Part shown: piece after piece, positions 1 to 64,000 of the stretch | Layout of the letters: every line of letters begins with the position of its first letter | How positions within the stretch are numbered: the stretch's first letter is position 1 | NCBI GenBank assembly: GCA_004211785.1 | Contig: SHBX01000001.1 | Span: forward strand, 372,001 to 436,000 | DNA from: Winogradskyella sp. | GTDB taxonomy: Bacteria > Bacteroidota > Bacteroidia > Flavobacteriales > Flavobacteriaceae | DNA length: 64,000 nucleotides | Direction of reading: 5' to 3' | The notes under the pieces: generated by a model | The model's input: only the letters and a program-made list of their open reading frames with translations | What the model was told of the DNA's origin: nothing | Database searches by the model: none | Position numbers and translations under genes: made by a program

Positions 1-484
1 CATCAGTGTGTGCATTTGCCACATGAAAAACCGCAACAGGTTCGTTATTAATAGTTATGCTTAGCTTATCGTTAAATGTAATAACTGGTAAGGCTTCTTT
101 TGGGTTATTACTACCATCACGTCTTGGGTTAAGTAATCTTGCTTTTACATTATCATGCGCAATGATTGTTGCGCCAGCTTTTGCCATATTTACATTGCCG
201 CCAGTATGGTCACCGTGCCAATGGGTATTGACTAAAAACTTCAATGGTTTGTCACTAAGTGTTTTTATTTCAGCCAAAATCTTTTCAGACAAGGGTGCAA
301 ATTGGTCATCAATTACAAAAACACCATCATCACCAACCGAAACACCAATATTTCCTCCAGCACCAAAAAGCACGTAAACATTATCCGATAGTTTTTCAGA
401 TTTTATTTCAACGGTATCAAATCTTGACTGCGCAAGGCTAATAGTAGTTGTAAGTATTAAGTAGAATGATAATAATTTTTTCAT
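1..484 (-). CDS. Secreted metallo-beta-lactamase-fold hydrolase, truncated by window edge
   Basis: Reading back from an ATG at 484 gives 161 codons that stay open to the window edge, so the C-terminus is missing. The protein begins with a signal peptide ending in SLAQ (about residues 1-19). The zinc-binding signature HWHGDH lies at residues 88-93 (His88, His90, Asp92, His93), and a further His sits in NAHTD near residue 159. This is the layout of the metallo-beta-lactamase superfamily, acting in the periplasm or outside the cell. The substrate cannot be told: families with this motif include lactamases, lactonases, glyoxalase II-like enzymes and quinoprotein relay (SoxH-like) proteins. It is divergent from ctaB. 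Confidence 0.85.
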   Translation of the reverse strand, partial: MKKLLSFYLILTTTISLAQSRFDTVEIKSEKLSDNVYVLFGAGGNIGVSVGDDGVFVIDDQFAPLSEKILAEIKTLSDKPLKFLVNTHWHGDHTGGNVNMAKAGATIIAHDNVKARLLNPRRDGSNNPKEALPVITFNDKLSITINNEPVAVFHVANAHTD

Positions 485-576
485 TGTCGATGGGAGTTTT
501 TAAAGCCTATGTGTCGTATAAAATTACACATTCTTACATAAAACGATTTCAAATAAAGAATAACTCCTGTTTTACG

Positions 577-607
577 TTGTTCAAAACTAATTTTCAAGCT
601 ATCTTTG
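577..607 (+). promoter_or_regulatory. Bacteroidota-type promoter of the ctaB operon
   Basis: TTG at 577-579, a 20-base spacer, then TATCTTTG at 600-607 fits the flavobacterial sigma factor consensus TTG-N17-23-TANNTTTG. It lies 20 bases before the TTG codon at 628 proposed as the ctaB start. It also falls inside the longer open frame that begins at 466, which argues against that upstream start. Confidence 0.55.
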
Positions 608-627
608 CAGTCGCAAATAATCTAGTA

Positions 628-1521
628 TTGAGCACTATAAAATCTACAGTTTCTGTTGCGTCTATTTGGACGGATTTTAAGGAAATTACCAAAATGGGAT
701 TGTCCATAAGTGTTGTGTTCTCTTCAATTGCTGGATATTTCTTAGGTGCCGAAACAGTAGATGTTACGACCTTGTTACTATTATGTTTTGGTGGCTATTT
801 TATGGTTGGTGCTTCTAACGCCTATAACCAAATTATCGAGAAAGACTTAGATGCCTTAATGGATCGTACAAAAAACAGACCTATTCCTGCGGGACGTATG
901 TCTGTAAATTCAGCGTTTACTATTGCTATATTATTTACGTTGGCAGGTGTGGCAACACTATACATTATTAACCCAAGAACGGCAATGTATGGTGCAATTT
1001 CTATATTTATTTATACCTGCATGTATACGCCATTAAAAACCAAAACACCGATTGCAGTTTTTGTAGGCGCCATTCCAGGTGCTATTCCGTTTATGTTAGG
1101 TTGGGTTGCAGCAAGAAACGATTTTGGTATTGAGCCAGGCACCTTGTTTGCCATTCAGTTTTTTTGGCAATTCCCGCACTTTTGGGCAATAGGTTGGTTT
1201 TTGCATGAAGATTATAAAAAAGGAGGTTTTTTTATGTTGCCTACAGGTAAGCCAGATAAAGGTACTGCTGTACAAATAATTATGTATACAGTTTGGACAG
1301 TTTTAGCCTCAATAATTCCTGTCTTTGGTTTTACGGGAGATTTAAAATTGTCTATTGTAGGCGCAATTATCGTTTTCTTTTTAGGAATGGTCATGGTCTA
1401 TTATGCCTTGCAGTTATTTAAACAAAGAACACCAAAAGCAGCGAAACAACTGATGTTGTCGAGTGTTGCATATATTACATTATTGCAAATTGTATTTGTA
1501 GCTGATAAATTTTTAAGCTAA
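628..1521 (+). CDS. ctaB: Protoheme IX farnesyltransferase (heme O synthase)
   Basis: This is a UbiA-family membrane prenyltransferase that adds a farnesyl group to heme B to make heme O, needed for heme-copper oxidases. It has the polyprenyl-diphosphate/Mg motif NQIIEKDLDALMDRTKNRP and about nine hydrophobic segments. The frame is open from an ATG at 466, but that would add 54 residues with no family resemblance, would overlap the divergent gene at 484 and would contain the promoter at 577-607. A TTG at 628 gives MSTIKSTVSV... and 297 residues, the usual length. The next oxidase gene starts one base after the stop, so this heads the oxidase operon. Confidence 0.92.
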   Translation: MSTIKSTVSVASIWTDFKEITKMGLSISVVFSSIAGYFLGAETVDVTTLLLLCFGGYFMVGASNAYNQIIEKDLDALMDRTKNRPIPAGRMSVNSAFTIAILFTLAGVATLYIINPRTAMYGAISIFIYTCMYTPLKTKTPIAVFVGAIPGAIPFMLGWVAARNDFGIEPGTLFAIQFFWQFPHFWAIGWFLHEDYKKGGFFMLPTGKPDKGTAVQIIMYTVWTVLASIIPVFGFTGDLKLSIVGAIIVFFLGMVMVYYALQLFKQRTPKAAKQLMLSSVAYITLLQIVFVADKFLS

Positions 1522-1522
1522 T

Positions 1523-2113
1523 ATGGATTTAACAGAAGGAACTCAAAAAGAAAAAGAAGTACGCTCTAAAAAGATGATGCTTTGGTTTGGTATTGGCTCA
1601 TTAATTATGACGTTTGCCGGACTCACAAGTGCATTTATTGTGAGTAGAAAGCGCGAAGATTGGCTCAATAACTTTGAATTGCCTCAAGCCTTTATGATTT
1701 CTGTTTTGGTTATCATAATGAGTAGTTTTACGATGATTATGGCAAAACGCGCTATGAAACAAAACAACATTAGCCAGACTACAATTTGGTTGTTAGTAAC
1801 CTTTGCATTGGGTGTATTTTTTATATCCAATCAGTTTCAAGGGTTTTCACAATTTGTAGCAGACGGTTATTATTTTACTGGGGCAACAAGTAACGTTACG
1901 GTTTCATTTATTTATGTCATAGCAGTTGTTCATATTTTGCATGTTATTGCTGGGCTAATTAGTATAGTGGTAGTAATTATAAATAATCTAAATAAGAAAT
2001 ATACTTCAGATAATATGTTAGGCATAGAATTGGCGGCACATTTCTGGCATTTTGTAGACATACTTTGGGTGTGCCTCTTTTTGTTTTTATATTTTTTTAG
2101 ATACATAATTTGA
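1523..2113 (+). CDS. Cytochrome c oxidase subunit III-like protein (first copy)
   Basis: A 196-residue protein with five hydrophobic helices and the subunit III features HILHVIAGL and AHFWHFVDILW near the C-terminus. Subunit III belongs to the inner-membrane heme-copper oxidase and stabilises subunit I; it does not bind heme itself. The N-terminus is short and charged (MDLTEGTQKEKEVRSKKMM) with no signal peptide. It begins one base after the ctaB stop and precedes a second, longer subunit III paralogue by 36 bases. Subunits I and II are not in this window. The assignment to the COX3 family is firm; which oxidase it serves (caa3-type most likely) is inferred. Confidence 0.88.
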   Translation: MDLTEGTQKEKEVRSKKMMLWFGIGSLIMTFAGLTSAFIVSRKREDWLNNFELPQAFMISVLVIIMSSFTMIMAKRAMKQNNISQTTIWLLVTFALGVFFISNQFQGFSQFVADGYYFTGATSNVTVSFIYVIAVVHILHVIAGLISIVVVIINNLNKKYTSDNMLGIELAAHFWHFVDILWVCLFLFLYFFRYII

Positions 2114-2149
2114 TTATTTTTGTCAAATCTTAAAAATTAAATACGTTAT

Positions 2150-3151
2150 ATGGATACTACAGTAGCAAATACTGGTACAGAAGGCAAAACTTGGGGCGGT
2201 GGAAATAGACCACTAGGCGCGAGTTACGGAAAATTAATGATGTGGTTTTTCATTGTTTCAGATGCCTTAACATTTTCAGGGTTTTTAGCAGCCTACGGTT
2301 TTTCAAGATTTAAGTTTATTGAAGAATGGCCAATTGCCGATGAAGTGTTTACTCACGTTCCGTTTTTACATGGCCAAGAGTTGCCAATGATATATGTAGC
2401 ATTCATGACCTTTATCCTTATCATGTCTTCTGTGACAATGGTATTAGCGGTAGATGCAGGTCACCATATGAACAAAGCCAAAGTGACGCTTTACATGTTC
2501 TTGACCATCATTGGTGGTGCTATTTTTGTAGGCTCTCAAGCATGGGAATGGGCAACATTTATTCAAGGAGATTATGGTGCCGTGCAAACAAAAGGTGGTA
2601 ACATACTTCAGTTTGGTGAAAATGTAATGGTAGATGGCGAAGAAAAATTCAAACGTATTTCTATAGAAGATTTTGCAATAGTTGAGGCTACTGATAGAGT
2701 AGAACACGAACGTAAAAACGGATTGTGGTTTGTTGATGAAGCGAGTTTACCTCCATATTCTGTAAATGAAATTTATAAGGGTTTAGAAGCAAATTCTAAT
2801 ATCTTGGTAAGAAACCAGATTATTAATGATGAAGGCGAAAAAACGGTCTTGTCTAGAGAAGAATCTTTAAGACAGATAAAAGAAAACGGACAGTTAGTTG
2901 TCAAAGGCGCAAACCTGGTTGTCAATGAATATGGGACGTCTTTATTTGCAGATTTCTTTTTCTTTATTACAGGGTTTCACGGTTTCCACGTATTTTCTGG
3001 AGTTGTTATTAATATCATCATTTTCTTTAATGTTATATTAGGAACATACGAGCGAAGAGGAAGCTACGAAATGGTAGAAAAAGTCGGATTGTACTGGCAC
3101 TTTGTAGATTTAGTTTGGGTATTTGTATTTACCTTCTTTTACCTAGTTTAA
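2150..3151 (+). CDS. Cytochrome c oxidase subunit III with large soluble insertion (second copy)
   Basis: This 333-residue COX3-family protein shares with its upstream neighbour the end motif YWHFVDLVWVFVFTFFY and the TGFHGFHVFSG helix. Unlike that copy, it carries about 120 hydrophilic residues (roughly 142-262) between the helix ending in AWEWATFI and the helix starting LFADFFFF. By topology this should be an extramembrane domain, probably on the periplasmic side. Tandem COX3 paralogues of unequal length suggest a heteromeric subunit III arrangement. It is followed by the subunit IV-like gene after 20 bases. Confidence 0.88.
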   Translation: MDTTVANTGTEGKTWGGGNRPLGASYGKLMMWFFIVSDALTFSGFLAAYGFSRFKFIEEWPIADEVFTHVPFLHGQELPMIYVAFMTFILIMSSVTMVLAVDAGHHMNKAKVTLYMFLTIIGGAIFVGSQAWEWATFIQGDYGAVQTKGGNILQFGENVMVDGEEKFKRISIEDFAIVEATDRVEHERKNGLWFVDEASLPPYSVNEIYKGLEANSNILVRNQIINDEGEKTVLSREESLRQIKENGQLVVKGANLVVNEYGTSLFADFFFFITGFHGFHVFSGVVINIIIFFNVILGTYERRGSYEMVEKVGLYWHFVDLVWVFVFTFFYLV

Positions 3152-3171
3152 CTTTAAGATAAAAGCATAAA

Positions 3172-3618
3172 ATGGCACACGCACATAAATTAGAAATATT
3201 TCAAGGTTTACTTAAATTCAAGTCTAATACACAGAAAATCTGGGGTGTATTAATATTCTTGACTATTGTAACAGCTATAGAGGTTGTATTAGGTATATAC
3301 AAACCAGACACTTTAATGCATACTTGGTTAGACCCAATGGAAGGTGGTTTTTTTGCAACATTATACAACATTATCTTATCGCCTTTTATTTACATGAAAC
3401 CTTTAAACTTAATCTTTATAGTATTAACTATTGTAAAGGCTTACTACATTACTTGGGATTTCATGCATATGCGTGATGAGACAAAAGCTCTAAGACGTAT
3501 GGTAGTTTGGACGGCGGTTTTCTTAATCTGTTATTTAATATTTATCCTTTTGCAAGAAGGAGGTTATGTGTTTGAAGTATACAATACAAAAGACGCATTA
3601 ATAAAACGAGACTTTTAA
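3172..3618 (+). CDS. Cytochrome c oxidase subunit IV-like membrane protein
   Basis: A 148-residue protein with three hydrophobic segments (about residues 23-43, 78-97 and 110-128) and no signal peptide. The size, the helix pattern and the position directly after two subunit III genes match the prokaryotic cytochrome C oxidase subunit IV family (CtaF/CyoD-like), small accessory subunits of heme-copper oxidases. It is the last gene of the transcription unit that starts at ctaB: a palindromic repeat (3635-3653) and a strong terminator (3667-3696) follow it. Confidence 0.82.
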   Translation: MAHAHKLEIFQGLLKFKSNTQKIWGVLIFLTIVTAIEVVLGIYKPDTLMHTWLDPMEGGFFATLYNIILSPFIYMKPLNLIFIVLTIVKAYYITWDFMHMRDETKALRRMVVWTAVFLICYLIFILLQEGGYVFEVYNTKDALIKRDF

Positions 3619-3634
3619 CCGCAAAAAGAGTTTA

Positions 3635-3653
3635 CACTGAGCTTGTCGAAGTG
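3635..3653. repeat. Dispersed short palindromic repeat, copy 1
   Basis: CACTGAGCTTGTCGAAGTG is an imperfect palindrome (CACT...AGTG outer arms, central TTGTCGA variable). The identical 19 bases recur at 50482-50500, and a variant occurs at 51211-51230. This copy lies 16 bases after the stop of the subunit IV-like gene. Confidence 0.7.
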
Positions 3654-3666
3654 TTAATATGATATC

Positions 3667-3696
3667 AAAAGGTGGTTTATATAAACCACCTTTTTT
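3667..3696 (+). terminator. Rho-independent terminator of the oxidase operon
   Basis: AAAAGGTGGTTTAT at 3667-3680 is followed directly by its exact reverse complement at 3681-3694, then a T-rich tract. The T tract continues into TATTTTTG (3696-3703), a promoter -7 element for the next gene. Confidence 0.85.
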
Positions 3697-3703
3697 ATTT
3701 TTG
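3696..3703 (+). promoter_or_regulatory. TATTTTTG -7 element merged with terminator U-tract
   Basis: TATTTTTG exactly matches TANNTTTG and ends 4 bases before the ATG at 3708. No TTG lies at the usual -33 distance, because that region is the terminator hairpin. If used, transcription would begin at about the start codon, giving a leaderless mRNA. A twin arrangement precedes murI (27506-27513, minus strand). Confidence 0.4.
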
Positions 3704-3707
3704 TACT

Positions 3708-4415
3708 ATGCAAAAAAACAATCTTAAACGCAACATTGTTCTAGGTATTTTATTCTTTTTACCTGTGGCTTTTTTGTTGATGCTTTACCCAGCAAAGCAC
3801 AATTACATTCCTTTAGATATTATTAATCAAAATGTTGAAGAGATTGCCTCATTTTCTCCTATTTCTGACGAAAAAATACAACTTGCAGAGCATATCACTG
3901 TATTAGGATTTTTAGGAAAAACGCCTTTAAATAATTCTATTGCTGCTTCTAATTTGAAGGAATTGGTTTATGACAAATTCAAAGGCTTTAAAAAATTTCA
4001 AATAGTTGTTGTAGTTCCTAAGGGTTCAGAAAAAGATGTTGAAGCGCTGCATAAAGAGATTGCTAAATATGAAGATTTAAGATTTTGGCATTATGTCTAT
4101 GGTTCTGAAGAAGAAATCAAGGATTTATACGCCAACCTTAAAGTTGAAAACCCACTAAAAAATGATTTATCCACGGATGATGTATTTATTATTGATAAAG
4201 ATTTAAATCAGCGAGGAAGATTAGATGCTAGAGATAAAAAACAAATTGAAGCAAAAAAACCTATAACAACATTGAGTGCATACGATTGTATAGAGGTTTC
4301 TATAATAAAAAATAAAATGAGTGAGGATGTACGTATCCTCTTTACAGAGTATCGTCAAAAACGTAAGGGTAATTTCAATTCTACCACAAGACGCGCTGAC
4401 GATTTGAAAAAATAA
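3708..4415 (+). CDS. Membrane-anchored protein of unknown function, possible thioredoxin-like fold
   Basis: The ATG at 3708 is preferred over an upstream in-frame ATG at 3672 because the upstream one lies inside the terminator hairpin; this gives 235 residues. One N-terminal transmembrane segment (about residues 9-28, ending LLMLYPAKH) anchors a soluble domain. The alternating beta/alpha pattern (TVLGFLGKTP, KFQIVVVVPKGSEK, DDVFIIDKDLNQRGRLD) resembles a thioredoxin/SCO-like fold, but no redox Cys pair is present. It ends 3 bases before the SCO1 gene, so a role beside copper delivery to cytochrome oxidase is an inference from context only. Confidence 0.7.
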   Translation: MQKNNLKRNIVLGILFFLPVAFLLMLYPAKHNYIPLDIINQNVEEIASFSPISDEKIQLAEHITVLGFLGKTPLNNSIAASNLKELVYDKFKGFKKFQIVVVVPKGSEKDVEALHKEIAKYEDLRFWHYVYGSEEEIKDLYANLKVENPLKNDLSTDDVFIIDKDLNQRGRLDARDKKQIEAKKPITTLSAYDCIEVSIIKNKMSEDVRILFTEYRQKRKGNFNSTTRRADDLKK

Positions 4416-4418
4416 ACC

Positions 4419-5183
4419 ATGTCAAAAAAAACAAATTATTCATACATCGGGATTGCGTTTATTATTTTGGTTTTCGGAATTATTTTCGTTCCCAAAATAA
4501 TAGACAGGCTTACAAATGCAGACGTAACTAGAGACGAGAGTCGCAGTAAATCTGTATCTACACAACAGATAGAAACACCAAAGAAAAATCAATCCGACCT
4601 AGTTTACATTCCTGATGGTACTGGTGGAAACCGAAAAGTACCAACATTCAGTTTTACTGACCAAAACGGAAAGATAATTACAAATGACGATTATTTAGGT
4701 AAAGTATACTTGGTAGAATTTTTCTTTACAACATGCCCAACGATTTGCCCAAGAATGAGTAATAATTTAGTGCAAATTCAAAATCACTTTGAAGACTACT
4801 CAGATAATTTTGGAGTCGCATCTTTTACAATTATGCCAGAAGTAGATACACCAGAAGTTCTAAAAGCTTATGCCGGAAAATATGGCATTACAAATCCCAA
4901 TTGGCACTTAATGACAGGCGATGAAGACACAATTTATAAACTAGCAAATGAAGGGTTTTATTTATACACTGCAAAAGGAGAGGATGCTGCTGGCTTTGAG
5001 CATTCGGGTAATTTTGCTTTAATAGACAAAGAAGGCTATATCCGCTCGCGTCTAAAGTCACCAGACAATCCATTAATATATTACAATGGTATTGTATCTG
5101 AAGAAGAAGGCACAGACGACGAAGGTATTCCGCAAGAGATAAGTATTTTAAAAGAAGATATAGCTAAACTTCTAAAAGAGTAA
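4419..5183 (+). CDS. SCO1/SenC family copper chaperone
   Basis: A 254-residue protein with an N-terminal membrane anchor (about residues 8-25) and a periplasmic thioredoxin-like domain. The copper-binding CxxxC motif is in FFFTTCPTICPRM (Cys106 and Cys110), and the third ligand His is His195 in FEHSGNFALID. SCO proteins help load copper into the CuA site of cytochrome oxidase subunit II. The position among oxidase genes supports this role. The start codon is preceded by a 3-base gap to the previous stop, so the two are probably co-translated. Confidence 0.93.
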   Translation: MSKKTNYSYIGIAFIILVFGIIFVPKIIDRLTNADVTRDESRSKSVSTQQIETPKKNQSDLVYIPDGTGGNRKVPTFSFTDQNGKIITNDDYLGKVYLVEFFFTTCPTICPRMSNNLVQIQNHFEDYSDNFGVASFTIMPEVDTPEVLKAYAGKYGITNPNWHLMTGDEDTIYKLANEGFYLYTAKGEDAAGFEHSGNFALIDKEGYIRSRLKSPDNPLIYYNGIVSEEEGTDDEGIPQEISILKEDIAKLLKE

Positions 5184-5185
5184 AC

Positions 5186-5728
5186 ATGAGTGAAGACATA
5201 ATAGAAAACGAAAAAAAATACAACAAATGGATAGTTGTTTTGGCAATACTAATTCCGCTTGTGGTTGCTGTACTTTCAAGAGTTAAACTTCAAGATTTTG
5301 GTATTGAAGTAGAACCATTATCATTTCTACCACCAATCTACGCTACCATTAATGGTATTACAGCATTGGTTCTTATACTAGCTGTGATTTCAATAAAGAA
5401 AGGCAATCGCAAACGTCATGAAAATTTAATGAAGTTTGCAATATCATTATCTGCAGCTTTTTTAATTATGTATGTGGCTTATCATATGACTAGTGATAGT
5501 ACCAAATTTGGTGGAGAAGGTATGGTTAAGTATATCTACTATTTTATCTTATTGACACATATATTACTTTCAATAGTTATCATTCCATTTGTGTTGATTA
5601 CATATGTAAGAGCAATAACTAATAATTTTAAGCGTCATAAAAAAATTGCAAAAATTACATTTCCATTGTGGTTATATGTGGCCATTACCGGTGTTGTGGT
5701 GTATTTAATGATTTCACCGTATTACTAA
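5186..5728 (+). CDS. DUF420-family membrane protein
   Basis: A 180-residue integral membrane protein with about five hydrophobic helices (near residues 15-32, 53-70, 83-100, 114-137 and 155-176). It keeps conserved His residues in the helices (YVAYHMTSD, LLTHILLSI), as in the DUF420/CtaM-like family found beside cytochrome oxidase and SCO genes. The family has been linked to oxidase assembly; the exact activity is not visible from the sequence. It begins 2 bases after the SCO1 stop and overlaps the next gene by one base (TAATG). Confidence 0.82.
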   Translation: MSEDIIENEKKYNKWIVVLAILIPLVVAVLSRVKLQDFGIEVEPLSFLPPIYATINGITALVLILAVISIKKGNRKRHENLMKFAISLSAAFLIMYVAYHMTSDSTKFGGEGMVKYIYYFILLTHILLSIVIIPFVLITYVRAITNNFKRHKKIAKITFPLWLYVAITGVVVYLMISPYY

Positions 5729-5952
5729 TGAAAAATAGAGTTCTCTTTCTTCTTTTCTCTTTCTTCTTTTTTCTACAAGCAAGTGCTCAATGCGCCATGT
5801 GTCGCGCTGTTTTAGAAAGCGAAGAAGGTCAATCAGCGGCTCAAGGTATTAATGATGGTATTGTCTATCTTATGGCAATTCCTTATATTTTAGTTGGCGG
5901 TATTGGTTACATTGTATATTGGAAATTTTTCAGAACTAAAACCAAATCATAA
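5728..5952 (+). CDS. Small secreted/membrane protein of oxidase operon
   Basis: The start at ATG 5728 overlaps the last base of the previous stop (TAATG). The 74-residue product has a signal sequence (MKNRVLFLLFSFFFFLQASAQ) followed by CAMCRA, which holds a CxxC pair at the mature N-terminus, and one C-terminal transmembrane helix (AIPYILVGGIGYIVYWKFF). An upstream in-frame ATG at 5668 exists but would lie within the DUF420 coding sequence. I do not recognise a named family. Placement and the CxxC pair suggest a role in metal or redox handling for the oxidase, which is inference. Confidence 0.7.
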   Translation: MKNRVLFLLFSFFFFLQASAQCAMCRAVLESEEGQSAAQGINDGIVYLMAIPYILVGGIGYIVYWKFFRTKTKS

Positions 5953-6089
5953 ATTCCACTGTTTTATTGTAACATGATTGGTATTTAGACGTCTTATAAA
6001 TATTAATCAAAATGTTAATTCTTAACATATAGTTAGCACAAAGCATTTCAGCTTTTGTTTAATATTGCACTGAATTAACCAGCCTTATT

Positions 6090-6791
6090 ATGATTCAAAT
6101 CAAAGACTTGCATAAATCCTACCACATGGGTAGTAATTCGCTTCACGTTTTGAAGGGAATAAACTTCGATGTAAAAGAGGGCGAGCTGGTTTCAATTATG
6201 GGTTCTTCAGGCTCAGGAAAATCTACATTACTTAATATATTAGGAATGCTCGATGAGGCTGATGAAGGTAGTTATGTTCTTGATGATGTTGCTATTAAAA
6301 ACTTAAATGAAAAGGTTGCAGCAAAATATAGAAATGAATTTTTAGGATTCATTTTTCAGTCTTTTAACCTAATAAATTATAAAACTGCAGTTGATAATGT
6401 GGCTTTGCCAATGTACTATAAAGGTATGGCGCGTAAAGAGCGTGTAGAAAAAGCGTACCATTATCTAGAAAAAGTAGGACTTGCCGATTGGTCACATCAT
6501 TTGCCTAGTGAGTTGTCTGGAGGTCAAAAGCAAAGAGTGGCGATTGCAAGAGCATTAGCTAGTGAGCCAAAAGTGTTATTAGCCGACGAGCCAACAGGTG
6601 CGTTAGATAGTAAAACATCTTATGAAGTTATGGATTTAATTCAAGGTATTAATGACGAAGGAAAAACAATTCTTGTCGTAACTCACGAGGACGATATAGC
6701 GCAAATGACAAAGCGTATTGTAAACCTAAAAGATGGCATTATTATAGACGATAGTTTAGTAGAACAAGTTAGAGCACAACAGTATGTTTAA
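6090..6791 (+). CDS. ABC transporter ATP-binding protein (MacB/LolD type)
   Basis: A 233-residue nucleotide-binding subunit. Walker A is GSSGSGKS (residues 38-45), the signature is LSGGQKQRVAIARAL (from about residue 142), Walker B with the family's extra motif is VLLADEPTGALD, and the switch His is in VVTHED. The protein family powers MacB/LolD-type mechanotransmission systems, which move substrates across the periplasm or outer membrane instead of importing them. It overlaps the first permease by 8 bases, so one transporter is encoded by these consecutive genes. Confidence 0.93.
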   Translation: MIQIKDLHKSYHMGSNSLHVLKGINFDVKEGELVSIMGSSGSGKSTLLNILGMLDEADEGSYVLDDVAIKNLNEKVAAKYRNEFLGFIFQSFNLINYKTAVDNVALPMYYKGMARKERVEKAYHYLEKVGLADWSHHLPSELSGGQKQRVAIARALASEPKVLLADEPTGALDSKTSYEVMDLIQGINDEGKTILVVTHEDDIAQMTKRIVNLKDGIIIDDSLVEQVRAQQYV

Positions 6792-8028
6792 CGTAGAGCG
6801 CTGGCAAGAAATATTCGAAACATTGAAGAAAAACAAACTCCGTACATTCTTAACGGGTTTGTCTGTGGCTTCGGGTATTTTTATTCTAGTAATTCTATTA
6901 GGTTTCAGTTCTGGTATCGAAAATGGCGTTACTACAGAATTTCAACAAGATGCAACTAATGAAATTTTTGTAAGAACGCGTCGCACAACTAAAGGTTACA
7001 AAGGTCTTAATCCTGGGCGTTTTATTCAATTAAAAGATGATGATTTTGCTTTAATCACGGATACCTATGATGACCATTTAGAATATCGCACAGCAAACTA
7101 TAGTATTTGGGGCGGACAAGTAGTATACAAAAACGAAACAGGGAATTATCGTGTGCAAGGTGTGTTACCAGATAATCAATTTATCGAAAACGCTGATATG
7201 GGCAAAGGCCGATTTATTAATCAATCTGATATTGATGAAAGTAAAAAGGTAGCCGTTATTGGTAATAAAGTTAGTAAAGATTTATTCAAAGATGAAAATC
7301 CGATAAATAAATACATATCTATTTTTGGTATTTCTTATAAAGTTGTAGGCGTGTATTTTGACCCTGGAGGAGAACGAGAAGAGAGTCAAGTATATTTACC
7401 ACTAACATCTGCTAGAGTAGCATTTAATGGAGGAGATAATGTTAGAAACATGTCATTTACTGTAAAAATGTCGGAGAATTTTGATGAAGCTGTAGCGCTA
7501 TCAAAAAATGTTACTGATGCGATAGAAAGAGACATTAAAGAAAAGCATATCATAGCACCAGACGATACAGCAGCTGTAAGAGTTAATAACACTCTAGAAG
7601 AAGCTCAAAAAATCTATTCACTAATAGATACCATTAAAGCTGTATTTTGGTTTATAGGTATTGGAACCATAATAGCAGGGATAGTAGGTGTAGGTAACAT
7701 CATGATTATCATTGTTAAAGAACGCACTAAAGAAATAGGCATTAGAAAAGCTTTAGGAGCTGTTCCGTCTTCAATCATTGGTATGATTTTACAAGAAGCT
7801 ATTTTTGTGACGATGTTTTCTGGGTTGTTTGGATTAATAGCTGGATTGGCCTTGCTGGAATTAGTTGGCCCTCAGGTTGATAGTCCGTTTATAAAATTCC
7901 CACAAGTAGATTTTGCTACAGCCATAACAACTGTATTTATACTGGTTGCAGCTGGTGCATTTGCAGGATTTTTACCAGCTTATAGAGCAGCAAAAATAAA
8001 ACCCATAGTAGCATTAAGAGACGAGTAA
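6784..8028 (+). CDS. FtsX/MacB-type ABC permease, first of tandem pair
   Basis: A 414-residue permease with a transmembrane helix near residues 20-42, a MacB-like periplasmic core domain of about 220 residues, and three C-terminal helices (from about residues 285, 335 and 375). The motif IIVKERTKEIGIRKALGA is characteristic of the FtsX domain. The N-terminus (MFNVERWQEIFETLKKNKLRTFLT) closely resembles the next gene's (MFNKDRWEEILEALNANKVRTFLT), showing tandem duplication. With one ATPase gene, a heterodimeric permease is likely. Confidence 0.92.
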   Translation: MFNVERWQEIFETLKKNKLRTFLTGLSVASGIFILVILLGFSSGIENGVTTEFQQDATNEIFVRTRRTTKGYKGLNPGRFIQLKDDDFALITDTYDDHLEYRTANYSIWGGQVVYKNETGNYRVQGVLPDNQFIENADMGKGRFINQSDIDESKKVAVIGNKVSKDLFKDENPINKYISIFGISYKVVGVYFDPGGEREESQVYLPLTSARVAFNGGDNVRNMSFTVKMSENFDEAVALSKNVTDAIERDIKEKHIIAPDDTAAVRVNNTLEEAQKIYSLIDTIKAVFWFIGIGTIIAGIVGVGNIMIIIVKERTKEIGIRKALGAVPSSIIGMILQEAIFVTMFSGLFGLIAGLALLELVGPQVDSPFIKFPQVDFATAITTVFILVAAGAFAGFLPAYRAAKIKPIVALRDE

Positions 8029-8029
8029 G

Positions 8030-9289
8030 ATGTTTAATAAAGACCGTTGGGAAGAAATATTAGAAGCATTAAATGCTAATAAAGTCAGAACATTTTTGAC
8101 AGCATTTGGCGTGTTTTGGGGTATCACAATATTGGTGCTCCTTCTGGCGCTAACGAATGGATTAAGAACAGGTGTTACTGCAGATTTTGGAAACTTCGCT
8201 ACCAATTCTATGTTTATGTGGGGTCAACGTACATCAATTTCTTATAAAGGCATTCCGAAAGGGAAACGCTTGCAATACAAAATGTCTGATGTGGATGCAA
8301 TTAGAGCAGAAATTCCAGAATTAAAATATATTTCACCACGAAATTCTTTAGGTGGTTATAATGGCGCAAATAATGTAACAAGAGGCACAAAAACAGGAGC
8401 TTTTCAAATCTATGGTGATTATCCAGAGTTTATAAAGCAAAAGCCAATGGATATCTTAGAAGGTCGCTTTTTAAGTTACTCAGATATCAATGCAAAGCGG
8501 AAGATATGTGTTATAGGTCCAGATGTTATTAAAGGACTTTATGATAAAGAAGAGGAAGTTATAGGTTCTTATATTAAAATTAATGGTGTTAATTTTATGG
8601 TTGTTGGGACTTTTAAAATAACCAATTCTCAAGGCGACTCTGAAGAAGAAGCCAACACGGTATTTATACCTTTTACTACATTTAACCAAGCTTTTAATTA
8701 TGGTGACCGCGTGGGTTGGATGGCAATTACTGCTTTTGACAACACCAGTATCACAACTGTAAAACAACGTGTTTTCGATATTGTAAAAGGCAGAAAAAAT
8801 GTACACCCAAATGACGACCGCGCCATTGGCCATAGAGATTTGGCAGAACAGTTTGGGAGAGTCAATGGCCTTTTTGATATCTTATCTATTGTTGGGTATT
8901 TTGTTGGGATATTAATTTTGGCATCTGGTGTGATAGGTATTAATAATATCATGCTCATCGTTGTAAAAGAACGTACAAAAGAAATAGGTGTAAGGCGTGC
9001 TTTAGGCGCAACACCGTGGACTATAAAAGGTCAGATTTTACAAGAAAGTTTAATACTTACTATTTTATCAGGAATGGTAGGTGTAGCCTTTGCTGCATTT
9101 GTCATCTGGGCAATGAACTCAGTTTTAGATAGTGTAGGACCAGTAGAAAATTTTGCAAACCCAACAGTAAGTATGACGGTCGTTTTTGTGGCTTTAAGCA
9201 TACTTGTATTAGCAGGCGTCTTAGCAGGATTAATCCCAGCAAATAGAGCTACAAAAATGAAACCCGTTGACGCATTAAGAATAGAATAA
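8030..9289 (+). CDS. FtsX/MacB-type ABC permease, second of tandem pair
   Basis: A 419-residue paralogue of the preceding permease with the same order: N-terminal helix, MacB-like periplasmic domain, FtsX domain containing LIVVKERTKEIGVRRALGA, and a last helix ending LAGLIPANRATKMKPVDALRIE. It starts 2 bases after the upstream stop. The periplasmic domains of the two copies have diverged much more than their membrane parts, consistent with non-equivalent halves of a heterodimer contacting different partners. The substrate is unknown. Confidence 0.92.
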   Translation: MFNKDRWEEILEALNANKVRTFLTAFGVFWGITILVLLLALTNGLRTGVTADFGNFATNSMFMWGQRTSISYKGIPKGKRLQYKMSDVDAIRAEIPELKYISPRNSLGGYNGANNVTRGTKTGAFQIYGDYPEFIKQKPMDILEGRFLSYSDINAKRKICVIGPDVIKGLYDKEEEVIGSYIKINGVNFMVVGTFKITNSQGDSEEEANTVFIPFTTFNQAFNYGDRVGWMAITAFDNTSITTVKQRVFDIVKGRKNVHPNDDRAIGHRDLAEQFGRVNGLFDILSIVGYFVGILILASGVIGINNIMLIVVKERTKEIGVRRALGATPWTIKGQILQESLILTILSGMVGVAFAAFVIWAMNSVLDSVGPVENFANPTVSMTVVFVALSILVLAGVLAGLIPANRATKMKPVDALRIE

Positions 9290-9308
9290 ATCATTAGTAA
9301 ACACCATC

Positions 9309-10478
9309 ATGAAAAGAACCACCACTGTAATTGTATTAGTCACTATCGTATTAGTATTTGCGGCAGCGCTTTATTACTTATGGGATAAAAACCAGGAAAA
9401 CCCTGTAACCTATACAACACAGACTGCTTCAAAAGAAACAATTGTTGTAAACACTGTTGCAACAGGTAGCATTGTTCCAGAAGAAGAGGTCTTAATCAAG
9501 CCAAATATTTCTGGAGTTATTGAAGAAGTGTATGTAGAAGCAGGAGAGTTTGTAAAGCAAGGAGATCTAATCGCAAAAATTAGAGTTATACCAAATGTAT
9601 CTTCTTTAACAAGTTCAAAAAATAATATTGCATCTAATAGAAACTCATTGCAAACTGCAGAAATTAATTTTAAGACACAAAAATCACTTTACGATAGACA
9701 AAAGCAGTTGTTCGATAAAGGCGTAATTTCAGCAAATGACTTTGATCAAGTAAATAATACATATTTGCAAGCAAAGCAACGTGTAGACCAAGCAAAAATA
9801 GATTTGCAACAATCTAGACAGAATTATGATATTATTAAAACTGGAACAACATCTGGGTTAGGTAATATTGCACAAACACAAGTTAGAGCAACAGTTTCGG
9901 GAATGGTATTAGATGTCCCTGTAAAAGAAGGAAATCAAGTTATTGAAGCCAATAACTTTAATGAAGGGACATCAATTGCGTCTTTAGCTGATGTGACCAA
10001 AATGATTTTTGAAGGTAAAGTAGACGAAAGTGAAGTTGGCAAAATAAAAGAAGGATTGCCATTAGAAATTACAGTCGGTGCCATAGAAAATGAAAAATTT
10101 GACGCAGTGCTAGATTACATCGCTCCAAAAGGCGTTGCTGAAAATGGTGCCATTCAGTTTGAAATTAAAGGCTCACTTAAAGAGATAGATTCTACAACTA
10201 CATTTATTAGAGCAGGATTAAGTGCTAACGCTTCTATTATTTTAGAAAAAGCTGATAAGGTTTTAGCTATTAAAGAAGCTCTAGTTCAATACGATCCTGA
10301 AACTAAAAAACCATTTGTAGAAGTAGAAGTTGGTGATCAAGAGTTTGAGAGAAAAGATATTGAATTAGGTATAAGCAATGGTATTTTTGTAGAAATAAAA
10401 AGCGGTATTTCTGAAACGGATAAAATAAAGGTTTGGAACCAATTACAAGGACCACCAGAATATGCAGGTAGAAATTAA
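9309..10478 (+). CDS. Periplasmic adaptor (membrane fusion) protein, first copy
   Basis: A 389-residue MacA/HlyD-like adaptor. It has an inner-membrane anchor (about residues 6-24), a lipoyl/barrel-sandwich half (GVIEEVYVEAGEFVKQGDLI, near 68-87), an alpha-hairpin coiled coil with LFDKGVISANDFDQV, the second lipoyl half (TVSGMVLDVPVKEGNQV) and a beta-barrel domain. Adaptors bridge the inner-membrane ABC permease and the outer-membrane TolC channel. It starts 20 bases after the second permease. A second adaptor lies beyond the TolC gene. Confidence 0.9.
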   Translation: MKRTTTVIVLVTIVLVFAAALYYLWDKNQENPVTYTTQTASKETIVVNTVATGSIVPEEEVLIKPNISGVIEEVYVEAGEFVKQGDLIAKIRVIPNVSSLTSSKNNIASNRNSLQTAEINFKTQKSLYDRQKQLFDKGVISANDFDQVNNTYLQAKQRVDQAKIDLQQSRQNYDIIKTGTTSGLGNIAQTQVRATVSGMVLDVPVKEGNQVIEANNFNEGTSIASLADVTKMIFEGKVDESEVGKIKEGLPLEITVGAIENEKFDAVLDYIAPKGVAENGAIQFEIKGSLKEIDSTTTFIRAGLSANASIILEKADKVLAIKEALVQYDPETKKPFVEVEVGDQEFERKDIELGISNGIFVEIKSGISETDKIKVWNQLQGPPEYAGRN

Positions 10479-10519
10479 TTCTGTTTTATGTAACACTTTA
10501 AAATTTACATAGACATATA

Positions 10520-10589
10520 GCACATATTATGAAACATCCATTATCCAATATTGGAGAAATATATAAAGACATTAGGATGTTCTATGTGC
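10520..10589. repeat. Nested inverted repeat between adaptor and TolC genes
   Basis: Left arms GCACATA (10520-10526) and AACATCC (10533-10539) match right arms GGATGTT (10575-10581) and TATGTGC (10583-10589), with a 6-versus-1 base internal bulge. Between them sits a perfect 12-base palindrome TCCAATATTGGA (10544-10555). The 137-base gap between coding regions is otherwise AT-rich. The element could fold in the operon mRNA or be a small mobile-element remnant; neither is proven. Confidence 0.6.
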
Positions 10590-10615
10590 ACTTTAAAAAA
10601 AATTAACAAAGACAC

Positions 10616-12055
10616 ATGAAAAAATCAATCATTATTATAGCAGTTCTACTTATAGGAGTTTCTGCGTACTCACAAAAAAAATGGACACTTACAGAATGTG
10701 TCCAATATGCTTTGGATAATAATATATCAATAAAACAAAGCGAGTTAGATTTAGAAGCAACAGATATAGAAAGGTTAACAGCATTAGGTAATTTTTTGCC
10801 ATCATTTAATGCTTCAGCTGGAGTTAATGAGAATACGGGTCTTAGTTTTAATCCCATTACAAATAATGCCCAAACGACTACCTTTTTATCTGTTTCAGGA
10901 AATGTCAATGTTGGATATACAGTATTCGATGGTCTTAGAAATATAAGACAGGCACAACGAGCAAAAATATCTAAATTATCAAGTCAGTATCGATTAGATA
11001 AAATGAAGGATGACATTTCGCTTTTTGTTGCAAATAGTTACCTTCAAGTGATTTTAAACAAAGCAAATTTGGAGGTTTTAAAATCTCAAAATGATGTAAC
11101 CAAACAACAAATCAGACAAACAGAAGAGTTAGTAGAAGTTGGCACCTTGCCACAAGGAGATTTGTTAGAAATTAAAGCTACTGATGCGAGTGAACAACAA
11201 TCTATTGTTAATGCTGAAAATCAAATAAGGATTTCTTTAATCAGTTTAGCACAATTGTTATTGATTAAAGATTATGAAAATTTTGATATTCAAGATGAAG
11301 GTTACGGTATTGTAGATTCTATATCAGATAAATCTGTTGATGAGATTATTGGAAAAGCTAAAGAGAATCGTTCTGAAATTAGAATAGCTAAACAAGATGT
11401 AGAATTAGCAGAGAAAGATTTACAGATTGCACGTGGCGCATACTTGCCAACGCTTTCAGCCTTTTTTGGTTATAGTACAAGGTATGCAAATTCACCAAAT
11501 TTCACACAAGTGGTTGACCCTAATAACCCTACAATAACTCAACAAATAGGAGTAGTACAGGGCACAGGACAAGCTGTTGTGAGTGATTTTCCAAACACAA
11601 GTACAATAGAAGTTTCAGCAGATCCATTTATTGATCAGCTTTATGCAAATGATGGTATCTCATATGGGTTTAGTTTAAACATTCCTATTTTCAATGGATT
11701 TAATACTCGCGCAAGTGTAAAGCGTAATAAAATTAATCTTGAACGTAGTAAGTATCAATTAGAACAAGCAGAATTAGACCTAGAATCTACTGTTTATCAA
11801 GCATATGTTGATGCAAAAGGAAGCCTAAAAGCCTATGAAGCTGCTTTATTAGCATTGGAATCTCAAGAATTAGCTTATGAATATGCCAAGGCAAGATATG
11901 ATGAAGGCTTAACCAATGCTTTCGATTTTAGTCAAGCTAAATTGAGATACGATAATTCAAAAATCAACTTAAATACAGCCAAATACGATTATATTTTTAA
12001 ATTAAAAGTATTAGAGTTGTATTTTGGAATACCAGCCACAGAATTAAAATTTTAG
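10616..12055 (+). CDS. TolC-family outer-membrane efflux protein
   Basis: A 479-residue outer membrane efflux protein with a signal peptide ending in GVSAYSQ (about residue 19) and two long alpha-helical/beta repeat halves typical of the OEP family: WTLTECVQYALDNNISIKQS opens the first and IGKAKENRSEIRIAKQDV the second. It would form the trimeric exit duct for the neighbouring ABC efflux pump. It lies 137 bases after the first adaptor and 2 bases before the second, so it is in the same operon. The substrate cannot be inferred. Confidence 0.92.
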   Translation: MKKSIIIIAVLLIGVSAYSQKKWTLTECVQYALDNNISIKQSELDLEATDIERLTALGNFLPSFNASAGVNENTGLSFNPITNNAQTTTFLSVSGNVNVGYTVFDGLRNIRQAQRAKISKLSSQYRLDKMKDDISLFVANSYLQVILNKANLEVLKSQNDVTKQQIRQTEELVEVGTLPQGDLLEIKATDASEQQSIVNAENQIRISLISLAQLLLIKDYENFDIQDEGYGIVDSISDKSVDEIIGKAKENRSEIRIAKQDVELAEKDLQIARGAYLPTLSAFFGYSTRYANSPNFTQVVDPNNPTITQQIGVVQGTGQAVVSDFPNTSTIEVSADPFIDQLYANDGISYGFSLNIPIFNGFNTRASVKRNKINLERSKYQLEQAELDLESTVYQAYVDAKGSLKAYEAALLALESQELAYEYAKARYDEGLTNAFDFSQAKLRYDNSKINLNTAKYDYIFKLKVLELYFGIPATELKF

Positions 12056-12057
12056 AC

Positions 12058-13365
12058 ATGAGTAAAACATTAAAAATAGCCTTAATAGTTGTTGGAGCTT
12101 TACTGTTATTTCTTGTAATAGGAAAGTCCACAGGAATGTTTGGAAAAAAAGGAAATTTCAAACAAGTGAGTACCCAAGATGTAGAACTTAAAGAAGTTAT
12201 TGAAACAGTTTCTGCTACAGGGAAAATTCAACCAGAAGTAGAAGTTAAGATTTCTAGCGAAGTGTCTGGTGAGATATTAGAGTTGCCTTTTAAAGAAGGT
12301 CAGCAAGTAAAAAAAGGAGATTTATTAGTTAGAGTAAATCCAGATTTAATTCAGTCTGCATTAAGCCGTTCTCAAGCATCATACCAAAACGTTAAGGCTG
12401 GTTTAGAGCAAGCAGAAGCTACTTTAAAGCAAGCCAAAGCAGATTATGATAGAAACAAAGCTTTGTTTGACAAAGGTGTTATCTCAAGAGCAGATTGGGA
12501 TAGAGCCATTGCAGCTTATGAAACTGCAGAAGCTGGAAAAAGCTCGGCATATTATGGTGTGCAAAGCGCAGGAGCAACAGTAAACGAAGCTCGTGATAAT
12601 TTAAGTAGAACGACTATTTATGCACCAATGAGTGGAACTATTTCTTTGCTTAATGTAGAGTTAGGTGAACGTGTTGTAGGGACTCAGCAAATGGCAGGTA
12701 CAGAAATTCTGAGAGTAGCCAATCTTAACAATATGGAGGTTGAAGTTGATGTAAACGAAAATGACATTGTTAAAGTTAATATCGGAGACACTACTATTGT
12801 TGAAGTTGATGCGTATTTAAAGAAGGAATTTAAAGGTATAGTTACTGAGATTGCAAACTCTGCCGCTGGGACTTTAGCTGCTGATCAAGTTACTAATTTT
12901 AAGGTTAAAGTTAGAATTATAGAAGAGTCTTATGCAGAATTAACTGAAGGTAAACCAGAGGCATACTCGCCATTTAGACCAGGAATGACTGCAACTGTAG
13001 ATGTTATCACCGATAAAAGAGAAGAATCAGTAGCAGTACCTATTAGCGCTATAGTTATAAAAACCGATACCAGCTCAACAAAGAAGCCCTATGGAACTAA
13101 GATAGAGACTGATACAAATTCATCTAAAGAAGAAGAAAAATTCGAATGTGTTTTTGTAAATGAAAACGGCGTAGCAAAATTACGTGTTGTAAAAACAGGT
13201 ATTCAAGACGATACTAATATCGAAATTGTTTCAGGTCTTAAAGAAGGCGATAAAATTATTACTGGACCATACAATATGGTTTCCAAAACTCTGAAGCCTG
13301 GAGATAAGGTCGAAGAAAAAGATAAAAAAGGCGCTTCGCGAGAAGAAGATAAAGCCGAAGATTAA
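12058..13365 (+). CDS. Periplasmic adaptor (membrane fusion) protein, second copy
   Basis: A 435-residue HlyD/MacA-like adaptor with an N-terminal membrane anchor (about residues 5-23), lipoyl halves (EISGEILELPFKEGQQVKK-like segment near 75-95), a coiled-coil hairpin containing LFDKGVISRADWDRA, beta-barrel and membrane-proximal domains, and a charged tail (KVEEKDKKGASREEDKAED). It is related to the first adaptor, especially in the hairpin tip, but is longer. Two adaptors in one operon suggest a hetero-oligomeric adaptor ring or two alternative assemblies. tsaB follows after 3 bases. Confidence 0.9.
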   Translation: MSKTLKIALIVVGALLLFLVIGKSTGMFGKKGNFKQVSTQDVELKEVIETVSATGKIQPEVEVKISSEVSGEILELPFKEGQQVKKGDLLVRVNPDLIQSALSRSQASYQNVKAGLEQAEATLKQAKADYDRNKALFDKGVISRADWDRAIAAYETAEAGKSSAYYGVQSAGATVNEARDNLSRTTIYAPMSGTISLLNVELGERVVGTQQMAGTEILRVANLNNMEVEVDVNENDIVKVNIGDTTIVEVDAYLKKEFKGIVTEIANSAAGTLAADQVTNFKVKVRIIEESYAELTEGKPEAYSPFRPGMTATVDVITDKREESVAVPISAIVIKTDTSSTKKPYGTKIETDTNSSKEEEKFECVFVNENGVAKLRVVKTGIQDDTNIEIVSGLKEGDKIITGPYNMVSKTLKPGDKVEEKDKKGASREEDKAED

Positions 13366-13368
13366 TTA

Positions 13369-14043
13369 ATGGCATTAATCTTAAATATAGAAACAAGCAC
13401 AACCAATTGTTCAGTCTCCTTATCTAAAGATGAGGAGACTTTGGTTTTAAAAGAAGATAATAATTCTGGCTATTCTCATGCCGAAAAGCTACACCTATTC
13501 ATCAAAGATGTTATGGATTCTGCCGGCATATCTAAAAATAGTTTAGACGCAGTAGCTGTAAGTAAGGGACCAGGTTCTTACACAGGTTTGCGTATTGGAG
13601 TTTCTTCAGCAAAAGGACTTTGCTATGCGCTTAATAAGCCATTAATAGCTATTTCTACACTAGAGGCTATGGCACATCAAGTAAATGCATCATACGGACT
13701 TATTATACCTATGTTAGATGCAAGGCGCATGGAAGTCTATTCTGCTGTATTTAGCTATGATTATAGTTCTACAAGAGAGATTAAAGCTGAGATTTTGGAT
13801 CAAATGAGTTTTAAATCCGAATTAGAAAACGGAACCGTCCATTTTATTGGTAATGCTGTCGAAAAAACAAAGACAATTATTAATAATGATAATGCTGTTT
13901 TTATTGAAGGAAAATTACCTTCTGCTTCAACAATGGGGAAAATAGCAAATAGGAAATACCAAAAAAACGACTTTGAAGATGTCGCTTATTTTGAACCGTA
14001 TTATCTAAAAGATTTTGTGGCTATAAAATCGAAAAAATTCTAA
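13369..14043 (+). CDS. tsaB: tRNA threonylcarbamoyladenosine biosynthesis protein TsaB
   Basis: A 224-residue member of the ASKHA/Kae1-like fold with ILNIETSTTNCSVSLS at the N-terminus and the family motif VSKGPGSYTGLRIG near residues 63-76. TsaB is the scaffold partner of TsaD in making t6A37 on tRNAs that read ANN codons. It has no direct link to the efflux operon upstream but is only 3 bases away, so it may be read through from it. It converges with the mscS-like gene, leaving a 2-base gap. Confidence 0.93.
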   Translation: MALILNIETSTTNCSVSLSKDEETLVLKEDNNSGYSHAEKLHLFIKDVMDSAGISKNSLDAVAVSKGPGSYTGLRIGVSSAKGLCYALNKPLIAISTLEAMAHQVNASYGLIIPMLDARRMEVYSAVFSYDYSSTREIKAEILDQMSFKSELENGTVHFIGNAVEKTKTIINNDNAVFIEGKLPSASTMGKIANRKYQKNDFEDVAYFEPYYLKDFVAIKSKKF

Positions 14044-14045
14044 AA

Positions 14046-14852
14046 TTATTTCTTAATTTCAACTTGATGAGGATATGGTATTTCTATACCAGCTTTGTCT
14101 AATGCTATTTTAGTGTTTTCGGTAATACCAAAATAGACATCCCAATAATCATCAGTTTTACACCAAGGTCTTACCGCAAAATTCACTGAGCTATCAGCAA
14201 GTTCCATAACATCTACTGTTGGCGTTATAGAAGTCAATACTTTAGGATGAGCTTTTAAAACAGACATAAAAATGGCTTTTGCTTTTTTAATATCTTCATC
14301 ATAACCAATACCAAAAACAAGATCTACACGTCGTGTACCTTCAGAGGTATAATTAATTATTGTGCCATTAGAAAGGTTTCCATTGGGTAATACTATTTCT
14401 TTATTGGATAAGCCAGTAAGCTTGGTTGTAAATATTTCTATTTCCTTGACGACTCCAATTTCACCTTGTGCCTCAACTAAATCACCAATTTTAAAGGGTT
14501 TAAAAATCATGATAAGTACACCGCCAGCAAAATTACCTAATGACCCTTGAAGAGCAAGACCTATTGCCAAACCTATAGAAGCCAAAATTGCTGCAAAAGA
14601 TGTGGTAGCAATGCCTACAGTTGTCAAAACAATAACAATGAGTATAACCTTAAGTCCCCAGCGAATTAAATTAATTAGAAATTTTTGCAAACTATCATCA
14701 TAGCTGCTTTTATTCATCATACGTTTTACGCCTTTGAGTAAAACTTTTATGATAAAATTTCCGATAAACCATATCAGAAAAGCTGCAATAAGTTTTGGGC
14801 CAAAGTTGACTAACAGATCGTAACCCTTGTCAATCCAGTCTTGAGAATTCAT
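14046..14852 (-). CDS. Small-conductance mechanosensitive channel (MscS family)
   Basis: A 268-residue channel, the short MscS type. Three hydrophobic segments occupy the first 110 residues. The glycine/alanine-rich pore helix TM3 reads ASIGLAIGLALQGSLGNFAGG, and the beta domain has the family signature LPNGNLSNGTIINYT. An alpha/beta C-terminal domain follows. It opens on membrane tension to release solutes during osmotic downshock. It is the last gene of a minus-strand group; a bidirectional terminator (14875-14905) separates it from the gene upstream, so it is transcribed on its own. Confidence 0.93.
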   Translation of the reverse strand: MNSQDWIDKGYDLLVNFGPKLIAAFLIWFIGNFIIKVLLKGVKRMMNKSSYDDSLQKFLINLIRWGLKVILIVIVLTTVGIATTSFAAILASIGLAIGLALQGSLGNFAGGVLIMIFKPFKIGDLVEAQGEIGVVKEIEIFTTKLTGLSNKEIVLPNGNLSNGTIINYTSEGTRRVDLVFGIGYDEDIKKAKAIFMSVLKAHPKVLTSITPTVDVMELADSSVNFAVRPWCKTDDYWDVYFGITENTKIALDKAGIEIPYPHQVEIKK

Positions 14853-14874
14853 ATGTAATTTTGATTAGTTTATA

Positions 14875-14905
14875 AAAAAGATGGTTATTAAATAACCATC
14901 TTTTT
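14875..14905. terminator. Bidirectional terminator hairpin
   Basis: AAAAAGATGGTTATT (14875-14889) and its reverse complement AATAACCATCTTTTT (14891-14905) are separated by one base. A/T runs on both sides make it usable on either strand. It lies 17 bases past the stop of the unknown secreted protein gene (14923-15597, minus), whose transcript it most likely ends. Confidence 0.8.
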
Positions 14906-14922
14906 CTGTGTTCTATAATTGA

Positions 14923-15597
14923 TTAGAGTTGAGCTAAGAATGTAGCGACTGTAATCAAATCTTTTTCTTTTTTCAAGGATACTCTCTTTTCTTTTAAAAA
15001 GGCTTTTATTTTTTTAGCATTCTTAGGATAAGCTTTTAATAAATCTTTTTTTCTTGTAGGGAAAGGCCTAATCACATTTCCTTTTTTAATATAAAAATTT
15101 GAATCTTCCTTTGAAAATTTTGCAGGCTTGTCTTGTTGGTAACTTGTAGCTGCAGGAACTTTATCGTAGTATTTTATAATTTCTTCTTTAAGCAAAGCAA
15201 AAGAAGGTGTTTCATTAACTACATTCAAAAAGCCACTTTTTGCTACACCGCTTGGTGTCGAAAATTTAAATGTTCTGTATATCTTATTATTCTGCGTGAA
15301 CATCACTTGATAGTCTAAGTTCTTGTCAAGCGCAATGATTTTTGTTCCTAAGTTAACTTCCATCTCACCATTATAGGCGTTAAATCTTGCTGTATACACA
15401 ACATTATCGTAGCCTTTTACTTTTACAGGTGAGAATTTTTCATCGACATATGGGCTGCCCAGAGCATCTACTGGCTGACTTACATCTGATGACATAAGAA
15501 GTTTTTCTGTAGCTATATCGATACTTGATTGTCCTTGACTATATATAGTAAATGCAAATAGTATAAGGCAAAGGCTTGTTAAAATTGTTTTCTTCAT
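14923..15597 (-). CDS. Secreted protein of unknown function
   Basis: 224 residues with a clear signal peptide (MKKTILTSLCLILFAFTIYSQ). The mature part is rich in beta-strand-like segments in its first half (PVKVKGYDNVVYTARFNAY, GEMEVNLGTKII), then a lysine-rich C-terminal third (TRKKDLLKAYPKNAKKIKAFLKE). I do not recognise a named domain. The pattern (periplasmic or outer-membrane-facing beta domain, basic tail) is common among lineage-specific flavobacterial proteins. It has its own terminator, and the nearest minus-strand gene upstream is dodecin, 126 bases away. Confidence 0.72.
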   Translation of the reverse strand: MKKTILTSLCLILFAFTIYSQGQSSIDIATEKLLMSSDVSQPVDALGSPYVDEKFSPVKVKGYDNVVYTARFNAYNGEMEVNLGTKIIALDKNLDYQVMFTQNNKIYRTFKFSTPSGVAKSGFLNVVNETPSFALLKEEIIKYYDKVPAATSYQQDKPAKFSKEDSNFYIKKGNVIRPFPTRKKDLLKAYPKNAKKIKAFLKEKRVSLKKEKDLITVATFLAQL

Positions 15598-15723
15598 GGT
15601 GTATAATATTTTGAGTTATTAATCTTTAGATTCTAAAAATGCCATTAGGTTTAATAAATAAAAAACTAACCTAATCTTTTCATTTCTATTGGCATCAAAA
15701 ACAATGCCATATAAATGTTAAAT

Positions 15724-15924
15724 TTACCTGACTTCGAAAGTTAATTTAAGATTTACTCTAAATTCTACAACATCACTTCCGTTCACAATAGCACTTTGAT
15801 CTTGTACATAAACAGACTTAATGTTCTTTACAGTTTTAGAGGCTTCTTTTACTGCTTTTTTTGTTGCGTCTTCCCAACTCTTTTCAGAATTAGAAAGTAC
15901 TTCTATGACTTTTAATACTGCCAT
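15724..15924 (-). CDS. Dodecin family flavin-binding protein
   Basis: A 66-residue protein matching the dodecin fold: a helix flanked by three strands, with SEKSWEDATKKAVKEASKTVKNI forming the helix and VVEFRVNLKLTFEVR the final strands. Dodecins are 12-subunit shells that store or buffer flavins in the cytoplasm. The usual length is 65-70 residues, so it is complete. It stands between the Nfu gene and the unknown secreted protein gene on the same strand, about 50 bases after Nfu. Confidence 0.9.
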   Translation of the reverse strand: MAVLKVIEVLSNSEKSWEDATKKAVKEASKTVKNIKSVYVQDQSAIVNGSDVVEFRVNLKLTFEVR

Positions 15925-15973
15925 TTTATTTGATTTTTAATTATACTTAAGTTCAAATTTAAGAAATAACTCA

Positions 15974-16876
15974 TTAACCGTTAATAGCAAAAACAGATAT
16001 GTTTTGGTCATTAAGCATTTCTTTAAGCATGTTTTCTATACCGTTTTTAAGCGTAAAAGTCGATGATGGACAACCGCTACAAGCACCTTGGAGTAAGACT
16101 TCTACTTTTTTTGATTTATTATCAAAAGAAATAAACTCAATATTACCACCATCACTAGCTACAGCTGGTTTTACATATTCTTCTAATATGTTAACGATAT
16201 TTTTTGAGATATCGTCTAATTTTTCAAAATCTGTTTCTGCCTTTTTTTCTTCAAGGTCTTTTTGCTGCGATATAGGCTGACTTAAAATTGGCTTTCCAGC
16301 TTCTACATAAGTTTTTATAAATTCTCTAAGTTGTACGGTTATGTCTTCCCACTCTGCAACATCATATTTTGTAATAGAAATGTAGTTTTTGTCCATAAAT
16401 ACACTCTTAACAAAAGGAAACTGAAACAGTTCAGTTGCTATCGGTGACACTTTAGCGTCGTCAATAGAGGAGAACTCACATATTTGTCCAACAAGTGCCT
16501 TGTTGCACACAAATTTTAAAACACTAGGATTTGGTGTGCTCTCTGCATAGACTGTGACGGCATTTTTTGGTTTAGAAGCTTCTTCCTCAATGACTAACGC
16601 ATCAGAGTTTAAATATGCCTTAATCTGCTCAGCGACTTCGCTTTGTACATCTGCCCATTCAACAATATTATAACGCTCAATAGCTACGAAATTAGAGGCA
16701 ATGTAAACTTTTTTTACAAATGGTAAGTAAAATAATTGCTGTGCTAAGGGTGAGTTTACTGCCTCATCTATGTTGTTAAACTCATAACTATTATGTTGGG
16801 TAATAAACCGGTTGGCCTCAAATTTAATGATAGCCTCATTTGAGGTTGGTTGTATACTGATATCTGTAGTATTCAT
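15974..16876 (-). CDS. Nfu-type Fe-S cluster scaffold with duplicated N-terminal domain
   Basis: A 300-residue NifU-family protein. The C-terminal NifU domain (about residues 220-300) has the cluster-binding CxxC in LLQGACSGCPSS. Before it are two copies of the Nfu N-terminal domain (about residues 8-95 and 108-200); both contain the pattern FPFVKxV/LPFVKxV followed by DxAEWEDI/NIVEWADV. Nfu proteins carry Fe-S clusters to target enzymes. A TATTTTTG element (16890-16897 read on the minus strand) ends about 13 bases before the ATG. It is divergent from the T9SS substrate gene. Confidence 0.9.
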   Translation of the reverse strand: MNTTDISIQPTSNEAIIKFEANRFITQHNSYEFNNIDEAVNSPLAQQLFYLPFVKKVYIASNFVAIERYNIVEWADVQSEVAEQIKAYLNSDALVIEEEASKPKNAVTVYAESTPNPSVLKFVCNKALVGQICEFSSIDDAKVSPIATELFQFPFVKSVFMDKNYISITKYDVAEWEDITVQLREFIKTYVEAGKPILSQPISQQKDLEEKKAETDFEKLDDISKNIVNILEEYVKPAVASDGGNIEFISFDNKSKKVEVLLQGACSGCPSSTFTLKNGIENMLKEMLNDQNISVFAING

Positions 16877-17005
16877 GTATTTTTTTTTGCAAAAATAAGA
16901 AATAACAAAACTAAACGTTATCTGTTTAACAAGGTTTACATCGAATTTTAACTATAGTTGTCGTTTAAATTGATTAATTTTCGTTCCTCAAAAAAAAAGC
17001 GCTTA

Positions 17006-20000
17006 ATGACGATGAAATTACTCTCAAAAAATATTTTGAAAGCAAAAGCTTTTGGAATCATTTTCTCTTTTTTAGGATTAATGAGTTCTTATGCTCAGAC
17101 TATAGATGTTAACCCTGCAGGTGATCCAGCTTCTATCCTTTCTTTAGAGGACTTAATTGTAGATGAACTTATTGATAGTGATTGTGCTGAGGTGCAAATT
17201 CTCAACACAGCAACAGGACTGACCAGTGGAGGAAACAATACGAGAAGTTTTGGTTTCTTCACATTTACAGGTGATAATAGAACTTTCCCTATTAATAGAG
17301 GTATAGTCTTAAGCACAGGTTTGGTTAGTGCCCCAAGTTCTTCAGGTCCAAATAGTAATGACCAAAATACATCTGGCACAGCTTGGAATGGTGATACAGA
17401 TATCAAGACAATATTAGATAATCGATTACCTGGTATTTTCCCAACTAATGATGCAACTTCGGTTGTATTTGAATTTGTACCACAAGCAAATACTATATCA
17501 TTTAATTATGTATTTGCATCTGAAGAATGGGAATCAGGAGCTGGAGGAGGTAATGAATGTCCAAATAGTAGTTTTCAAGACGGTTTTGCGTTTTTGATTA
17601 AAGGTCCTGGTATTGCTCCAGATCCTGAATTTATAGGACAACCAGATGAATGGCGTAATATTGCAACATTTGTAGACCCAAATAGAGTTATACAACCTGT
17701 TAGTGTTGGTACGATTTATAATAATACTGTTTGTACTCCTAATCCGGTTAATCAGAATTTGTATATATCATATGCTTTTTCTGCTGATCCTGAAGGAATG
17801 GGAGCTCCAATAGAGTATAATGCACGTACTACACTTTTAACAGCAGAGAGTACTGTGCAACCTGGTGAAACATATACAATAAAATTAGTAATCGCCGATA
17901 GGGCTGATAATGCATTAGATTCTGCAGTATTTTTAGAAGCAGGAAGTTTCTCAGGTCTTGGAGGTAACATACCGGATTTTACAATAGCGTCAGGAAATCC
18001 AGGCTGTGGTACTGATTCTGTTGTACTAGATACAGAAGTTTCTGACCCAACCGCAACCTTTGAATGGTTTAAGCTCCCAGATACTACAAATCCTATACCA
18101 GGAGAAATAGGCTCAACATTAACAGTACCTTCTACAGGAGCTTTTGGAGGCGATGGCACATATTCTGTAACCATAAGTTTTGGGAGCACTAGTTGTCAGA
18201 CTACAGATGAGGCAGAAGTACAATTTGTCAATCAGCCTATTATAGAAAGCCCACCTAGTGATTTAGTAGAATGTGAAATAGATGGAGATAATACAGAGGT
18301 ATTTGATTTAACTGTTAATAGTGCACTAGTCATTGGAGCCCAAACGGATGTGCAGGTTGAGTATTTTGATGGTAATGGTAACCTTATTCTTGACCCAGCA
18401 AATCATAGTAATACTTCGATGCCTGAGACCATTACCGTACGTGTAACTAATAATAATGTTGCCAATGGAGTTGGTACGTGCCCTGTTGAAGACACCTTTA
18501 TAATTACTGTTTCAGATGAGGCAGAGGCCTTCCCATTTATTTTTCAACTATGTGACAATGCAGATGATGGCGATGATACTAATGGCATCGTCGAGTTCAA
18601 TCTACCAACGATAGATAACCAAGTTTTAGGCACACAAGACCCGGCTCAGTTTACTGTGAGTTACCATATTGATTTTGATGATGCTGATATGGGACTTAAC
18701 CCATTGCCAAATCTTTATACCAACATAGCAAATATGCAAGAGATATTTGCAAGAGTAGAAAACAATAATAATATGGATTGCTATGACATATCTATGATTA
18801 CATTACAAGTAGATGAAATAGCGGTCGCTAATCCAGTTCCATCGCAATTATTTTGCGATGATAATAATGATGGTTTTTGGGATTTTGATTTAGGTGGTTT
18901 AAGAACAATTGTTTTAGGTACACAAGACCCAATGCAGTTTGAAGTGTCATTTCATTTAGATCCTACAGATGCGATGACAAGTTCAACGACTAATCCATTG
19001 CCAGACACGTTTACAAATCTTGTAGCCTATCAAGATGATATAATTTTTGTGAGGGTAGAAAACGTGGATAACCGAGATAATTGTTATACTACTTCACAAT
19101 TTGTCATTGATGTATTTGACCAACCAACAGCAACGACTCATAGATATGAGTTATGCGATGATAATGCTGATGGCGATGATACCAATGGGTTTGTTGATTT
19201 TTCGTTAACACCAGCAGATATAGATAGTTTTATATTAAATGGTCAAGACCCGACACAATTCACAGTAACGTATCATTTAATTCAAAACGATGCAAATAAC
19301 AATGTAGGAGCAATTACTAATCTATATACTAATGGCACTCAAATTATAGCAAGAGTAGAGAATAATGATAATCCAGATGATTGTTTCGAGACAATAGAAG
19401 TAAACTTGCAAGTTAATGCACTTCCTGTAATCACGGCGTCAGTAGATTTAAGACAGTGCGATATCGATACAGATGGCTTATCAGAATTTAACTTAACCGA
19501 GGCTAATGATTTAATTTCAACAAATGCAGCTGCAGAAACCTTTACGTATTATACTACACAAGTAGATGCAGAAAATGCTACTAATGCTATTACAAACGAG
19601 CTTAATTACCCAAACACTGATCCATCAGCAAATCCAGATATTGTATTTGTTAGAGTAGAAAATGGGGATACCTGTTATAGAGTAGCACAATTAGAGTTGT
19701 TTGTTTCGACATCGGCAATACCTGCAGGGTTTGTTATTCCTCCTTATGAAGAGTGTGACGATACAAGAGTTGACGATAATATAACAGATGGTATCACGGT
19801 GTTTGATTTTAGTGATGCAACAGCGCAAATTGTAGCTGTGTTTCCTGTTGGGCAAAATATTACAGTAACATATTATGAAACTACAGCTGATGCATTAGCA
19901 GAAATTAATGCCATACCAGATATTGCTAATCATATAAATACAGCGTTACCTTTTAACCAAACAATTACTTACAGGGTTGATAATAATACTGATAATTCGT

Positions 20001-21700
20001 GTCAAGGAATAGGTCAATTTGAGCTAAGAACCATTAACCCAATGCCAAGGACAGATACTGAGTCTGTAGATATTATACTTTGTGACGATATAACTATAGG
20101 TAATTTATCAGAAGAGTTTGATTTAACTCAAAATGAAGCTTTCATTTTTGATGGGATACCCAATCTATCAGCAACATACTTTTTAGATTTTGATGATGCA
20201 CTTAATAATGTCGTAGCAAACGAGATTACTACGCCAGCAGCCTATAATAATACCAATCTAACAGAGACCATCTATGTAAGGGTATTAGATAATACCACCA
20301 ATTGTTTTGCTGTTGTAGATTTTGATATTACTGTAAATCCATTGCCAGAGGTTGTTCCGGTTACAACAATAGAAGAATGCGAAAACAATACAGATAATAT
20401 CTTTGATTTTGACATAGGTGTTAAGAGAGACGAGATTCTAAATGGTCAAGACCCAACGCAATTTATTGTAACATTCCATACATCTCAATTGGACGCAGAT
20501 AACCTAACCAATCCGCAGCCAGATACATTTACAAATACACTTAGCAACCCTCAAGAAGTTTTCTATGCTATAACAAATAATGTAACAACATGTTCTAACA
20601 GTACAGGGTCATTTTTTGTAGAAGTATTAGAAGGTGCGCAAGCAAATAGTGATGGTGAGCCATTAGATTTCGAATTATGTGATGACAATATTATTGGCGA
20701 TGAAATTGCTCAGTTTAATTTTGATGATTTACAGGATGAGGTTTTAGATGGTCAAGATCCAGCAGATTATACAATAACATATCACTTTACTGAAGATGAT
20801 GCATTAAATTCTGTGGATCCATTGCCGTTTTTGTACGAGAATCTGTCTAATCCTCAAACAGTTTGGGTTAGAGTTAGTAATAATCTATCTCCAGATATTT
20901 GTTTCGAAGTACAACCAGTACCGTTAATAGTAAACCCTCTACCAGTTTTTGACCTAGATGATGAATATATTTTGTGTCTAACTAGTAATAATGAAGCGGT
21001 AGTCGATGTCCCATTAGTTCTAGACACGGGATTATCTGATGTAGATCATAGTTTTGAGTGGAGTTTAGACGGAAATTTACTGCCGGGACAAACAAGTTCT
21101 AGTTTTACGCCAACTCAAGGAGGTATGTACGAAGTAGTAGTTACAGATATTTCAACATCTACTATAACCATGTGTACTTTTTCTGACTCCACAGAAGTTA
21201 TAGAAAGTGGCATACCAGATACGTTTGATGTAGAAGTTACTTCAGAAGCATTTACAGGGAATAATGTTATTATTGCTACTGCTACAGGTAATAGCACTTA
21301 TGAGTATAGCCTTAATAATGGTGCATGGCAATTAGATAATGAGTTTAATGATGTTAATGGAGGTGAGCACATTGTTGCAGTAAGAGATATAAATGGTTGT
21401 GGTATAGTTACACGTTCAGTTACTGTAATTGATTTCCCTAAGTTTTTTACACCAAATGGAGATGGTACTAATGATACATGGAATATAGAAGGAATAGTAA
21501 CACAACCTAGTGCAAAAATTTATATATTTGACCGTTATGGAAAACTCTTAAAACAGTTAAGTCCTACTAGCCCAGGTTGGGATGGGACTTTTAAAGGTAA
21601 CCTAATGCCAAGTAGTGATTACTGGTTTAAGTTACAATATATTGAACCTACGAACAATGAAATGCGAACCTTTAGTTCTCACTTCTCATTAAAACGATAA
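17006..21700 (+). CDS. Large repeat-rich surface protein, choice-of-anchor L domain and T9SS type B sorting domain
   Basis: An ATG at 17006 (another at 17012) puts the signal peptide ...FGIIFSFLGLMSSYAQ at the N-terminus, about 1564 residues in all; a TTG at 16958 is also in frame but adds only a basic leader. After an N-terminal choice-of-anchor L type domain (FVFEFVPQANTISFNYVFASEEWES-like region, about residues 40-320) come about ten repeats of about 100 residues. Most begin with a Cys-Asp motif (LCDDNADGDDTNG and variants), with starts near 18265, 18551, 18854, 19154, 19457, 19754, 20081, 20378, 20678 and 20974. The C-terminus FFTPNGDGTNDTWNIEGI...FSLKR is the gliding-motility/type B sorting domain. 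It is probably exported by T9SS to the cell surface with the SprF-like protein encoded next. Confidence 0.92.
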   Translation: MTMKLLSKNILKAKAFGIIFSFLGLMSSYAQTIDVNPAGDPASILSLEDLIVDELIDSDCAEVQILNTATGLTSGGNNTRSFGFFTFTGDNRTFPINRGIVLSTGLVSAPSSSGPNSNDQNTSGTAWNGDTDIKTILDNRLPGIFPTNDATSVVFEFVPQANTISFNYVFASEEWESGAGGGNECPNSSFQDGFAFLIKGPGIAPDPEFIGQPDEWRNIATFVDPNRVIQPVSVGTIYNNTVCTPNPVNQNLYISYAFSADPEGMGAPIEYNARTTLLTAESTVQPGETYTIKLVIADRADNALDSAVFLEAGSFSGLGGNIPDFTIASGNPGCGTDSVVLDTEVSDPTATFEWFKLPDTTNPIPGEIGSTLTVPSTGAFGGDGTYSVTISFGSTSCQTTDEAEVQFVNQPIIESPPSDLVECEIDGDNTEVFDLTVNSALVIGAQTDVQVEYFDGNGNLILDPANHSNTSMPETITVRVTNNNVANGVGTCPVEDTFIITVSDEAEAFPFIFQLCDNADDGDDTNGIVEFNLPTIDNQVLGTQDPAQFTVSYHIDFDDADMGLNPLPNLYTNIANMQEIFARVENNNNMDCYDISMITLQVDEIAVANPVPSQLFCDDNNDGFWDFDLGGLRTIVLGTQDPMQFEVSFHLDPTDAMTSSTTNPLPDTFTNLVAYQDDIIFVRVENVDNRDNCYTTSQFVIDVFDQPTATTHRYELCDDNADGDDTNGFVDFSLTPADIDSFILNGQDPTQFTVTYHLIQNDANNNVGAITNLYTNGTQIIARVENNDNPDDCFETIEVNLQVNALPVITASVDLRQCDIDTDGLSEFNLTEANDLISTNAAAETFTYYTTQVDAENATNAITNELNYPNTDPSANPDIVFVRVENGDTCYRVAQLELFVSTSAIPAGFVIPPYEECDDTRVDDNITDGITVFDFSDATAQIVAVFPVGQNITVTYYETTADALAEINAIPDIANHINTALPFNQTITYRVDNNTDNSCQGIGQFELRTINPMPRTDTESVDIILCDDITIGNLSEEFDLTQNEAFIFDGIPNLSATYFLDFDDALNNVVANEITTPAAYNNTNLTETIYVRVLDNTTNCFAVVDFDITVNPLPEVVPVTTIEECENNTDNIFDFDIGVKRDEILNGQDPTQFIVTFHTSQLDADNLTNPQPDTFTNTLSNPQEVFYAITNNVTTCSNSTGSFFVEVLEGAQANSDGEPLDFELCDDNIIGDEIAQFNFDDLQDEVLDGQDPADYTITYHFTEDDALNSVDPLPFLYENLSNPQTVWVRVSNNLSPDICFEVQPVPLIVNPLPVFDLDDEYILCLTSNNEAVVDVPLVLDTGLSDVDHSFEWSLDGNLLPGQTSSSFTPTQGGMYEVVVTDISTSTITMCTFSDSTEVIESGIPDTFDVEVTSEAFTGNNVIIATATGNSTYEYSLNNGAWQLDNEFNDVNGGEHIVAVRDINGCGIVTRSVTVIDFPKFFTPNGDGTNDTWNIEGIVTQPSAKIYIFDRYGKLLKQLSPTSPGWDGTFKGNLMPSSDYWFKLQYIEPTNNEMRTFSSHFSLKR

Positions 21701-21707
21701 AATACAT

Positions 21708-22718
21708 ATGAGATTAAAAAATATTTATTTAGTTGCCTTAATAGGAATGATGTCATTTTTCAGTTATTCCCAAGAAGGTATACCTATATATTCAGATTAC
21801 TTAACGGATAACTACTATTTATTACATCCATCTATGGCTGGTGTTGCTAACTGTGCCAAAGTAAGATTAACTGCTAGACAACAATGGTTTGGCGTTGATG
21901 ATGCGCCAAGTTTGCAAACTTTAAGTGTGCATAGTAGATTGGGTGATGGTCCTTCGGCAATTGGAGCGATTGTTTATAATGACGAAAATGGATTTCATTC
22001 CAATACCGGCGCTTATGTAACTTATGCCCATCACTTATTATTATCTCGTAATGAAGTAGACTTAAATATGATTTCTTTTGGATTGAGTGCGGGATTTATT
22101 CAGTATAAGTTGGACGAAACTAGTTTTTTGGCGCCAGGAGAATTTGATCAGCTTATTGCGGGGATTGAGCAAAGTGCAACAAATTTTAATATAGATGTTG
22201 GTATGTCTTACCACTTTTTAGACTTCTATGCGCATGCTACTGCAAAAAATATATTAAGTAACGAAGGTATCAATTTTAACGAGCAGGGCTTTTCTTTTAA
22301 TAACCTAAGAACATATTTATTTTCTGCTGGTAATGTCTTCCAAAAGTATGGTAGTGATTGGAGTTTTGAACCATCTTTAATGTACATGTACAGAGATGCA
22401 ACGGAAGAATCTTCTATAGATGTTAATTTTAAGGCGTATCGAGAAGTAGATTTTGGTAAAGTATGGGGAGGCTTGTCTTACAGACGTAGTTTGGATGGTG
22501 CACAATTCTTAGAAGGTAATTCTGTGAGCAGTCAAAAGCTTCAATATTTCACACCTTTTATTGGTGTTGATTATAACCAATTTACGTTTGCTTATACCTA
22601 TTCATATCAAGCAAATACCATAAACTTTAATACTGGAGGGTTCCATCAGATAACACTAGGCTACAACTTTAATTGTAGACGAGAAAAATACGATTGTAAT
22701 TGTCCTGCAATTAACTAA
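21708..22718 (+). CDS. PorP/SprF family outer-membrane protein
   Basis: A 336-residue beta-rich protein with signal peptide MRLKNIYLVALIGMMSFFSYSQ and the family start pattern EGIPIYSDYLTDNYYLLHPSMAGVAN-like (residues 23-48). SprF-like proteins help secrete or retain T9SS type B substrates such as SprB adhesin. It lies 7 bases after the giant type B substrate gene, the standard pairing in flavobacteria, so a dedicated partner role is a sound inference. The end CRREKYDCNCPAIN carries three Cys residues. A terminator follows. Confidence 0.92.
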   Translation: MRLKNIYLVALIGMMSFFSYSQEGIPIYSDYLTDNYYLLHPSMAGVANCAKVRLTARQQWFGVDDAPSLQTLSVHSRLGDGPSAIGAIVYNDENGFHSNTGAYVTYAHHLLLSRNEVDLNMISFGLSAGFIQYKLDETSFLAPGEFDQLIAGIEQSATNFNIDVGMSYHFLDFYAHATAKNILSNEGINFNEQGFSFNNLRTYLFSAGNVFQKYGSDWSFEPSLMYMYRDATEESSIDVNFKAYREVDFGKVWGGLSYRRSLDGAQFLEGNSVSSQKLQYFTPFIGVDYNQFTFAYTYSYQANTINFNTGGFHQITLGYNFNCRREKYDCNCPAIN

Positions 22719-22726
22719 TACAAGTA

Positions 22727-22756
22727 ACGCCTCGATATTTTATCGAGGTGTTTTTG
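22727..22756 (+). terminator. Rho-independent terminator after SprF-like gene
   Basis: ACGCCTCGATA pairs with TATCGAGGTGT (one G-T wobble) across a 3-base loop, followed by TTTTTG. It ends the two-gene T9SS unit. Confidence 0.85.
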
Positions 22757-22939
22757 TTTACTGTTTTTATTTTTTTAGAATAAAGCCTAAATGCTTGAAG
22801 TTAACAAGCTAATGAGTAAAAACCATCTTTCAGTTAGTAAAGTCGCAGTTTTATTTATTTTAATGAGCTAATCTCAAAGTGTTCATTTTTTATAATCAAT
22901 TAAACTCACTAAGTTTATTGAAAATTAAGACATAAACAG

Positions 22940-25108
22940 GTGTATTCTTACATTAAAACTTTAGTATTATTTCTTTTGTTCAACCTAGTTGTAGGTTTTG
23001 GATATGCCCAAAATGTACCAATAGAACAAGAGAAAGAATATTTTACAGTAAGAGGCTCTGTACGTGAAAAATACTCCTATGAGCCAATTCCTAAAGCCGC
23101 TATTCAGGTTAATGGAGGGTCTTATATTACAACAGGATATGATGGCAATTTTAAGATTAAAGTTAAAGTTGGTGATCAAGTTATTATAAGTCATGAGGAT
23201 TTTCAAACGGTTTATCATACGATTAAAAGTAATGACCGTCTTTTAATTGAAGTGTTTCCACAGGACCCAAGGCCAACTCAAAAAGAGCTACGCAGAAAAA
23301 CGATTGAAGCTTTTAATCAATTAATAGACTCAGCGGATACTTATCTTAAAAATGATGCTGAACGAAGTATTCAATTTATTATAGATGCTTTGGATAAGAG
23401 TATTTCGCAATCTCAAAATGCTGAAGCATACCAAACCTTAGGTGATTTGTATATGCATGGAGGGCAATACGATTTGTCTGTAGCTAACTATAAAATTGCT
23501 CTACAGAATCAAGATAAAAATGAAACCAAAATTAAATTGGCAAATGCTTATGCCGCAAATAAAAATTATCAAAAAGCAATAGATACTTTTAAGAGTATAA
23601 AAGAGAATGAGTTAACTAATTATCAAAAAATAGAACTATATGAAGGTTTGGGAGATGTCTATTTAAAAACAAATGACGTTACTAAGGCAATTTCATCTTA
23701 CGAAAAGAGCTTAAGTTTTGCTACAACTTATGGCATCAGTCCTAAAATCACAGATTTAAACTCCAAGATAGCTCAAGCATATAGTGCTGCCGGAAATACT
23801 CAAAAAGCTAAAATACTCTTTAACAGTTCTTTGAATCTTGCTGAACAAGAAAGTAAAAAACGTTCTGTTGAAGAAAAAGTAACTGTAGCTGAGTTTAATA
23901 ATGAAAATAGAAATTATGATGATGAGATTTCTTTAAGGAAACAGGTAGTAGAAGATGTAAAAACTATTGAAGCGGATTCTATAATCTCTAACGATAGCCC
24001 AATAACGCCTCAAAAACAAAACTACAAAATTGGTAACGCATTGATTCTTCAAAAAAAATATGATGAAGCCATTCCGTATTTAGATGAAAGTATTATCGAA
24101 GCTGATAAGAGAGGTGATTTAGAGGTAAAGAAAGATGCTCAAAGGCGAAAAGTAGATGTGTTTGAGCGTTTGGGAGATTATGATAAAGCCAAGATAGAGT
24201 TTGAAGCATTTATGGCATCTGTTGATAAATTATACCTTAAAAAGCAACAAGAAATATCTCAATCTGCACGAGTATCACGCAATCTTATAGAAAGCCAAAA
24301 TAGAATTACAAGTCTTGAGAATGACAGAGAATTAAGTAGAAGTCGATATGAGTTAACCACCGAAAGAAATAAAACACAAAGCATTATTATTTATTCTTTA
24401 ATAGGTGGACTCGCTCTATTGCTTATAGCTGCATATTTTACATATAAATATATCAAAGGACAGCGATTGGCAAATAATATGTTAGCTCTTAAGTCACTTA
24501 GGAGCCAAATGAATCCTCATTTTATTTTTAATGCGCTCAATTCTGTAAATAGTTTTATCGCAGTAAATGATGAGCGGACAGCAAATAAGTATTTATCTGA
24601 TTTTTCTTTTTTAATGCGTGCCGTTTTAGAAAATAGCGAAGAAGACTTTATTCCACTTAAAAAAGAAATAGAACTGCTAGAACTCTATACAAAGCTTGAA
24701 CACTTTAGGTTTAAAGATAAGTTTGATTATATCATAGATATTGACGACTCTATTGATGTTGATAATTTCGAAATTCCACCAATGCTATTGCAACCATATA
24801 TAGAAAATGCGGTATGGCATGGTTTGCGTTACAAAAAGGAAAAAGGTATGCTTAAAATTGAAATTAAGCCAACATCCAAAGATGAGATTGCCATTTCTAT
24901 AATAGATGATGGTGTAGGTCGGGAGCGCTCTAAGGCCTTAAAAACAGATAATCAAAAGAAACATAACTCTAAAGGCTTGAGTAATATTAAAAAACGGATT
25001 CAGATACTTAATGATATGTATAAAGATAAAGTTGATGTCTCTATTAATAATTATCAAAATACAGAAGATACTGGGACTAGAGTAGAAGTAAACTTAAAAA
25101 AAGATTGA
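22940..25108 (+). CDS. TPR sensor histidine kinase of the LytS/YehU class
   Basis: 722 residues from a GTG start. Order: signal peptide (to about residue 24, GFGYAQ); a carboxypeptidase-regulatory-like beta-sandwich (about 33-107, VRGSVREKYSYEPIPKAAIQV); tetratricopeptide repeats (about 130-440); a coiled coil; one membrane helix (about 478-497); then a His_kinase domain with SQMNPHFIFNALNS, where His527 is the likely phospho-acceptor, and an ATPase domain with IENAVWHGLR, IDDGVGRERS and SKGLSNIKKR. The sensory part is therefore periplasmic. It is 7 bases upstream of its LytTR response regulator. The signal is unknown. No ATG is found near the start, and the upstream sequence is AT-rich and non-coding. 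Confidence 0.9.
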   Translation: MYSYIKTLVLFLLFNLVVGFGYAQNVPIEQEKEYFTVRGSVREKYSYEPIPKAAIQVNGGSYITTGYDGNFKIKVKVGDQVIISHEDFQTVYHTIKSNDRLLIEVFPQDPRPTQKELRRKTIEAFNQLIDSADTYLKNDAERSIQFIIDALDKSISQSQNAEAYQTLGDLYMHGGQYDLSVANYKIALQNQDKNETKIKLANAYAANKNYQKAIDTFKSIKENELTNYQKIELYEGLGDVYLKTNDVTKAISSYEKSLSFATTYGISPKITDLNSKIAQAYSAAGNTQKAKILFNSSLNLAEQESKKRSVEEKVTVAEFNNENRNYDDEISLRKQVVEDVKTIEADSIISNDSPITPQKQNYKIGNALILQKKYDEAIPYLDESIIEADKRGDLEVKKDAQRRKVDVFERLGDYDKAKIEFEAFMASVDKLYLKKQQEISQSARVSRNLIESQNRITSLENDRELSRSRYELTTERNKTQSIIIYSLIGGLALLLIAAYFTYKYIKGQRLANNMLALKSLRSQMNPHFIFNALNSVNSFIAVNDERTANKYLSDFSFLMRAVLENSEEDFIPLKKEIELLELYTKLEHFRFKDKFDYIIDIDDSIDVDNFEIPPMLLQPYIENAVWHGLRYKKEKGMLKIEIKPTSKDEIAISIIDDGVGRERSKALKTDNQKKHNSKGLSNIKKRIQILNDMYKDKVDVSINNYQNTEDTGTRVEVNLKKD

Positions 25109-25115
25109 TTGTACT

Positions 25116-25850
25116 ATGAAGTTAAATGCTATTATTGTTGAAGACGAAAAAACGAGTAGAGATATCTTAAAGAATTATTTGGCAAAGTACTGCCCGAATA
25201 TTTCAGTTTTAGGTGAAGCTGAAAATGTAGATGAAGCTCTAATATTAATTAGAAACAATGATTTGGATGTTGTTTTCCTTGATGTAGAGATGCCATACGG
25301 TAATGCTTTTGATTTATTAGATAAGGTTGGTGATATCGATTTTCAAACCATATTTGTCACCGCTTACAACCATTATGCCATTGATGCTTTAAATGCCCAT
25401 GCATCCTACTATTTAATGAAACCTATCTCTATTGACGAGTTGATTAAGGCTGTGGATTATGTCACAGAGATACGTACAAAAGAAGAAGCCTTACAGGACC
25501 AAGTTTTAGTGCCCAAAACCAATAGTGTAGATGGAAAGATTACGATACCTCAACAAAACGGTTTTGAGGTTTTAGAAACTAATAACATCTTGTATTGCAA
25601 AGCTGATGATAATTACACAGAAATTTTTTTAAAGGATAACAAAAAGAAGTTGGTAAGTAAAACCTTAAAGTATATTGAAGAAGCTTTATCTGCAGCAAAT
25701 TTTGCAAGAGTCCATAAAAGTTATTTGGTAAACGTTGATGAAATTGTAAAATACCTTAAGGGCAAAGGCGGAAGCATTGTACTTAGTAACGGTAAAGAAG
25801 TTATGGTTTCAGCTTCAAAAAAATCTGATTTGTTGTCTTATTTTAAATAA
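25116..25850 (+). CDS. LytTR-family response regulator
   Basis: A 244-residue regulator. The receiver domain (residues 1-120) has the phospho-acceptor Asp56 in VVFLDVEMP, acidic pocket VEDEKTS and the conserved Lys in YYLMKPIS. The DNA-binding LytTR domain fills about residues 140-244 (ILYCKADDNYTEIFL, FARVHKSYLVNVDEI). It is the cognate partner of the LytS-like kinase 7 bases upstream. LytTR regulators usually bind two direct repeats upstream of targets; no such site was identified here. Confidence 0.93.
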   Translation: MKLNAIIVEDEKTSRDILKNYLAKYCPNISVLGEAENVDEALILIRNNDLDVVFLDVEMPYGNAFDLLDKVGDIDFQTIFVTAYNHYAIDALNAHASYYLMKPISIDELIKAVDYVTEIRTKEEALQDQVLVPKTNSVDGKITIPQQNGFEVLETNNILYCKADDNYTEIFLKDNKKKLVSKTLKYIEEALSAANFARVHKSYLVNVDEIVKYLKGKGGSIVLSNGKEVMVSASKKSDLLSYFK

Positions 25851-25854
25851 AGAC

Positions 25855-26219
25855 ATGAAACTATACATCATTTTTTTTTCATATCTATTAATTTGTTTTC
25901 TCAAGAAAATTGTATTGAATACCTATATATAGAAAACAGTGAAACAAATTATTATTATGAAAAACTTATTCTGTATGATAACACTGATTTTTTTAGAATA
26001 AGATATAATGGGCATTCCAGTTATTCTTCACAAGAAAAAGGAAATTGGAAGAGAAGTCGTGATACATTAAGTTTATTTGGAAAAAAAATAAATTTTTTTC
26101 CTGAAGGTAATGATGCTGAATGGGAATTAAGTAATAGTGCAGAAATGCATATGATTAGAAGAAATTATATAAATGCATACGGAAAATATAAATTAAAGCG
26201 TCAAAGAAAATGCCAATAA
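25855..26219 (+). pseudogene. Small secreted protein with frameshift in a T9 tract
   Basis: The ATG at 25855, 4 bases after the regulator's stop, starts MKLYIIFF and then reaches a run of nine T (25871-25879). In the frame as written it soon ends (TAG at about 25930). With one extra T it would read MKLYIIFFFISINLFSQENC, a textbook flavobacterial signal peptide, then continue in the open frame that ends at 26219. The mature part (about 105 residues; SQENCIEYLYIENSETNYYY..., SSYSSQEKGNWKRSRDTLSLFG) has no recognised domain. The break may be a sequencing error, a true mutation, or a slippage-controlled switch. Without the upstream ATG, only a weak TTG at 25893 would start this frame. Confidence 0.65.
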
Positions 26220-26725
26220 TAAAACCAGTAAACGGTAAACATCCACAGATGTCAGAAGATTGTTATATTGCAGAAAATGCAACTATTGTTGGCGACGTTT
26301 CTATGGGAAAACAATGCAGTATTTGGTTTAATGCCGTAATACGTGGTGATGTGCATTATATAAAAATGGGAGATAAGGTTAATGTGCAAGATGGCGCAGT
26401 TATCCATGCAACCTATCAAAAATCGCCAACAACCATAGGCGATAATGTTTCTATTGGGCACAACGCTATAGTTCATGGTTGCACCATAAATGACAATGTG
26501 CTTATTGGTATGGGAAGTATAGTTATGGATGATTGCATAATACAAAGTAATAGTATTATTGCAGCAGGCGCTGTAGTTACAAAAAACACCATAGTTGAAT
26601 CTGGAAGTGTTTATGCAGGTATACCAGCTAAAAAAATAAAGGATATTAGCCCAGAACTGGTTTCAGATGAAATAAACCGGATAGCAAATAATTATGTGAA
26701 ATATTCTAGCTGGTTTAAAGACTAG
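26210..26725 (+). CDS. Gamma-class carbonic anhydrase family protein
   Basis: 171 residues forming a left-handed beta-helix of hexapeptide repeats (IVGDVSMG, VNVQDGAVIH, IGDNVSIGHNAIVHG, IQSNSIIAAGAVVTK). The zinc-ligand histidines are present: His66 in VIHATY, and His84 and His89 in IGHNAIVHGC. The sequence resembles the YrdA/PaaY/CamH group, which may be a carbonic anhydrase or a related metal-binding protein. The start overlaps the preceding frame by 10 bases. It converges with murI with a 4-base overlap at the 3' ends. Confidence 0.92.
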   Translation: MPIIKPVNGKHPQMSEDCYIAENATIVGDVSMGKQCSIWFNAVIRGDVHYIKMGDKVNVQDGAVIHATYQKSPTTIGDNVSIGHNAIVHGCTINDNVLIGMGSIVMDDCIIQSNSIIAAGAVVTKNTIVESGSVYAGIPAKKIKDISPELVSDEINRIANNYVKYSSWFKD

Positions 26726-27501
26726 AAGTCTAAATATTCTACATTAAATTCTTGATTTAAAATTTCTTCTAAAACAGTAGTAATTGTATTTGTGTAAAAC
26801 AGAATATCTGGATTCTTGCTTGATAAGTTAAGTATAGAATTATGCTCTAAAACAGATTTGGTTTGTTGCGCTACAGCAAAGCCAGAATCTATAATCTTAA
26901 TGTGCTTAGGTAATATTTTTGATAGAATTGGCGTAAGATATGGGTAATGGGTACAGCCCAATACCAAATAATCAATATTAGCCTCTAGCATAGGCTTAGT
27001 GTACTTCTCTAAAAGCTCATAAATTTCATTAGAATACAACTTTCCTTCTTCTATAAGTTTAACGATGCCTTCTCCTTCTTTTTCAATAATGGTGATACCG
27101 TTGGCATACAAATCTGTTGTTTTGTGAAATAAAGCACTGCTTAAAGTGCCTTTTGTAGCCAATATACCTATAGATTTTGTCTGAGTATTTAATGATGCTG
27201 GTTTTATAGCAGGTTCAATACCTATAAAGGGAATGCTATAAGTGTTTCTTAAATAATCGATAGCATTAGTTGTGGCTGTATTACATGCAATGACTATAAT
27301 TTTACAACCTTTACTAATAAGTAGTTCTGTATTCTTTATACTTAACAGTAATATCTCTTCTTTGGATTTATTACCATAAGGTGCATTAACACTATCAGCT
27401 AGATAGATTGTATTCTCATTTGGCATCAGAGCATATATTTCTTGAAAAATAGATGTGCCGCCGATTCCAGAATCAAATATACCGATAGGGTTAGTGCTCA
27501 T
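26722..27501 (-). CDS. murI: Glutamate racemase
   Basis: A 259-residue enzyme that converts L- to D-glutamate for peptidoglycan. The catalytic cysteines are Cys73 in IVIACNTATT and Cys183 in LGCTHYPYL; the N-terminal IGIFDSGIGGTS includes Asp10-Ser11. The length is normal. A TATTTTTG element read on the minus strand (27506-27513) ends 4 bases before the ATG and continues the U-tract of the terminator at 27513-27542. The gene therefore probably has its own promoter although it follows the ompH genes on the same strand. Confidence 0.95.
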   Translation of the reverse strand: MSTNPIGIFDSGIGGTSIFQEIYALMPNENTIYLADSVNAPYGNKSKEEILLLSIKNTELLISKGCKIIVIACNTATTNAIDYLRNTYSIPFIGIEPAIKPASLNTQTKSIGILATKGTLSSALFHKTTDLYANGITIIEKEGEGIVKLIEEGKLYSNEIYELLEKYTKPMLEANIDYLVLGCTHYPYLTPILSKILPKHIKIIDSGFAVAQQTKSVLEHNSILNLSSKNPDILFYTNTITTVLEEILNQEFNVEYLDF

Positions 27502-27505
27502 ATTA

Positions 27506-27513
27506 CAAAAATA
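27506..27513 (-). promoter_or_regulatory. TATTTTTG -7 element of murI fused to upstream terminator
   Basis: On the minus strand the sequence runs terminator stem, TTTTTATTTTTG, TAAT, ATG. TATTTTTG matches TANNTTTG exactly and ends 4 bases before the murI ATG; no TTG occurs at -33. This repeats the arrangement seen at 3667-3710 and would give a leaderless or near-leaderless transcript. Confidence 0.4.
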
Positions 27514-27542
27514 AAAAGCCGCTTTTAAAAAGCAGCTTTTTT
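27513..27542 (-). terminator. Rho-independent terminator of the bamA-ompH unit
   Basis: On the minus strand AAAAAGCTGC pairs with GCGGCTTTTT (one T-G wobble) around a T/A loop, followed by TTTTT. It lies just after the ompH stop at 27565. Confidence 0.8.
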
Positions 27543-27564
27543 ATCTATTTTTTGAGGCATTAAC

Positions 27565-28065
27565 TTATATGCCTAATTCTTTTTTTACTTCTGGCGTTAT
27601 GTCCTTACCAGTCGCTACAACTAATGTAGATAAGTCTAAAACATAATCATAGCCTAAAGCAGCAGCAACCTTTTTCACAGCAGCCTGAGCTTTTTCTCTG
27701 ATAGGCTTAATTTTTGCAGCTTCTTTATCCATAATATCTTTCTGAGCAGTTTGTTGGAAAACAGCAAGGCTTTGCTCCATACCTTCAACTTCAACTTTAC
27801 GCTTTTTGTTTTCATCATCAGTTTGTGATGGTCCTTCAGCAGTATACTGTGCTACTTTATCTTTAAGCTCTTTTAAAGCTTGCTGAATTTCTGTTTCATA
27901 TGTTTTTCCAAGTTGCTCAATTTCTCCCTGCGCAGCCTTATATTCAGGCATTGATGTAATAATGTCTGTTAGATTAATATGTGCAACTTTACTTTGCGCA
28001 TTGCTTAAACTTGTACCTCCAACAAAAAGTATAATTGCTAATAAAAGGGTTTTCAATCGTTTCAT
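27565..28065 (-). CDS. OmpH/Skp-family periplasmic chaperone
   Basis: A 166-residue protein with a signal peptide ending in GTSLSNAQ and the OmpH pattern: a short beta core strand (SKVAHINLTDIITSMPEYKAA), a long coiled-coil hairpin (about residues 45-120) and a returning core strand (GYDYVLDLSTLVVATGKDIT). Skp-like trimers hold unfolded outer-membrane proteins in the periplasm and deliver them to BamA, encoded two genes upstream. It lies 39 bases after its longer paralogue and is the last gene before a terminator. Confidence 0.93.
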   Translation of the reverse strand: MKRLKTLLLAIILFVGGTSLSNAQSKVAHINLTDIITSMPEYKAAQGEIEQLGKTYETEIQQALKELKDKVAQYTAEGPSQTDDENKKRKVEVEGMEQSLAVFQQTAQKDIMDKEAAKIKPIREKAQAAVKKVAAALGYDYVLDLSTLVVATGKDITPEVKKELGI

Positions 28066-28104
28066 TTTAATTTAGTATTTACGTGTTTTTAGTTATTCTA
28101 ATTT

Positions 28105-29202
28105 TTAGTTATTCTCTTTTTCCTTGGCTTTGGCCTTACGGATAGAATCATTTTTCCTCAACTGCTCTAATCGTTCTTCTCTGGCTTTTTTTCGTTGTTC
28201 TAATATTTTCTTTTTACGTTCTTCTAGAGCTTTTTTTCTTGCTTCTCTGTCTTTAATTGCTTTCTGACGCTTAGCATCTTGTATTTCTTTTGGTGTCTTA
28301 GCTTTTGTTGAGTCCTTCTTTACAGTACTCTTTACTTTTTCACCAGGTTTAGCAGTTTTGCTAGCTGAAGTATCAGTAGTTTTTGTTGCTTCTTCTTTTT
28401 CTGAATTACCTTTATTTCTTGCATCTAAGGCTTTTTGTCTTCTTGCCTCAGCTTCTTTTTTCTTAGCTTCTCTTGCTTCCTTTTGCTTTTGTCTACGTTC
28501 TTCTAGTGCTTTTTCACGATCCAAACGTTTTTGTTCAAGTTCAGATTTACGCTGAGCTTTTCGTTCTTCTAGAGCTTTTGCACGTTCATCTTTTGTGCTA
28601 TTTACTTCAGGAATAGCAGCTTCTTTTTCTAAAGCTCTTTTCTCCTTTTTAGTTTTAGCTTGCTCTCTTGCAGAAGTACGAGTAATTATTTTTAGAACTT
28701 GCTCACTAATATCAAAACGTTCTGCAGAGTATAACATCAAGAAATCTGCATTTTTATCAAAAACAAAATCATATTTTTTGTTTTCTGCTATTTCTTTTAC
28801 CGCAGCAAAAATTTGATCTTGTACTGGTTGAATTAATTGAGAACGTTGTATAATCATATCTCCACCAGGACCAAAACGCTTTTGCTGATAGTCCAAAATT
28901 TCTGCTTCTTCAAATGAAATATCTTCTAAACGTTCTTCGTAAAGCTCTTTTGTAAGTAATACTTTTTCGTTTTCTAAAGATTTTTTCTTTGTTTCAATAT
29001 CGGCCAGTTTTTTTTCAATCTCTGACTTCCATTTTGTAAGTTTAGTTTCTAATTGTGCTGATGCTTCTTGGTAATCTGGAACATTTTCAAGAATGTATTC
29101 TGTATCTATATATCCAATTCTGGCGCCATTAACACGTTGTGCGTTACTGGTAAAGCTCATTAGACCAACTATTGCCAATATGTAAAGAACTTTAAATTTC
29201 AT
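28105..29202 (-). CDS. OmpH/Skp-family protein with long charged C-terminal tail
   Basis: 365 residues; signal peptide MKFKVLYILAIVGLMSFTSNAQ. Residues 23-175 form the OmpH chaperone domain (ARIGYIDTEYILENVPDYQEA, coiled coil, KKYDFVFDKNADFLMLYSAERF). Residues about 176-365 are an additional tail made almost entirely of Lys, Arg, Glu, Ala and Gln (EERKAQRKSELEQKRLDRE, EARRQKALDARNKGNSEKEE), predicted helical or coiled-coil. Skp proteins normally lack such a tail. Its role (binding peptidoglycan, membrane or partner proteins) is unknown. It follows bamA by about 150 bases and precedes the shorter paralogue. Confidence 0.9.
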   Translation of the reverse strand: MKFKVLYILAIVGLMSFTSNAQRVNGARIGYIDTEYILENVPDYQEASAQLETKLTKWKSEIEKKLADIETKKKSLENEKVLLTKELYEERLEDISFEEAEILDYQQKRFGPGGDMIIQRSQLIQPVQDQIFAAVKEIAENKKYDFVFDKNADFLMLYSAERFDISEQVLKIITRTSAREQAKTKKEKRALEKEAAIPEVNSTKDERAKALEERKAQRKSELEQKRLDREKALEERRQKQKEAREAKKKEAEARRQKALDARNKGNSEKEEATKTTDTSASKTAKPGEKVKSTVKKDSTKAKTPKEIQDAKRQKAIKDREARKKALEERKKKILEQRKKAREERLEQLRKNDSIRKAKAKEKENN

Positions 29203-29353
29203 AGGTGTATGTTTTAATTATTTGATTCTAGCTTAATAGACATTCTTTCTGTGAAGAAATGCTTGTAATACTTCAAATAAACGAAATATATTCGTAAAAA
29301 TTTTAACACCACTATGAAATGTTATTAAGCTATTAGAAAATATCGTGCCAAAG

Positions 29354-31933
29354 TTAAAATTGCTGACCAATTATAAAGTGAGTTTCCCATCCACCAACTT
29401 GATTTTGTCCTGGTAATGGGTCAAATGGTTTACCGAAATCTATTCCTAATAAACCAAAGGCAGGCATAAATATTCTGACACCTAACCCAGCTGATCTTTG
29501 TAGATTAAATGGGTCAAAATCTCTAAAACTATTTACTGATGAACCAGCCTCTACAAATGACAAGGCATAAATTTTTGCTCCTTGACCTAATGTTATTGGG
29601 TAACGTAACTCTAATGAGAACTTATTATATATAGATCCACCATCTTGAGTTGATAACGATTGGTTTGGATATCCTCTTAATTGAATAATCTCTCTACCAT
29701 CTAAAGCAAAGTTTCCAAGACCATCACCTCCAAGGAAGAAACGCTCAAAAGGAATAACACCTCTATCATTATTGTAGGCACCTAAGAAACCAAATTCGAC
29801 ACTTGGCCTTAAGACTAATTTTTTAGCAACTTCTGCATACCAGTCTGCTTTAAACTTTATTTTATAAAATTCTAACCATTTAAAACGTTCTTGGTCAATT
29901 TCTGCTATTCTATCAGAATCTGTAATTGGGTCAAGTCCGTCACGTTCTGTTTTTAATGCACCATAATCTACTCCATTAAATAATGAATATGGTATGGATA
30001 ATTTAGCTGAAGCTGAAAAATTTGAACCACCTGTAGGATAAATAGGGTCGTTATAAGTATTATTTCTTGTTAGGCCAATTGTATACGACAGATTGTTAGA
30101 TGAGCCATTACCAAATGTAAATAAACCAGTGTTATAGTTTTGTAAATCGTAATGCTGGTAACTTAATGCTTGAGAGAATAAGAAATAATCATCTGGTTCT
30201 TTTAATCTTGTCGAAATACCAAAAGTTATACCAGTAATATTAAACCTTCTACTTTTATCAGCACGTCTAGTTATTGGGTCAAATAAGAATTGTCTTGAGT
30301 GAGAAATAGAGGTTGATAACTGGAATGGTTTTTTACCTCCTAACCAAGGTTCACTAAATGAGAAACTGTAAGTTTGAAAAAACTGACTTGCTTGTAACCT
30401 TAATGATAAACTTTGACCATCTCCACGTGGAACTGGTTTATATGCTTCACCATTTAATATGTTTCTTAAAGAGAAATTGTTAAAAGATAAACCAAGTGTG
30501 CCTATGAATCCACCACCTCCGTAACCACCTTGTAGCTCTATCTGACTTGAACCTTGCTCTTCAACAGTGTATTCAATATCTAATGTGCCATCAACAGGAT
30601 TAGGATTTTTAATATCTGGGACAATTGCTTGTGCATTAAAGAATCCAAGTTGACCTAACTCACGGATAGTTCTGATAATGTTTGCTCTGCTATAAAGTTC
30701 GCCTGGACGCGTTCGTATTTCTCTGTAAATAACATGATCATTGGTTATATCATTCCCTTTAACCTTTACACTATTAAAGTATGCTGGTTTTCCTTCAGTA
30801 ATTCTGATTTCCAAATCAATAACATTCCCATCAGCACTTACTTCAACGGGATTTATTGTTGAGAACATATAACCAGTATTTTGGTAGATGTTTGTAAGGT
30901 CTATTCCATCAGGTTTTTCATCATTGGCAATACGTTTTTTAAGTTCAACACCATTATAAGTGTCACCTTCTTCTATACGTAATATTTGAGATAAAAAATC
31001 ATCGGTATAAACTGTATTTCCGACAAAATCTATTTTACCAAATGTATATTTTTCACCCTCTTCAACATCGATTAATAAACTAATAGTCTTGTCGTCATTA
31101 TAGATAATTGAATCTTTAATAACTCGGGCATCTCTATATCCATTTTCTTTATACTTATCTACAAGACTTACTAAATCATCTTTATAGTCCTCTTCAACAT
31201 ACTTTGAACGCTTAAGTAATCTTAAAGGGCTAAGGCTTTTTTGCTTGGTGTTTTTCATGGCTTTTCTAAGCTTCTTGTCAGATAACTTATTGTTGCCATT
31301 AAAGCTTATAGATTTAATTTTTACTTTGTTGCCTTTGTCGATGTTAATAAGCATATTGACTCTCTTTTTTTCAATAGAGTCGTTCTTAACATCTGAAGTT
31401 ATAACATTTACTTTAGTATTTAAAAACCCTTTTTTCTTATACTTGTTTGTAAGATAGTTTTTAGTAGTAGTAACAAGGTTTTCAGTAACTTTTACGCGTT
31501 GTTTTAGATTGTTTTCTTCTAAAATTTCATCTACTTTACCCTTTTTTACACCTTGAACTTTTGCTTCATTAAGCTCAGGAAGATCAGAAAGCTTAATTTC
31601 TATATCTACCTTATCGTCTTCAGTTATGTTTATGAAGTAAATATCAATTGCACTGAATAGATTAGAACCCCAAAGCTTTTTAACAGCCTCACCTATTTTA
31701 TCTCCTCCAAAGGATACTTCTTGACCTTTTTTTAGTCTAGAGTATGTAATGATGGTACTAGCATTGAATGATGTGTTACCTGTAACAATAATATCGTTAA
31801 TCGTATATTTTTTACCATCTTGCCCAAAAGAACTTTGAGTGATTAGTAAAAGAAGTAATAATGTAAAAACGTAAAATTTCTTCAAGGCTTTAAAAGTTAT
31901 GCTTTTATGTGAGCTGTTCGCTTGTTTTTCCAA
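29354..31933 (-). CDS. bamA: Outer-membrane protein assembly factor BamA (Omp85)
   Basis: 859 residues: signal peptide (about residues 18-37, ending SSFGQ), about five POTRA domains (residues 40-440, e.g. YTINDIIVTGNTSFNASTI, VKIKSISFNGNNKLSDKKL, YTFGKIDFVGNTVYTDDFL, AYFNSVKVKGNDITNDHVI) and a C-terminal 16-strand barrel that ends in THFIIGQQF. The lid motif region RFFLGGDGLGNFALDGREIIQLRGY corresponds to loop 6. BamA inserts beta-barrel proteins into the outer membrane. The start overlaps the uppS stop by 29 bases, so translation is probably coupled. The two OmpH genes follow. Confidence 0.95.
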   Translation of the reverse strand: MEKQANSSHKSITFKALKKFYVFTLLLLLLITQSSFGQDGKKYTINDIIVTGNTSFNASTIITYSRLKKGQEVSFGGDKIGEAVKKLWGSNLFSAIDIYFINITEDDKVDIEIKLSDLPELNEAKVQGVKKGKVDEILEENNLKQRVKVTENLVTTTKNYLTNKYKKKGFLNTKVNVITSDVKNDSIEKKRVNMLINIDKGNKVKIKSISFNGNNKLSDKKLRKAMKNTKQKSLSPLRLLKRSKYVEEDYKDDLVSLVDKYKENGYRDARVIKDSIIYNDDKTISLLIDVEEGEKYTFGKIDFVGNTVYTDDFLSQILRIEEGDTYNGVELKKRIANDEKPDGIDLTNIYQNTGYMFSTINPVEVSADGNVIDLEIRITEGKPAYFNSVKVKGNDITNDHVIYREIRTRPGELYSRANIIRTIRELGQLGFFNAQAIVPDIKNPNPVDGTLDIEYTVEEQGSSQIELQGGYGGGGFIGTLGLSFNNFSLRNILNGEAYKPVPRGDGQSLSLRLQASQFFQTYSFSFSEPWLGGKKPFQLSTSISHSRQFLFDPITRRADKSRRFNITGITFGISTRLKEPDDYFLFSQALSYQHYDLQNYNTGLFTFGNGSSNNLSYTIGLTRNNTYNDPIYPTGGSNFSASAKLSIPYSLFNGVDYGALKTERDGLDPITDSDRIAEIDQERFKWLEFYKIKFKADWYAEVAKKLVLRPSVEFGFLGAYNNDRGVIPFERFFLGGDGLGNFALDGREIIQLRGYPNQSLSTQDGGSIYNKFSLELRYPITLGQGAKIYALSFVEAGSSVNSFRDFDPFNLQRSAGLGVRIFMPAFGLLGIDFGKPFDPLPGQNQVGGWETHFIIGQQF

Positions 31934-32645
31934 ATCGTCGTTCTCTATTTTGATAGTCTTTAATGGCTTCTATTAGATTTTCTTTTTTAAAATCTGGCCA
32001 CAAAACATTTGTAAAATATAATTCTGCGTATGCAATTTGCCATAATAAAAAATTGCTAATTCGTTGCTCTCCACTAGTGCGAATTAGCAAATCTACGTCT
32101 GGTAAATTTTGCGTGTAAAGATGCTTATTAATAATTGATTCGTCAATACTTTCGGTCGAAATTATATTATTTTTAACTTTAAATGATAATTCTTTAACAA
32201 CATTAACAAGTTCTTCACGAGAACCGTAGCTTAAAGCCAAAGTTAATGTCATATGTGTATTATTTTTTGTCTTTTCTTTAACAAATTCTAATTCGTCAAA
32301 AGCCTTTTTCGGTAAATCGTTTAAGCATCCAATAGCGGTTAGCTTAATTCCATTCTCTTGAAGTGTTTTAATCTCTTTTTTTAGAGATTTTACTAAAAGC
32401 TTCATTAAGGTTTGCACCTCTAATTTTGGTCTGTTCCAGTTTTCCGTAGAAAATGCATAAAGTGTTAAGTGCTTTATACCAATTTCAGCACAAGTTTCCA
32501 CAGTTTCTCTTACGGCTTTTGTGCCGCTTTCATGACCTAGGACTCTAACTAACCCTTTTTGTTTTGCCCAACGACCATTACCATCCATTATAATAGCTAT
32601 ATGGTTTGGTAGCTTTGAAGTGTCTATTAGGTCCTTTAGATTCAT
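31905..32645 (-). CDS. uppS: Isoprenyl (undecaprenyl) diphosphate synthase
   Basis: A cis-prenyltransferase that makes the C55 lipid carrier for peptidoglycan and surface polysaccharides. The catalytic Asp is in HIAIIMDGNGRWAKQKG (Asp21 with this start). The ATG at 32645 gives 246 residues and follows the stop of the DUF6089-like gene directly; an earlier in-frame ATG at 32678 lies inside that gene. The C-terminal LLIRTSGEQRISNFLLWQ and DFKKENLIEAIKDYQNRERRFG are family motifs. It overlaps bamA. Confidence 0.94.
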   Translation of the reverse strand: MNLKDLIDTSKLPNHIAIIMDGNGRWAKQKGLVRVLGHESGTKAVRETVETCAEIGIKHLTLYAFSTENWNRPKLEVQTLMKLLVKSLKKEIKTLQENGIKLTAIGCLNDLPKKAFDELEFVKEKTKNNTHMTLTLALSYGSREELVNVVKELSFKVKNNIISTESIDESIINKHLYTQNLPDVDLLIRTSGEQRISNFLLWQIAYAELYFTNVLWPDFKKENLIEAIKDYQNRERRFGKTSEQLT

Positions 32646-32646
32646 T

Positions 32647-33336
32647 TTAAAAGTCGCAATAACAGGGTTTTTGTCCAAAGGTGTAAGTTAAGGTAATTCC
32701 TGAGAATACATACCAGTCATTGCTATTGGTATTTCCAAAGCTAAATTGTTCTCTAAAACCAGCATCAGGAACACTGCCATCTAATTCATCAGAAAAAGTA
32801 AAACGAGCACCAATTTCTGCAGCTAAAATAAAATGTGGACTTATCGATTGTTTGTAGCCAAGTACTATGGGTATACCGTAAGCCCAACTACTAGTGTTCT
32901 CTGTAGTTAATACACCGTTATTATCAAAAAAGAAATTTTCATGATTGGCAACAGATATTCCAGTATATAAATATGGTGTGCCTTTTGCTGAAATATCATG
33001 AAGATTAAAATCGAAAAAAGTAAATTCTAGACCTAAAGATGCTTCTAAAATGCCGCTTCTAAAACCATAACCTCTTTGTATACGTCTTGGGTCGTCAGAT
33101 TTACTATCATCGACTTCTAAATTTGAATATATTAAAGAAGCTCTGAAAGCGTGTCTTGGACTTCTATTCCATTTTACAATACCACCTATTGCTAATTGAT
33201 TAGGAGAAATATAGTTGGTTGCGCCAACATCTCCTATAAAATTACTACCACCAGCAAATACCCCAAATTCATAAATTTGAGCATTGATAGTTTGGCCTCC
33301 CAGGATACTTAATAAAAATAGCAGTAGATACCTCAT
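32647..33336 (-). CDS. DUF6089-like outer-membrane beta-barrel protein
   Basis: 229 residues with signal peptide ending GQTINAQ, then IYEFGVFAGGSNFIGDVGAT and repeated amphipathic strands of an 8-10-stranded barrel, ending LTYTFGQKPCYCDF. This matches the small porin-like family (DUF6089) that sits before uppS-bamA in many flavobacteria. The function is unknown; context suggests outer-membrane biogenesis. The stop is immediately followed by the uppS start. The final CYC motif is unusual for a barrel and would face the periplasm. Confidence 0.85.
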   Translation of the reverse strand: MRYLLLFLLSILGGQTINAQIYEFGVFAGGSNFIGDVGATNYISPNQLAIGGIVKWNRSPRHAFRASLIYSNLEVDDSKSDDPRRIQRGYGFRSGILEASLGLEFTFFDFNLHDISAKGTPYLYTGISVANHENFFFDNNGVLTTENTSSWAYGIPIVLGYKQSISPHFILAAEIGARFTFSDELDGSVPDAGFREQFSFGNTNSNDWYVFSGITLTYTFGQKPCYCDF

Positions 33337-33434
33337 AAATTTTTAAAAGTTTGCAAATATAACAATTAAGATTAGTCTATAACAATTTGATACAAATTGT
33401 CTTACAGAAAACAGTATTTACAGGTATTTATTGT

Positions 33435-34313
33435 TTAATTTCTACGATCTTCACCCCAAAGCATTTTTTTTCTTAGGGTGTCGATAAAACTTTCGCCTAA
33501 AAGTTCGACCATTTTAATATGAAATGGTGCTTTTTTAATTTTTACTGTAGCAGTGTTTGGAAGTGTTATTATTCTTGAATCCAATGATAACAAAAATTGA
33601 TCTTCTCTACCGCTTACCCTTAGCTTAACATCAGTTTGATCAGGTATAACTAAAGGTCTTGCATTAAGATTGTGAGGTGCTATTGGTGTTAAAACAAAAC
33701 TTTGTGCACTTGGCGAAATAACGGGGCCACCACAACTTAAAGAGTAACCAGTAGAACCAGTTGGGGTAGATAATATAAGACCATCTGCCCAATAAGATGT
33801 TAGATACTCGTTATCTAGGTGGGTTTCTACTGTAATCATAGAAGTGGTGTTTTTTCTGCTAATTGTCACTTCATTAAGAGCAAAATTAGTCTCTTTAACT
33901 AAGTCATTTTCGGGAGAGACATCTACAGAGAGTAAAGACCGTTTAGATATTTTGTACTTGTTTTCAAAAATATCAGATAATGCATCTTCAATCTCGTTAG
34001 TTTGCACAGTTGCTAAAAAACCAAGTCTTCCTGTATTAATACCTACAATTGGAATATCTAAATCTCTAACATAAGTAATAGCTCTTAAAATGGTGCCATC
34101 GCCACCAATACTAATTAGTAAATCATAAGAATTGTCAAGCTGCGTAAATATGCCAAAAGACCCATCGTTATGGAACATTTCTTTCTGAATTTTCAGAAAT
34201 TGAGATTCAATAAAAATTTCAGTTTTATAATTTTTTAAGCAGTTGAAAAGAACTTCAAAAGCTTTTTGATTGTTATCGTTTTCATAATTTTGACCGTAAA
34301 TGGCAACTTTCAT
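33435..34313 (-). CDS. nadK: NAD kinase
   Basis: 292 residues; ATP-dependent phosphorylation of NAD to NADP. The signature ISIGGDGTIL contains the catalytic GGDG (residues 70-73). NEVTISRK and the glycine-rich STPTGSTGYSLSCGGPVISP and ITPIAPHNLNARPLVIP are family motifs. The length is normal. It follows the CBS-domain gene after 3 bases and lies 98 bases before the DUF6089-like gene. Confidence 0.95.
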   Translation of the reverse strand: MKVAIYGQNYENDNNQKAFEVLFNCLKNYKTEIFIESQFLKIQKEMFHNDGSFGIFTQLDNSYDLLISIGGDGTILRAITYVRDLDIPIVGINTGRLGFLATVQTNEIEDALSDIFENKYKISKRSLLSVDVSPENDLVKETNFALNEVTISRKNTTSMITVETHLDNEYLTSYWADGLILSTPTGSTGYSLSCGGPVISPSAQSFVLTPIAPHNLNARPLVIPDQTDVKLRVSGREDQFLLSLDSRIITLPNTATVKIKKAPFHIKMVELLGESFIDTLRKKMLWGEDRRN

Positions 34314-34316
34314 AAC

Positions 34317-34973
34317 TTAAATGTTTAAGTACTTATCCAAATATTTTGAGCGGTCTTTTAAGCTTTTAATGTAGGTGTCATCTTCATGCCCAGCTATAAT
34401 ATTGTAACTATAACGTCTAAATGTTTGGGTGATATCATTTAGACTAGTATTTCCAATCTTTAAAGTAATCTGAGCAACATCATTTTCAATTTTCGAAATA
34501 AATGCACCTAGTAATTTGGCATCATTAGATTCTACAATCTGACTTATCTCACTAAAAGAATAATCTTGTATACCTTTTTCGACAATTAGTATGCCGCCAG
34601 GTTCTGAGAAAAATGGCGTTTCATTAAACAAATGAATAATATCATTAAGCTCATAATAGCCCAAGTATTTATTTTCGGGATTTAACACCGGCATAATATT
34701 ACTGTTGTTTTGCGCAAAAGCTTCAAGAACATCTAACCAGTTAGTTGTTGTACGAACAAAAAAGCCTTCAGCAGTATAGCTGCAATCCGAGATTATTTTT
34801 TTCGACTCAAAGCAATGCGCATCAGTTTCTGGTATGCAGCCTATATAAATGCCATCTTTTTCAATAGGAATATGAGAATATGTCAATTGATTAAAAAGCA
34901 ACTGTATATCACCAATTGTATCATTGATATTCAGAGGTTTTATATCATTTATAATGTAATTCTGTAACTGCAT
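34317..34973 (-). CDS. CBS-domain protein
   Basis: 218 residues without a signal peptide. Two CBS motifs occupy about residues 1-130 (INDIKPLNINDTIGDIQLLFNQ; NNSNIMPVLNPENKYLGYYEL), followed by a C-terminal ACT-like region (GGILIVEKGIQDYSFSEISQIVE, AQITLKIGNTSLNDIT). Such proteins bind adenine nucleotides or related ligands. It is paired with nadK 3 bases downstream, consistent with nucleotide sensing, which is inference. The start is divergent from pdxJ across 91 bases. Confidence 0.85.
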   Translation of the reverse strand: MQLQNYIINDIKPLNINDTIGDIQLLFNQLTYSHIPIEKDGIYIGCIPETDAHCFESKKIISDCSYTAEGFFVRTTTNWLDVLEAFAQNNSNIMPVLNPENKYLGYYELNDIIHLFNETPFFSEPGGILIVEKGIQDYSFSEISQIVESNDAKLLGAFISKIENDVAQITLKIGNTSLNDITQTFRRYSYNIIAGHEDDTYIKSLKDRSKYLDKYLNI

Positions 34974-35037
34974 AAATCGTTTCGCTAAGGTTCTGCAAAT
35001 TAATTAAAAATAACCATAAAAAGCATGTTCTACTTTG

Positions 35038-35045
35038 TATTTTTG
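35038..35045 (+). promoter_or_regulatory. TATTTTTG promoter -7 element before pdxJ
   Basis: An exact TANNTTTG match, 19 bases upstream of the pdxJ ATG at 35065. No good TTG is seen at the -33 position. It lies in the 91-base divergent region between the CBS gene and pdxJ. Confidence 0.4.
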
Positions 35046-35064
35046 TCTCTTAAATTCTATAGAA

Positions 35065-35778
35065 ATGACAAAACTCAGTGTTAATATTAACAAAATTGCA
35101 ACGCTAAGAAATAGTAGAGGAGGCGATGTGCCAAACCTAGTTCAGTTTGCAAAAGATGTTCAGCGTTTTGGCGCTGAAGGTGTAACTATACATCCGCGTC
35201 CTGACGAGCGCCATATCCGTTACCAAGATGCTCGCGATTTAAAACCTATTGTCCATACTGAGTATAATATTGAAGGAAACCCTATTCCTAAGTTTATAGA
35301 TTTAGTATTGGAAATGAAGCCTACTCAGGTAACATTGGTTCCGGATAGCGTTGATGCTATTACATCAAATGCTGGTTGGGATACTATTAAGCATAAAGAT
35401 TTTTTAGTTGAAGTTATTTCAGAATTTAAACAAAATAATATAAGAACTTCAATATTCGTTGACCCAGATTTACCTCAAATTGAAGGTGCTAAAACTACAG
35501 GAACAGATAGAATTGAATTGTATACAGAAGCATTTGCACATCAATACGAGTTGGGTAATAAAAATGCTATAAAACCGTATTCAGAATGTGCTAGGCTTGC
35601 TAACCAATTACGACTTGGTGTTAATGCTGGCCATGATTTGTCTTTAGATAATATCAAGTTCTTTAAAGAAAATATTGAAGGTTTATTAGAAGTGTCTATT
35701 GGCCATGCTTTAATCTCAGAGAGTTTATACCTTGGGATTGAGAATGTTATACAAATGTATTTGCATCGTTTATCATGA
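35065..35778 (+). CDS. pdxJ: Pyridoxine 5'-phosphate synthase
   Basis: 237 residues from ATG 35065 (MTKLSVNINKIATLRNSRGG). An earlier in-frame ATG at 35035 lies at the promoter and adds non-family residues. PdxJ condenses 1-deoxyxylulose 5-phosphate with aminoacetone 3-phosphate in DXP-dependent vitamin B6 synthesis. Family motifs: EGVTIHPRPDERHIRYQD, QVTLVPDS, ISIFVDPD-like TSIFVDPD, NAGHDLSLDN, VSIGHALISESLYLG. The gene overlaps the next by 4 bases (ATGA). Confidence 0.95.
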   Translation: MTKLSVNINKIATLRNSRGGDVPNLVQFAKDVQRFGAEGVTIHPRPDERHIRYQDARDLKPIVHTEYNIEGNPIPKFIDLVLEMKPTQVTLVPDSVDAITSNAGWDTIKHKDFLVEVISEFKQNNIRTSIFVDPDLPQIEGAKTTGTDRIELYTEAFAHQYELGNKNAIKPYSECARLANQLRLGVNAGHDLSLDNIKFFKENIEGLLEVSIGHALISESLYLGIENVIQMYLHRLS

Positions 35779-36542
35779 TTTTACACGGTAATATATTTGG
35801 TAGTGGAAAACCTTTCGTGATTCTTCATGGGTTTTTAGGAATGGGCGACAATTGGAAAACACTTTCTCGTCAATTTTCTGAACTTAATTATGAAATGCAT
35901 CTCGTTGACCAACGTAATCACGGACGTAGTTTCCATTCACATGATTTTGATTACGAATTGATGGTTGAAGATTTAAAAGCCTATTGTGATGCTCATAATC
36001 TTAAAGATATTATTCTCTTAGGTCATTCCATGGGAGGAAAAACGGCTATGAGTTTTGCAACAAAATATCCCGAATATGTCAATCGCTTAATCGTTGCTGA
36101 TATCTCACCACGATATTATCCTATCCATCATGATGCTATTTTAGAAGGTTTGTCGAGTCTAAATTTTTCAGCCATTAAAACTAGAGGTGAAGCTGATAAA
36201 GCTTTGTCAAATTATGTTTCTGAGATTGGAACACGTATGTTTTTATTGAAGAATTTGTATTGGGTAGAAAAAGGACAACTAGGATTAAGAATAAATCTTC
36301 CAGTACTCAAAGAAAACGTATCAGAAGTTGGTGAAGCTCTACCAATTCATGCCACATTCTCTAAGCCGGCCTTGTTTTTAAGAGGCGATAAATCTGAATA
36401 TATTAGTGAAACGGATGAAGCTTTAATTCACCGTCATTTTACAAATGCTGAGATAGGAACTATTAATAATGCTGGTCATTGGTTACATGCCGAGAATCCT
36501 AAAGAATTTTATGTGGCCGTTGTTCAATTTATAAAAGTGTAA
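35775..36542 (+). CDS. Alpha/beta-fold hydrolase (YbfF-like esterase)
   Basis: 255 residues. The nucleophile elbow is GHSMGGKTA (Ser about residue 90), the oxyanion HGFLGMGDNW is near residues 18-27, and the catalytic His is in NNAGHWLHAENP near the C-terminus. VDQRNHGRS is typical of the YbfF/abhydrolase-11-like esterases acting on small acyl esters. The start codon overlaps pdxJ by 4 bases, indicating translational coupling, and a methyltransferase follows 13 bases later. The substrate is unknown. Confidence 0.9.
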   Translation: MILHGNIFGSGKPFVILHGFLGMGDNWKTLSRQFSELNYEMHLVDQRNHGRSFHSHDFDYELMVEDLKAYCDAHNLKDIILLGHSMGGKTAMSFATKYPEYVNRLIVADISPRYYPIHHDAILEGLSSLNFSAIKTRGEADKALSNYVSEIGTRMFLLKNLYWVEKGQLGLRINLPVLKENVSEVGEALPIHATFSKPALFLRGDKSEYISETDEALIHRHFTNAEIGTINNAGHWLHAENPKEFYVAVVQFIKV

Positions 36543-36555
36543 ATTACTAATCCTT

Positions 36556-37416
36556 ATGAGTAAACCTCAATTTTTAAGAGATTTCTGGTATGGCTTATCA
36601 TCAAATCAGCGTTTTTTGATTCGCCGATTGTATTATTTTCCTGCGGATTTTATAGATAAATCATCAGGAAAAACTAATAAGTATGTGCCGTCTAGAGGTC
36701 AGATTTATACAGGTTCTCCTGCTAACGCTGAGGAATATATTAAGCAAGGAATGCTCCATTTAGAGCATTTAAAAACACATATAGATTTACAACCAAATGA
36801 TAGTGTTCTTGATATTGGGAGTGGTGTTGGTCGGTCTGCAATAGCACTTTCTACATACTTAAACGAATATGGTTCTTATGATGGTTTTGATGTTGTAAAA
36901 CAAGGTGTCGATTGGTGTAATAAAGGAATAGGTGAAGATTTTTCAAATTTTAATTTTAAGTATGTACCTATCTTTAATGATTTGTACAATACATCAGAGT
37001 TAAAGGCTACGGAATTTGAGTTTCCTTATGAAAACGCATCATTTTCAAAAGTGTTTTCGGTGTCATTGTTTACGCACATGCAGATAGATGAAATTCAGCA
37101 TTATTTTCATGAAATAAACCGCGTTTTAAAATCTGGCGGACAATGTTTCTCGACCTTTTTCTTTTATGATGAAACAGATGAAGATTATATTGCAAATCTC
37201 AAAGGTTTTGGCTTCCCGCATAAAAAAGTAGATTATAGATTAATGAACGAGAATGTAAAATCTGGTAATATCACAATACATAAAAACAAGATTAAGCAAA
37301 TGTTAGAAAATGCAAATCTAGAATTTGTAAATATTATTGATGGTTATTGGAAAGGTCAAAACGCTGACAATAGCAAAACCGAATATCAAGATATTCTTGT
37401 TTTTAAAAAAGCTTAA
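36556..37416 (+). CDS. Class I SAM-dependent methyltransferase
   Basis: 286 residues; motif I VLDIGSGVGRSAIALSTYL (about residues 93-111), acidic motif II YDGFDVVKQGVDW, and EINRVLKSGGQCFSTFF as motif III, all class I methyltransferase features. No signal peptide. It lies in a co-directional run after the hydrolase. The acceptor molecule is not identifiable; similar proteins act on lipids, quinones or small metabolites. Confidence 0.85.
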   Translation: MSKPQFLRDFWYGLSSNQRFLIRRLYYFPADFIDKSSGKTNKYVPSRGQIYTGSPANAEEYIKQGMLHLEHLKTHIDLQPNDSVLDIGSGVGRSAIALSTYLNEYGSYDGFDVVKQGVDWCNKGIGEDFSNFNFKYVPIFNDLYNTSELKATEFEFPYENASFSKVFSVSLFTHMQIDEIQHYFHEINRVLKSGGQCFSTFFFYDETDEDYIANLKGFGFPHKKVDYRLMNENVKSGNITIHKNKIKQMLENANLEFVNIIDGYWKGQNADNSKTEYQDILVFKKA

Positions 37417-37442
37417 ATTTATAATTCGACACATTGATTTTT

Positions 37443-38507
37443 ATGAAAAACCTATTGCTTATTCTATTTCTTATTTCAATTACTGTTTCTGCTCAAGATA
37501 AACCAGATGGGCCAGCAAAGTTATATTATCGTTCTGGGGAATTACAAACTGAAGGCGCATATAAGAATCAAAAACGAGTTGGTGAGTGGAAAAGATATTA
37601 TAAGAGCGGTCAAATTTCAAATATATCAAGGTATACAAATGGAAAGAAAGAACTTTCTGAAGTTTCTTTTTTTGAAAACGGAAAAATTAAAAGAAAAGTA
37701 GAAAAAGAAGGTGAAAGATATATTGTTTTTGGTTATTACGAAACAGGAGAATTGTTTTACAAAAATCAGTATAGGAGTGGTTATTATAAAGAGTATAGAG
37801 AAGATGGTTCTTTAAAGATTGAATCGAATTACATAGATTTTCAATTAAGTGGGAAATGGAAATTTTATGATGAAGATGAAAATTTAGAATGGAGTGTTAG
37901 CTATGAAAATGGTTACAGAAATGGGATATATAAACAGTTTTACAAAAATAAGAACCTGAGATTAGAAGGTGTTATTTTAAGAGATAAAAAAAATGGTGAA
38001 GAAAAACGATATGATGAATTAGAAAACTTGCAATGGGTTGGTAGTTATAAAGGTGATGCTTTTTCTAAAACATGGGTAAAATATGATCCTTCAGGTAAAA
38101 AGGTTGAGAAAGTTAATACTAAAAAGAAAACTTTACCTTTTAAAGTTACTGAGGTGCCAGATGGAGTTCTAGAAAAGGTACCAGTTTTTACTGGTTGTGA
38201 GAATGTGTATGGAAATAAAGCTCTGAAAAAATGTATGAATGAAAACTTAGCAAAGTTTATTCTTGATAATTTTGATAAAAATGAAGCGAAGAATATTGGC
38301 TTGTCAGGTAAACAAAAGATTTTAGTGGCTTTTAAAATTGATAAACTTGGGTATGTAAGTCTTTCTTCTGTTAAGGCGCCTCATCATAGATTGAGAATTG
38401 AAACTCAAAGAGTTTTTGAAACATTGCCAAGAATAACACCTGGATATCAAAGAGGCAAGCCAGTTATTGTGCCATATGCTCTGCCGATAGTTTTTTATGT
38501 ACAATAA
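37443..38507 (+). CDS. YwqK-repeat protein with C-terminal TonB-like domain
   Basis: The start at ATG 37443 gives a signal peptide (MKNLLLILFLISITVSAQ) and 354 residues; a TTG at 37434 is a weaker alternative. Residues 25-225 are MORN-like YwqK repeats (GELQTEGAYKNQKRVGEWKRY, YKSGQISNISRYTNGKKE, DGSLKIESNYIDFQLSGKWKF). Residues about 235-354 (VPVFTGCENVYGNKALKKCMN, LSGKQKILVAFKIDKLGYVS, RGKPVIVPYALPIVFYVQ) match the C-terminal energy-transducer TonB domain found in many Bacteroidota proteins. No N-terminal membrane anchor other than the signal peptide is seen, so classic energy transduction is unlikely. Confidence 0.82.
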   Translation: MKNLLLILFLISITVSAQDKPDGPAKLYYRSGELQTEGAYKNQKRVGEWKRYYKSGQISNISRYTNGKKELSEVSFFENGKIKRKVEKEGERYIVFGYYETGELFYKNQYRSGYYKEYREDGSLKIESNYIDFQLSGKWKFYDEDENLEWSVSYENGYRNGIYKQFYKNKNLRLEGVILRDKKNGEEKRYDELENLQWVGSYKGDAFSKTWVKYDPSGKKVEKVNTKKKTLPFKVTEVPDGVLEKVPVFTGCENVYGNKALKKCMNENLAKFILDNFDKNEAKNIGLSGKQKILVAFKIDKLGYVSLSSVKAPHHRLRIETQRVFETLPRITPGYQRGKPVIVPYALPIVFYVQ

Positions 38508-38524
38508 AATATTAGTATAATATT

Positions 38525-38875
38525 ATGAATTCAATTTTACGTTTACTTATCAATGCTCTCTCCGTTTTTGTTTTGGCACATTTTTTAAATGGAGTAACTG
38601 TAAACGGTTATGTCGGAGCAATCATCGTTGCTATTGTAATTTCAATTTTGAACCTTTTGGTGAAACCAGTTTTAATCATCCTAACCTTGCCGATTACATT
38701 ATTGACTTTAGGGTTATTTCTTCTTATAATTAATGCTTTAATTATACTTTTAGCAGATAAACTCATTGATGGTTTTTCTGTTAATGGTATTTGGACTGCT
38801 GTACTTTTTAGTATTCTTTTGTCTGTGCTTCAATCTATATTACATTCACTATTAAAAGAGGAGAAAAAGAACTAA
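38525..38875 (+). CDS. Small four-helix membrane protein (holin superfamily IV / YvlD-like)
   Basis: 116 residues with four hydrophobic helices (about 3-20, 28-45, 50-78 and 90-110) and the family segment AIIVAIVISILNLLVKPVLIILTLPITLLTLGLF (split across helices 2-3). Databases often name this family phage holin, but it is widespread on chromosomes (YvlD). Nothing phage-like surrounds it. It lies 18 bases after the YwqK/TonB gene. Function unknown. Confidence 0.85.
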   Translation: MNSILRLLINALSVFVLAHFLNGVTVNGYVGAIIVAIVISILNLLVKPVLIILTLPITLLTLGLFLLIINALIILLADKLIDGFSVNGIWTAVLFSILLSVLQSILHSLLKEEKKN

Positions 38876-38895
38876 AAATCAATACCTTAAAACTA

Positions 38896-38926
38896 TTGTT
38901 GTGTTGCAAAAAAATATGTATTTTTG
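38896..38926 (+). promoter_or_regulatory. Promoter of trigger factor gene
   Basis: TTG at 38896-38898 (or 38899-38901), then TATTTTTG at 38919-38926, spacing 20 (or 17) bases, matches TTG-N17-23-TANNTTTG. The tig ATG lies 26 bases after it at 38952. Confidence 0.6.
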
Positions 38927-38951
38927 CAGCCCAATTTTAGATTGTATTACA

Positions 38952-40274
38952 ATGAACATTACGAGAGAAGACATCGATGCGTTAAACGCAGTTGTAAAAG
39001 TAGATATCGCTAAAGAAGATTATAGCGACAAAGTAGAAAAAATCTTAACAGATTACCGTAAAACAGCAAACATTCCTGGTTTTAGAAAAGGTCACGTGCC
39101 AATGGGAATGGTAAAGAAGCAATATGGTCAAGCTGTATTGGTTGATGAGGTGAATAAACTATTACAAGATGCTCTGGGTAAGTATTTAGTAGAAGAAAAG
39201 TTAGACGTTTTAGGTAACCCATTGCCAAAAGCTCAGGATGACCTTAATTGGGATGCAGATGCATTTACTTTTGAGTTTGAACTTGGTTTAGCGCCAAAGT
39301 TTGATGTAAAGCTTAAAGGTAAAAAAGCAATTACACATTATAATATTGTTGCAGACGATAAGATGATTGACAACCAAGTTAAGCACATCCAAAAACAATA
39401 CGGTAAAATAATTTCTCAAACTCAAGCAACTGAAGCTTCAGAAATCACAGGAAAGTTCACTAACAAAGATGCAGGTATCGATAACGTTGCAACTATCACT
39501 TTAGATAAATTAAAAGGAAAAACAAATCCTAAGAAATTTATCGGTGCTAAAACTGGTGATGTTATTACTGTAAAGACAAAAAATCTTTTTGCAGAAACTA
39601 ATGACTTAGTGACGTTCTTAAAAGTTACTCCGGATGAAGCCAAAAACTTAAATATTGAAGTAACTTTTGAAGTTTCTGAAATCAACGAAAGAGAATTAGC
39701 GGATTTAGACCAAGAATTATTTGATAAGTTATTCGGAAAAGGAGCAGTTACCTCTGTAACTGAGCTTAAAGAAAAAATCAAAGAAGATTCTGAAAAACAA
39801 TTTGCACAACAAGGTGAGCAGAAGTTATTAAATGACGTTACTGAATATTTAGTAGACAGTACAAAGTTTGATTTACCATCTGAGTTTTTACAGAAATGGA
39901 TGCAAACTGCAGGTGAAGAAGAAATGACTGAAGAGCAGGCAAAAGAAGAATATGAAAAATCTGAAAAAAGCATGCGCTACCAGTTAATAGAAGGAAAATT
40001 AATCACAGACCATAAACTTCAGGTTCAGTTTGAAGATTTAAAAGCCTTTGCTATGCAAATGATTAAAGGTCAAATGGCACAGTTTGGTCAGATGAATCCT
40101 TCAGAAAAAGAATTAGAAGATATCGCTGCACGTATTTTATCTAATCAAGATGAAGTAAAGCGTTTAAATGAGCAATTGATGAGTCAAAAGCTTTTAGAAT
40201 TATATAAAACTGAAGCAAATCTTAAAACAAAAGAGGTTACTTATGATGATTTTGTAAAAGAATTTTACAGTTAA
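38952..40274 (+). CDS. tig: Trigger factor
   Basis: 440 residues from ATG 38952 (MNITREDIDALNAVVKVDI); an upstream GTG-type start at 38901 would overlap the promoter and is rejected. It contains the N-terminal ribosome-binding domain with PGFRKGHVPMGMVKKQYG (residues ~43-60), a degenerate PPIase-like middle region and a long helical C-terminal domain. It is a ribosome-associated chaperone for nascent chains. It is upstream of clpP-clpX, the conserved proteostasis neighbourhood, from which a hairpin terminator separates it. Confidence 0.94.
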   Translation: MNITREDIDALNAVVKVDIAKEDYSDKVEKILTDYRKTANIPGFRKGHVPMGMVKKQYGQAVLVDEVNKLLQDALGKYLVEEKLDVLGNPLPKAQDDLNWDADAFTFEFELGLAPKFDVKLKGKKAITHYNIVADDKMIDNQVKHIQKQYGKIISQTQATEASEITGKFTNKDAGIDNVATITLDKLKGKTNPKKFIGAKTGDVITVKTKNLFAETNDLVTFLKVTPDEAKNLNIEVTFEVSEINERELADLDQELFDKLFGKGAVTSVTELKEKIKEDSEKQFAQQGEQKLLNDVTEYLVDSTKFDLPSEFLQKWMQTAGEEEMTEEQAKEEYEKSEKSMRYQLIEGKLITDHKLQVQFEDLKAFAMQMIKGQMAQFGQMNPSEKELEDIAARILSNQDEVKRLNEQLMSQKLLELYKTEANLKTKEVTYDDFVKEFYS

Positions 40275-40301
40275 TCATTTAGCAATATAAATTGTATCTT
40301 T

Positions 40302-40331
40302 AAGGCGTAAAATCGATAGATTTTACGCCTT
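40302..40331 (+). terminator. Hairpin between tig and clpP
   Basis: A perfect 13-base inverted repeat, AAGGCGTAAAATC (40302-40314) and GATTTTACGCCTT (40319-40331), with loop GATA. The following T-tract is short (TATTAATTTT), so it may be a partial terminator or mRNA-stabilising hairpin. Confidence 0.65.
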
Positions 40332-40362
40332 ATTAATTTTAACGACAAACAGAATTTACAAT

Positions 40363-41037
40363 ATGGATTTCGGAAAAGAATTTGAAAAATTTGCAACCAA
40401 AGATCAAGGCATAAACAGTAATTATTATACTAAGATTATCCAAAGTATGTATCCTACTAATTTAACCCCTAACATTATTGAAGAAAGAAATTTGAATGTA
40501 GCGATATATGATGTTTTCTCTAGGTTAATGGTGGATCGAATCATTTTTTTGGGTATGGGAATTAATGATCAAGTGGCTAATATTATTCAAGCACAATTAT
40601 TGTTTTTACAGAGTGTAGATGCTTCAAAAGATATTCAAATTTATATCAATTCTCCTGGAGGTTCAGTATATGCAGGTTTAGGCATTTACGATACTATGCA
40701 GTTTATAAAACCAGACGTAGCAACTATCTGTACAGGTATTGCAGCATCTATGGCAGCAGTATTATTATGTGCTGGTCATGATGGTAAACGTTCGGCTTTA
40801 AAGCACTCAAGAGTTATGATTCATCAACCAATGAGTGGTACTCAAGGTCAGGTTTCTGATATGGAAATAGCAGTACGTGAAACTTTAAAGGTTAAAAAGG
40901 AATTATATGATATTATTTCTAACCACTCAGGTAAAACATACGAGCAAGTTGAAAAAGATTCAGACCGCGATTACTGGATGACATCATCAGAAGCTTTAGA
41001 GTATGGTATGATTGATGAAGTGTTAGGAAGAAAGTAA
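40363..41037 (+). CDS. clpP: ATP-dependent Clp protease proteolytic subunit
   Basis: 224 residues; serine protease of the ClpXP machine. The catalytic triad is visible: Ser129 in CTGIAASMAA, His154 in SRVMIHQPMS and Asp203 in DSDRDYWMT; the spacing matches the family. The first 30 residues are a probable propeptide or axial loop region. It is followed by clpX after 54 bases. Confidence 0.96.
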   Translation: MDFGKEFEKFATKDQGINSNYYTKIIQSMYPTNLTPNIIEERNLNVAIYDVFSRLMVDRIIFLGMGINDQVANIIQAQLLFLQSVDASKDIQIYINSPGGSVYAGLGIYDTMQFIKPDVATICTGIAASMAAVLLCAGHDGKRSALKHSRVMIHQPMSGTQGQVSDMEIAVRETLKVKKELYDIISNHSGKTYEQVEKDSDRDYWMTSSEALEYGMIDEVLGRK

Positions 41038-41091
41038 AAAAGACTAATAACGACTAAAGATTTCTAAACTAAATTTAGAAATATAAGATTT

Positions 41092-42324
41092 ATGGCAAAG
41101 GAAGAGTTAGAATGTTCGTTTTGTGGTAGGAAAAAGCCAGAGACCAATTTGCTTATAGCAGGGTTAGATGCACACATCTGTGACCGTTGTATCACACAAG
41201 CAAATGGTATTGTAATAGAAGAATCTAAGCAAGGGACAAATGCCGAGTTAAGTGCCGAGTTAATGCTAAAAAAGCCAAAAGAAATAAAAGCTTTTTTAGA
41301 CGAGTATATTATCGGGCAAGAATATACCAAGCGTGTTATGTCTGTTGCTGTATATAACCATTATAAGCGATTATTACAGCCGCCAACAGATGATGATATC
41401 GAAATCCAAAAGAGTAATATTATTATGGTTGGGCAAACCGGAACAGGTAAAACCCTCATGGCAAAAACTGTAGCCAGAATGCTCAATGTGCCTTTAGCAA
41501 TTGTTGATGCTACGGTACTAACCGAAGCTGGTTATGTTGGAGAAGATGTCGAAAGTATTTTAACACGTCTGCTTCAAGCTGCAGATTACAATCTTGAAAA
41601 AGCTGAAAAAGGAATTGTCTTTATTGATGAAATCGATAAGATTGCTCGTAAGAGTGATAATCCATCAATTACTAGAGATGTTTCTGGTGAAGGTGTACAG
41701 CAAGCGTTATTAAAATTATTAGAAGGAACTGTTGTTAATGTGCCACCAAAAGGTGGTCGTAAACATCCAGATCAAAAATTTATCGAAGTTAACACAGAGC
41801 ATATTCTATTTATTGCTGGTGGTGCTTTTGATGGTATTGAACGTGTAATTACTAAGCGCTTAAATATGCAAGCTATTGGTTACAGTTCTATAAACTCTGA
41901 TGATAATGTAGACAATGACAATATCCTTCAATATATTATCCCTAAAGATTTAAAAGACTTTGGGTTAATTCCTGAAATCATAGGTCGCTTACCAGTGTTA
42001 ACTCACATGGACCCATTAGATGCAAAAACTTTGAGAGCTATTTTAACTGAGCCAAAGAATGCTATTATTAAGCAGTATAAGAAATTGTTTAAAATGGATG
42101 AGGTTGAGTTAAGTATTACTGAAGGCGCACTTGAATTTATTGTAAATAAAGCCATTGAATACAAGTTAGGAGCTCGTGGATTACGTTCACTTTGCGAAGA
42201 AATTCTAACTGACGCAATGTTTCATTTACCAGGTTCTGATGAGACAAAACTTAATGTAACTAAAGCATACGCTGAAGATAAACTAACAAAATCTACTTTA
42301 AAGAAATTAAAGGCAGTATCATAA
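41092..42324 (+). CDS. clpX: ATP-dependent Clp protease ATP-binding subunit ClpX
   Basis: 410 residues. The N-terminal zinc-binding domain has Cys8, Cys11, Cys30 and Cys33 ([11 protein letters not shown]...HICDRCI). Walker A is GQTGTGKT (114-121), Walker [10 protein letters not shown], and the pore loop and sensor regions include GYVGEDVES and KLGARGLRS. ClpX unfolds tagged substrates for ClpP. The gene follows clpP, and a terminator follows it. Confidence 0.96.
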
Positions 42325-42347
42325 GTTTATCTACAAGTATAAAAACT

Positions 42348-42376
42348 AAAAACCCATGATAGCTCATGGGTTTTTT
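42348..42376 (+). terminator. Rho-independent terminator after clpX
   Basis: AAAACCCATGA, loop TAGC, TCATGGGTTTT, then TTTT at the end: a stable 11-bp stem with U-tract 24 bases after the clpX stop. Confidence 0.85.
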
Positions 42377-42420
42377 ATTGTTGGATTAATTAACTTATAA
42401 TATAAGCGGTTCGTATTATG

Positions 42421-42476
42421 ACGTGAAAATAGGTTCAACTTATCTCTAATCAAATCATTTTAGATAAGTGACACGT
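42421..42476. repeat. Nested inverted repeat between convergent clpX and GH3-like genes
   Basis: Inner arms ACTTATCT (42438-42445) and AGATAAGT (42462-42469), outer arms ACGTG (42421-42425) and CACGT (42472-42476). It sits in the 199-base non-coding gap between two convergent genes, after the clpX terminator. It could serve as the end signal for the minus-strand gene or bind a protein; no U-tract is obvious. Confidence 0.4.
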
Positions 42477-42523
42477 TTATTCGGTATAGATTTTTTGAAT
42501 GTAAATTTTAACGATTAAGCGCA

Positions 42524-44038
42524 CTAAGAATTTAATGAAAGCAGCTCATCTATATAATCTCTAGTGTTAGACAACCTTGGGACTTTATGTTGGCCACCTA
42601 ATTTATCGTTTTGTTTTAACCAATCATAAAACAAGTTATAACGTGCTTGATGAATAGTGGGTTTATTTAGCGTTATATTGTTATAACGCTTTGCTTCGTA
42701 ATCAGAATTTAAAGCTTTAAGAGCATTATCAAAAAGCTCTGAGAAATAATTAAAATTTTTGGGAGGTGTTTTAAACTCTATTAGCCACTCATGAGCACCT
42801 TTTTCTTTACCTTTCATAAAAATTGGAGCGGCAGTATAGTCAACAATTTCAGCACCAGTACGCTTGCATACTTTTTTGAGAGCATCTTCAGCATTTTCTA
42901 TAATTAACTCTTCGCCAAAAGCATTAATATGGTGTTTTGTCCTTCCAGAAACTTTAATACGATATGGATTTAAACTTACAAAACGTATAGTGTCACCAAT
43001 TTTATAACGCCAAAGTCCAGCGTTTGTGGTTATTATTACAGCATAATTGGTGTTGAGTTTAACTTCGCTAAGCGAAATTACTTTTTGCTCTGGTGTGCCA
43101 TAAGTATCCATTGGAATAAACTCATAGAAAATACCATAATCAAGCATTAATAGTAAGTCGCCAGAATAGTTCTGGTCTTGTATGGCAAAAAAGCCTTCAG
43201 AAGCATTATAAATCTCGTAATATTTGAATGATTTCTTAGGAAGTATAGATCTGTATTGCTCTATATAAGGATTAAAACTCACACCACCGTGAAAGTAAAC
43301 TTCGAGATTTGGCCAGATATCAAAAAGATTATCTTTTCCTGTTTCTTCTAAAACATTATTTAGTAATACCAACATCCACGAAGGAACACCAGCAAGACTT
43401 GTCACATTCTCGTTTATAGTTTCATCAACAATAGCTTGCATTTTGGTTTCCCATTCGCTCATCAATGATACTTTACTACTAGGAGTACTACTATATTCTG
43501 CCCAAAATGGCATATTGTCAATCAGTATCGCAGATAAGTCACCGAAAACAGTCCCGTTTTCTTTATACAATTCTTTACTTCCGCCAAGTCTTAAACTTTT
43601 CCCAGTAAATAATTGAGATTCAGGGTTATTGTTGAGGTACATACACAATAAATCTTTTCCAGCTGCATAATGGCATTCTTCTAGAGAATCTGTACTCACA
43701 GGAATAAATTTGCTTTTCGCATTTGTTGTGCCACTAGATTTTGCAAACCATTTTATAGTACCAGGCCAAAAAATATTCTGCTCTCCAAGGCGTGAGCGTT
43801 CTATTTGTGGCTGTATAGCTTCGTAATTTACTACAGGTAGGCGCTCGCTAAAGTCTTTATAGGATTTAATTGAAGCAAAATCATAGGCTTTCCCTATTTC
43901 GGTATCCTTAGCTGTTTTTAAAAGACCAAAAAGCAATTCGTTTTGTACATCGTGCGGGTATTTTAAAAACAATTCAATCTGATGAAATCGTTTTTTTAAA
44001 AACCACGAAGCAATAGAATTTACAATAGGAATTGGCAT
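42524..44038 (-). CDS. GH3-like acyl-adenylate/amide synthetase family protein
   Basis: 504 residues matching the GH3 (auxin-responsive promoter) superfamily, adenylate-forming enzymes that conjugate carboxylates to amines. Motifs include KSSGTTNAKSKFIPVS (ATP-binding P-loop-like), the aromatic YNASEGFFAIQD and RYKIGDTIRFVS with a later GRTKHHINAFGEEL, in the family's order. The bacterial substrate is unknown. It is convergent with clpX and has 102 bases of divergent space to the DUF2797 gene. Confidence 0.9.
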   Translation of the reverse strand: MPIPIVNSIASWFLKKRFHQIELFLKYPHDVQNELLFGLLKTAKDTEIGKAYDFASIKSYKDFSERLPVVNYEAIQPQIERSRLGEQNIFWPGTIKWFAKSSGTTNAKSKFIPVSTDSLEECHYAAGKDLLCMYLNNNPESQLFTGKSLRLGGSKELYKENGTVFGDLSAILIDNMPFWAEYSSTPSSKVSLMSEWETKMQAIVDETINENVTSLAGVPSWMLVLLNNVLEETGKDNLFDIWPNLEVYFHGGVSFNPYIEQYRSILPKKSFKYYEIYNASEGFFAIQDQNYSGDLLLMLDYGIFYEFIPMDTYGTPEQKVISLSEVKLNTNYAVIITTNAGLWRYKIGDTIRFVSLNPYRIKVSGRTKHHINAFGEELIIENAEDALKKVCKRTGAEIVDYTAAPIFMKGKEKGAHEWLIEFKTPPKNFNYFSELFDNALKALNSDYEAKRYNNITLNKPTIHQARYNLFYDWLKQNDKLGGQHKVPRLSNTRDYIDELLSLNS

Positions 44039-44140
44039 GGATTAGCTATCTTTATGCGCTAAGCGCAACTTGATTATTTAGTTGGTTATTCTTAACTTTT
44101 AAATATAAAGTTTAGATTTTAAAAATAGTAAATTTTTATT

Positions 44141-44935
44141 ATGGTTTATACTGGAGTACTTACTAAAATGCAAACGGAGTTTCAAGACCCGATTCAATAT
44201 TATTTAGTCTTTAAAGGCGACTTTATTCATGTAAATCAATTGCTTAATAAGTCAATAACCATGACTTTTGTTGGAGAGGAATGCCTAAACTGTGGATTGA
44301 ATAGAGAGATATACCGCCAAGGCTTCTGTAAAAGCTGCTTTTTTGATACCCCAAATGCTGGCGATTGGATTATGCGTCCAGAATTAAGTACGGCGCATTT
44401 AGGAAAAGAAGACCGAAATTTAGAATACGAAAAGAAAATACAATTACAACCGCATATTGTTTATCTAGCAAACTCTAGTAATGTTAAAGTTGGAGTTACG
44501 AGAAAAGCTCAAGTACCTACACGTTGGATAGATCAAGGAGCTCACGAAGCCATCGAAATTGTTGAGGTGCCAAATAGATATTTAGCTGGCATTACTGAAG
44601 TTGCTCTGAAAGATTTTGTAGCAGATAAAACCAATTGGCGTAAAATGCTGAAGAATGAAATCGAAGACGAAAACCTTAAAGAATGGCGAGAAAGGTTAAA
44701 ATTGCATATCCCAGCTGAAGCAAAAGATTATTTTATTGAACATAATGAAGAGACTCATCTTAATTTTCCAGTACATAAATATCCTGAGAAACCTAAAAGT
44801 TTGAATCTTAAAAAAGAAGGTGCTTATTCAGGTAAATTAGTAGGTGTAAAAGGACAATACTTTATATTTGAAGACAATACTGTTTTCAATATCCGAGCTA
44901 ATGAAGGTTTAATAGTTGATGTTGTTATTTCCTAA
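44141..44935 (+). CDS. DUF2797 protein with zinc-finger-like cysteines
   Basis: 264 residues. A Cys4-type motif, CLNCGLNREIYRQGFCKSCF (about residues 46-65), suggests a bound metal. The central VYLANSSNVKVGVTRKAQVPTRWIDQGA segment is the DUF2797 core, related in pattern to GIY-YIG-like nuclease folds. The role is uncharacterised. No signal peptide or membrane helix. The terminator at 44981-45007 lies between it and rpsU. Confidence 0.85.
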   Translation: MVYTGVLTKMQTEFQDPIQYYLVFKGDFIHVNQLLNKSITMTFVGEECLNCGLNREIYRQGFCKSCFFDTPNAGDWIMRPELSTAHLGKEDRNLEYEKKIQLQPHIVYLANSSNVKVGVTRKAQVPTRWIDQGAHEAIEIVEVPNRYLAGITEVALKDFVADKTNWRKMLKNEIEDENLKEWRERLKLHIPAEAKDYFIEHNEETHLNFPVHKYPEKPKSLNLKKEGAYSGKLVGVKGQYFIFEDNTVFNIRANEGLIVDVVIS

Positions 44936-44984
44936 TCTGTAACTTTTTAGTGTATTGCATATTAACCTTACACTTAAAACAAAA

Positions 44985-45007
44985 AAAGCGACCAAATTGG
45001 TCGCTTT
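44985..45007. terminator. Bidirectional terminator between DUF2797 gene and rpsU
   Basis: AAAGCGACCAA (44985-44995) and TTGGTCGCTTT (44997-45007). On the minus strand it is followed by a run of seven T, making it a strong rpsU terminator; on the plus strand the U-tract is weak. Confidence 0.85.
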
Positions 45008-45029
45008 ATGTATATATATAAAGTGTAAC

Positions 45030-45224
45030 TTATATGTTTTCTGCGTCTCTTAAACCTTGAATGTAAGAAGCCTTTTGTATTTCTCTTCTACGTTTCACAG
45101 AAGGCTTTGTGAAATAACGAGATTCTCTAAGATTTTGCATAATCTGAACATTTCTGTGTTTACGCTTATATCTTTTAAGAGCTCTTTCTATGTTTTCGCC
45201 TTCTTTGATTTCTATTTTAATCAT
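45030..45224 (-). CDS. rpsU: 30S ribosomal protein S21 (bS21)
   Basis: 64 residues, the normal Bacteroidota length. EGENIERALKRYKRKHRN and RESRYFTKPSVKRRREIQKA are bS21 signatures, and the protein is strongly basic. bS21 sits near the anti-Shine-Dalgarno region of the 30S subunit. A TATCTTTG element read on the minus strand (45264-45271) lies 39 bases upstream of the start, without an obvious TTG. Confidence 0.95.
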   Translation of the reverse strand: MIKIEIKEGENIERALKRYKRKHRNVQIMQNLRESRYFTKPSVKRRREIQKASYIQGLRDAENI

Positions 45225-45354
45225 ATCTGTAATATTGTATTGTCTATTTTACTAAAGAGTGTGCAAAGATAATATCTTTTATTAAATAATTATAATAATG
45301 ACTAAATAATTTACTGCAAATCAATTTGTTTTAATTTATAATGATTAATAGATG

Positions 45355-47988
45355 TTAGTTTTTTGTACTGTCTTTCTTTTTTTTCTTCTTATTTAAAAGA
45401 CCGCCAAATATAGATTTTACATCATCTTTTATAGGGTCTTTAGGTGTTGCTTCAGAAGAATCTACTTGTGTTGAGTCTTTAGTTTTATTAGTGTTTCCAC
45501 CTATGACATCACCTAAAAGATTGCTGAGTTTATCAGTGCCTTTGCCGATTAATTTTTGTTTCTGAATTTCTATGAGTTGCTTTGTAAGTTGAGAGACACC
45601 GCTTGTTAAATCAGAAGTAACATTAGGCTTTGTAAAAGAACCGCCAATTTTAGCTGTTACTGGGATTGTTATTTTGTTGACGTCATCATCATTTATTTTT
45701 TGAATTAAATTATTAACGTCATTACCAAGGTATTTTGCAGGCACATTTAATACAGCATTATAGTCCATGGTATTTGCAAAACTATGAGTTCCAGAGACTT
45801 CTATTGGAATATCCTTGTAATTAATAGTAAATGGTTTTACAGATACTTGACCATCTTCAAAACTTAATTTAGTTTTTAGGTCTTTTAAGTCTAAATCGTT
45901 GAAGTCTATAAAATCAAATTTACCACCCAAACTCTTAAGTGTTTCACTTTGAGAAGCGGTCAATTTGGTAGTTAGTATTTCAGCTAAGGCATCACCAGAT
46001 ATAGAGTTTAGAACAGGTGCAAAGTTTTCATCCAATAAGCCATTTAACTTAATAGTAGAGTTGAGTTTTCCTTGAACAACTTTGGCAATTGGCGCTAATG
46101 CATTTAATAAGTCTAGACCTTTAAAAGATTTTGAAACATCGAACTGTTGCATGGCTAATTCCATATCAAATTTTGGCTTTGTGTCTTTAGTGGATACATT
46201 ACCAGATATGCCTAATTTACCATCAAACAAATCTGTAGTCATGTTTATGAGATTAGCATTTTGGTCTTTAATCCTCAATTTTCCATTTACATTTTTAAGA
46301 TTAAGATTGTCATACACGACATTTTGAGCATTTGCATGAATTAAGCAATCTAAAAAGTCTGGAATTTTTAATGATTCCGTATCAGATGTTGTTTTGTTAG
46401 AAGTTTCTATAGCAGTTTCATCTTCGATCATAAAATCTGAAACTACAAAGTTGTCTGAAGTTACTTTAAAATCCCCTTGAAGCTTCTTATCACTTATAAG
46501 AAAGCCTAGTAAATTATTGATGACTCCAGTAGCATACAAATCACTATTCCCTGTTAGTGCTTCAAATTTATTTAGGGTTACCATTCCAGGTTTAAAACTT
46601 AAATCTGCTGTGTTAATTTGTATAGGATTCACAATGTCTTCAGACGAAAAAATAAAATCTTCTACAGATACGGTGCCATTGTTTTTTATACGTTGGTATG
46701 CATTTGTTTCAATTGCATGCATATCAAAAGAAGTGTTCATTTTTGCTCTTAAAATTCCACTTAATTGATTTTCTAATTCAACAGGATAGGCTTTTGTGAT
46801 ATTAGCTAAATTGAGAACGCCATCTAGATTGGTATTAACCAGCGTATTTCCAGTAAGATTTTTTATATGTGCTTCAGATTTAAAAACATCTTCATCAATT
46901 TTAAAATTTAATGTATTGATATCTATATACGTATCCTCAACATTCCCAGTTGTATTTTTTATAGATGTATCAATGATGATATTCTCAACCTTTTTAGGTA
47001 ATTCGGGATATTTAAATGACGCGTTATCTGAGTTAATATTTATATCTAGATGAGGGATAGTTTCATCAGAAATTAATCCTTTGATGATACCATTTACAGT
47101 AAAATCTCCCGTGGTTTCGACATTAGCAATGTCTTTAGTGTACTCTTTAGGTATAACTGCAAGAAAGTCTTTGAAAGATGCTTCAGGATTTTTAAAACTG
47201 AGATCCATTTCTTGACCTTTTTCAACGAGTTTTACAAAACCTTCAAACTCTAAAGGTAGTGCATTAATATATCCTTTGTTTTCCTTGAAGGTATATTTGT
47301 TTTGTTCTAAATCTAAATCAATTAGTGCATCAAGTTTTATAGAGTTATTACTTAGGTATTCTGTACTATCTGCCGATAAACTAATTCTTGCGTCTGTTTT
47401 GGTCTCTAATTCTGATACATCACCAGAAAAAATACCATTACCATTGTGGTTGATTTCTGTGACATATACCTTTGTGTTAGAATCTTCGTCAATATAAGTA
47501 AAAGCACTGTTGTTGAGCTCATAATGTTCAATGTCAAAGCTGAAACTTTCAGAAGTTGTTTTGGCAGTATTGGTGTTTTCGCCTTTAGATTTAACAATGT
47601 CATAGTTGACATTTCCAGCCGTATTGGTTTTTAAGCTAAGTAATAATTCATCAGCAATAATTTCATTCACAACTAAAGGTTGTTCAGAACCTTTTAGTAA
47701 TTCGCCTACAGGCATTTCAAAAGATATGGCTTTAGCAGATACTAAAGTTTCGTCTTCAAAAGGAGCAAGTGTATTAATTTTTAAGTTTTCGATACTAATC
47801 TCTGCTTTTGGAAAGCTGCTAATAAGACTTAAGTTAATATCATCAAAACTAAGTTCTGCATTAAGATTTTCGTCTGCATAATTCTGTACTATAGTATCGA
47901 TTTTAGATTCTAAAAAGAAAGGGATACTTATAAGAAGCACTATAAAAATGAGTAATAAAATACCGATAATCTTGAATACTTTCTTCAT
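45355..47988 (-). CDS. AsmA-family envelope protein
   Basis: 877 residues: an N-terminal membrane helix (MKKVFKIIGILLLIFIVLLIS) then a long run of beta-strands as in AsmA/TamB-like lipid-transfer bridges. Family features are LSFDDINLSLISSFPKAEISIENL near the N-terminus and, towards the C-terminus, LDLKDLKTKLSFEDGQVSVKPFTINYKDIPIEVSG. The tail is low-complexity (GLLNKKKKKKDSTKN). These proteins are thought to span the periplasm and move phospholipids. It has no operon partner: the neighbours are rpsU and the YhhQ-like gene, each 100-130 bases away. Confidence 0.88.
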   Translation of the reverse strand: MKKVFKIIGILLLIFIVLLISIPFFLESKIDTIVQNYADENLNAELSFDDINLSLISSFPKAEISIENLKINTLAPFEDETLVSAKAISFEMPVGELLKGSEQPLVVNEIIADELLLSLKTNTAGNVNYDIVKSKGENTNTAKTTSESFSFDIEHYELNNSAFTYIDEDSNTKVYVTEINHNGNGIFSGDVSELETKTDARISLSADSTEYLSNNSIKLDALIDLDLEQNKYTFKENKGYINALPLEFEGFVKLVEKGQEMDLSFKNPEASFKDFLAVIPKEYTKDIANVETTGDFTVNGIIKGLISDETIPHLDININSDNASFKYPELPKKVENIIIDTSIKNTTGNVEDTYIDINTLNFKIDEDVFKSEAHIKNLTGNTLVNTNLDGVLNLANITKAYPVELENQLSGILRAKMNTSFDMHAIETNAYQRIKNNGTVSVEDFIFSSEDIVNPIQINTADLSFKPGMVTLNKFEALTGNSDLYATGVINNLLGFLISDKKLQGDFKVTSDNFVVSDFMIEDETAIETSNKTTSDTESLKIPDFLDCLIHANAQNVVYDNLNLKNVNGKLRIKDQNANLINMTTDLFDGKLGISGNVSTKDTKPKFDMELAMQQFDVSKSFKGLDLLNALAPIAKVVQGKLNSTIKLNGLLDENFAPVLNSISGDALAEILTTKLTASQSETLKSLGGKFDFIDFNDLDLKDLKTKLSFEDGQVSVKPFTINYKDIPIEVSGTHSFANTMDYNAVLNVPAKYLGNDVNNLIQKINDDDVNKITIPVTAKIGGSFTKPNVTSDLTSGVSQLTKQLIEIQKQKLIGKGTDKLSNLLGDVIGGNTNKTKDSTQVDSSEATPKDPIKDDVKSIFGGLLNKKKKKKDSTKN

Positions 47989-48090
47989 TGTTTATATTCT
48001 ATTGAATGATTTATAAAGATAATACGAAATATTAGCTTGAATAGTTGTTAAGCTAACGATATTTAATAAGAATTTAATACTATAATTGTT

Positions 48091-48795
48091 CTAAGCTAAG
48101 TCTATTTCTTCATTGACTTTAAGCTTGAAGCGTTTTCTAAAAATGTAGACGCCTAGATAAAGAAACGGCGTGTCAAAAAAGGCTACCAGTACTTTAAATA
48201 AAAAGCCGCTGATAAGCAAACCCTTGAAGCTACTCCAAGGTAAGACATCAAAGTAACAAAGTAAAGTTATTATAGCTAGAGTATCTAAAAATTGAGAAAC
48301 CCAAGTCGAAAAATTATTACGTAACCATAAGTGTTTTCCTTTGGTGAGTTCTTTCCAGAAATGGTAAATTCTAATGTCTATAAATTGTGCAAATAAGTAA
48401 GCGAACATACTTGAGCCAACTGCTATAATTGTTTTGCTGAATACATTGGTAAACGTTTTATCATCTATAGGTGAATTGCTAAGCGCAGGAACACAATCCG
48501 CTATTAAGATTATTCCAACTGAAAACAATGAAGCAAAAATTCCAGCAATCACGATGTCATTAGCACGCTTCTTTCCATAAATCTCACTAATTAAATCGGT
48601 GATTAAAAATGTAATTGGATAAGGCAAAATACCTACTGAAATTTCAAAAAGCTTAGACCCAAAAACCTCAATATCTAGAGGATACCAATAAAAGAATTTC
48701 TGAAAAATAAGATTAGAAACTACAAGAGAGGTAATAAATAGCGCACCTAAAAAGAGATATATACGTTGCGCTAGAAGCTTGTCTTTTAATTGCAT
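48091..48795 (-). CDS. Queuosine precursor transporter (YhhQ/VUT family)
   Basis: 234 residues with about six hydrophobic helices and the family pattern FEISVGILPYPITFLITDLISEIYGKKRAND near residues 46-76, followed by FAYLFAQFIDIRIYHFWK and LRNNFSTWVSQFLDT. The family imports 7-deazaguanine precursors for queuosine tRNA modification. No preQ1 riboswitch-like pseudoknot is evident in the 71-base divergent region upstream, which is AT-rich. Confidence 0.9.
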   Translation of the reverse strand: MQLKDKLLAQRIYLFLGALFITSLVVSNLIFQKFFYWYPLDIEVFGSKLFEISVGILPYPITFLITDLISEIYGKKRANDIVIAGIFASLFSVGIILIADCVPALSNSPIDDKTFTNVFSKTIIAVGSSMFAYLFAQFIDIRIYHFWKELTKGKHLWLRNNFSTWVSQFLDTLAIITLLCYFDVLPWSSFKGLLISGFLFKVLVAFFDTPFLYLGVYIFRKRFKLKVNEEIDLA

Positions 48796-48866
48796 TAAAA
48801 ATGGTTAATAAATAGTTTAGGTAAAGATAATCTATTAATATTTCTTTTAGTTAATTTGTTTATTCA

Positions 48867-50009
48867 ATGAAACCATCAAAACTAACTTATATAGCGCTTG
48901 GCAGTAATAAGGGCAACAAATTGCAATACTTGCAATCTGCTGTAGATGTTATTTTTCATACCGTCGGCGTGGTAAAAAAACTATCTAAAGTATACAAAAC
49001 ACCAGCTTTAGGTTTTGAAGGTGATGACTTTTATAATGCATGTATTAAAGTCGAAACGCATCTTAGTTCCAAGAAGCTTCTTAAGGCGCTTAAAAATATT
49101 GAAAAACAGTTAGGGCGTTCTGAAAAAACAATTGATGGTTACGAATCTCGAGAAATAGATTTAGATATTCTCTTTTATGAAGCCGAAGTTTTAGACGATA
49201 AAAATCTAACAATTCCACATCCAGAAATTCAAAATCGAAAGTTTGTTTTGCAGCCTTTACTAGATGTTCTGAAAGATTTTAAACATCCAGTTTTAGACAA
49301 AACCATTGAGACTCTTTTTGAAGAATGTGATGATGATTCTCAGATTGAACCAATAAATATTTGGCTAAAAAATCCAAAAAAATCTTATACGTTTAGTAAT
49401 TACAACTATATCGCTATTGAAGGGAATATAGGAGCGGGCAAGACAAGCTTAGCTAATAAGATTGCTCAAGATTTTAACGCTAAACTCATTTTAGAACGTT
49501 TTGCAGATAATGCGTTTTTACCAAAGTTTTATAAAGAACCAGAACGTTACGCCTTCACTTTAGAAATGTCTTTTTTAGCCGACCGTTACCAACAAATTAG
49601 TGATGATTTATCACAGTTAGATTTGTTTAAGGATTTTATGGTTAGCGATTATGATGTCAACAAATCGCTCATATTTTCTAAGGTTACTTTGCCCGAAGAC
49701 GAATTCCGTTTATATAGAAGACTGTTTTACCAGGTTTACAAAGATATTGCTAAGCCTGACTTATATGTCTATTTGTATCAAAATACAGAAAGGCTTAAGG
49801 AGAATATTAAAAAACGCGGTCGCAAATACGAAATCGATATTAAAGACGAATATCTAGAAAAATTGAATTCGGGTTATTTAGAATTTTTAAAATCTCAAAC
49901 AGAGCTTAATGTGAAAATCATTGATATTTCAGAGCGAGATTTTATAAAAAATCGTGAGGATTATTTATGGATTTTAAATGAAATTAATGATGAAGTACAA
50001 AGTAATTGA
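48867..50009 (+). CDS. folK: Fusion of FolK (HPPK) and deoxynucleoside kinase
   Basis: 380 residues with two enzymes in one chain. Residues 1-160 are 6-hydroxymethyl-7,8-dihydropterin pyrophosphokinase: ALGSNKGNKLQYLQSA and YESREIDLDILF, with the Mg-binding Asp98 and Asp100, and IPHPEIQNRKFVLQPLLD. Residues about 178-375 are a deoxynucleoside kinase: P-loop GNIGAGKT (186-193), ERFADNAFLPKFY and LYQNTERLKENIKKRGRKYE with the LID-like arginines. A short linker (EPINIWLKNPKKS) joins them. The reading frame is uninterrupted, so the fusion is real as sequenced. It overlaps the next gene by about 20 bases. Confidence 0.92.
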   Translation: MKPSKLTYIALGSNKGNKLQYLQSAVDVIFHTVGVVKKLSKVYKTPALGFEGDDFYNACIKVETHLSSKKLLKALKNIEKQLGRSEKTIDGYESREIDLDILFYEAEVLDDKNLTIPHPEIQNRKFVLQPLLDVLKDFKHPVLDKTIETLFEECDDDSQIEPINIWLKNPKKSYTFSNYNYIAIEGNIGAGKTSLANKIAQDFNAKLILERFADNAFLPKFYKEPERYAFTLEMSFLADRYQQISDDLSQLDLFKDFMVSDYDVNKSLIFSKVTLPEDEFRLYRRLFYQVYKDIAKPDLYVYLYQNTERLKENIKKRGRKYEIDIKDEYLEKLNSGYLEFLKSQTELNVKIIDISERDFIKNREDYLWILNEINDEVQSN

Positions 50010-50469
50010 AAGCCAAGAAATTCTTATTATTGGCTTAAAAGCTGAAGCAAATTTCCATAATATTCATGTAGTGACCCCTAAATTGGCAAGACAATTTATG
50101 CCAAGAATAGAAGAAATAAAGTTTAGGAAAGATACGTTTACATTATCGCTTCAGAGCTATAATCATTTTGATTATAATACTTTTAATCCTGATGAGGCAT
50201 TTGAGAAATGGATTGGTGTTGAGGTAAATAATCTAGATACCGTTCCGCCAGATATGGAAACTCTAATAATTGCTTCAGGGAAGTATTTAGTTATTGATTT
50301 CAAAGGTTCAATTTCTGAATTTATTAAATTCTGGCAGCATATTCATGCAACTTGGTTGCCAAATTCAGAATTTGAATTAGATAACCGACCACATTTTGAA
50401 AGATTACCTCCAAGTTACAATCCAATGCAAGAGATTAATGAAGAAGAGATTTGGATCCCTATAAAGTGA
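49990..50469 (+). CDS. GyrI-like small-molecule-binding domain protein
   Basis: The ATG at 49990 (MKYKVIESQEILIIGLKAEA) is preferred over 49978 and 49987, giving 159 residues. The strand-helix pattern and the C-terminal QHIHATWLPNSEFELDNRPHFERLP and EEEIWIPIK match GyrI-like/SOUL-type effector-binding domains. It lacks the DNA-binding domain seen in AraC or MerR relatives. The start overlaps the folK fusion gene. A dispersed palindrome (50482-50500) follows. Confidence 0.8.
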   Translation: MKYKVIESQEILIIGLKAEANFHNIHVVTPKLARQFMPRIEEIKFRKDTFTLSLQSYNHFDYNTFNPDEAFEKWIGVEVNNLDTVPPDMETLIIASGKYLVIDFKGSISEFIKFWQHIHATWLPNSEFELDNRPHFERLPPSYNPMQEINEEEIWIPIK

Positions 50470-50481
50470 CATGTTTTGTCA

Positions 50482-50500
50482 CACTGAGCTTGTCGAAGTG
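50482..50500. repeat. Dispersed short palindromic repeat, copy 2
   Basis: The 19 bases are identical to the repeat at 3635-3653. It lies 13 bases after the GyrI-like stop, between two convergent genes, and is preceded by TTTTGTCA as in the degraded left flank of copy 3. Confidence 0.7.
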
Positions 50501-50519
50501 TTGTTTCATCTCATAAAAT

Positions 50520-51176
50520 TTATAATGAGTAAAGCACCGTTGTAATTCTTCCTTTATCATTTTCTAAAATTACTTCGTGAAGCAATTCTTCTTTTGTAAC
50601 CTGAAAATTAAAAGGCGCTTTTAAAATATCAACACCACTATTTTGCTTTAATCTTATGCCTTGACTTGCAATCTTATCTTTATTTGGTTTAAAATTACCT
50701 ATAGGAATATGTTCTGTCAGAATGATGTATTTATAATTCGGAAGCAAGTTTAAAATCTCTTTTATTTCTGCATTTGATAAATGCTGAAGCACTTGCCTTA
50801 AAATTACACAATCGGCTTTAGGTAATTTGTCTTTTGAAATATCAAGGCAATAAAATTCTAAATTATCTGCTTTAAATTTTGATTTGTTTCTTTCAATCAA
50901 GCTGTCAACGATATCAATACCAATATATTTTTCTGAATATGCAATGAAATGTTTTCCAATATTAAAATCGCCACAACCTAAATCTAAAACAGTGAGTTTG
51001 CTCTCTTTCGACTTTAAAAATTCTGAAACTGCTTTAATGTAAGGTTTAATAATCTTAGATTTATGCGAGCCTTCACCAGAATAAAAATCAAGATCATCGC
51101 CGCCCCAAAGATGCTTGTCGTATATCTGCCGCATAACGGCTTTTGTTGGCCAAGGTGTTTTAGGTTTATTACTCAT
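50520..51176 (-). CDS. Class I SAM-dependent methyltransferase
   Basis: 218 residues with motif I TVLDLGCGDFNIGKHF (about residues 62-77), motif II YIGIDIVDSLIERNKS and the DCVILRQVLQHLSNAEI segment, all class I methyltransferase features. No signal peptide. The N-terminal PWPTKAVMRQIYDKHLWGG pattern suggests a small-molecule methyltransferase; the substrate is unknown. Its 5' end lies 77 bases from the stop of the upstream SpoU-family gene, with the third repeat copy between them. Confidence 0.86.
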   Translation of the reverse strand: MSNKPKTPWPTKAVMRQIYDKHLWGGDDLDFYSGEGSHKSKIIKPYIKAVSEFLKSKESKLTVLDLGCGDFNIGKHFIAYSEKYIGIDIVDSLIERNKSKFKADNLEFYCLDISKDKLPKADCVILRQVLQHLSNAEIKEILNLLPNYKYIILTEHIPIGNFKPNKDKIASQGIRLKQNSGVDILKAPFNFQVTKEELLHEVILENDKGRITTVLYSL

Positions 51177-51210
51177 TATAAAAAAGGAAGTTTGTCATTC
51201 TGAACTGTCC

Positions 51211-51230
51211 CACTGAGCGCAGTCGAAGTG
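51211..51230. repeat. Dispersed short palindromic repeat, copy 3 (variant)
   Basis: CACTGAGCGCAGTCGAAGTG keeps the outer arms CACTGAGC and TCGAAGTG of the other two copies, with a changed centre (GCAG in place of TTG). It lies between the two minus-strand methyltransferase genes, just after the SpoU-family stop (51254). Confidence 0.7.
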
Positions 51231-51253
51231 CTTGCTTCAGAATCTCTACGCGA

Positions 51254-51790
51254 CTAACGACTAACGACTAATTTAGAAAACACATCCCAAATTACAACAC
51301 CAGTACTTACAGAAATATTCAAAGAATGTTTGGTGCCATATTGCGGAATTTCAATTACAATATCACTTGCATCAACTACATCTTGAGCCACACCTTTAAC
51401 TTCATTACCAAACACAAAGGCATATTTAGTGTCAGATTGAGGTTTAAAATCATTAAGCATTGTAGCATGCTCTGCTTGTTCAATTGAGCAAATTTTTACA
51501 CCTTGAGCTTTTAATTTTTTCACTATATCTAGGGTGCTTTCAGAATATTCCCAATCCACAGTTTCTGTACTCCCTAAAGCTGTTTTGCGTATGTCATTAT
51601 GTGGTGGTTGCGCCGTTATGCCACAGAGATAAATCTTTTCAATTAAGAAGGCATCACTCGTTCTAAAAACAGAGCCAATGTTATTTAAACTTCTAATATT
51701 ATCAAGAATTATTATGATAGGCGACTTCTCAGCTTGTTTAAATTCTGAAATATCCAAACGGTCTAATTCGCTATTTTTTAGTTTTCGCAT
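51254..51790 (-). CDS. SpoU/TrmH-family RNA methyltransferase
   Basis: 178 residues; the deep-knot (SPOUT) methyltransferase motifs are present: LDNIRSLNNIGSVFRTSDAF (motif 1), FVFGNEVKGVAQDVVDASD (motif 2) and IEIPQYGTKHSLNISVSTG (motif 3). It 2'-O-methylates ribose on tRNA or rRNA; the exact target cannot be assigned because TrmL-like and RlmB-like proteins share this core. It lacks an N-terminal substrate-binding extension. Confidence 0.92.
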   Translation of the reverse strand: MRKLKNSELDRLDISEFKQAEKSPIIIILDNIRSLNNIGSVFRTSDAFLIEKIYLCGITAQPPHNDIRKTALGSTETVDWEYSESTLDIVKKLKAQGVKICSIEQAEHATMLNDFKPQSDTKYAFVFGNEVKGVAQDVVDASDIVIEIPQYGTKHSLNISVSTGVVIWDVFSKLVVSR

Positions 51791-51900
51791 GTTGAAATCT
51801 TGAGCTTTTTGTAGATAACTTATAGATTATTAGTTTTAAAAAACTAAGCTATTTAGTTACATTAGCAATCTTACAATTTCAACAAAAATACACAAATCCA

Positions 51901-54513
51901 TTGGCTAAAAAGGTAAAAAAAGAAACACCACTAATGAAGCAATACAATGCCATAAAGGTAAAGTATCCTGATGCATTATTGCTGTTTAGAGTTGGGGATT
52001 TCTATGAGACCTTTGGAAGCGATGCTGTAAAGGCTTCAAAGATTTTAGATATCATTTTAACCAAGCGTGGTGCTGGTAGTGAAAGTGAAACTGAACTTGC
52101 TGGGTTTCCTCACCATTCGTTGAATACCTATTTGCCTAAATTGGTTAGAGCAGGTGAACGCGTTGCCATTTGCGACCAATTAGAAGACCCAAAACAAACC
52201 AAAAAAATTGTAAAGCGTGGTGTTACAGAATTAGTGACGCCTGGCGTAGCATTGAACGATGATATTCTGCATTCAAAATCTAATAACTTTCTATGCGCTG
52301 TTCATTTTGATAAAAAATACATTGGTGTTTCCTTCTTAGATATTTCTACGGGTGAGTTTTTAACTTCTCAAGGTAATGCCGAGTATATTGACAAATTGCT
52401 TCAAAATTTTAATCCAAGTGAAGTATTAATTTCTAAGGCAAGCAGAAAAGAATTTACTGAGACTTTTGGAAGCAATTTCCATACATTTTATTTAGAGGGT
52501 TGGGTGTTTCAGGCTGATTATGCGCACGAAACACTAACTAAACATTTCAATACTAAAACGCTCAAAGGTTTTGGGATTGAAGATTTGTACGAAGGCATTA
52601 TAGCATCTGGAGTAGTGCTTCATTATTTGAGTGAAACACGTCATAATAGGCTAGAACATATCGCCACAATTTCGAGGATTGCAACTGATGATTATGTGTG
52701 GATGGATAAGTTTACCATTCGAAATTTAGAACTATATCATTCCACTAACGCCAATGCTGTAACACTTATTAATGTTATTGATAAGACCATTTCTGCAATG
52801 GGCGGACGTACTTTAAAGCGTTGGTTAGCGTTACCTCTAAAACACGCGGATAAGATAAAACAACGTCACGAAGTGGTTCAGTTTTTATTAGATAATGAAG
52901 GCGTACTTCAGAAGGTTCAAGCTCAGATAAAGCACATTGGCGATATAGAACGTTTAATTTCTAAGATTGCAACCACCAAAGTGAGCCCAAGAGAAGTTAT
53001 ACAGCTTAAAAACTCATTAGAGGCTATTGTTCCCATAAAATCTGTTGCTGAAACTTGTAAAAATGAAGCTTTAAAAGTATTAGGTGAAAGCTTAAATAAT
53101 TGTGATTTACTTCGCGAAAAGATAAAGCAGACTCTTAATGAAGAAGCGCCAGTAAATGTCCTTAAAGGAAATACAATTGCTGAAGGTTTTTCACAAGAAT
53201 TAGATGAGCTAAGAGGTCTGTCTAAATCTGGGAAAGATTATTTAGATAACATGCTTAAGCGCGAAAGTGAACGTACTGGTATCACATCACTTAAAATAGC
53301 ATCAAATAATGTATTTGGATATTATATAGAAGTTCGTAATTCTCATAAAGATAAAGTCCCAGAAGAGTGGATTAGAAAACAAACACTCGTCAATGCAGAA
53401 CGTTATATTACAGAAGAATTAAAAGAATACGAAGCCAAAATTTTAGGTGCAGAAGAGCGTATTTTAGCCATTGAGCAACAGCTATTTTCCGAACTGGTAC
53501 AATGGATGCATCAGTTTATCATTCAGGTACAACAGAACGCACAATTGATTGGGCAGTTAGATTGCTTGTGTGGGTTTGCTAGTTTGGCAAAAGCTAATAA
53601 ATATAACTATCCGCAAATTGATGATAGCTTTGATTTAGAGATTAAAGATGGGCGTCACCCAGTTATAGAAAAGCAATTACCGTTAGACGAACCATACATT
53701 GCTAATGATGTTTATCTCGATAGGGAATCTCAGCAAATCATTATGATAACTGGACCAAATATGTCTGGTAAATCTGCTATTTTAAGACAAACTGCTTTGA
53801 TTGTATTGTTGGCACAGATAGGAAGTTTTGTGCCAGCTAGAGAAGCCAGAATAGGATTGGTAGATAAGATTTTTACACGTGTTGGTGCTAGTGATAATAT
53901 TTCAATGGGTGAGTCTACTTTTATGGTAGAAATGAATGAAACGGCGTCTATTCTTAACAATATTTCAGATAGAAGTTTGGTATTGTTAGATGAAATTGGC
54001 CGTGGTACAAGTACTTACGATGGTATTTCTATCGCTTGGGCAATCAGTGAATATTTACATGAGCATCCCGCAAGGCCAAAAACACTTTTTGCAACACATT
54101 ATCATGAACTTAATGAAATGACTGAGACGTTTGCAAGAATTAAGAATTTCAATGTTGCGGTAAAAGAGTTAAAAGACAATGTGCTTTTTGTTCGAAAGTT
54201 AGTTGAAGGTGGTAGTGAGCATAGTTTTGGTATTCATGTGGCTAAAATGGCTGGTATGCCTCAGCAAGTGATACGTCGTGCTAATAAAATACTATCAAAA
54301 TTAGAAAAGTCGCATTCTAGCGAAGAGTTAACTGATAAAGTAAAAACGTTAAAAGATGACTTGCAGTTGAGTTTTTTCAACCTAGATGATCCATTATTAG
54401 AAGAAATAAAAGATGAAATTTTGCACACAGATATCGACACTCTTACACCAGTTGAAGCTTTAATGAAGCTCAATGAAATAAAACGCATGTTGCTTAAGAA
54501 AAAACAAGCTTAA
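51901..54513 (+). CDS. mutS: DNA mismatch repair protein MutS
   Basis: 870 residues from a TTG start ([19 protein letters not shown]). The mismatch-reading Phe-X-Glu is Phe34-Tyr35-Glu36 ([11 protein letters not shown]), and the C-terminal ATPase has Walker A GPNMSGKS (about residues 618-625) and Walker [17 protein letters not shown]. The closing helix-turn-helix segment contains [16 protein letters not shown]. It recognises mismatches and recruits MutL. It stands alone, with about 110 bases of divergent space to the SpoU gene and tRNA genes after it. Confidence 0.96.
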
Positions 54514-54543
54514 AATAAATTCTATTTATTTTTAAAAAAGGCT

Positions 54544-54572
54544 TTGCTTTTCTAATAAATATTTTAAATTTG
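54544..54572 (+). promoter_or_regulatory. Promoter of the tRNA-Gly/tRNA-Leu unit
   Basis: TTG (54544-54546), 18 bases, TAAATTTG (54565-54572): a strong match to TTG-N17-23-TANNTTTG. The first tRNA starts 35 bases later. This is the cleanest promoter in the window. Confidence 0.7.
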
Positions 54573-54606
54573 CATCCGCTTTTACGGCGAAAGTTCTTTA
54601 AAAATT

Positions 54607-54678
54607 GCGAAAGTAGCTCAGGGGTAGAGCATCACCTTGCCAAGGTGGAGGTCGTGGGTTCAAATCCCATCTTTCGCT
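54607..54678 (+). tRNA. tRNA-Gly (anticodon GCC)
   Basis: The acceptor arms GCGAAAG (54607-54613) and CTTTCGC (54671-54677) pair fully, with discriminator T at 54678. The anticodon loop TTGCCAA has GCC at 54639-54641, and the T-arm is GTGGGTTCAAATCCCAT. CCA is not encoded. Confidence 0.96.
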
Positions 54679-54712
54679 CTATATAAAATAGGTTACAGTC
54701 TGTAACCAAGTT

Positions 54713-54796
54713 GCTGAAGTGGTGGAATTGGTAGACACGTTGGACTTAAAATTCAATGAACATTAGTTCGTACGGGTTCAAGTCCCGTCTTCAGTA
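54713..54796 (+). tRNA. tRNA-Leu (anticodon UAA)
   Basis: The acceptor arms GCTGAAG (54713-54719) and CTTCAGT (54789-54795, ending in a G-U pair) carry discriminator A. The anticodon loop CTTAAAA has TAA at 54747-54749. The long variable arm (about TGAACATTAGTTCG) is typical of class II tRNAs. CCA is not encoded. It lies 34 bases after tRNA-Gly. Confidence 0.95.
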
Positions 54797-54803
54797 CAGA
54801 GAA

Positions 54804-54832
54804 AAGCTCAATCGAAAGATTGGGCTTTTTTG
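54804..54832 (+). terminator. Rho-independent terminator after the tRNA genes
   Basis: AAGCTCAATC, loop GAAA, GATTGGGCTT, then TTTTTG: a 10-bp stem (one G-U pair) with tetraloop and U-tract 8 bases after tRNA-Leu. Confidence 0.9.
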
Positions 54833-54959
54833 TTTTAAGGATGTTTTGTAATGAAATTTGGATAAATGTAGAACCATACATTGATGTTGTACTATGAATC
54901 AAAAGCCTTTATTTTATTGATTAGTTTAGTTTTTACTACCTTAACAAAAAAAACATTCT

Positions 54960-57788
54960 ATGTACTTTGATAATTTAAAATCTCCCTTAGTTAAATTATT
55001 ATCTTGTTTTGCTTTCTTTCTGTTTCATTCTGTAATTCAGTCACAAGAACTTCCTCCGATTGAAAGATTTACACCTCAAGATTACAAGGCAGATGATCAA
55101 AATTGGTCGATAAGCCAGAGTAGTGACGAAAGCATATATATAGCCAATAATAAAGGGCTTTTAGAATACAATGGCGCCCGTTGGAATCTGTACAACACGC
55201 CAAATCAAACAATTATAAGATCTGTAGCTGTTGTAAATGATTTAGTTTACACAGGTAGCTATATGGATTTTGGTTGTTGGAAAAGAGATGCCTTTGGAAA
55301 ATTAATTTATGAATCTCTAGCTAAAGATTTTGATAAAAATCTAGTTGAAGATGAGGAGTTTTGGAATATCATCTCCTTTGGAGAATTTGTTCTTTTTCAG
55401 TCTTTAGATCGTGTCTATATTTATAATACAGAAACTAAAAAATTCAGAATAATTGATTCCGAAACAAGAATTGTTAAGGCTTTTAAAGTAGATGAATCTA
55501 TTTATTTTCAAGAAAGTGGAGTGGGTATATCAAAAATTGAAAATGGAAATGCGGTTAAGCTTGAAAACACATCTATTTTAAGTGATAAAGAAGTCGTCAA
55601 TATATTTAAAAATGATAAAACGCTACTTTTTCAAACTAGAGAGAATGGGTTTTTTGAGTATCAAGAGCAGGAAATAAAAAAATGGGAAATTTCAGCTAAT
55701 GGCTTACTTTCTAGAGTAAGTGTTTATAATAGCATAAGGCTGAGGAATGGGAATTTTATTCTAGGTACAATTTCAAATGGCGTAATCAAACTTGATGCCG
55801 AGGGCAACTTACTGTTTCAGATTAACAAAAATTATGGCTTGTCTAATAATACTGTTCTGTCAGCTTTTCAGGATATGTCAGGTAATATTTGGTTGGGATT
55901 AGATAATGGTATTAACGTACTTAATTTAAATTCACCTTATAGAGTCTATACTGACAACCAAGGATATTTAGGAACTGTTTATGCTTCAGAAAAAACAGAG
56001 AATGCTCTCTATTTAGGCACAAACCAAGGCTTGTTCTACAGACCCTTGAATAGTAATAATAAGTTTGATTTAATTTCTGGAACTAAAGGGCAAGTATGGT
56101 TTTTGGAACGCATCAACGGCACTTTATTTTGCGGGCATGATAAAGGTAGTTTTACAATTAAAAATGGAGAAGCTACGCAAATAACTAAAGAGAAAGGAAC
56201 TTGGAATATTAAGTCCATTAATGGAAAACCAGATATGCTTATCCAAGGGAGTTACGATGGTTTGAGCATTCTTGAAAAAAAACAAAACGGGAATTGGAAG
56301 TTTAAGCATAAAATCAATGGGTTTAATATATCTACTAGATATTTTGAGTTTATTGACAATGAAGAGTTATTGGTGAGTCATGAGTATAAAGGTGTTTATA
56401 GGATAAAACTTGATAGTTCACTAGAAAATGTTCTTAAGTACACCAAAGAAGATGTTGAAAAGGGTATTGGCTCAAGTGTTATTAGATATAGAGATAGTAT
56501 ACTTTATACATATAAAGATGGAGTTTATGTATACGATAAAAGCAATAAGATTATAAAAAAGAGTGAATTTTTAAAAGATTATTTCTCAGATTATAATTAT
56601 GTGTCAGGTAAGTTAATACACGACAAAGAAAATAGTAGACTTTGGTGCTTTTTTAAAGATCAATTGATATACGTGGAGCCTGGTAAATTAACAGGACAAC
56701 CAACCGTTAACCCCATTGATTTACCTAGCGATTTAAGAAAAAGCAAATTAGGATTTGAAAATATACTACACCTTAAAGATGATAGCTATTTAATGGGAAC
56801 TACAGATGGTTATTTGATTATAGATATAAATCGCTTTAAGAAACGAGAATATTATATATCCATAAATAATGCCTCATATTCATCTTTGCAACAAGACATA
56901 AAACCAATAAACATATCCGAAGAAGTCACACTATTAAACAAGCAAAATGACTTGTATTTTAATTATAGTGTTTCAGATTTTGATAAACTAACGCCATCTT
57001 TATATCAGCATAGACTTAAAGGAATTTATGATTCATGGAGTACTTGGTCACCGAAATCAAATATCCTTTTTGATAATTTGCCTCATGGTAGTTATACTTT
57101 TGAAACAAGAGCCAAAGTTGGTAATGATTTATCTACTAATACGGCATCTTATTCATTTACAATCCTAAAACCTTGGTATTTAAGACCTTTAGCAATTGTT
57201 TGCTATGTTTTTTTGTTTCTCCTAATAGCGGCTGTAATTCAGTATTTAAATAGAATGTATTATAAGAAGCAAAAGAAGAAATTGGTAATTGCAAAAGAAA
57301 AAGAGTTTGAAATAAAAGAGTTAGAAAATCAAAAGCAAATAATGGCGTTTAGAAATAAAACGCTTCGACAAGATATAGATAGTAAAAATAGAGAGCTTGG
57401 ATTGTCTACTATGAATTTAATTCGTAAAAACGAATTTCTTAATAGTCTTAAAAAAGAGCTCAATAATATAGAAGGTAGTAAAGAACTCAATAAAATTATA
57501 AAGATTATTGACAAAAACATTAATAACACTGAAGATTGGAAGTTCTTTGAAGAAGCGTTTAATAATGCAGATAAAGACTTCTTAAAAAAGATTAAAAAAT
57601 TGCATCCGCCATTAACTCCAAACGATTTAAAGTTGTGTGCTTATTTAAGACTTAACCTTTCATCCAAAGAAATAGCGCCATTGTTAAATATCTCTCATCG
57701 AAGTGTTGAAGTAAAGCGATATAGATTGCGGAAAAAGATGGAATTGCCCCATGAAGCTAGCTTAACAAATTATATTTTAGAGATATAA
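54960..57788 (+). CDS. Beta-propeller membrane regulator with C-terminal LuxR-type HTH
   Basis: 942 residues: signal sequence (ending VIQSQ, about residue 29), a long propeller region (about 40-680) with two-component-regulator-propeller motifs (DQNWSISQSSDESIYIANNKGLLEYNG, ENALYLGTNQGLFYRP), a Y_Y_Y (triple tyrosine) domain (about 685-735, QHRLKGIYDSWSTWSP), one membrane helix (about 742-764), a coiled coil and a C-terminal HTH (about 880-942, LTPNDLKLCAYLRLNLSSKEIAPLLNISHRSVEVKRYRLRKK in part). It has no kinase domain, so it likely senses a sugar outside the inner membrane and binds DNA directly from the membrane. It precedes the glycan-degradation genes and is their probable regulator. Confidence 0.88.
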   Translation: MYFDNLKSPLVKLLSCFAFFLFHSVIQSQELPPIERFTPQDYKADDQNWSISQSSDESIYIANNKGLLEYNGARWNLYNTPNQTIIRSVAVVNDLVYTGSYMDFGCWKRDAFGKLIYESLAKDFDKNLVEDEEFWNIISFGEFVLFQSLDRVYIYNTETKKFRIIDSETRIVKAFKVDESIYFQESGVGISKIENGNAVKLENTSILSDKEVVNIFKNDKTLLFQTRENGFFEYQEQEIKKWEISANGLLSRVSVYNSIRLRNGNFILGTISNGVIKLDAEGNLLFQINKNYGLSNNTVLSAFQDMSGNIWLGLDNGINVLNLNSPYRVYTDNQGYLGTVYASEKTENALYLGTNQGLFYRPLNSNNKFDLISGTKGQVWFLERINGTLFCGHDKGSFTIKNGEATQITKEKGTWNIKSINGKPDMLIQGSYDGLSILEKKQNGNWKFKHKINGFNISTRYFEFIDNEELLVSHEYKGVYRIKLDSSLENVLKYTKEDVEKGIGSSVIRYRDSILYTYKDGVYVYDKSNKIIKKSEFLKDYFSDYNYVSGKLIHDKENSRLWCFFKDQLIYVEPGKLTGQPTVNPIDLPSDLRKSKLGFENILHLKDDSYLMGTTDGYLIIDINRFKKREYYISINNASYSSLQQDIKPINISEEVTLLNKQNDLYFNYSVSDFDKLTPSLYQHRLKGIYDSWSTWSPKSNILFDNLPHGSYTFETRAKVGNDLSTNTASYSFTILKPWYLRPLAIVCYVFLFLLIAAVIQYLNRMYYKKQKKKLVIAKEKEFEIKELENQKQIMAFRNKTLRQDIDSKNRELGLSTMNLIRKNEFLNSLKKELNNIEGSKELNKIIKIIDKNINNTEDWKFFEEAFNNADKDFLKKIKKLHPPLTPNDLKLCAYLRLNLSSKEIAPLLNISHRSVEVKRYRLRKKMELPHEASLTNYILEI

Positions 57789-58097
57789 AACAACAACATT
57801 TAAGCTTTTTTATACAACATTACCTATACATAATATCTTTTTTGTATTCTCTGCTTAGTCTTTAGGGCCTCATAAAACCTTGTTATACAGGTGTTTTCAT
57901 TTTTTGTTTAACGTTATAGCAATTTTAACATACATTTTTTGCGATGTATGTTTTTTATAGTGGTATATTTTGTCATATTCGCAATGATATGCTTTAAATT
58001 TACCAAAACCGTAAGAAATGCGCTTTCACTTTATTGATATCACAATCTGTTAAAGAGGAACCCATTCATTAAGAATACACTTAAATAGAAAATAATA
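57789..58097. other. 309-base non-coding control region of the glycan cluster
   Basis: No credible ORF or RNA gene is seen. It is AT-rich and holds an inverted repeat AACATACAT (57927-57935) / ATGTATGTT (57944-57952) with loop TTTTTGCG, followed by TTTTTT. The repeat could be a terminator for the regulator gene or an operator. Further on there are AT-rich runs and TTTAAATTTA near 57993, but no clean TTG/TANNTTTG pair. The promoter of the downstream glycosidase gene is probably here. Confidence 0.45.
57927..57956 (+). terminator. Inverted repeat with U-tract, candidate terminator or operator
   Basis: A 9-base perfect inverted repeat followed by six T. It is 139 bases after the regulator stop and 146 bases before the glycosidase start, so either role is possible. 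Confidence 0.4.
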
Positions 58098-61000
58098 ATG
58101 CAGAAACTAATCCTTGGATTGTTTGCAATCCTAATCTCAACTTCCATTTTTGCTCAAGCTGCTAAAGTTTCTGTTGTCAGTGATGAAAATGGCGATAGGC
58201 TTGTTGTCGATGGTAAAGACTTTATGATTAATGGTATGAATTGGGATTATGTTCCAAGAGGAACCAATGTTATAGATGCAGAATTTTATAAAAAATCAGA
58301 CGACATTATTAAAGCTGGTCTTGATGCTGAGATGTTGCTTTTACAGAACATGAATGTGAATGTTATTAGACAGTATACTGGAGTTCCAGCAAAATGGGTA
58401 AGGTATATTTACGAAAACTATGGTGTTTATACAATGTTAAATGATTCATTTGGACGTTATGGATTAACTATAGATGGTGTTTGGACACCAATTACAGATT
58501 ACAAAGATCCACGAACAAAAGAATTATTAATGTCGGAAATTACTAAAATGGTGACCGACTATAAAAACACACCAGGAATACTTATGTATCTCATTGGAAA
58601 TGAAAATAATTACGGTTTATTCTGGCAAGGGGCAGAGACTGAGGATTTTCCTGAAGGAGATGAAAAGAAAAGAGCAGTAGGAGAACTTAGAGGCCGCCCA
58701 ATGTATAAGCTGATGAATGAAGCAGCAAAAGCAATGAAAGCTATAGATTCTAATCACCCAGTTGCTATTTGTAATGGAGATACATTGTTTTTAGACATAG
58801 TTGCTGATGAATGTCCTGATGTAGATATATATGGTACGAACATGTATCGTGGAGAATCTTTTACTGGTGCTTTTGACGAAGTAAAAGAAGTATATGGAAA
58901 ACCAATCATGTTTACTGAGTTTGGTTCTGATTCTTATAATGCTATTGAAAATGCAGAAGATCAAAGAATGCAAGCCTATTATATGGTTAAAAATTGGGAG
59001 GAAATTTACGCTAACGCTGCCGGTGTTGGAGGTGCAAAAAACTCACTAGGAGGTTTTACATTCCAATTTTCTGATGGATGGTGGAAAGCAGGATTTGATG
59101 ACAGAAAAGATGCAGATACACAGCAAACAGAATCTACATGGAATGCAGGAGGATATAAAATAGACGAAGCTTTTCCTGGTGCTAATAACATGAATGAAGA
59201 ATGGTTTGGGATTTGCGCAAAAGGCCCAACTAATACAAGAGGACTATACACATTATATCCAAGGGCAGCATATTATGCACTTAAGGAGGCACATGCCTTA
59301 AACCCTTACGATGAAGGCGTAGACTCAGAATTCGTTAAAAATTATTTTAAGAATATAAACTTAATGGACGCTGTATTAAAAGCTCGTGGAGATAAAGCTG
59401 CTCTTGGAGCTGGTGATTCGCAAAAGCTTAGTATAAGTAGGCTTGGAGCTCGATTTACAACGTTTAGTACAGGAGGAAATTTACTAACAACTCCTGATAG
59501 CCCAGATCCAACATCTGCATCATTTCCTAATCAATTAGGGTTTGACCATATGCAATCTTATTTTGTAGGTATTCAAGGGAAACCAGCACCAAATATGCGT
59601 GCTAATGTAGACTTTAATATTGTTGGTAATGTCGCTCAAAATCCAATCGATGAAATATTCTATGAAAACAGAGCACGACCTGTTACTGTAGAGGGCGCTA
59701 ATGGAGATGAAATTGTTTTGAACGACAACAATAGAGTTCAAGTGTATAGTGCTGAATTTGAATGGAACGCTAAAGAATTTGATTTAAGAGGGTTCTATAG
59801 AACTGGTCATTATCACTGGGGATATGAAGGCGATTTCTTTGGTTTATATCCTGAAGCCAATTATGGGCCTAACTTAGATATATATGGTGGAGAAATATTA
59901 GGAGCAGAGATTGATGGAAAAGGTGCTTTTAAAGGTTTAAAAGCCGCTATTGGTCCGCAATTATGGTGGGGAGCTAACCCTACAATGCTTTTTAAATATC
60001 ATAAAGAGATAAAGGGCTTTGATGTGACAGGAATCTATCATAGAGATTTTGAAACAGATATACAAATCGATCCTACAACAGGTCAACGAGTATTAGATGC
60101 TAATCAAGTGCGAAGTGGTATTATTCCAGCATTTCCAACTGAAAGAGCTACACTTGCTGTGGAAAGAGAGTTTGGTAAATTTGATGTTATGATAGGTGGT
60201 ATATGGGCAGGAAGTCCATTAAACGATCTTACATTTCAAGATGTTAGAGGTACTTCGGGGAACTATGTAGTTTATGAAGATAGAATCCAATCCAGCGATA
60301 ATTGGGGAGGAAAAGTTAAAGTAGAATACAAAGGCGGTAAATTTAATTGGTATGGGCAAGCGGCTTATATGGGCTTAGTTGCCAATGGAGGTGCTGACCA
60401 AACGCAAACGTTTACCGGATGGAAATTAAAAGATAACGGAAGCGGTAATAAAGTAAATGTTTTATCTGGTTTTACATACTCTACAGGAGATTTTCAGATA
60501 GCACCAAACTTTATGTATCAAAAACCCTTAGTAGACCCTATGCCAAATGACGTTCAAGGGCCTGGGCGACTAAGAAACGTTATTGATGATCCATTTGCCG
60601 TACGAGGTAATCGTGAAACATATGGTTACGAAATGCTGCTTACTTACGATCCAACACCTGGAACATGGATGTATGAGTGGAATAATGATAGAGCTGAAGA
60701 TGCAGAGTTTGCTGCAAATCTAGGTTTTACATATCGTCGTTTACCGACAACTACAGATGCTCATATTGGTTTCTTGGCTAATAGACAGTTTTTTGCTTTT
60801 CCTCAATCAGCGCCAGCCGAAGATTTATGGGAAGTTAGCTCTAGAATGGTGTCAAAGCTTAATTCAGATTTAGGCATTATAGGTAATTTCTACTACGGTA
60901 ATGGTCAAGCTAATGGAGATAGTGATAGATTGGTTAAACGTTTCGGTGGTGACATTAGAGCTATTTACAAAAAGAACATGTTACAAACCCATGTAAAAGT

Positions 61001-61292
61001 GAACGATTGGGGACCTTTTGATTATCATAGAGATTTTAACCTTACTTACCCTTTACAGCTTATGGTTGATTTATCAACTAGTATTGGTAAACCAGATTGG
61101 TTTATTTTACCAAGTACTAGAATAGGTATTAGAGGAACTTGGAGATCATTAAATGAATTCTCACCACGATATTCGCCAAATGCTGTCCCAGCAAATACTT
61201 TCCCACCATTACCACCTATAAGTGCTGTCGGTTTTGACAACGGGCAAGAATGGGAGATTAGAACTTATGTACACATTAACATTGGAAAATAA
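58098..61292 (+). CDS. Clan GH-A glycosidase fused to a putative outer-membrane beta-barrel
   Basis: 1064 residues. The signal peptide ends at STSIFAQ (residue 20). Residues about 25-420 form a TIM-barrel glycosidase: NGMNWDYVPRGTN, LIGNENNYG with likely acid/base Glu169, and IMFTEFGSD with likely nucleophile Glu274, as in GH2/GH5-like clan GH-A enzymes. Residues about 440-1064 show repeated alternating strands ending in aromatic residues and short turns (AKEFDLRGFYRTGHYHWGY, KVKVEYKGGKFNWYGQAAYM, NLGFTYRRLPTTTDAHIGFL, EWEIRTYVHINIGK at the end), the look of an outer-membrane barrel. No SusC-type plug or T9SS sorting domain was found. Beside the GH16 gene, a beta-glucan substrate is likely; the exact GH family is uncertain. 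Confidence 0.82.
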   Translation: MQKLILGLFAILISTSIFAQAAKVSVVSDENGDRLVVDGKDFMINGMNWDYVPRGTNVIDAEFYKKSDDIIKAGLDAEMLLLQNMNVNVIRQYTGVPAKWVRYIYENYGVYTMLNDSFGRYGLTIDGVWTPITDYKDPRTKELLMSEITKMVTDYKNTPGILMYLIGNENNYGLFWQGAETEDFPEGDEKKRAVGELRGRPMYKLMNEAAKAMKAIDSNHPVAICNGDTLFLDIVADECPDVDIYGTNMYRGESFTGAFDEVKEVYGKPIMFTEFGSDSYNAIENAEDQRMQAYYMVKNWEEIYANAAGVGGAKNSLGGFTFQFSDGWWKAGFDDRKDADTQQTESTWNAGGYKIDEAFPGANNMNEEWFGICAKGPTNTRGLYTLYPRAAYYALKEAHALNPYDEGVDSEFVKNYFKNINLMDAVLKARGDKAALGAGDSQKLSISRLGARFTTFSTGGNLLTTPDSPDPTSASFPNQLGFDHMQSYFVGIQGKPAPNMRANVDFNIVGNVAQNPIDEIFYENRARPVTVEGANGDEIVLNDNNRVQVYSAEFEWNAKEFDLRGFYRTGHYHWGYEGDFFGLYPEANYGPNLDIYGGEILGAEIDGKGAFKGLKAAIGPQLWWGANPTMLFKYHKEIKGFDVTGIYHRDFETDIQIDPTTGQRVLDANQVRSGIIPAFPTERATLAVEREFGKFDVMIGGIWAGSPLNDLTFQDVRGTSGNYVVYEDRIQSSDNWGGKVKVEYKGGKFNWYGQAAYMGLVANGGADQTQTFTGWKLKDNGSGNKVNVLSGFTYSTGDFQIAPNFMYQKPLVDPMPNDVQGPGRLRNVIDDPFAVRGNRETYGYEMLLTYDPTPGTWMYEWNNDRAEDAEFAANLGFTYRRLPTTTDAHIGFLANRQFFAFPQSAPAEDLWEVSSRMVSKLNSDLGIIGNFYYGNGQANGDSDRLVKRFGGDIRAIYKKNMLQTHVKVNDWGPFDYHRDFNLTYPLQLMVDLSTSIGKPDWFILPSTRIGIRGTWRSLNEFSPRYSPNAVPANTFPPLPPISAVGFDNGQEWEIRTYVHINIGK

Positions 61293-61300
61293 TTTTTAAG

Positions 61301-62737
61301 ATGAAAAAAATTAATTATATAAATAAAGCACTTGTACTACTAGCTGTAATATCAGTGATGTTTGCTTGTGAAAGAGGATTGTCTGACGATGTTGAGTTTG
61401 CATCATTCCCAACTACTGGAGACATATTTACTGACGCACCTGTAGGTCTTACAGATGAGTTTTTTGTTTCTTTTGATCCTGCAGGTGGTGCTAATACTCA
61501 GGGATTTGGAACTGATGATAATGTCGCTTTTGAAGGCAGCTCTTCAATCAGAATAGATGTGCCAGCACCCAATGATCCTAATGGAGGGTTTATTGGCGGA
61601 ATTTTCCTTGATCGTGGAACAGGAAGAGACCTTAGCGGTTATGATGCATTGACATTTTGGGCAAGAGCATCAACAACTGCGTCCATAGGTTTGTTTGGAT
61701 TTGGTACTGATTTCGTAGAAAATAAATATAGTGTTGGCAAATCAGACACCCAACTTTCAACAGATTGGCGAAAGTATACTATCCCAATTCCTGATGCTTC
61801 AAAATTAATACAAGAAAGAGGGATGTTTATATTTTCAGCTGGAACTAATAGTACAAATGGATTTGGTTTCACGTTTTGGATTGATGAATTACGTTTTGAA
61901 AATTTAGGTACTATTGCGCAATCAAGACCGCAAATTTTTGGTGGACAAGATATCTCTCAGCAAGCTTTTACAGATACAACCTTACCAGTTACAGGTCTAG
62001 CTCAAATATTTAACCTTGAAGACGGAAGTAATACTACAATAGAGCCAGCAGCAGCATATTTCGATTTTGAATCATCAAATTTAGATGTAGCTATAGTTAA
62101 TGAACAAGGAGAAATATCTATAATAGGAGAAGGTACGGCCGTAATAACAGCTCAACTTAATGGAGTTTTAGCGGAAGGTTCATTAGAGGTTACATCTATT
62201 GGGTCATTTCAGTTTGCGCCAGTACCTACAGAAGACCCAGCTTCAGTAGTTTCTTTATTTAGTGATGCTTATACAGACATTCCTGTATCAAGGTATAATT
62301 CGTTTTTCGAACCTTTTCAAACAACTTTAGGAGGAGTAGTGCCAGTCGCTGATCAATCAATAATTAGCTATACTGATTTAAATTTCGTTGGTATTGTTTT
62401 TAATGACGTTATTTTTCCAGCGGAAGCAGTGCCGCCAATAAATGCTACTAATCTAACGACTATGCATATAGATGTTAATGTACAAGAAGCTGTACAATCT
62501 GGAGATCGACTATTATTAGAATTAACTAATTACGGAGCTTCAGAGACAGTTGGTTCATATTTGATTAATGGTAGTGAGCTTGTTCAAGACACTTGGGTAA
62601 GTTTTGATATACCATTATCCAGTTTTGCTGGACTGACAGATATGTCCCGTATAGGATTACTATTATTTAATTCTTCGGATAGTTCAAATAATCCAACAAT
62701 ATCAAATGTCTTTTTAGATAATATCTATTTCTATTAA
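61301..62737 (+). CDS. Surface lipoprotein with carbohydrate-binding-like and Ig-like domains
   Basis: 478 residues with a lipoprotein signal (VISVMFAC, Cys23) followed by ERGLSDD. Residues about 50-200 form a galactose-binding-like beta-sandwich as in CBMs (SSSIRIDVPAPN, DALTFWARAS, WRKYTIPIPDAS, FTFWIDELRFE). Residues about 205-300 form a bacterial Ig-like (BIG_2) domain (VAIVNEQGEISIIGEGTAVITAQ), and the remainder is another sandwich (DTWVSFDIPLSSFAGL, ISNVFLDNIYFY). No catalytic motif is seen. It probably binds glycan at the surface for the neighbouring hydrolases. It lies 8 bases after the barrel-fused enzyme and 30 bases before GH16. Confidence 0.82.
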   Translation: MKKINYINKALVLLAVISVMFACERGLSDDVEFASFPTTGDIFTDAPVGLTDEFFVSFDPAGGANTQGFGTDDNVAFEGSSSIRIDVPAPNDPNGGFIGGIFLDRGTGRDLSGYDALTFWARASTTASIGLFGFGTDFVENKYSVGKSDTQLSTDWRKYTIPIPDASKLIQERGMFIFSAGTNSTNGFGFTFWIDELRFENLGTIAQSRPQIFGGQDISQQAFTDTTLPVTGLAQIFNLEDGSNTTIEPAAAYFDFESSNLDVAIVNEQGEISIIGEGTAVITAQLNGVLAEGSLEVTSIGSFQFAPVPTEDPASVVSLFSDAYTDIPVSRYNSFFEPFQTTLGGVVPVADQSIISYTDLNFVGIVFNDVIFPAEAVPPINATNLTTMHIDVNVQEAVQSGDRLLLELTNYGASETVGSYLINGSELVQDTWVSFDIPLSSFAGLTDMSRIGLLLFNSSDSSNNPTISNVFLDNIYFY

Positions 62738-62806
62738 AGCTATCAGAAATTTATTTTAAAAAATAATATGAAAATGAATAACATAAGAATAAGAAAAAAA
62801 CAAACC

Positions 62807-63637
62807 ATGAAGACTTTACTTATTGGTTTGATAATGCTTGTGTCTTTGTCAAGTTGTAATACAGACGAAGCACAAACGGTAGCCACTTTCGATAACTTAG
62901 TTCTCGAAGATAATTTTAATAATGATGGTACTATAGATACAACAATATGGAATTTTGATATTGGTGATGGTACAGCACAAGGTATACCTGGTTGGGGAAA
63001 TAACGAATTACAGTATTACACCGATAGATCAGATAATGCAACTGTAGAAAACGGATTCCTATTAATCACCGCCAAACAAGAAGAATTTAATGGCGCGCAA
63101 TATACATCTGCAAGATTGCAAACTAAAAACAAGTTTCAGCAACAATATGGACGTTTTGAAGCTCGCATTCGCTTACCATATGGTCAAGGAATGTGGCCAG
63201 CATTTTGGTTGTTAGGAGATGATAGTGATGGTTCTATTTGGCCTCAAATTGGAGAGATAGATATTATGGAAAATGTAGGAGATGAGCCGATTCAAATATT
63301 TGGAACTGTTCATGGTCCAGGATATTCCGGAGCAGAATCTGTATCAAAAAGCTACACATTAGAAGGTTCTAGAGTAGATACAGAGTTTCATGTATATGGA
63401 ATAGAATGGGGGCCAAACTATATCAATTATTATATCGATGATGTATTATACAATCAAATTACACCTGAAGATATCGATGAAGCAACAAATGGTCAAGGAG
63501 AATGGGTGTTTAACGATAGACCATTTTACATCATTTTAAATTTAGCTGTAGGCGGCAATCTTCCAGGTCCACCTAATGCAGAAACAGAATTTCCACAAAC
63601 TATGCTTGTAGATTACGTACGAGTTTACCAACAATAA
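62807..63637 (+). CDS. GH16 family glycoside hydrolase (laminarinase-like lipoprotein)
   Basis: The ATG at 62807 gives a lipoprotein signal (MKTLLIGLIMLVSLSSC, Cys17) and 276 residues; an ATG at 62768 would add 13 basic residues. The catalytic motif GEIDIMENVG has the two Glu residues and the Asp of GH16 (E-x-D-x-x-E), and WPAFWLLGDD, FEARIRLPYGQGMWPA and HVYGIEWGPNYINYYIDD are typical of GH16 beta-1,3(4)-glucanases. It would cut laminarin-type glucan endo-wise at the cell surface. It is followed by a PKD lipoprotein in the same direction. Confidence 0.92.
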   Translation: MKTLLIGLIMLVSLSSCNTDEAQTVATFDNLVLEDNFNNDGTIDTTIWNFDIGDGTAQGIPGWGNNELQYYTDRSDNATVENGFLLITAKQEEFNGAQYTSARLQTKNKFQQQYGRFEARIRLPYGQGMWPAFWLLGDDSDGSIWPQIGEIDIMENVGDEPIQIFGTVHGPGYSGAESVSKSYTLEGSRVDTEFHVYGIEWGPNYINYYIDDVLYNQITPEDIDEATNGQGEWVFNDRPFYIILNLAVGGNLPGPPNAETEFPQTMLVDYVRVYQQ

Positions 63638-63660
63638 AAATCATGCAATACAATAATATT

Positions 63661-64000
63661 ATGAAAAAAGTAACAAGAGGAATAAAATTGCTATCAGTCC
63701 TGTTTTTGGCTTTAGCATATTTAGGCTGTGATGAAGACGATGCGGTCTTACCACAGATAAATGCGGAATTTACACAAACAATTAATCAAGATACTGGTGT
63801 GGTATCATTTATTAATACATCAACTAATGCTGATAGCTATACTTGGGATTTTGGTGATGGAACAACATCCACAGAAGTTAATCCTATAAAGGTGTATACT
63901 TCTGGCACTTACACAGTAGTAATGGAAGCAAGTAATGTAGCAGGTGCTTCAGATACTTTTGAAGATACATTTACCATAGCTATACCAGAAGAAGTGGCTT
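63661..64000 (+). CDS. PKD-domain lipoprotein, truncated at window edge
   Basis: The ATG at 63661 (an in-frame ATG at 63643 is possible) opens MKKVTRGIKLLSVLFLALAYLGC, a lipoprotein signal with Cys23. A PKD domain follows (about residues 38-105): VVSFINTSTNADSYTWDFGDGTTS and VKVYTSGTYTVVMEASN. The frame stays open to the end of the window, so the rest, possibly a catalytic or binding domain, is missing. It is 23 bases after the GH16 gene and very likely belongs to the same glycan-utilisation operon. Confidence 0.85.
   Translation, partial: MKKVTRGIKLLSVLFLALAYLGCDEDDAVLPQINAEFTQTINQDTGVVSFINTSTNADSYTWDFGDGTTSTEVNPIKVYTSGTYTVVMEASNVAGASDTFEDTFTIAIPEEVA

Follow-up and report, generated by a model that had tools for sequence, protein, structure and literature searches.

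Locus and gene cluster

In the window, by which we mean the whole 64,000-nucleotide stretch of DNA analysed here, the plus-strand frame 58098-61292 is open over 1064 residues, as an earlier note on this DNA had stated. Judged from sequence and structure modelling, its product consists, from N- to C-terminus, of an export signal, a clan GH-A glycosidase and an outer-membrane β-barrel (Table 1). The fusion gene is the second of a cluster with the order regulator, fusion, lipoprotein (LIPO478), GH16, PKD/CBM, GH149, GH17, GH30 and MFS carrier.

Table 1. Features of the fusion and its neighbourhood, in positions of the window
Feature	Position	Strand	Basis
Presumed mutS, chromosomal landmark common to the SusC/D-type cluster of congeners	51901..54513	+	gene name assigned from the sequence
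Regulator opening the cluster, with LuxR-type (GerE) and Y_Y_Y domains	54960..57788	+	Pfam; Y_Y_Y below cut-off
Probable Sec signal peptide, residues 1-20, ending ...SIFAQ, no lipobox	58098..58157	+	by eye
Predicted clan GH-A TIM-barrel catalytic domain, residues 21-403, nearest GH158/GH157/GH2	58158..59306	+	Pfam, Foldseek, profile against PDB
E169 codon, predicted acid/base (GNEN)	58602..58604	+	conservation and BuGH158 alignment
E274 codon, predicted nucleophile (FTEFG)	58917..58919	+	conservation and BuGH158 alignment
Largely helical stretch, residues 404-443, enzyme-barrel junction	59307..59426	+	helices in model; barrel-less relatives end there
Predicted outer-membrane β-barrel, residues 444-1064, 26 strands	59427..61289	+	model, Foldseek, strand statistics
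Long aromatic loop, nearly invariant, residues 570-598 (GHYHWGYEGDFFGLYPEANYGPNLDIYGG); candidate site for a substrate or partner	59805..59891	+	conservation
Lipoprotein LIPO478, 478 residues, 8 bases downstream of the fusion	61301..62737	+	synteny, lipobox
GH16 enzyme, probable laminarinase, lipoprotein-like start (by eye)	62768..63637	+	Pfam GH16 1.8e-26
Start of PKD/CBM4_9 lipoprotein gene, running past the window into L021	63643..64000	+	ORF open at window end

The start of LIPO478, CERGLSDD, is similar to the surface-export signal of F. johnsoniae described in PMC5080379. Its gene follows the fusion directly in 93 of 96 loci, the remaining three lying at contig ends, and 86 of these 93 homologues have a lipobox by a loose pattern. 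LIPO478 belongs to no Pfam family and has no SusD Pfam match. It does not occur exclusively with the fusion: a search of 43 stretches lacking the barrel gave one match at E 1e-10, and weaker, partial matches (26-29% over about 212 residues) lead to PKD lipoproteins of SusC/D clusters. The continuation of the gene at 63643 contains a CBM_4_9 domain according to Pfam, its PKD label being assigned by eye. Inspection by eye also gave lipoprotein-like starts for GH17 and GH30, and no signal for GH149. No susCD pair is present from the regulator to the end of the contig, which lies inside the MFS gene, nor in the 9 kb before the regulator. This setting, a laminarin cluster with no SusC/D at the locus and with a surface-signal-like lipoprotein next to the fusion, strengthens the reading of the earlier note, as do the conservation of the fusion across Bacteroidota and the existence of a natural counterpart lacking the barrel in a SusC/SusD cluster.

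The catalytic domain

The N-terminal signal peptide claimed earlier was seen again by eye as a probable Sec signal, and a lipobox is absent from 125 of 129 family rows by a simple pattern. The sole Pfam match above its cut-off in the protein is the TIM-barrel model of GH2 (GH2_C; 28.9 bits, cut-off 21, residues 34-283). The N-terminal sugar-binding and sandwich domains of GH2 have no Pfam match, and the TIM barrel follows directly after the signal peptide. In structure comparison, Foldseek matched the domain to GH158 at 7.3e-13. In a comparison of its profile with the PDB, the best match was BuGH158 (6pal), with an E-value of 1.3e-5 that is summed over weak stretches (best single stretch i-E 0.4), followed by GH158(Pro) at 1.3e-4, GH157 at 3.3e-4 and a GH2 glucuronidase at 4.8e-4. 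Barrel-less relatives gave sub-threshold matches to GH72.

The two glutamates that had been proposed as catalytic, E169 and E274, are present in 130 of 130 aligned rows, that is, in the window's protein and 129 further rows, 123 of which are distinct in their last 900 residues; together with the Pfam match, this upholds the proposed TIM barrel. In weakly scoring stretches of the alignment, GNEN (E169) pairs with GNE of BuGH158 and FTEFG (E274) with ITEWG. The acid/base of BuGH158 is E137 (PMC7157763). From genomic context and remote homology, the enzyme probably cuts β-glucan.

The C-terminal barrel

The earlier note had described about 620 C-terminal residues of amphipathic strands as a barrel, and this reading holds. 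A model of this region alone (pLDDT 74.0, pTM 0.71) has, at moderate confidence, 26 strands of at least 7 residues. The gaps average 20.5 residues after odd strands against 4.7 after even ones (permutation p 0.0003), and hydrophobic alternation is 1.32. Shuffling within strands gives 0.78 ± 0.11, with none of 2000 shuffles attaining the observed value; both statistics lie beyond chance. The C-terminal limit of the barrel stands as given before, but not its start at residue 430, as strand 1 begins at about residue 444. The stretch preceding it is retained at the C-terminus of barrel-less relatives.

The best 50 of 277 Foldseek matches to the barrel (E 0.001 or better) were outer-membrane barrels in 50 of 50 cases, and LptD chains are among the matches listed. 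Query-normalised TM-scores to known barrels were low (0.22-0.37). The model, these matches and the strand statistics rule out β-sandwich binding domains in place of a barrel, and the structure prediction named as a check thus yielded a barrel rather than a β-sandwich in the barrel-only model. With the single open frame, they support the proposal that the enzyme is carried by its own outer-membrane barrel. In the model, both ends of the barrel lie on the side of the short turns, in agreement with the periplasmic termini assumed earlier. This topology would place the enzyme in the periplasm, an orientation that we infer from the model; the full-length model has a pTM of 0.51 and does not fix the arrangement of the domains.

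Residues predicted to face the lumen are more conserved than those facing the lipid (p 0.0009), in what is a weak test since the sides were assigned by hydrophobicity. The loop at residues 570-598 has a conservation of 0.93, where the long loops as a whole reach 0.74.

As the earlier note had it, neither a SusC-like plug nor a T9SS sorting domain is apparent: the Plug domain (PF07715) and the TonB-receptor barrel have no Pfam match in the full protein or among 67 barrel rows, and the autotransporter domain and the Por secretion tail have none in the full protein. The same Pfam library found a Por secretion tail in locus L176, which serves as a control, and we rejected a T9SS tail here. The window's barrel itself is without a Pfam match; the 67 rows gave chance-level matches only (best E 0.044), none of them to porin families, and no sequence relative was found in the PDB copy searched. 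Profiles A3 and A4 were built from the window's sequence and 43 of 47 diverse sequences chosen. We also considered whether the barrel is known under another name, but searches of Pfam, NCBIfam and the PDB sequences gave no such match.

Distribution and relation to SusC/SusD

A family search for barrel-tailed glycosidases, proposed as a check in the earlier note, found the full fusion, with enzyme and barrel in a single frame of at least 1028 residues, in 33 of 395 Bacteroidota genomes. Two further genomes match (35/395), with the enzyme followed by a broken barrel (G291) or by none (G176). A barrel without the enzyme, or with another enzyme, was not found in the 395 genomes. As the fusion recurs across genomes, we rejected a chance or single-genome origin; by sequence, it is a conserved family across Bacteroidota. 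Among the 35 matching genomes, 34 have GH149, compared with 36 of the 360 others, in counts uncorrected for kinship. In the stretches inspected, the 600-residue relatives of the enzyme (L159, L160) are not accompanied by a sugar cluster.

Of the 70 loci flanked by 7 kb or more on each side, 49 show no TBDT or SusD match on the same strand. In the other 21, SusC/D-type genes adjoin the fusion, which is therefore not a strict replacement of SusC/D. The window's genome, which is 89.7% complete, contains two SusC genes that exceed the model cut-off; by eye, neither has a GH beside it, and one SusC/D pair there runs off its contig.

Nine congeners have a homologous cluster with SusC, SusD and a solo enzyme (9/9); the cluster lies near mutS in seven, and the fusion is absent from all nine. 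Their solo enzymes start like lipoproteins (by eye) and are distant relatives of the fused one, with 25-28% identity. On the GH149 tree, these congeners group in a single clade and thus represent one event, not nine, for which reason we discarded a probability that the fusion and the solo enzyme exclude each other within the genus. Other genomes have a close barrel-less enzyme (53-61% identical) that ends just before strand 1, in locus L207 inside a SusC/SusD cluster. Of 20 GH149 loci without the barrel, hand-picked from 37 such genomes, 4 or 5 have SusC/D-type genes nearby, so the absence of SusC/D alone proves little.

Proposed function and alternatives

We give a probability of about 0.55 to the fusion being a channel without a plug, coupled to an enzyme, that lets laminari-oligosaccharides in and trims them as they arrive, where pore activity, substrate and orientation are what we infer. 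GH16 would cut laminarin at the cell surface and LIPO478 would collect the fragments above the barrel, like SusD over SusC with no TonB plug. Laminari-oligosaccharides would then cross the outer membrane via the barrel, at whose periplasmic side the GH domain would shorten or debranch them and so prevent their exit, which would maintain a steep inward gradient. GH17 and GH30 would degrade the products further, the MFS carrier would take up the short ones and GH149 would phosphorolyse these in the cytoplasm. More tentatively, and with some doubt on our part, this may amount to TonB-independent glycan import, in which the barrel and LIPO478 together correspond to SusC/SusD but lack the plug, and uptake becomes one-way because the fused enzyme hydrolyses the glycan where it leaves the barrel on the periplasmic side, not through TonB energy (trapping by cutting).

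Alternatively, the barrel could be an anchor or scaffold that holds the enzyme on the periplasmic face of the outer membrane or serves as the docking site of a surface complex (LIPO478, GH16), with sugars entering via SusC/D elsewhere or a general porin. The SusC/D-type neighbours in 21 of 70 loci and the presence of two SusC genes at other places in the window's genome would fit this, as would the lipoprotein-like starts (by eye) of the congeners' solo enzymes, which point to anchoring with no barrel. We nevertheless think it unlikely, since 26 strands and a conserved lumen exceed the needs of an anchor, for which a lipid suffices in the relatives, and since the lumen side is conserved more than the lipid side.

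Display on the cell surface, with the N-terminal enzyme passing through or with the barrel and acting outside the cell, appears less probable still. Type Va autotransporters consist of a signal peptide, a passenger, a helix and a C-terminal barrel of about 12 strands, an order that the fusion shares, with helices preceding strand 1 in the model; yet its barrel has about 620 residues and 26 strands, there is no autotransporter Pfam match, the helical stretch is also kept in barrel-less relatives, and GH16 would already provide surface cutting in the cluster. LptD, whose barrel has 26 strands, is among the Foldseek matches listed and might suggest an export or assembly machine of the LptD or BcsC kind, releasing cargo that the enzyme edits, but the recognised neighbours are degradative, binding or uptake genes with no synthase among them, making this highly improbable.

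Laminarin is one of the largest sugar pools of the ocean, and its uptake by bacteria is judged by SusC/SusD genes and proteins. Enzyme and barrel are kept together in the algal-glycan clusters of numerous marine bacteria, where the customary channel is often absent, and the channel proposed here may be an unrecognised entry for this sugar. Should the fusion be the point of entry where a cluster has no SusC/D, a common route escapes surveys based on SusC/D counts, and a mechanism would be at hand for 'CAZyme clusters lacking susCD'. Such a channel, with a hydrolase of its own, would moreover offer a testable example of uptake powered by cleavage of the cargo.

Comparison with known systems

EstA, BcsC and PgaA have an N-terminal domain followed by an outer-membrane barrel, as does the fusion; their barrels of 12-16 strands serve surface display or export, not import. 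The SusC barrel has 22 strands, against 26 in our model of moderate confidence, and a SusC-SusD pair occupies the place of fusion and lipoprotein in nine congeners. In the fusion, a glycosidase is joined to an outer-membrane barrel without a Pfam match or a sequence relative in the PDB copy searched. Titles and abstract starts of the open-access papers listed gave no pointer to such an enzyme-barrel fusion.

SusC/SusD pairs of laminarin PULs (PMC6298971) likewise place a large barrel beside a lipoprotein in a laminarin cluster, but the fusion lacks the plug and TonB-receptor domain, has its enzyme at the N-terminus, and is followed by a lipoprotein with no SusD Pfam match. The endo-β-1,3-glucanase BuGH158 (6pal; PMC7157763) is among the best structural and profile matches and has the same acid/base and nucleophile motifs; it is, however, remote from the fused enzyme, and is followed by an Ig-like domain instead of a helical stretch and barrel.

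For laminarin PULs of Muricauda with the same gene content as the fusion cluster, a paper of 2026 (PMC13188888) names a 'GH2 beta-glycosidase'. Two contigs named there, VCNI01000001 (L100) and SGIU01000001 (L037), carry the fusion, and the listed gene is very likely the same. The parts of that paper available to us give it as GH2 only and make no mention of a barrel. The earlier note's candidate for an undescribed system is therefore not new as a gene, while for its barrel we found no mention. An unclassified GH0 of similar clusters may be the same gene or another.

CAZyme clusters without susCD that carry GH149 have been described (PMC5827456), with no outer-membrane route offered in the accessible part of that paper, and the fusion locus belongs to this class. 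FbGH17b is a GH17 enzyme fused to a membrane-spanning transport protein in a Formosa laminarin cluster, and the authors who described it knew of no other such transporter-CAZyme fusion (PMC6246565). It is likewise an enzyme-transporter fusion in a laminarin cluster, but its enzyme is of another family and its partner is described as a membrane-spanning transport protein, not as an outer-membrane barrel.

The fused frame and its catalytic domain

The gene is one stop-free frame of 1064 residues, as the earlier note had described, and its translation places E169 in a GNEN and E274 in an FTEFG motif. Both glutamates are invariant across an alignment of 130 rows, one of them the window's own; of the other 129, 123 are distinct over the last 900 residues. 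In Pfam searches with the full protein, a GH2 TIM-barrel model matched (28.9 bits, cut-off 21), a glycoside hydrolase (GH) catalytic-core model matched below threshold, and the last 640 residues had no match; NCBIfam gave only sub-threshold β-galactosidase matches. The full-length structure model (pLDDT 72.8, pTM 0.51) had a GH158 enzyme (9p26, 7.3e-13) as its top Foldseek match, followed by GH157, the GH158 endo-β-1,3-glucanase BuGH158 (6pal) and GH2 glucuronidases, with target-length TM-scores of 0.45–0.54 for GH158 and GH157 chains. The titles of these GH158 and GH157 entries mention laminarin and laminaribiose.

A profile built from 44 catalytic domains and run against PDB matched BuGH158 at 1.3e-5 over the whole sequence, yet through three weak stretches (best i-E 0.4), and below it GH158(Pro) (1.3e-4), one GH157 (3.3e-4) and then GH2 enzymes. 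In the same weak alignments, GNEN and FTEFG fall on GNE and ITEWG of BuGH158, whose catalytic pair is E137 and E220 (PMC7157763, excerpt). GH72 (glucanosyltransferase) matched barrel-less relatives below threshold. The catalytic domain is thus probably a β-1,3-glucan-active clan GH-A enzyme, not placed in one GH family.

The C-terminal barrel

The outer-membrane barrel proposed in the earlier note was borne out by a separate model of residues 404–1064, computed from 67 rows (pLDDT 74.0, pTM 0.71), which has 26 strands of at least seven residues, the first at residue 444. The mean gap is 20.5 residues after odd strands versus 4.7 after even ones (permutation p 0.0003), and the hydrophobic alternation of the strands exceeds that of every one of 2000 within-strand shuffles. 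All 50 Foldseek matches listed for the barrel were outer-membrane barrels (TonB receptors, LptD, MOMP, OmpM1); their TM-scores are low (0.22–0.37), which a different number of strands would explain, although such values also call for caution. Conservation is higher for residues that point into the lumen than for those that face lipid (0.79 versus 0.73, p 0.0009), a weak test because the sides were assigned by hydrophobicity, and a long aromatic loop (570–598) is almost invariant (0.93).

Outer-membrane barrels normally have their long loops outside and their short turns inside. This arrangement would place both barrel ends, and therefore the enzyme domain, in the periplasm.

Pfam searches with the 67 barrel rows gave only chance-level matches (best E 0.044), none of them to the window's barrel, and no PDB sequence matched. 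The barrel is absent from the family databases searched.

Gene cluster and distribution

The gene order is a LuxR/Y_Y_Y regulator, the fusion, LIPO478 (a 478-residue lipoprotein), GH16, a PKD/CBM lipoprotein, GH149 (NCBIfam 1797 bits, cut-off 1150), GH17, GH30 and an MFS transporter, within which the contig terminates. LIPO478 immediately follows the fusion in 93 of 96 loci (92 by script, L097 on a later check); in the other three the sequence ends within 230 bases. By a loose pattern, 86 of 93 LIPO478 homologues have a lipobox, and in most of these the next residues read approximately C-E-R-x-x-S-D-D, which resembles the surface-export consensus SDDFE of Flavobacterium johnsoniae (PMC5080379, excerpt). 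Across 43 barrel-less stretches, a single match to LIPO478, a partial one, passed E 1e-10; weaker partial matches were to PKD lipoproteins from SusC/D clusters.

When each species was represented by a single genome, a scan yielded at least 589 related stretches. The best 80 each contain a single long frame, which in one case is interrupted by the contig end, and their named carriers are mainly Winogradskyella and other Flavobacteriaceae. In a phylum-wide sample of 395 genomes, the barrel was matched in 35, with 51–62% identity in the barrel for genomes beyond the window's class, and in 33 of these a frame of at least 1028 residues also matches the enzyme. In G291 the enzyme is split over two frames and the barrel match is limited to about the first 206 residues; G176 has the enzyme without the barrel. 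None of the 395 has the barrel without the enzyme or with another enzyme. Of the 35, all but G291 carry GH149 (34 genomes), versus 36 of the 360 others, counts that ignore kinship.

Coordinates of the fusion and of other features observed in the window and in related loci
Feature	Location	Observation
Fusion	window 58098-61292 (+)	probable signal peptide, enzyme, barrel
Kinase frame	window 48867-50009	single frame, presumably HPPK (folK) fused to deoxynucleoside kinase
Clusters near mutS	window 51901-61292; L189-L204	fusion-type and SusC/D-type laminarin clusters, respectively, in different congeners
Inserted genes	L179:13726-15027; L187:15036-16310	between LIPO478 and GH16; no match to reference set
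GH81 protein	L176:5651-8233	Por secretion tail; just upstream of fusion, opposite strand
Broken fusion	G031:C164:56417-59580	two frames meeting near residue 265
Broken fusion	G291, L225:1361-3210	shifted enzyme, then truncated barrel
Enzyme relatives	L159:6326-8125; L160:7114-8910	about 600 residues, in genomes also carrying fusion; no sugar cluster within stretches read
Barrel-less close enzymes	L207:6216-7631; L211:12021-13334; L216:7177-8535; L224:2022-3461	53-61% identical; L216 with lipoprotein-like start (by eye)

Relation to SusC/SusD clusters

Fusion-matching genes were found in 23 of 36 congeners (one a short fragment, one split into two frames), only a short, stand-alone enzyme in 9, and neither in 4; no congener has both. 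The solo enzyme is 25–28% identical to the fused one, and all nine genomes carrying it share the order regulator, SusC, SusD, lipoprotein, GH16, GH149, GH17, solo enzyme, GH30. In seven of the nine, mutS precedes the regulator by no more than about 5 kb; it was not found across about 12 kb in G032, and in G014 the contig ends before it could appear. The window has mutS upstream as well, as do 6 of the 11 Winogradskyella loci that belong to the best 80 of at least 589 stretches. With the two cluster types near mutS in different congeners, entire uptake clusters have apparently been exchanged at one chromosomal place. Since GH149 also differs between the types (63–65% identity to the window's), the clusters differ as wholes, beyond two genes. 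A rapidly built GH149 tree with midpoint rooting, whose 76 rows were selected for having the fusion or the solo enzyme, places the SusC/D-solo type as one clade nested in the fusion type and requires 10 changes for SusC/D presence.

A simple either-or between fusion and SusC/D is nevertheless disfavored, as SusC/D-type genes are nearby in only 4 or 5 of 20 hand-picked barrel-less GH149 loci (37 such genomes). For 70 loci the sequence extends 7 kb or more to either side of the fusion (26 shorter loci uncounted); a same-strand TonB-dependent transporter or SusD match is absent from 49 of them and present in 21, where BLAST with the window genome's own genes may miss distant SusD. That genome (89.7% complete) has two SusC genes above the model cut-off, on contigs C11 and C15, each adjoining SusD genes; by eye, no GH was seen among the neighbors of either pair, the far side of the C11 pair being unseen because it runs off its contig.

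The four barrel-less close enzymes (see table) stop just short of strand 1, so the barrel is a separable module. The one in L207 lies three genes downstream of a SusD gene, itself preceded by the tail of an apparent SusC (by eye).

Proposed mechanism and comparison with known systems

In the pathway we propose, GH16 would cut at the surface, LIPO478 would hold the fragments, the plugless barrel would let sugar in and the fused enzyme would trim it at the barrel exit; GH17 and GH30 would act next, and MFS and GH149 would complete the pathway. The earlier note's picture of an enzyme tethered by its own barrel and cutting oligosaccharides as they enter stands in part and has been strengthened: model and strand statistics support the barrel, and the enzyme fold, catalytic pair, fusion and context hold, whereas we infer the pore, transport direction, substrate, partner contact and sidedness.

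Related clusters have been described, here cited from excerpts. A 2026 Muricauda paper describes the cluster, listing a GH2 β-glycosidase upstream in it (PMC13188888), and two contigs named there are our fusion-bearing L100 and L037. A Maribacter paper mentions that some laminarin PULs contain GH2 and that one CAZyme cluster combines GH16, GH17 and MFS (PMC11345257), nearly all Winogradskyella genomes are reported to have laminarin PULs (PMC9723794), and a bloom study lists laminarin clusters in which GH149 is accompanied by an unclassified GH0 (PMC10108472), which may or may not be the fused gene. The excerpts mention no barrel on this enzyme, and open-access literature, mostly at listing level, yielded no description of an enzyme-barrel fusion. 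The excerpted GH149 paper sets PULs apart from CAZyme clusters without susCD (PMC5827456), and the authors of another excerpted study, on a Formosa GH17 joined to a membrane-spanning transport protein (FbGH17b), knew of no other transporter-CAZyme fusion like theirs (PMC6246565). The fusion would be a variant of outer-membrane glycan uptake, with a barrel from outside the family databases searched.
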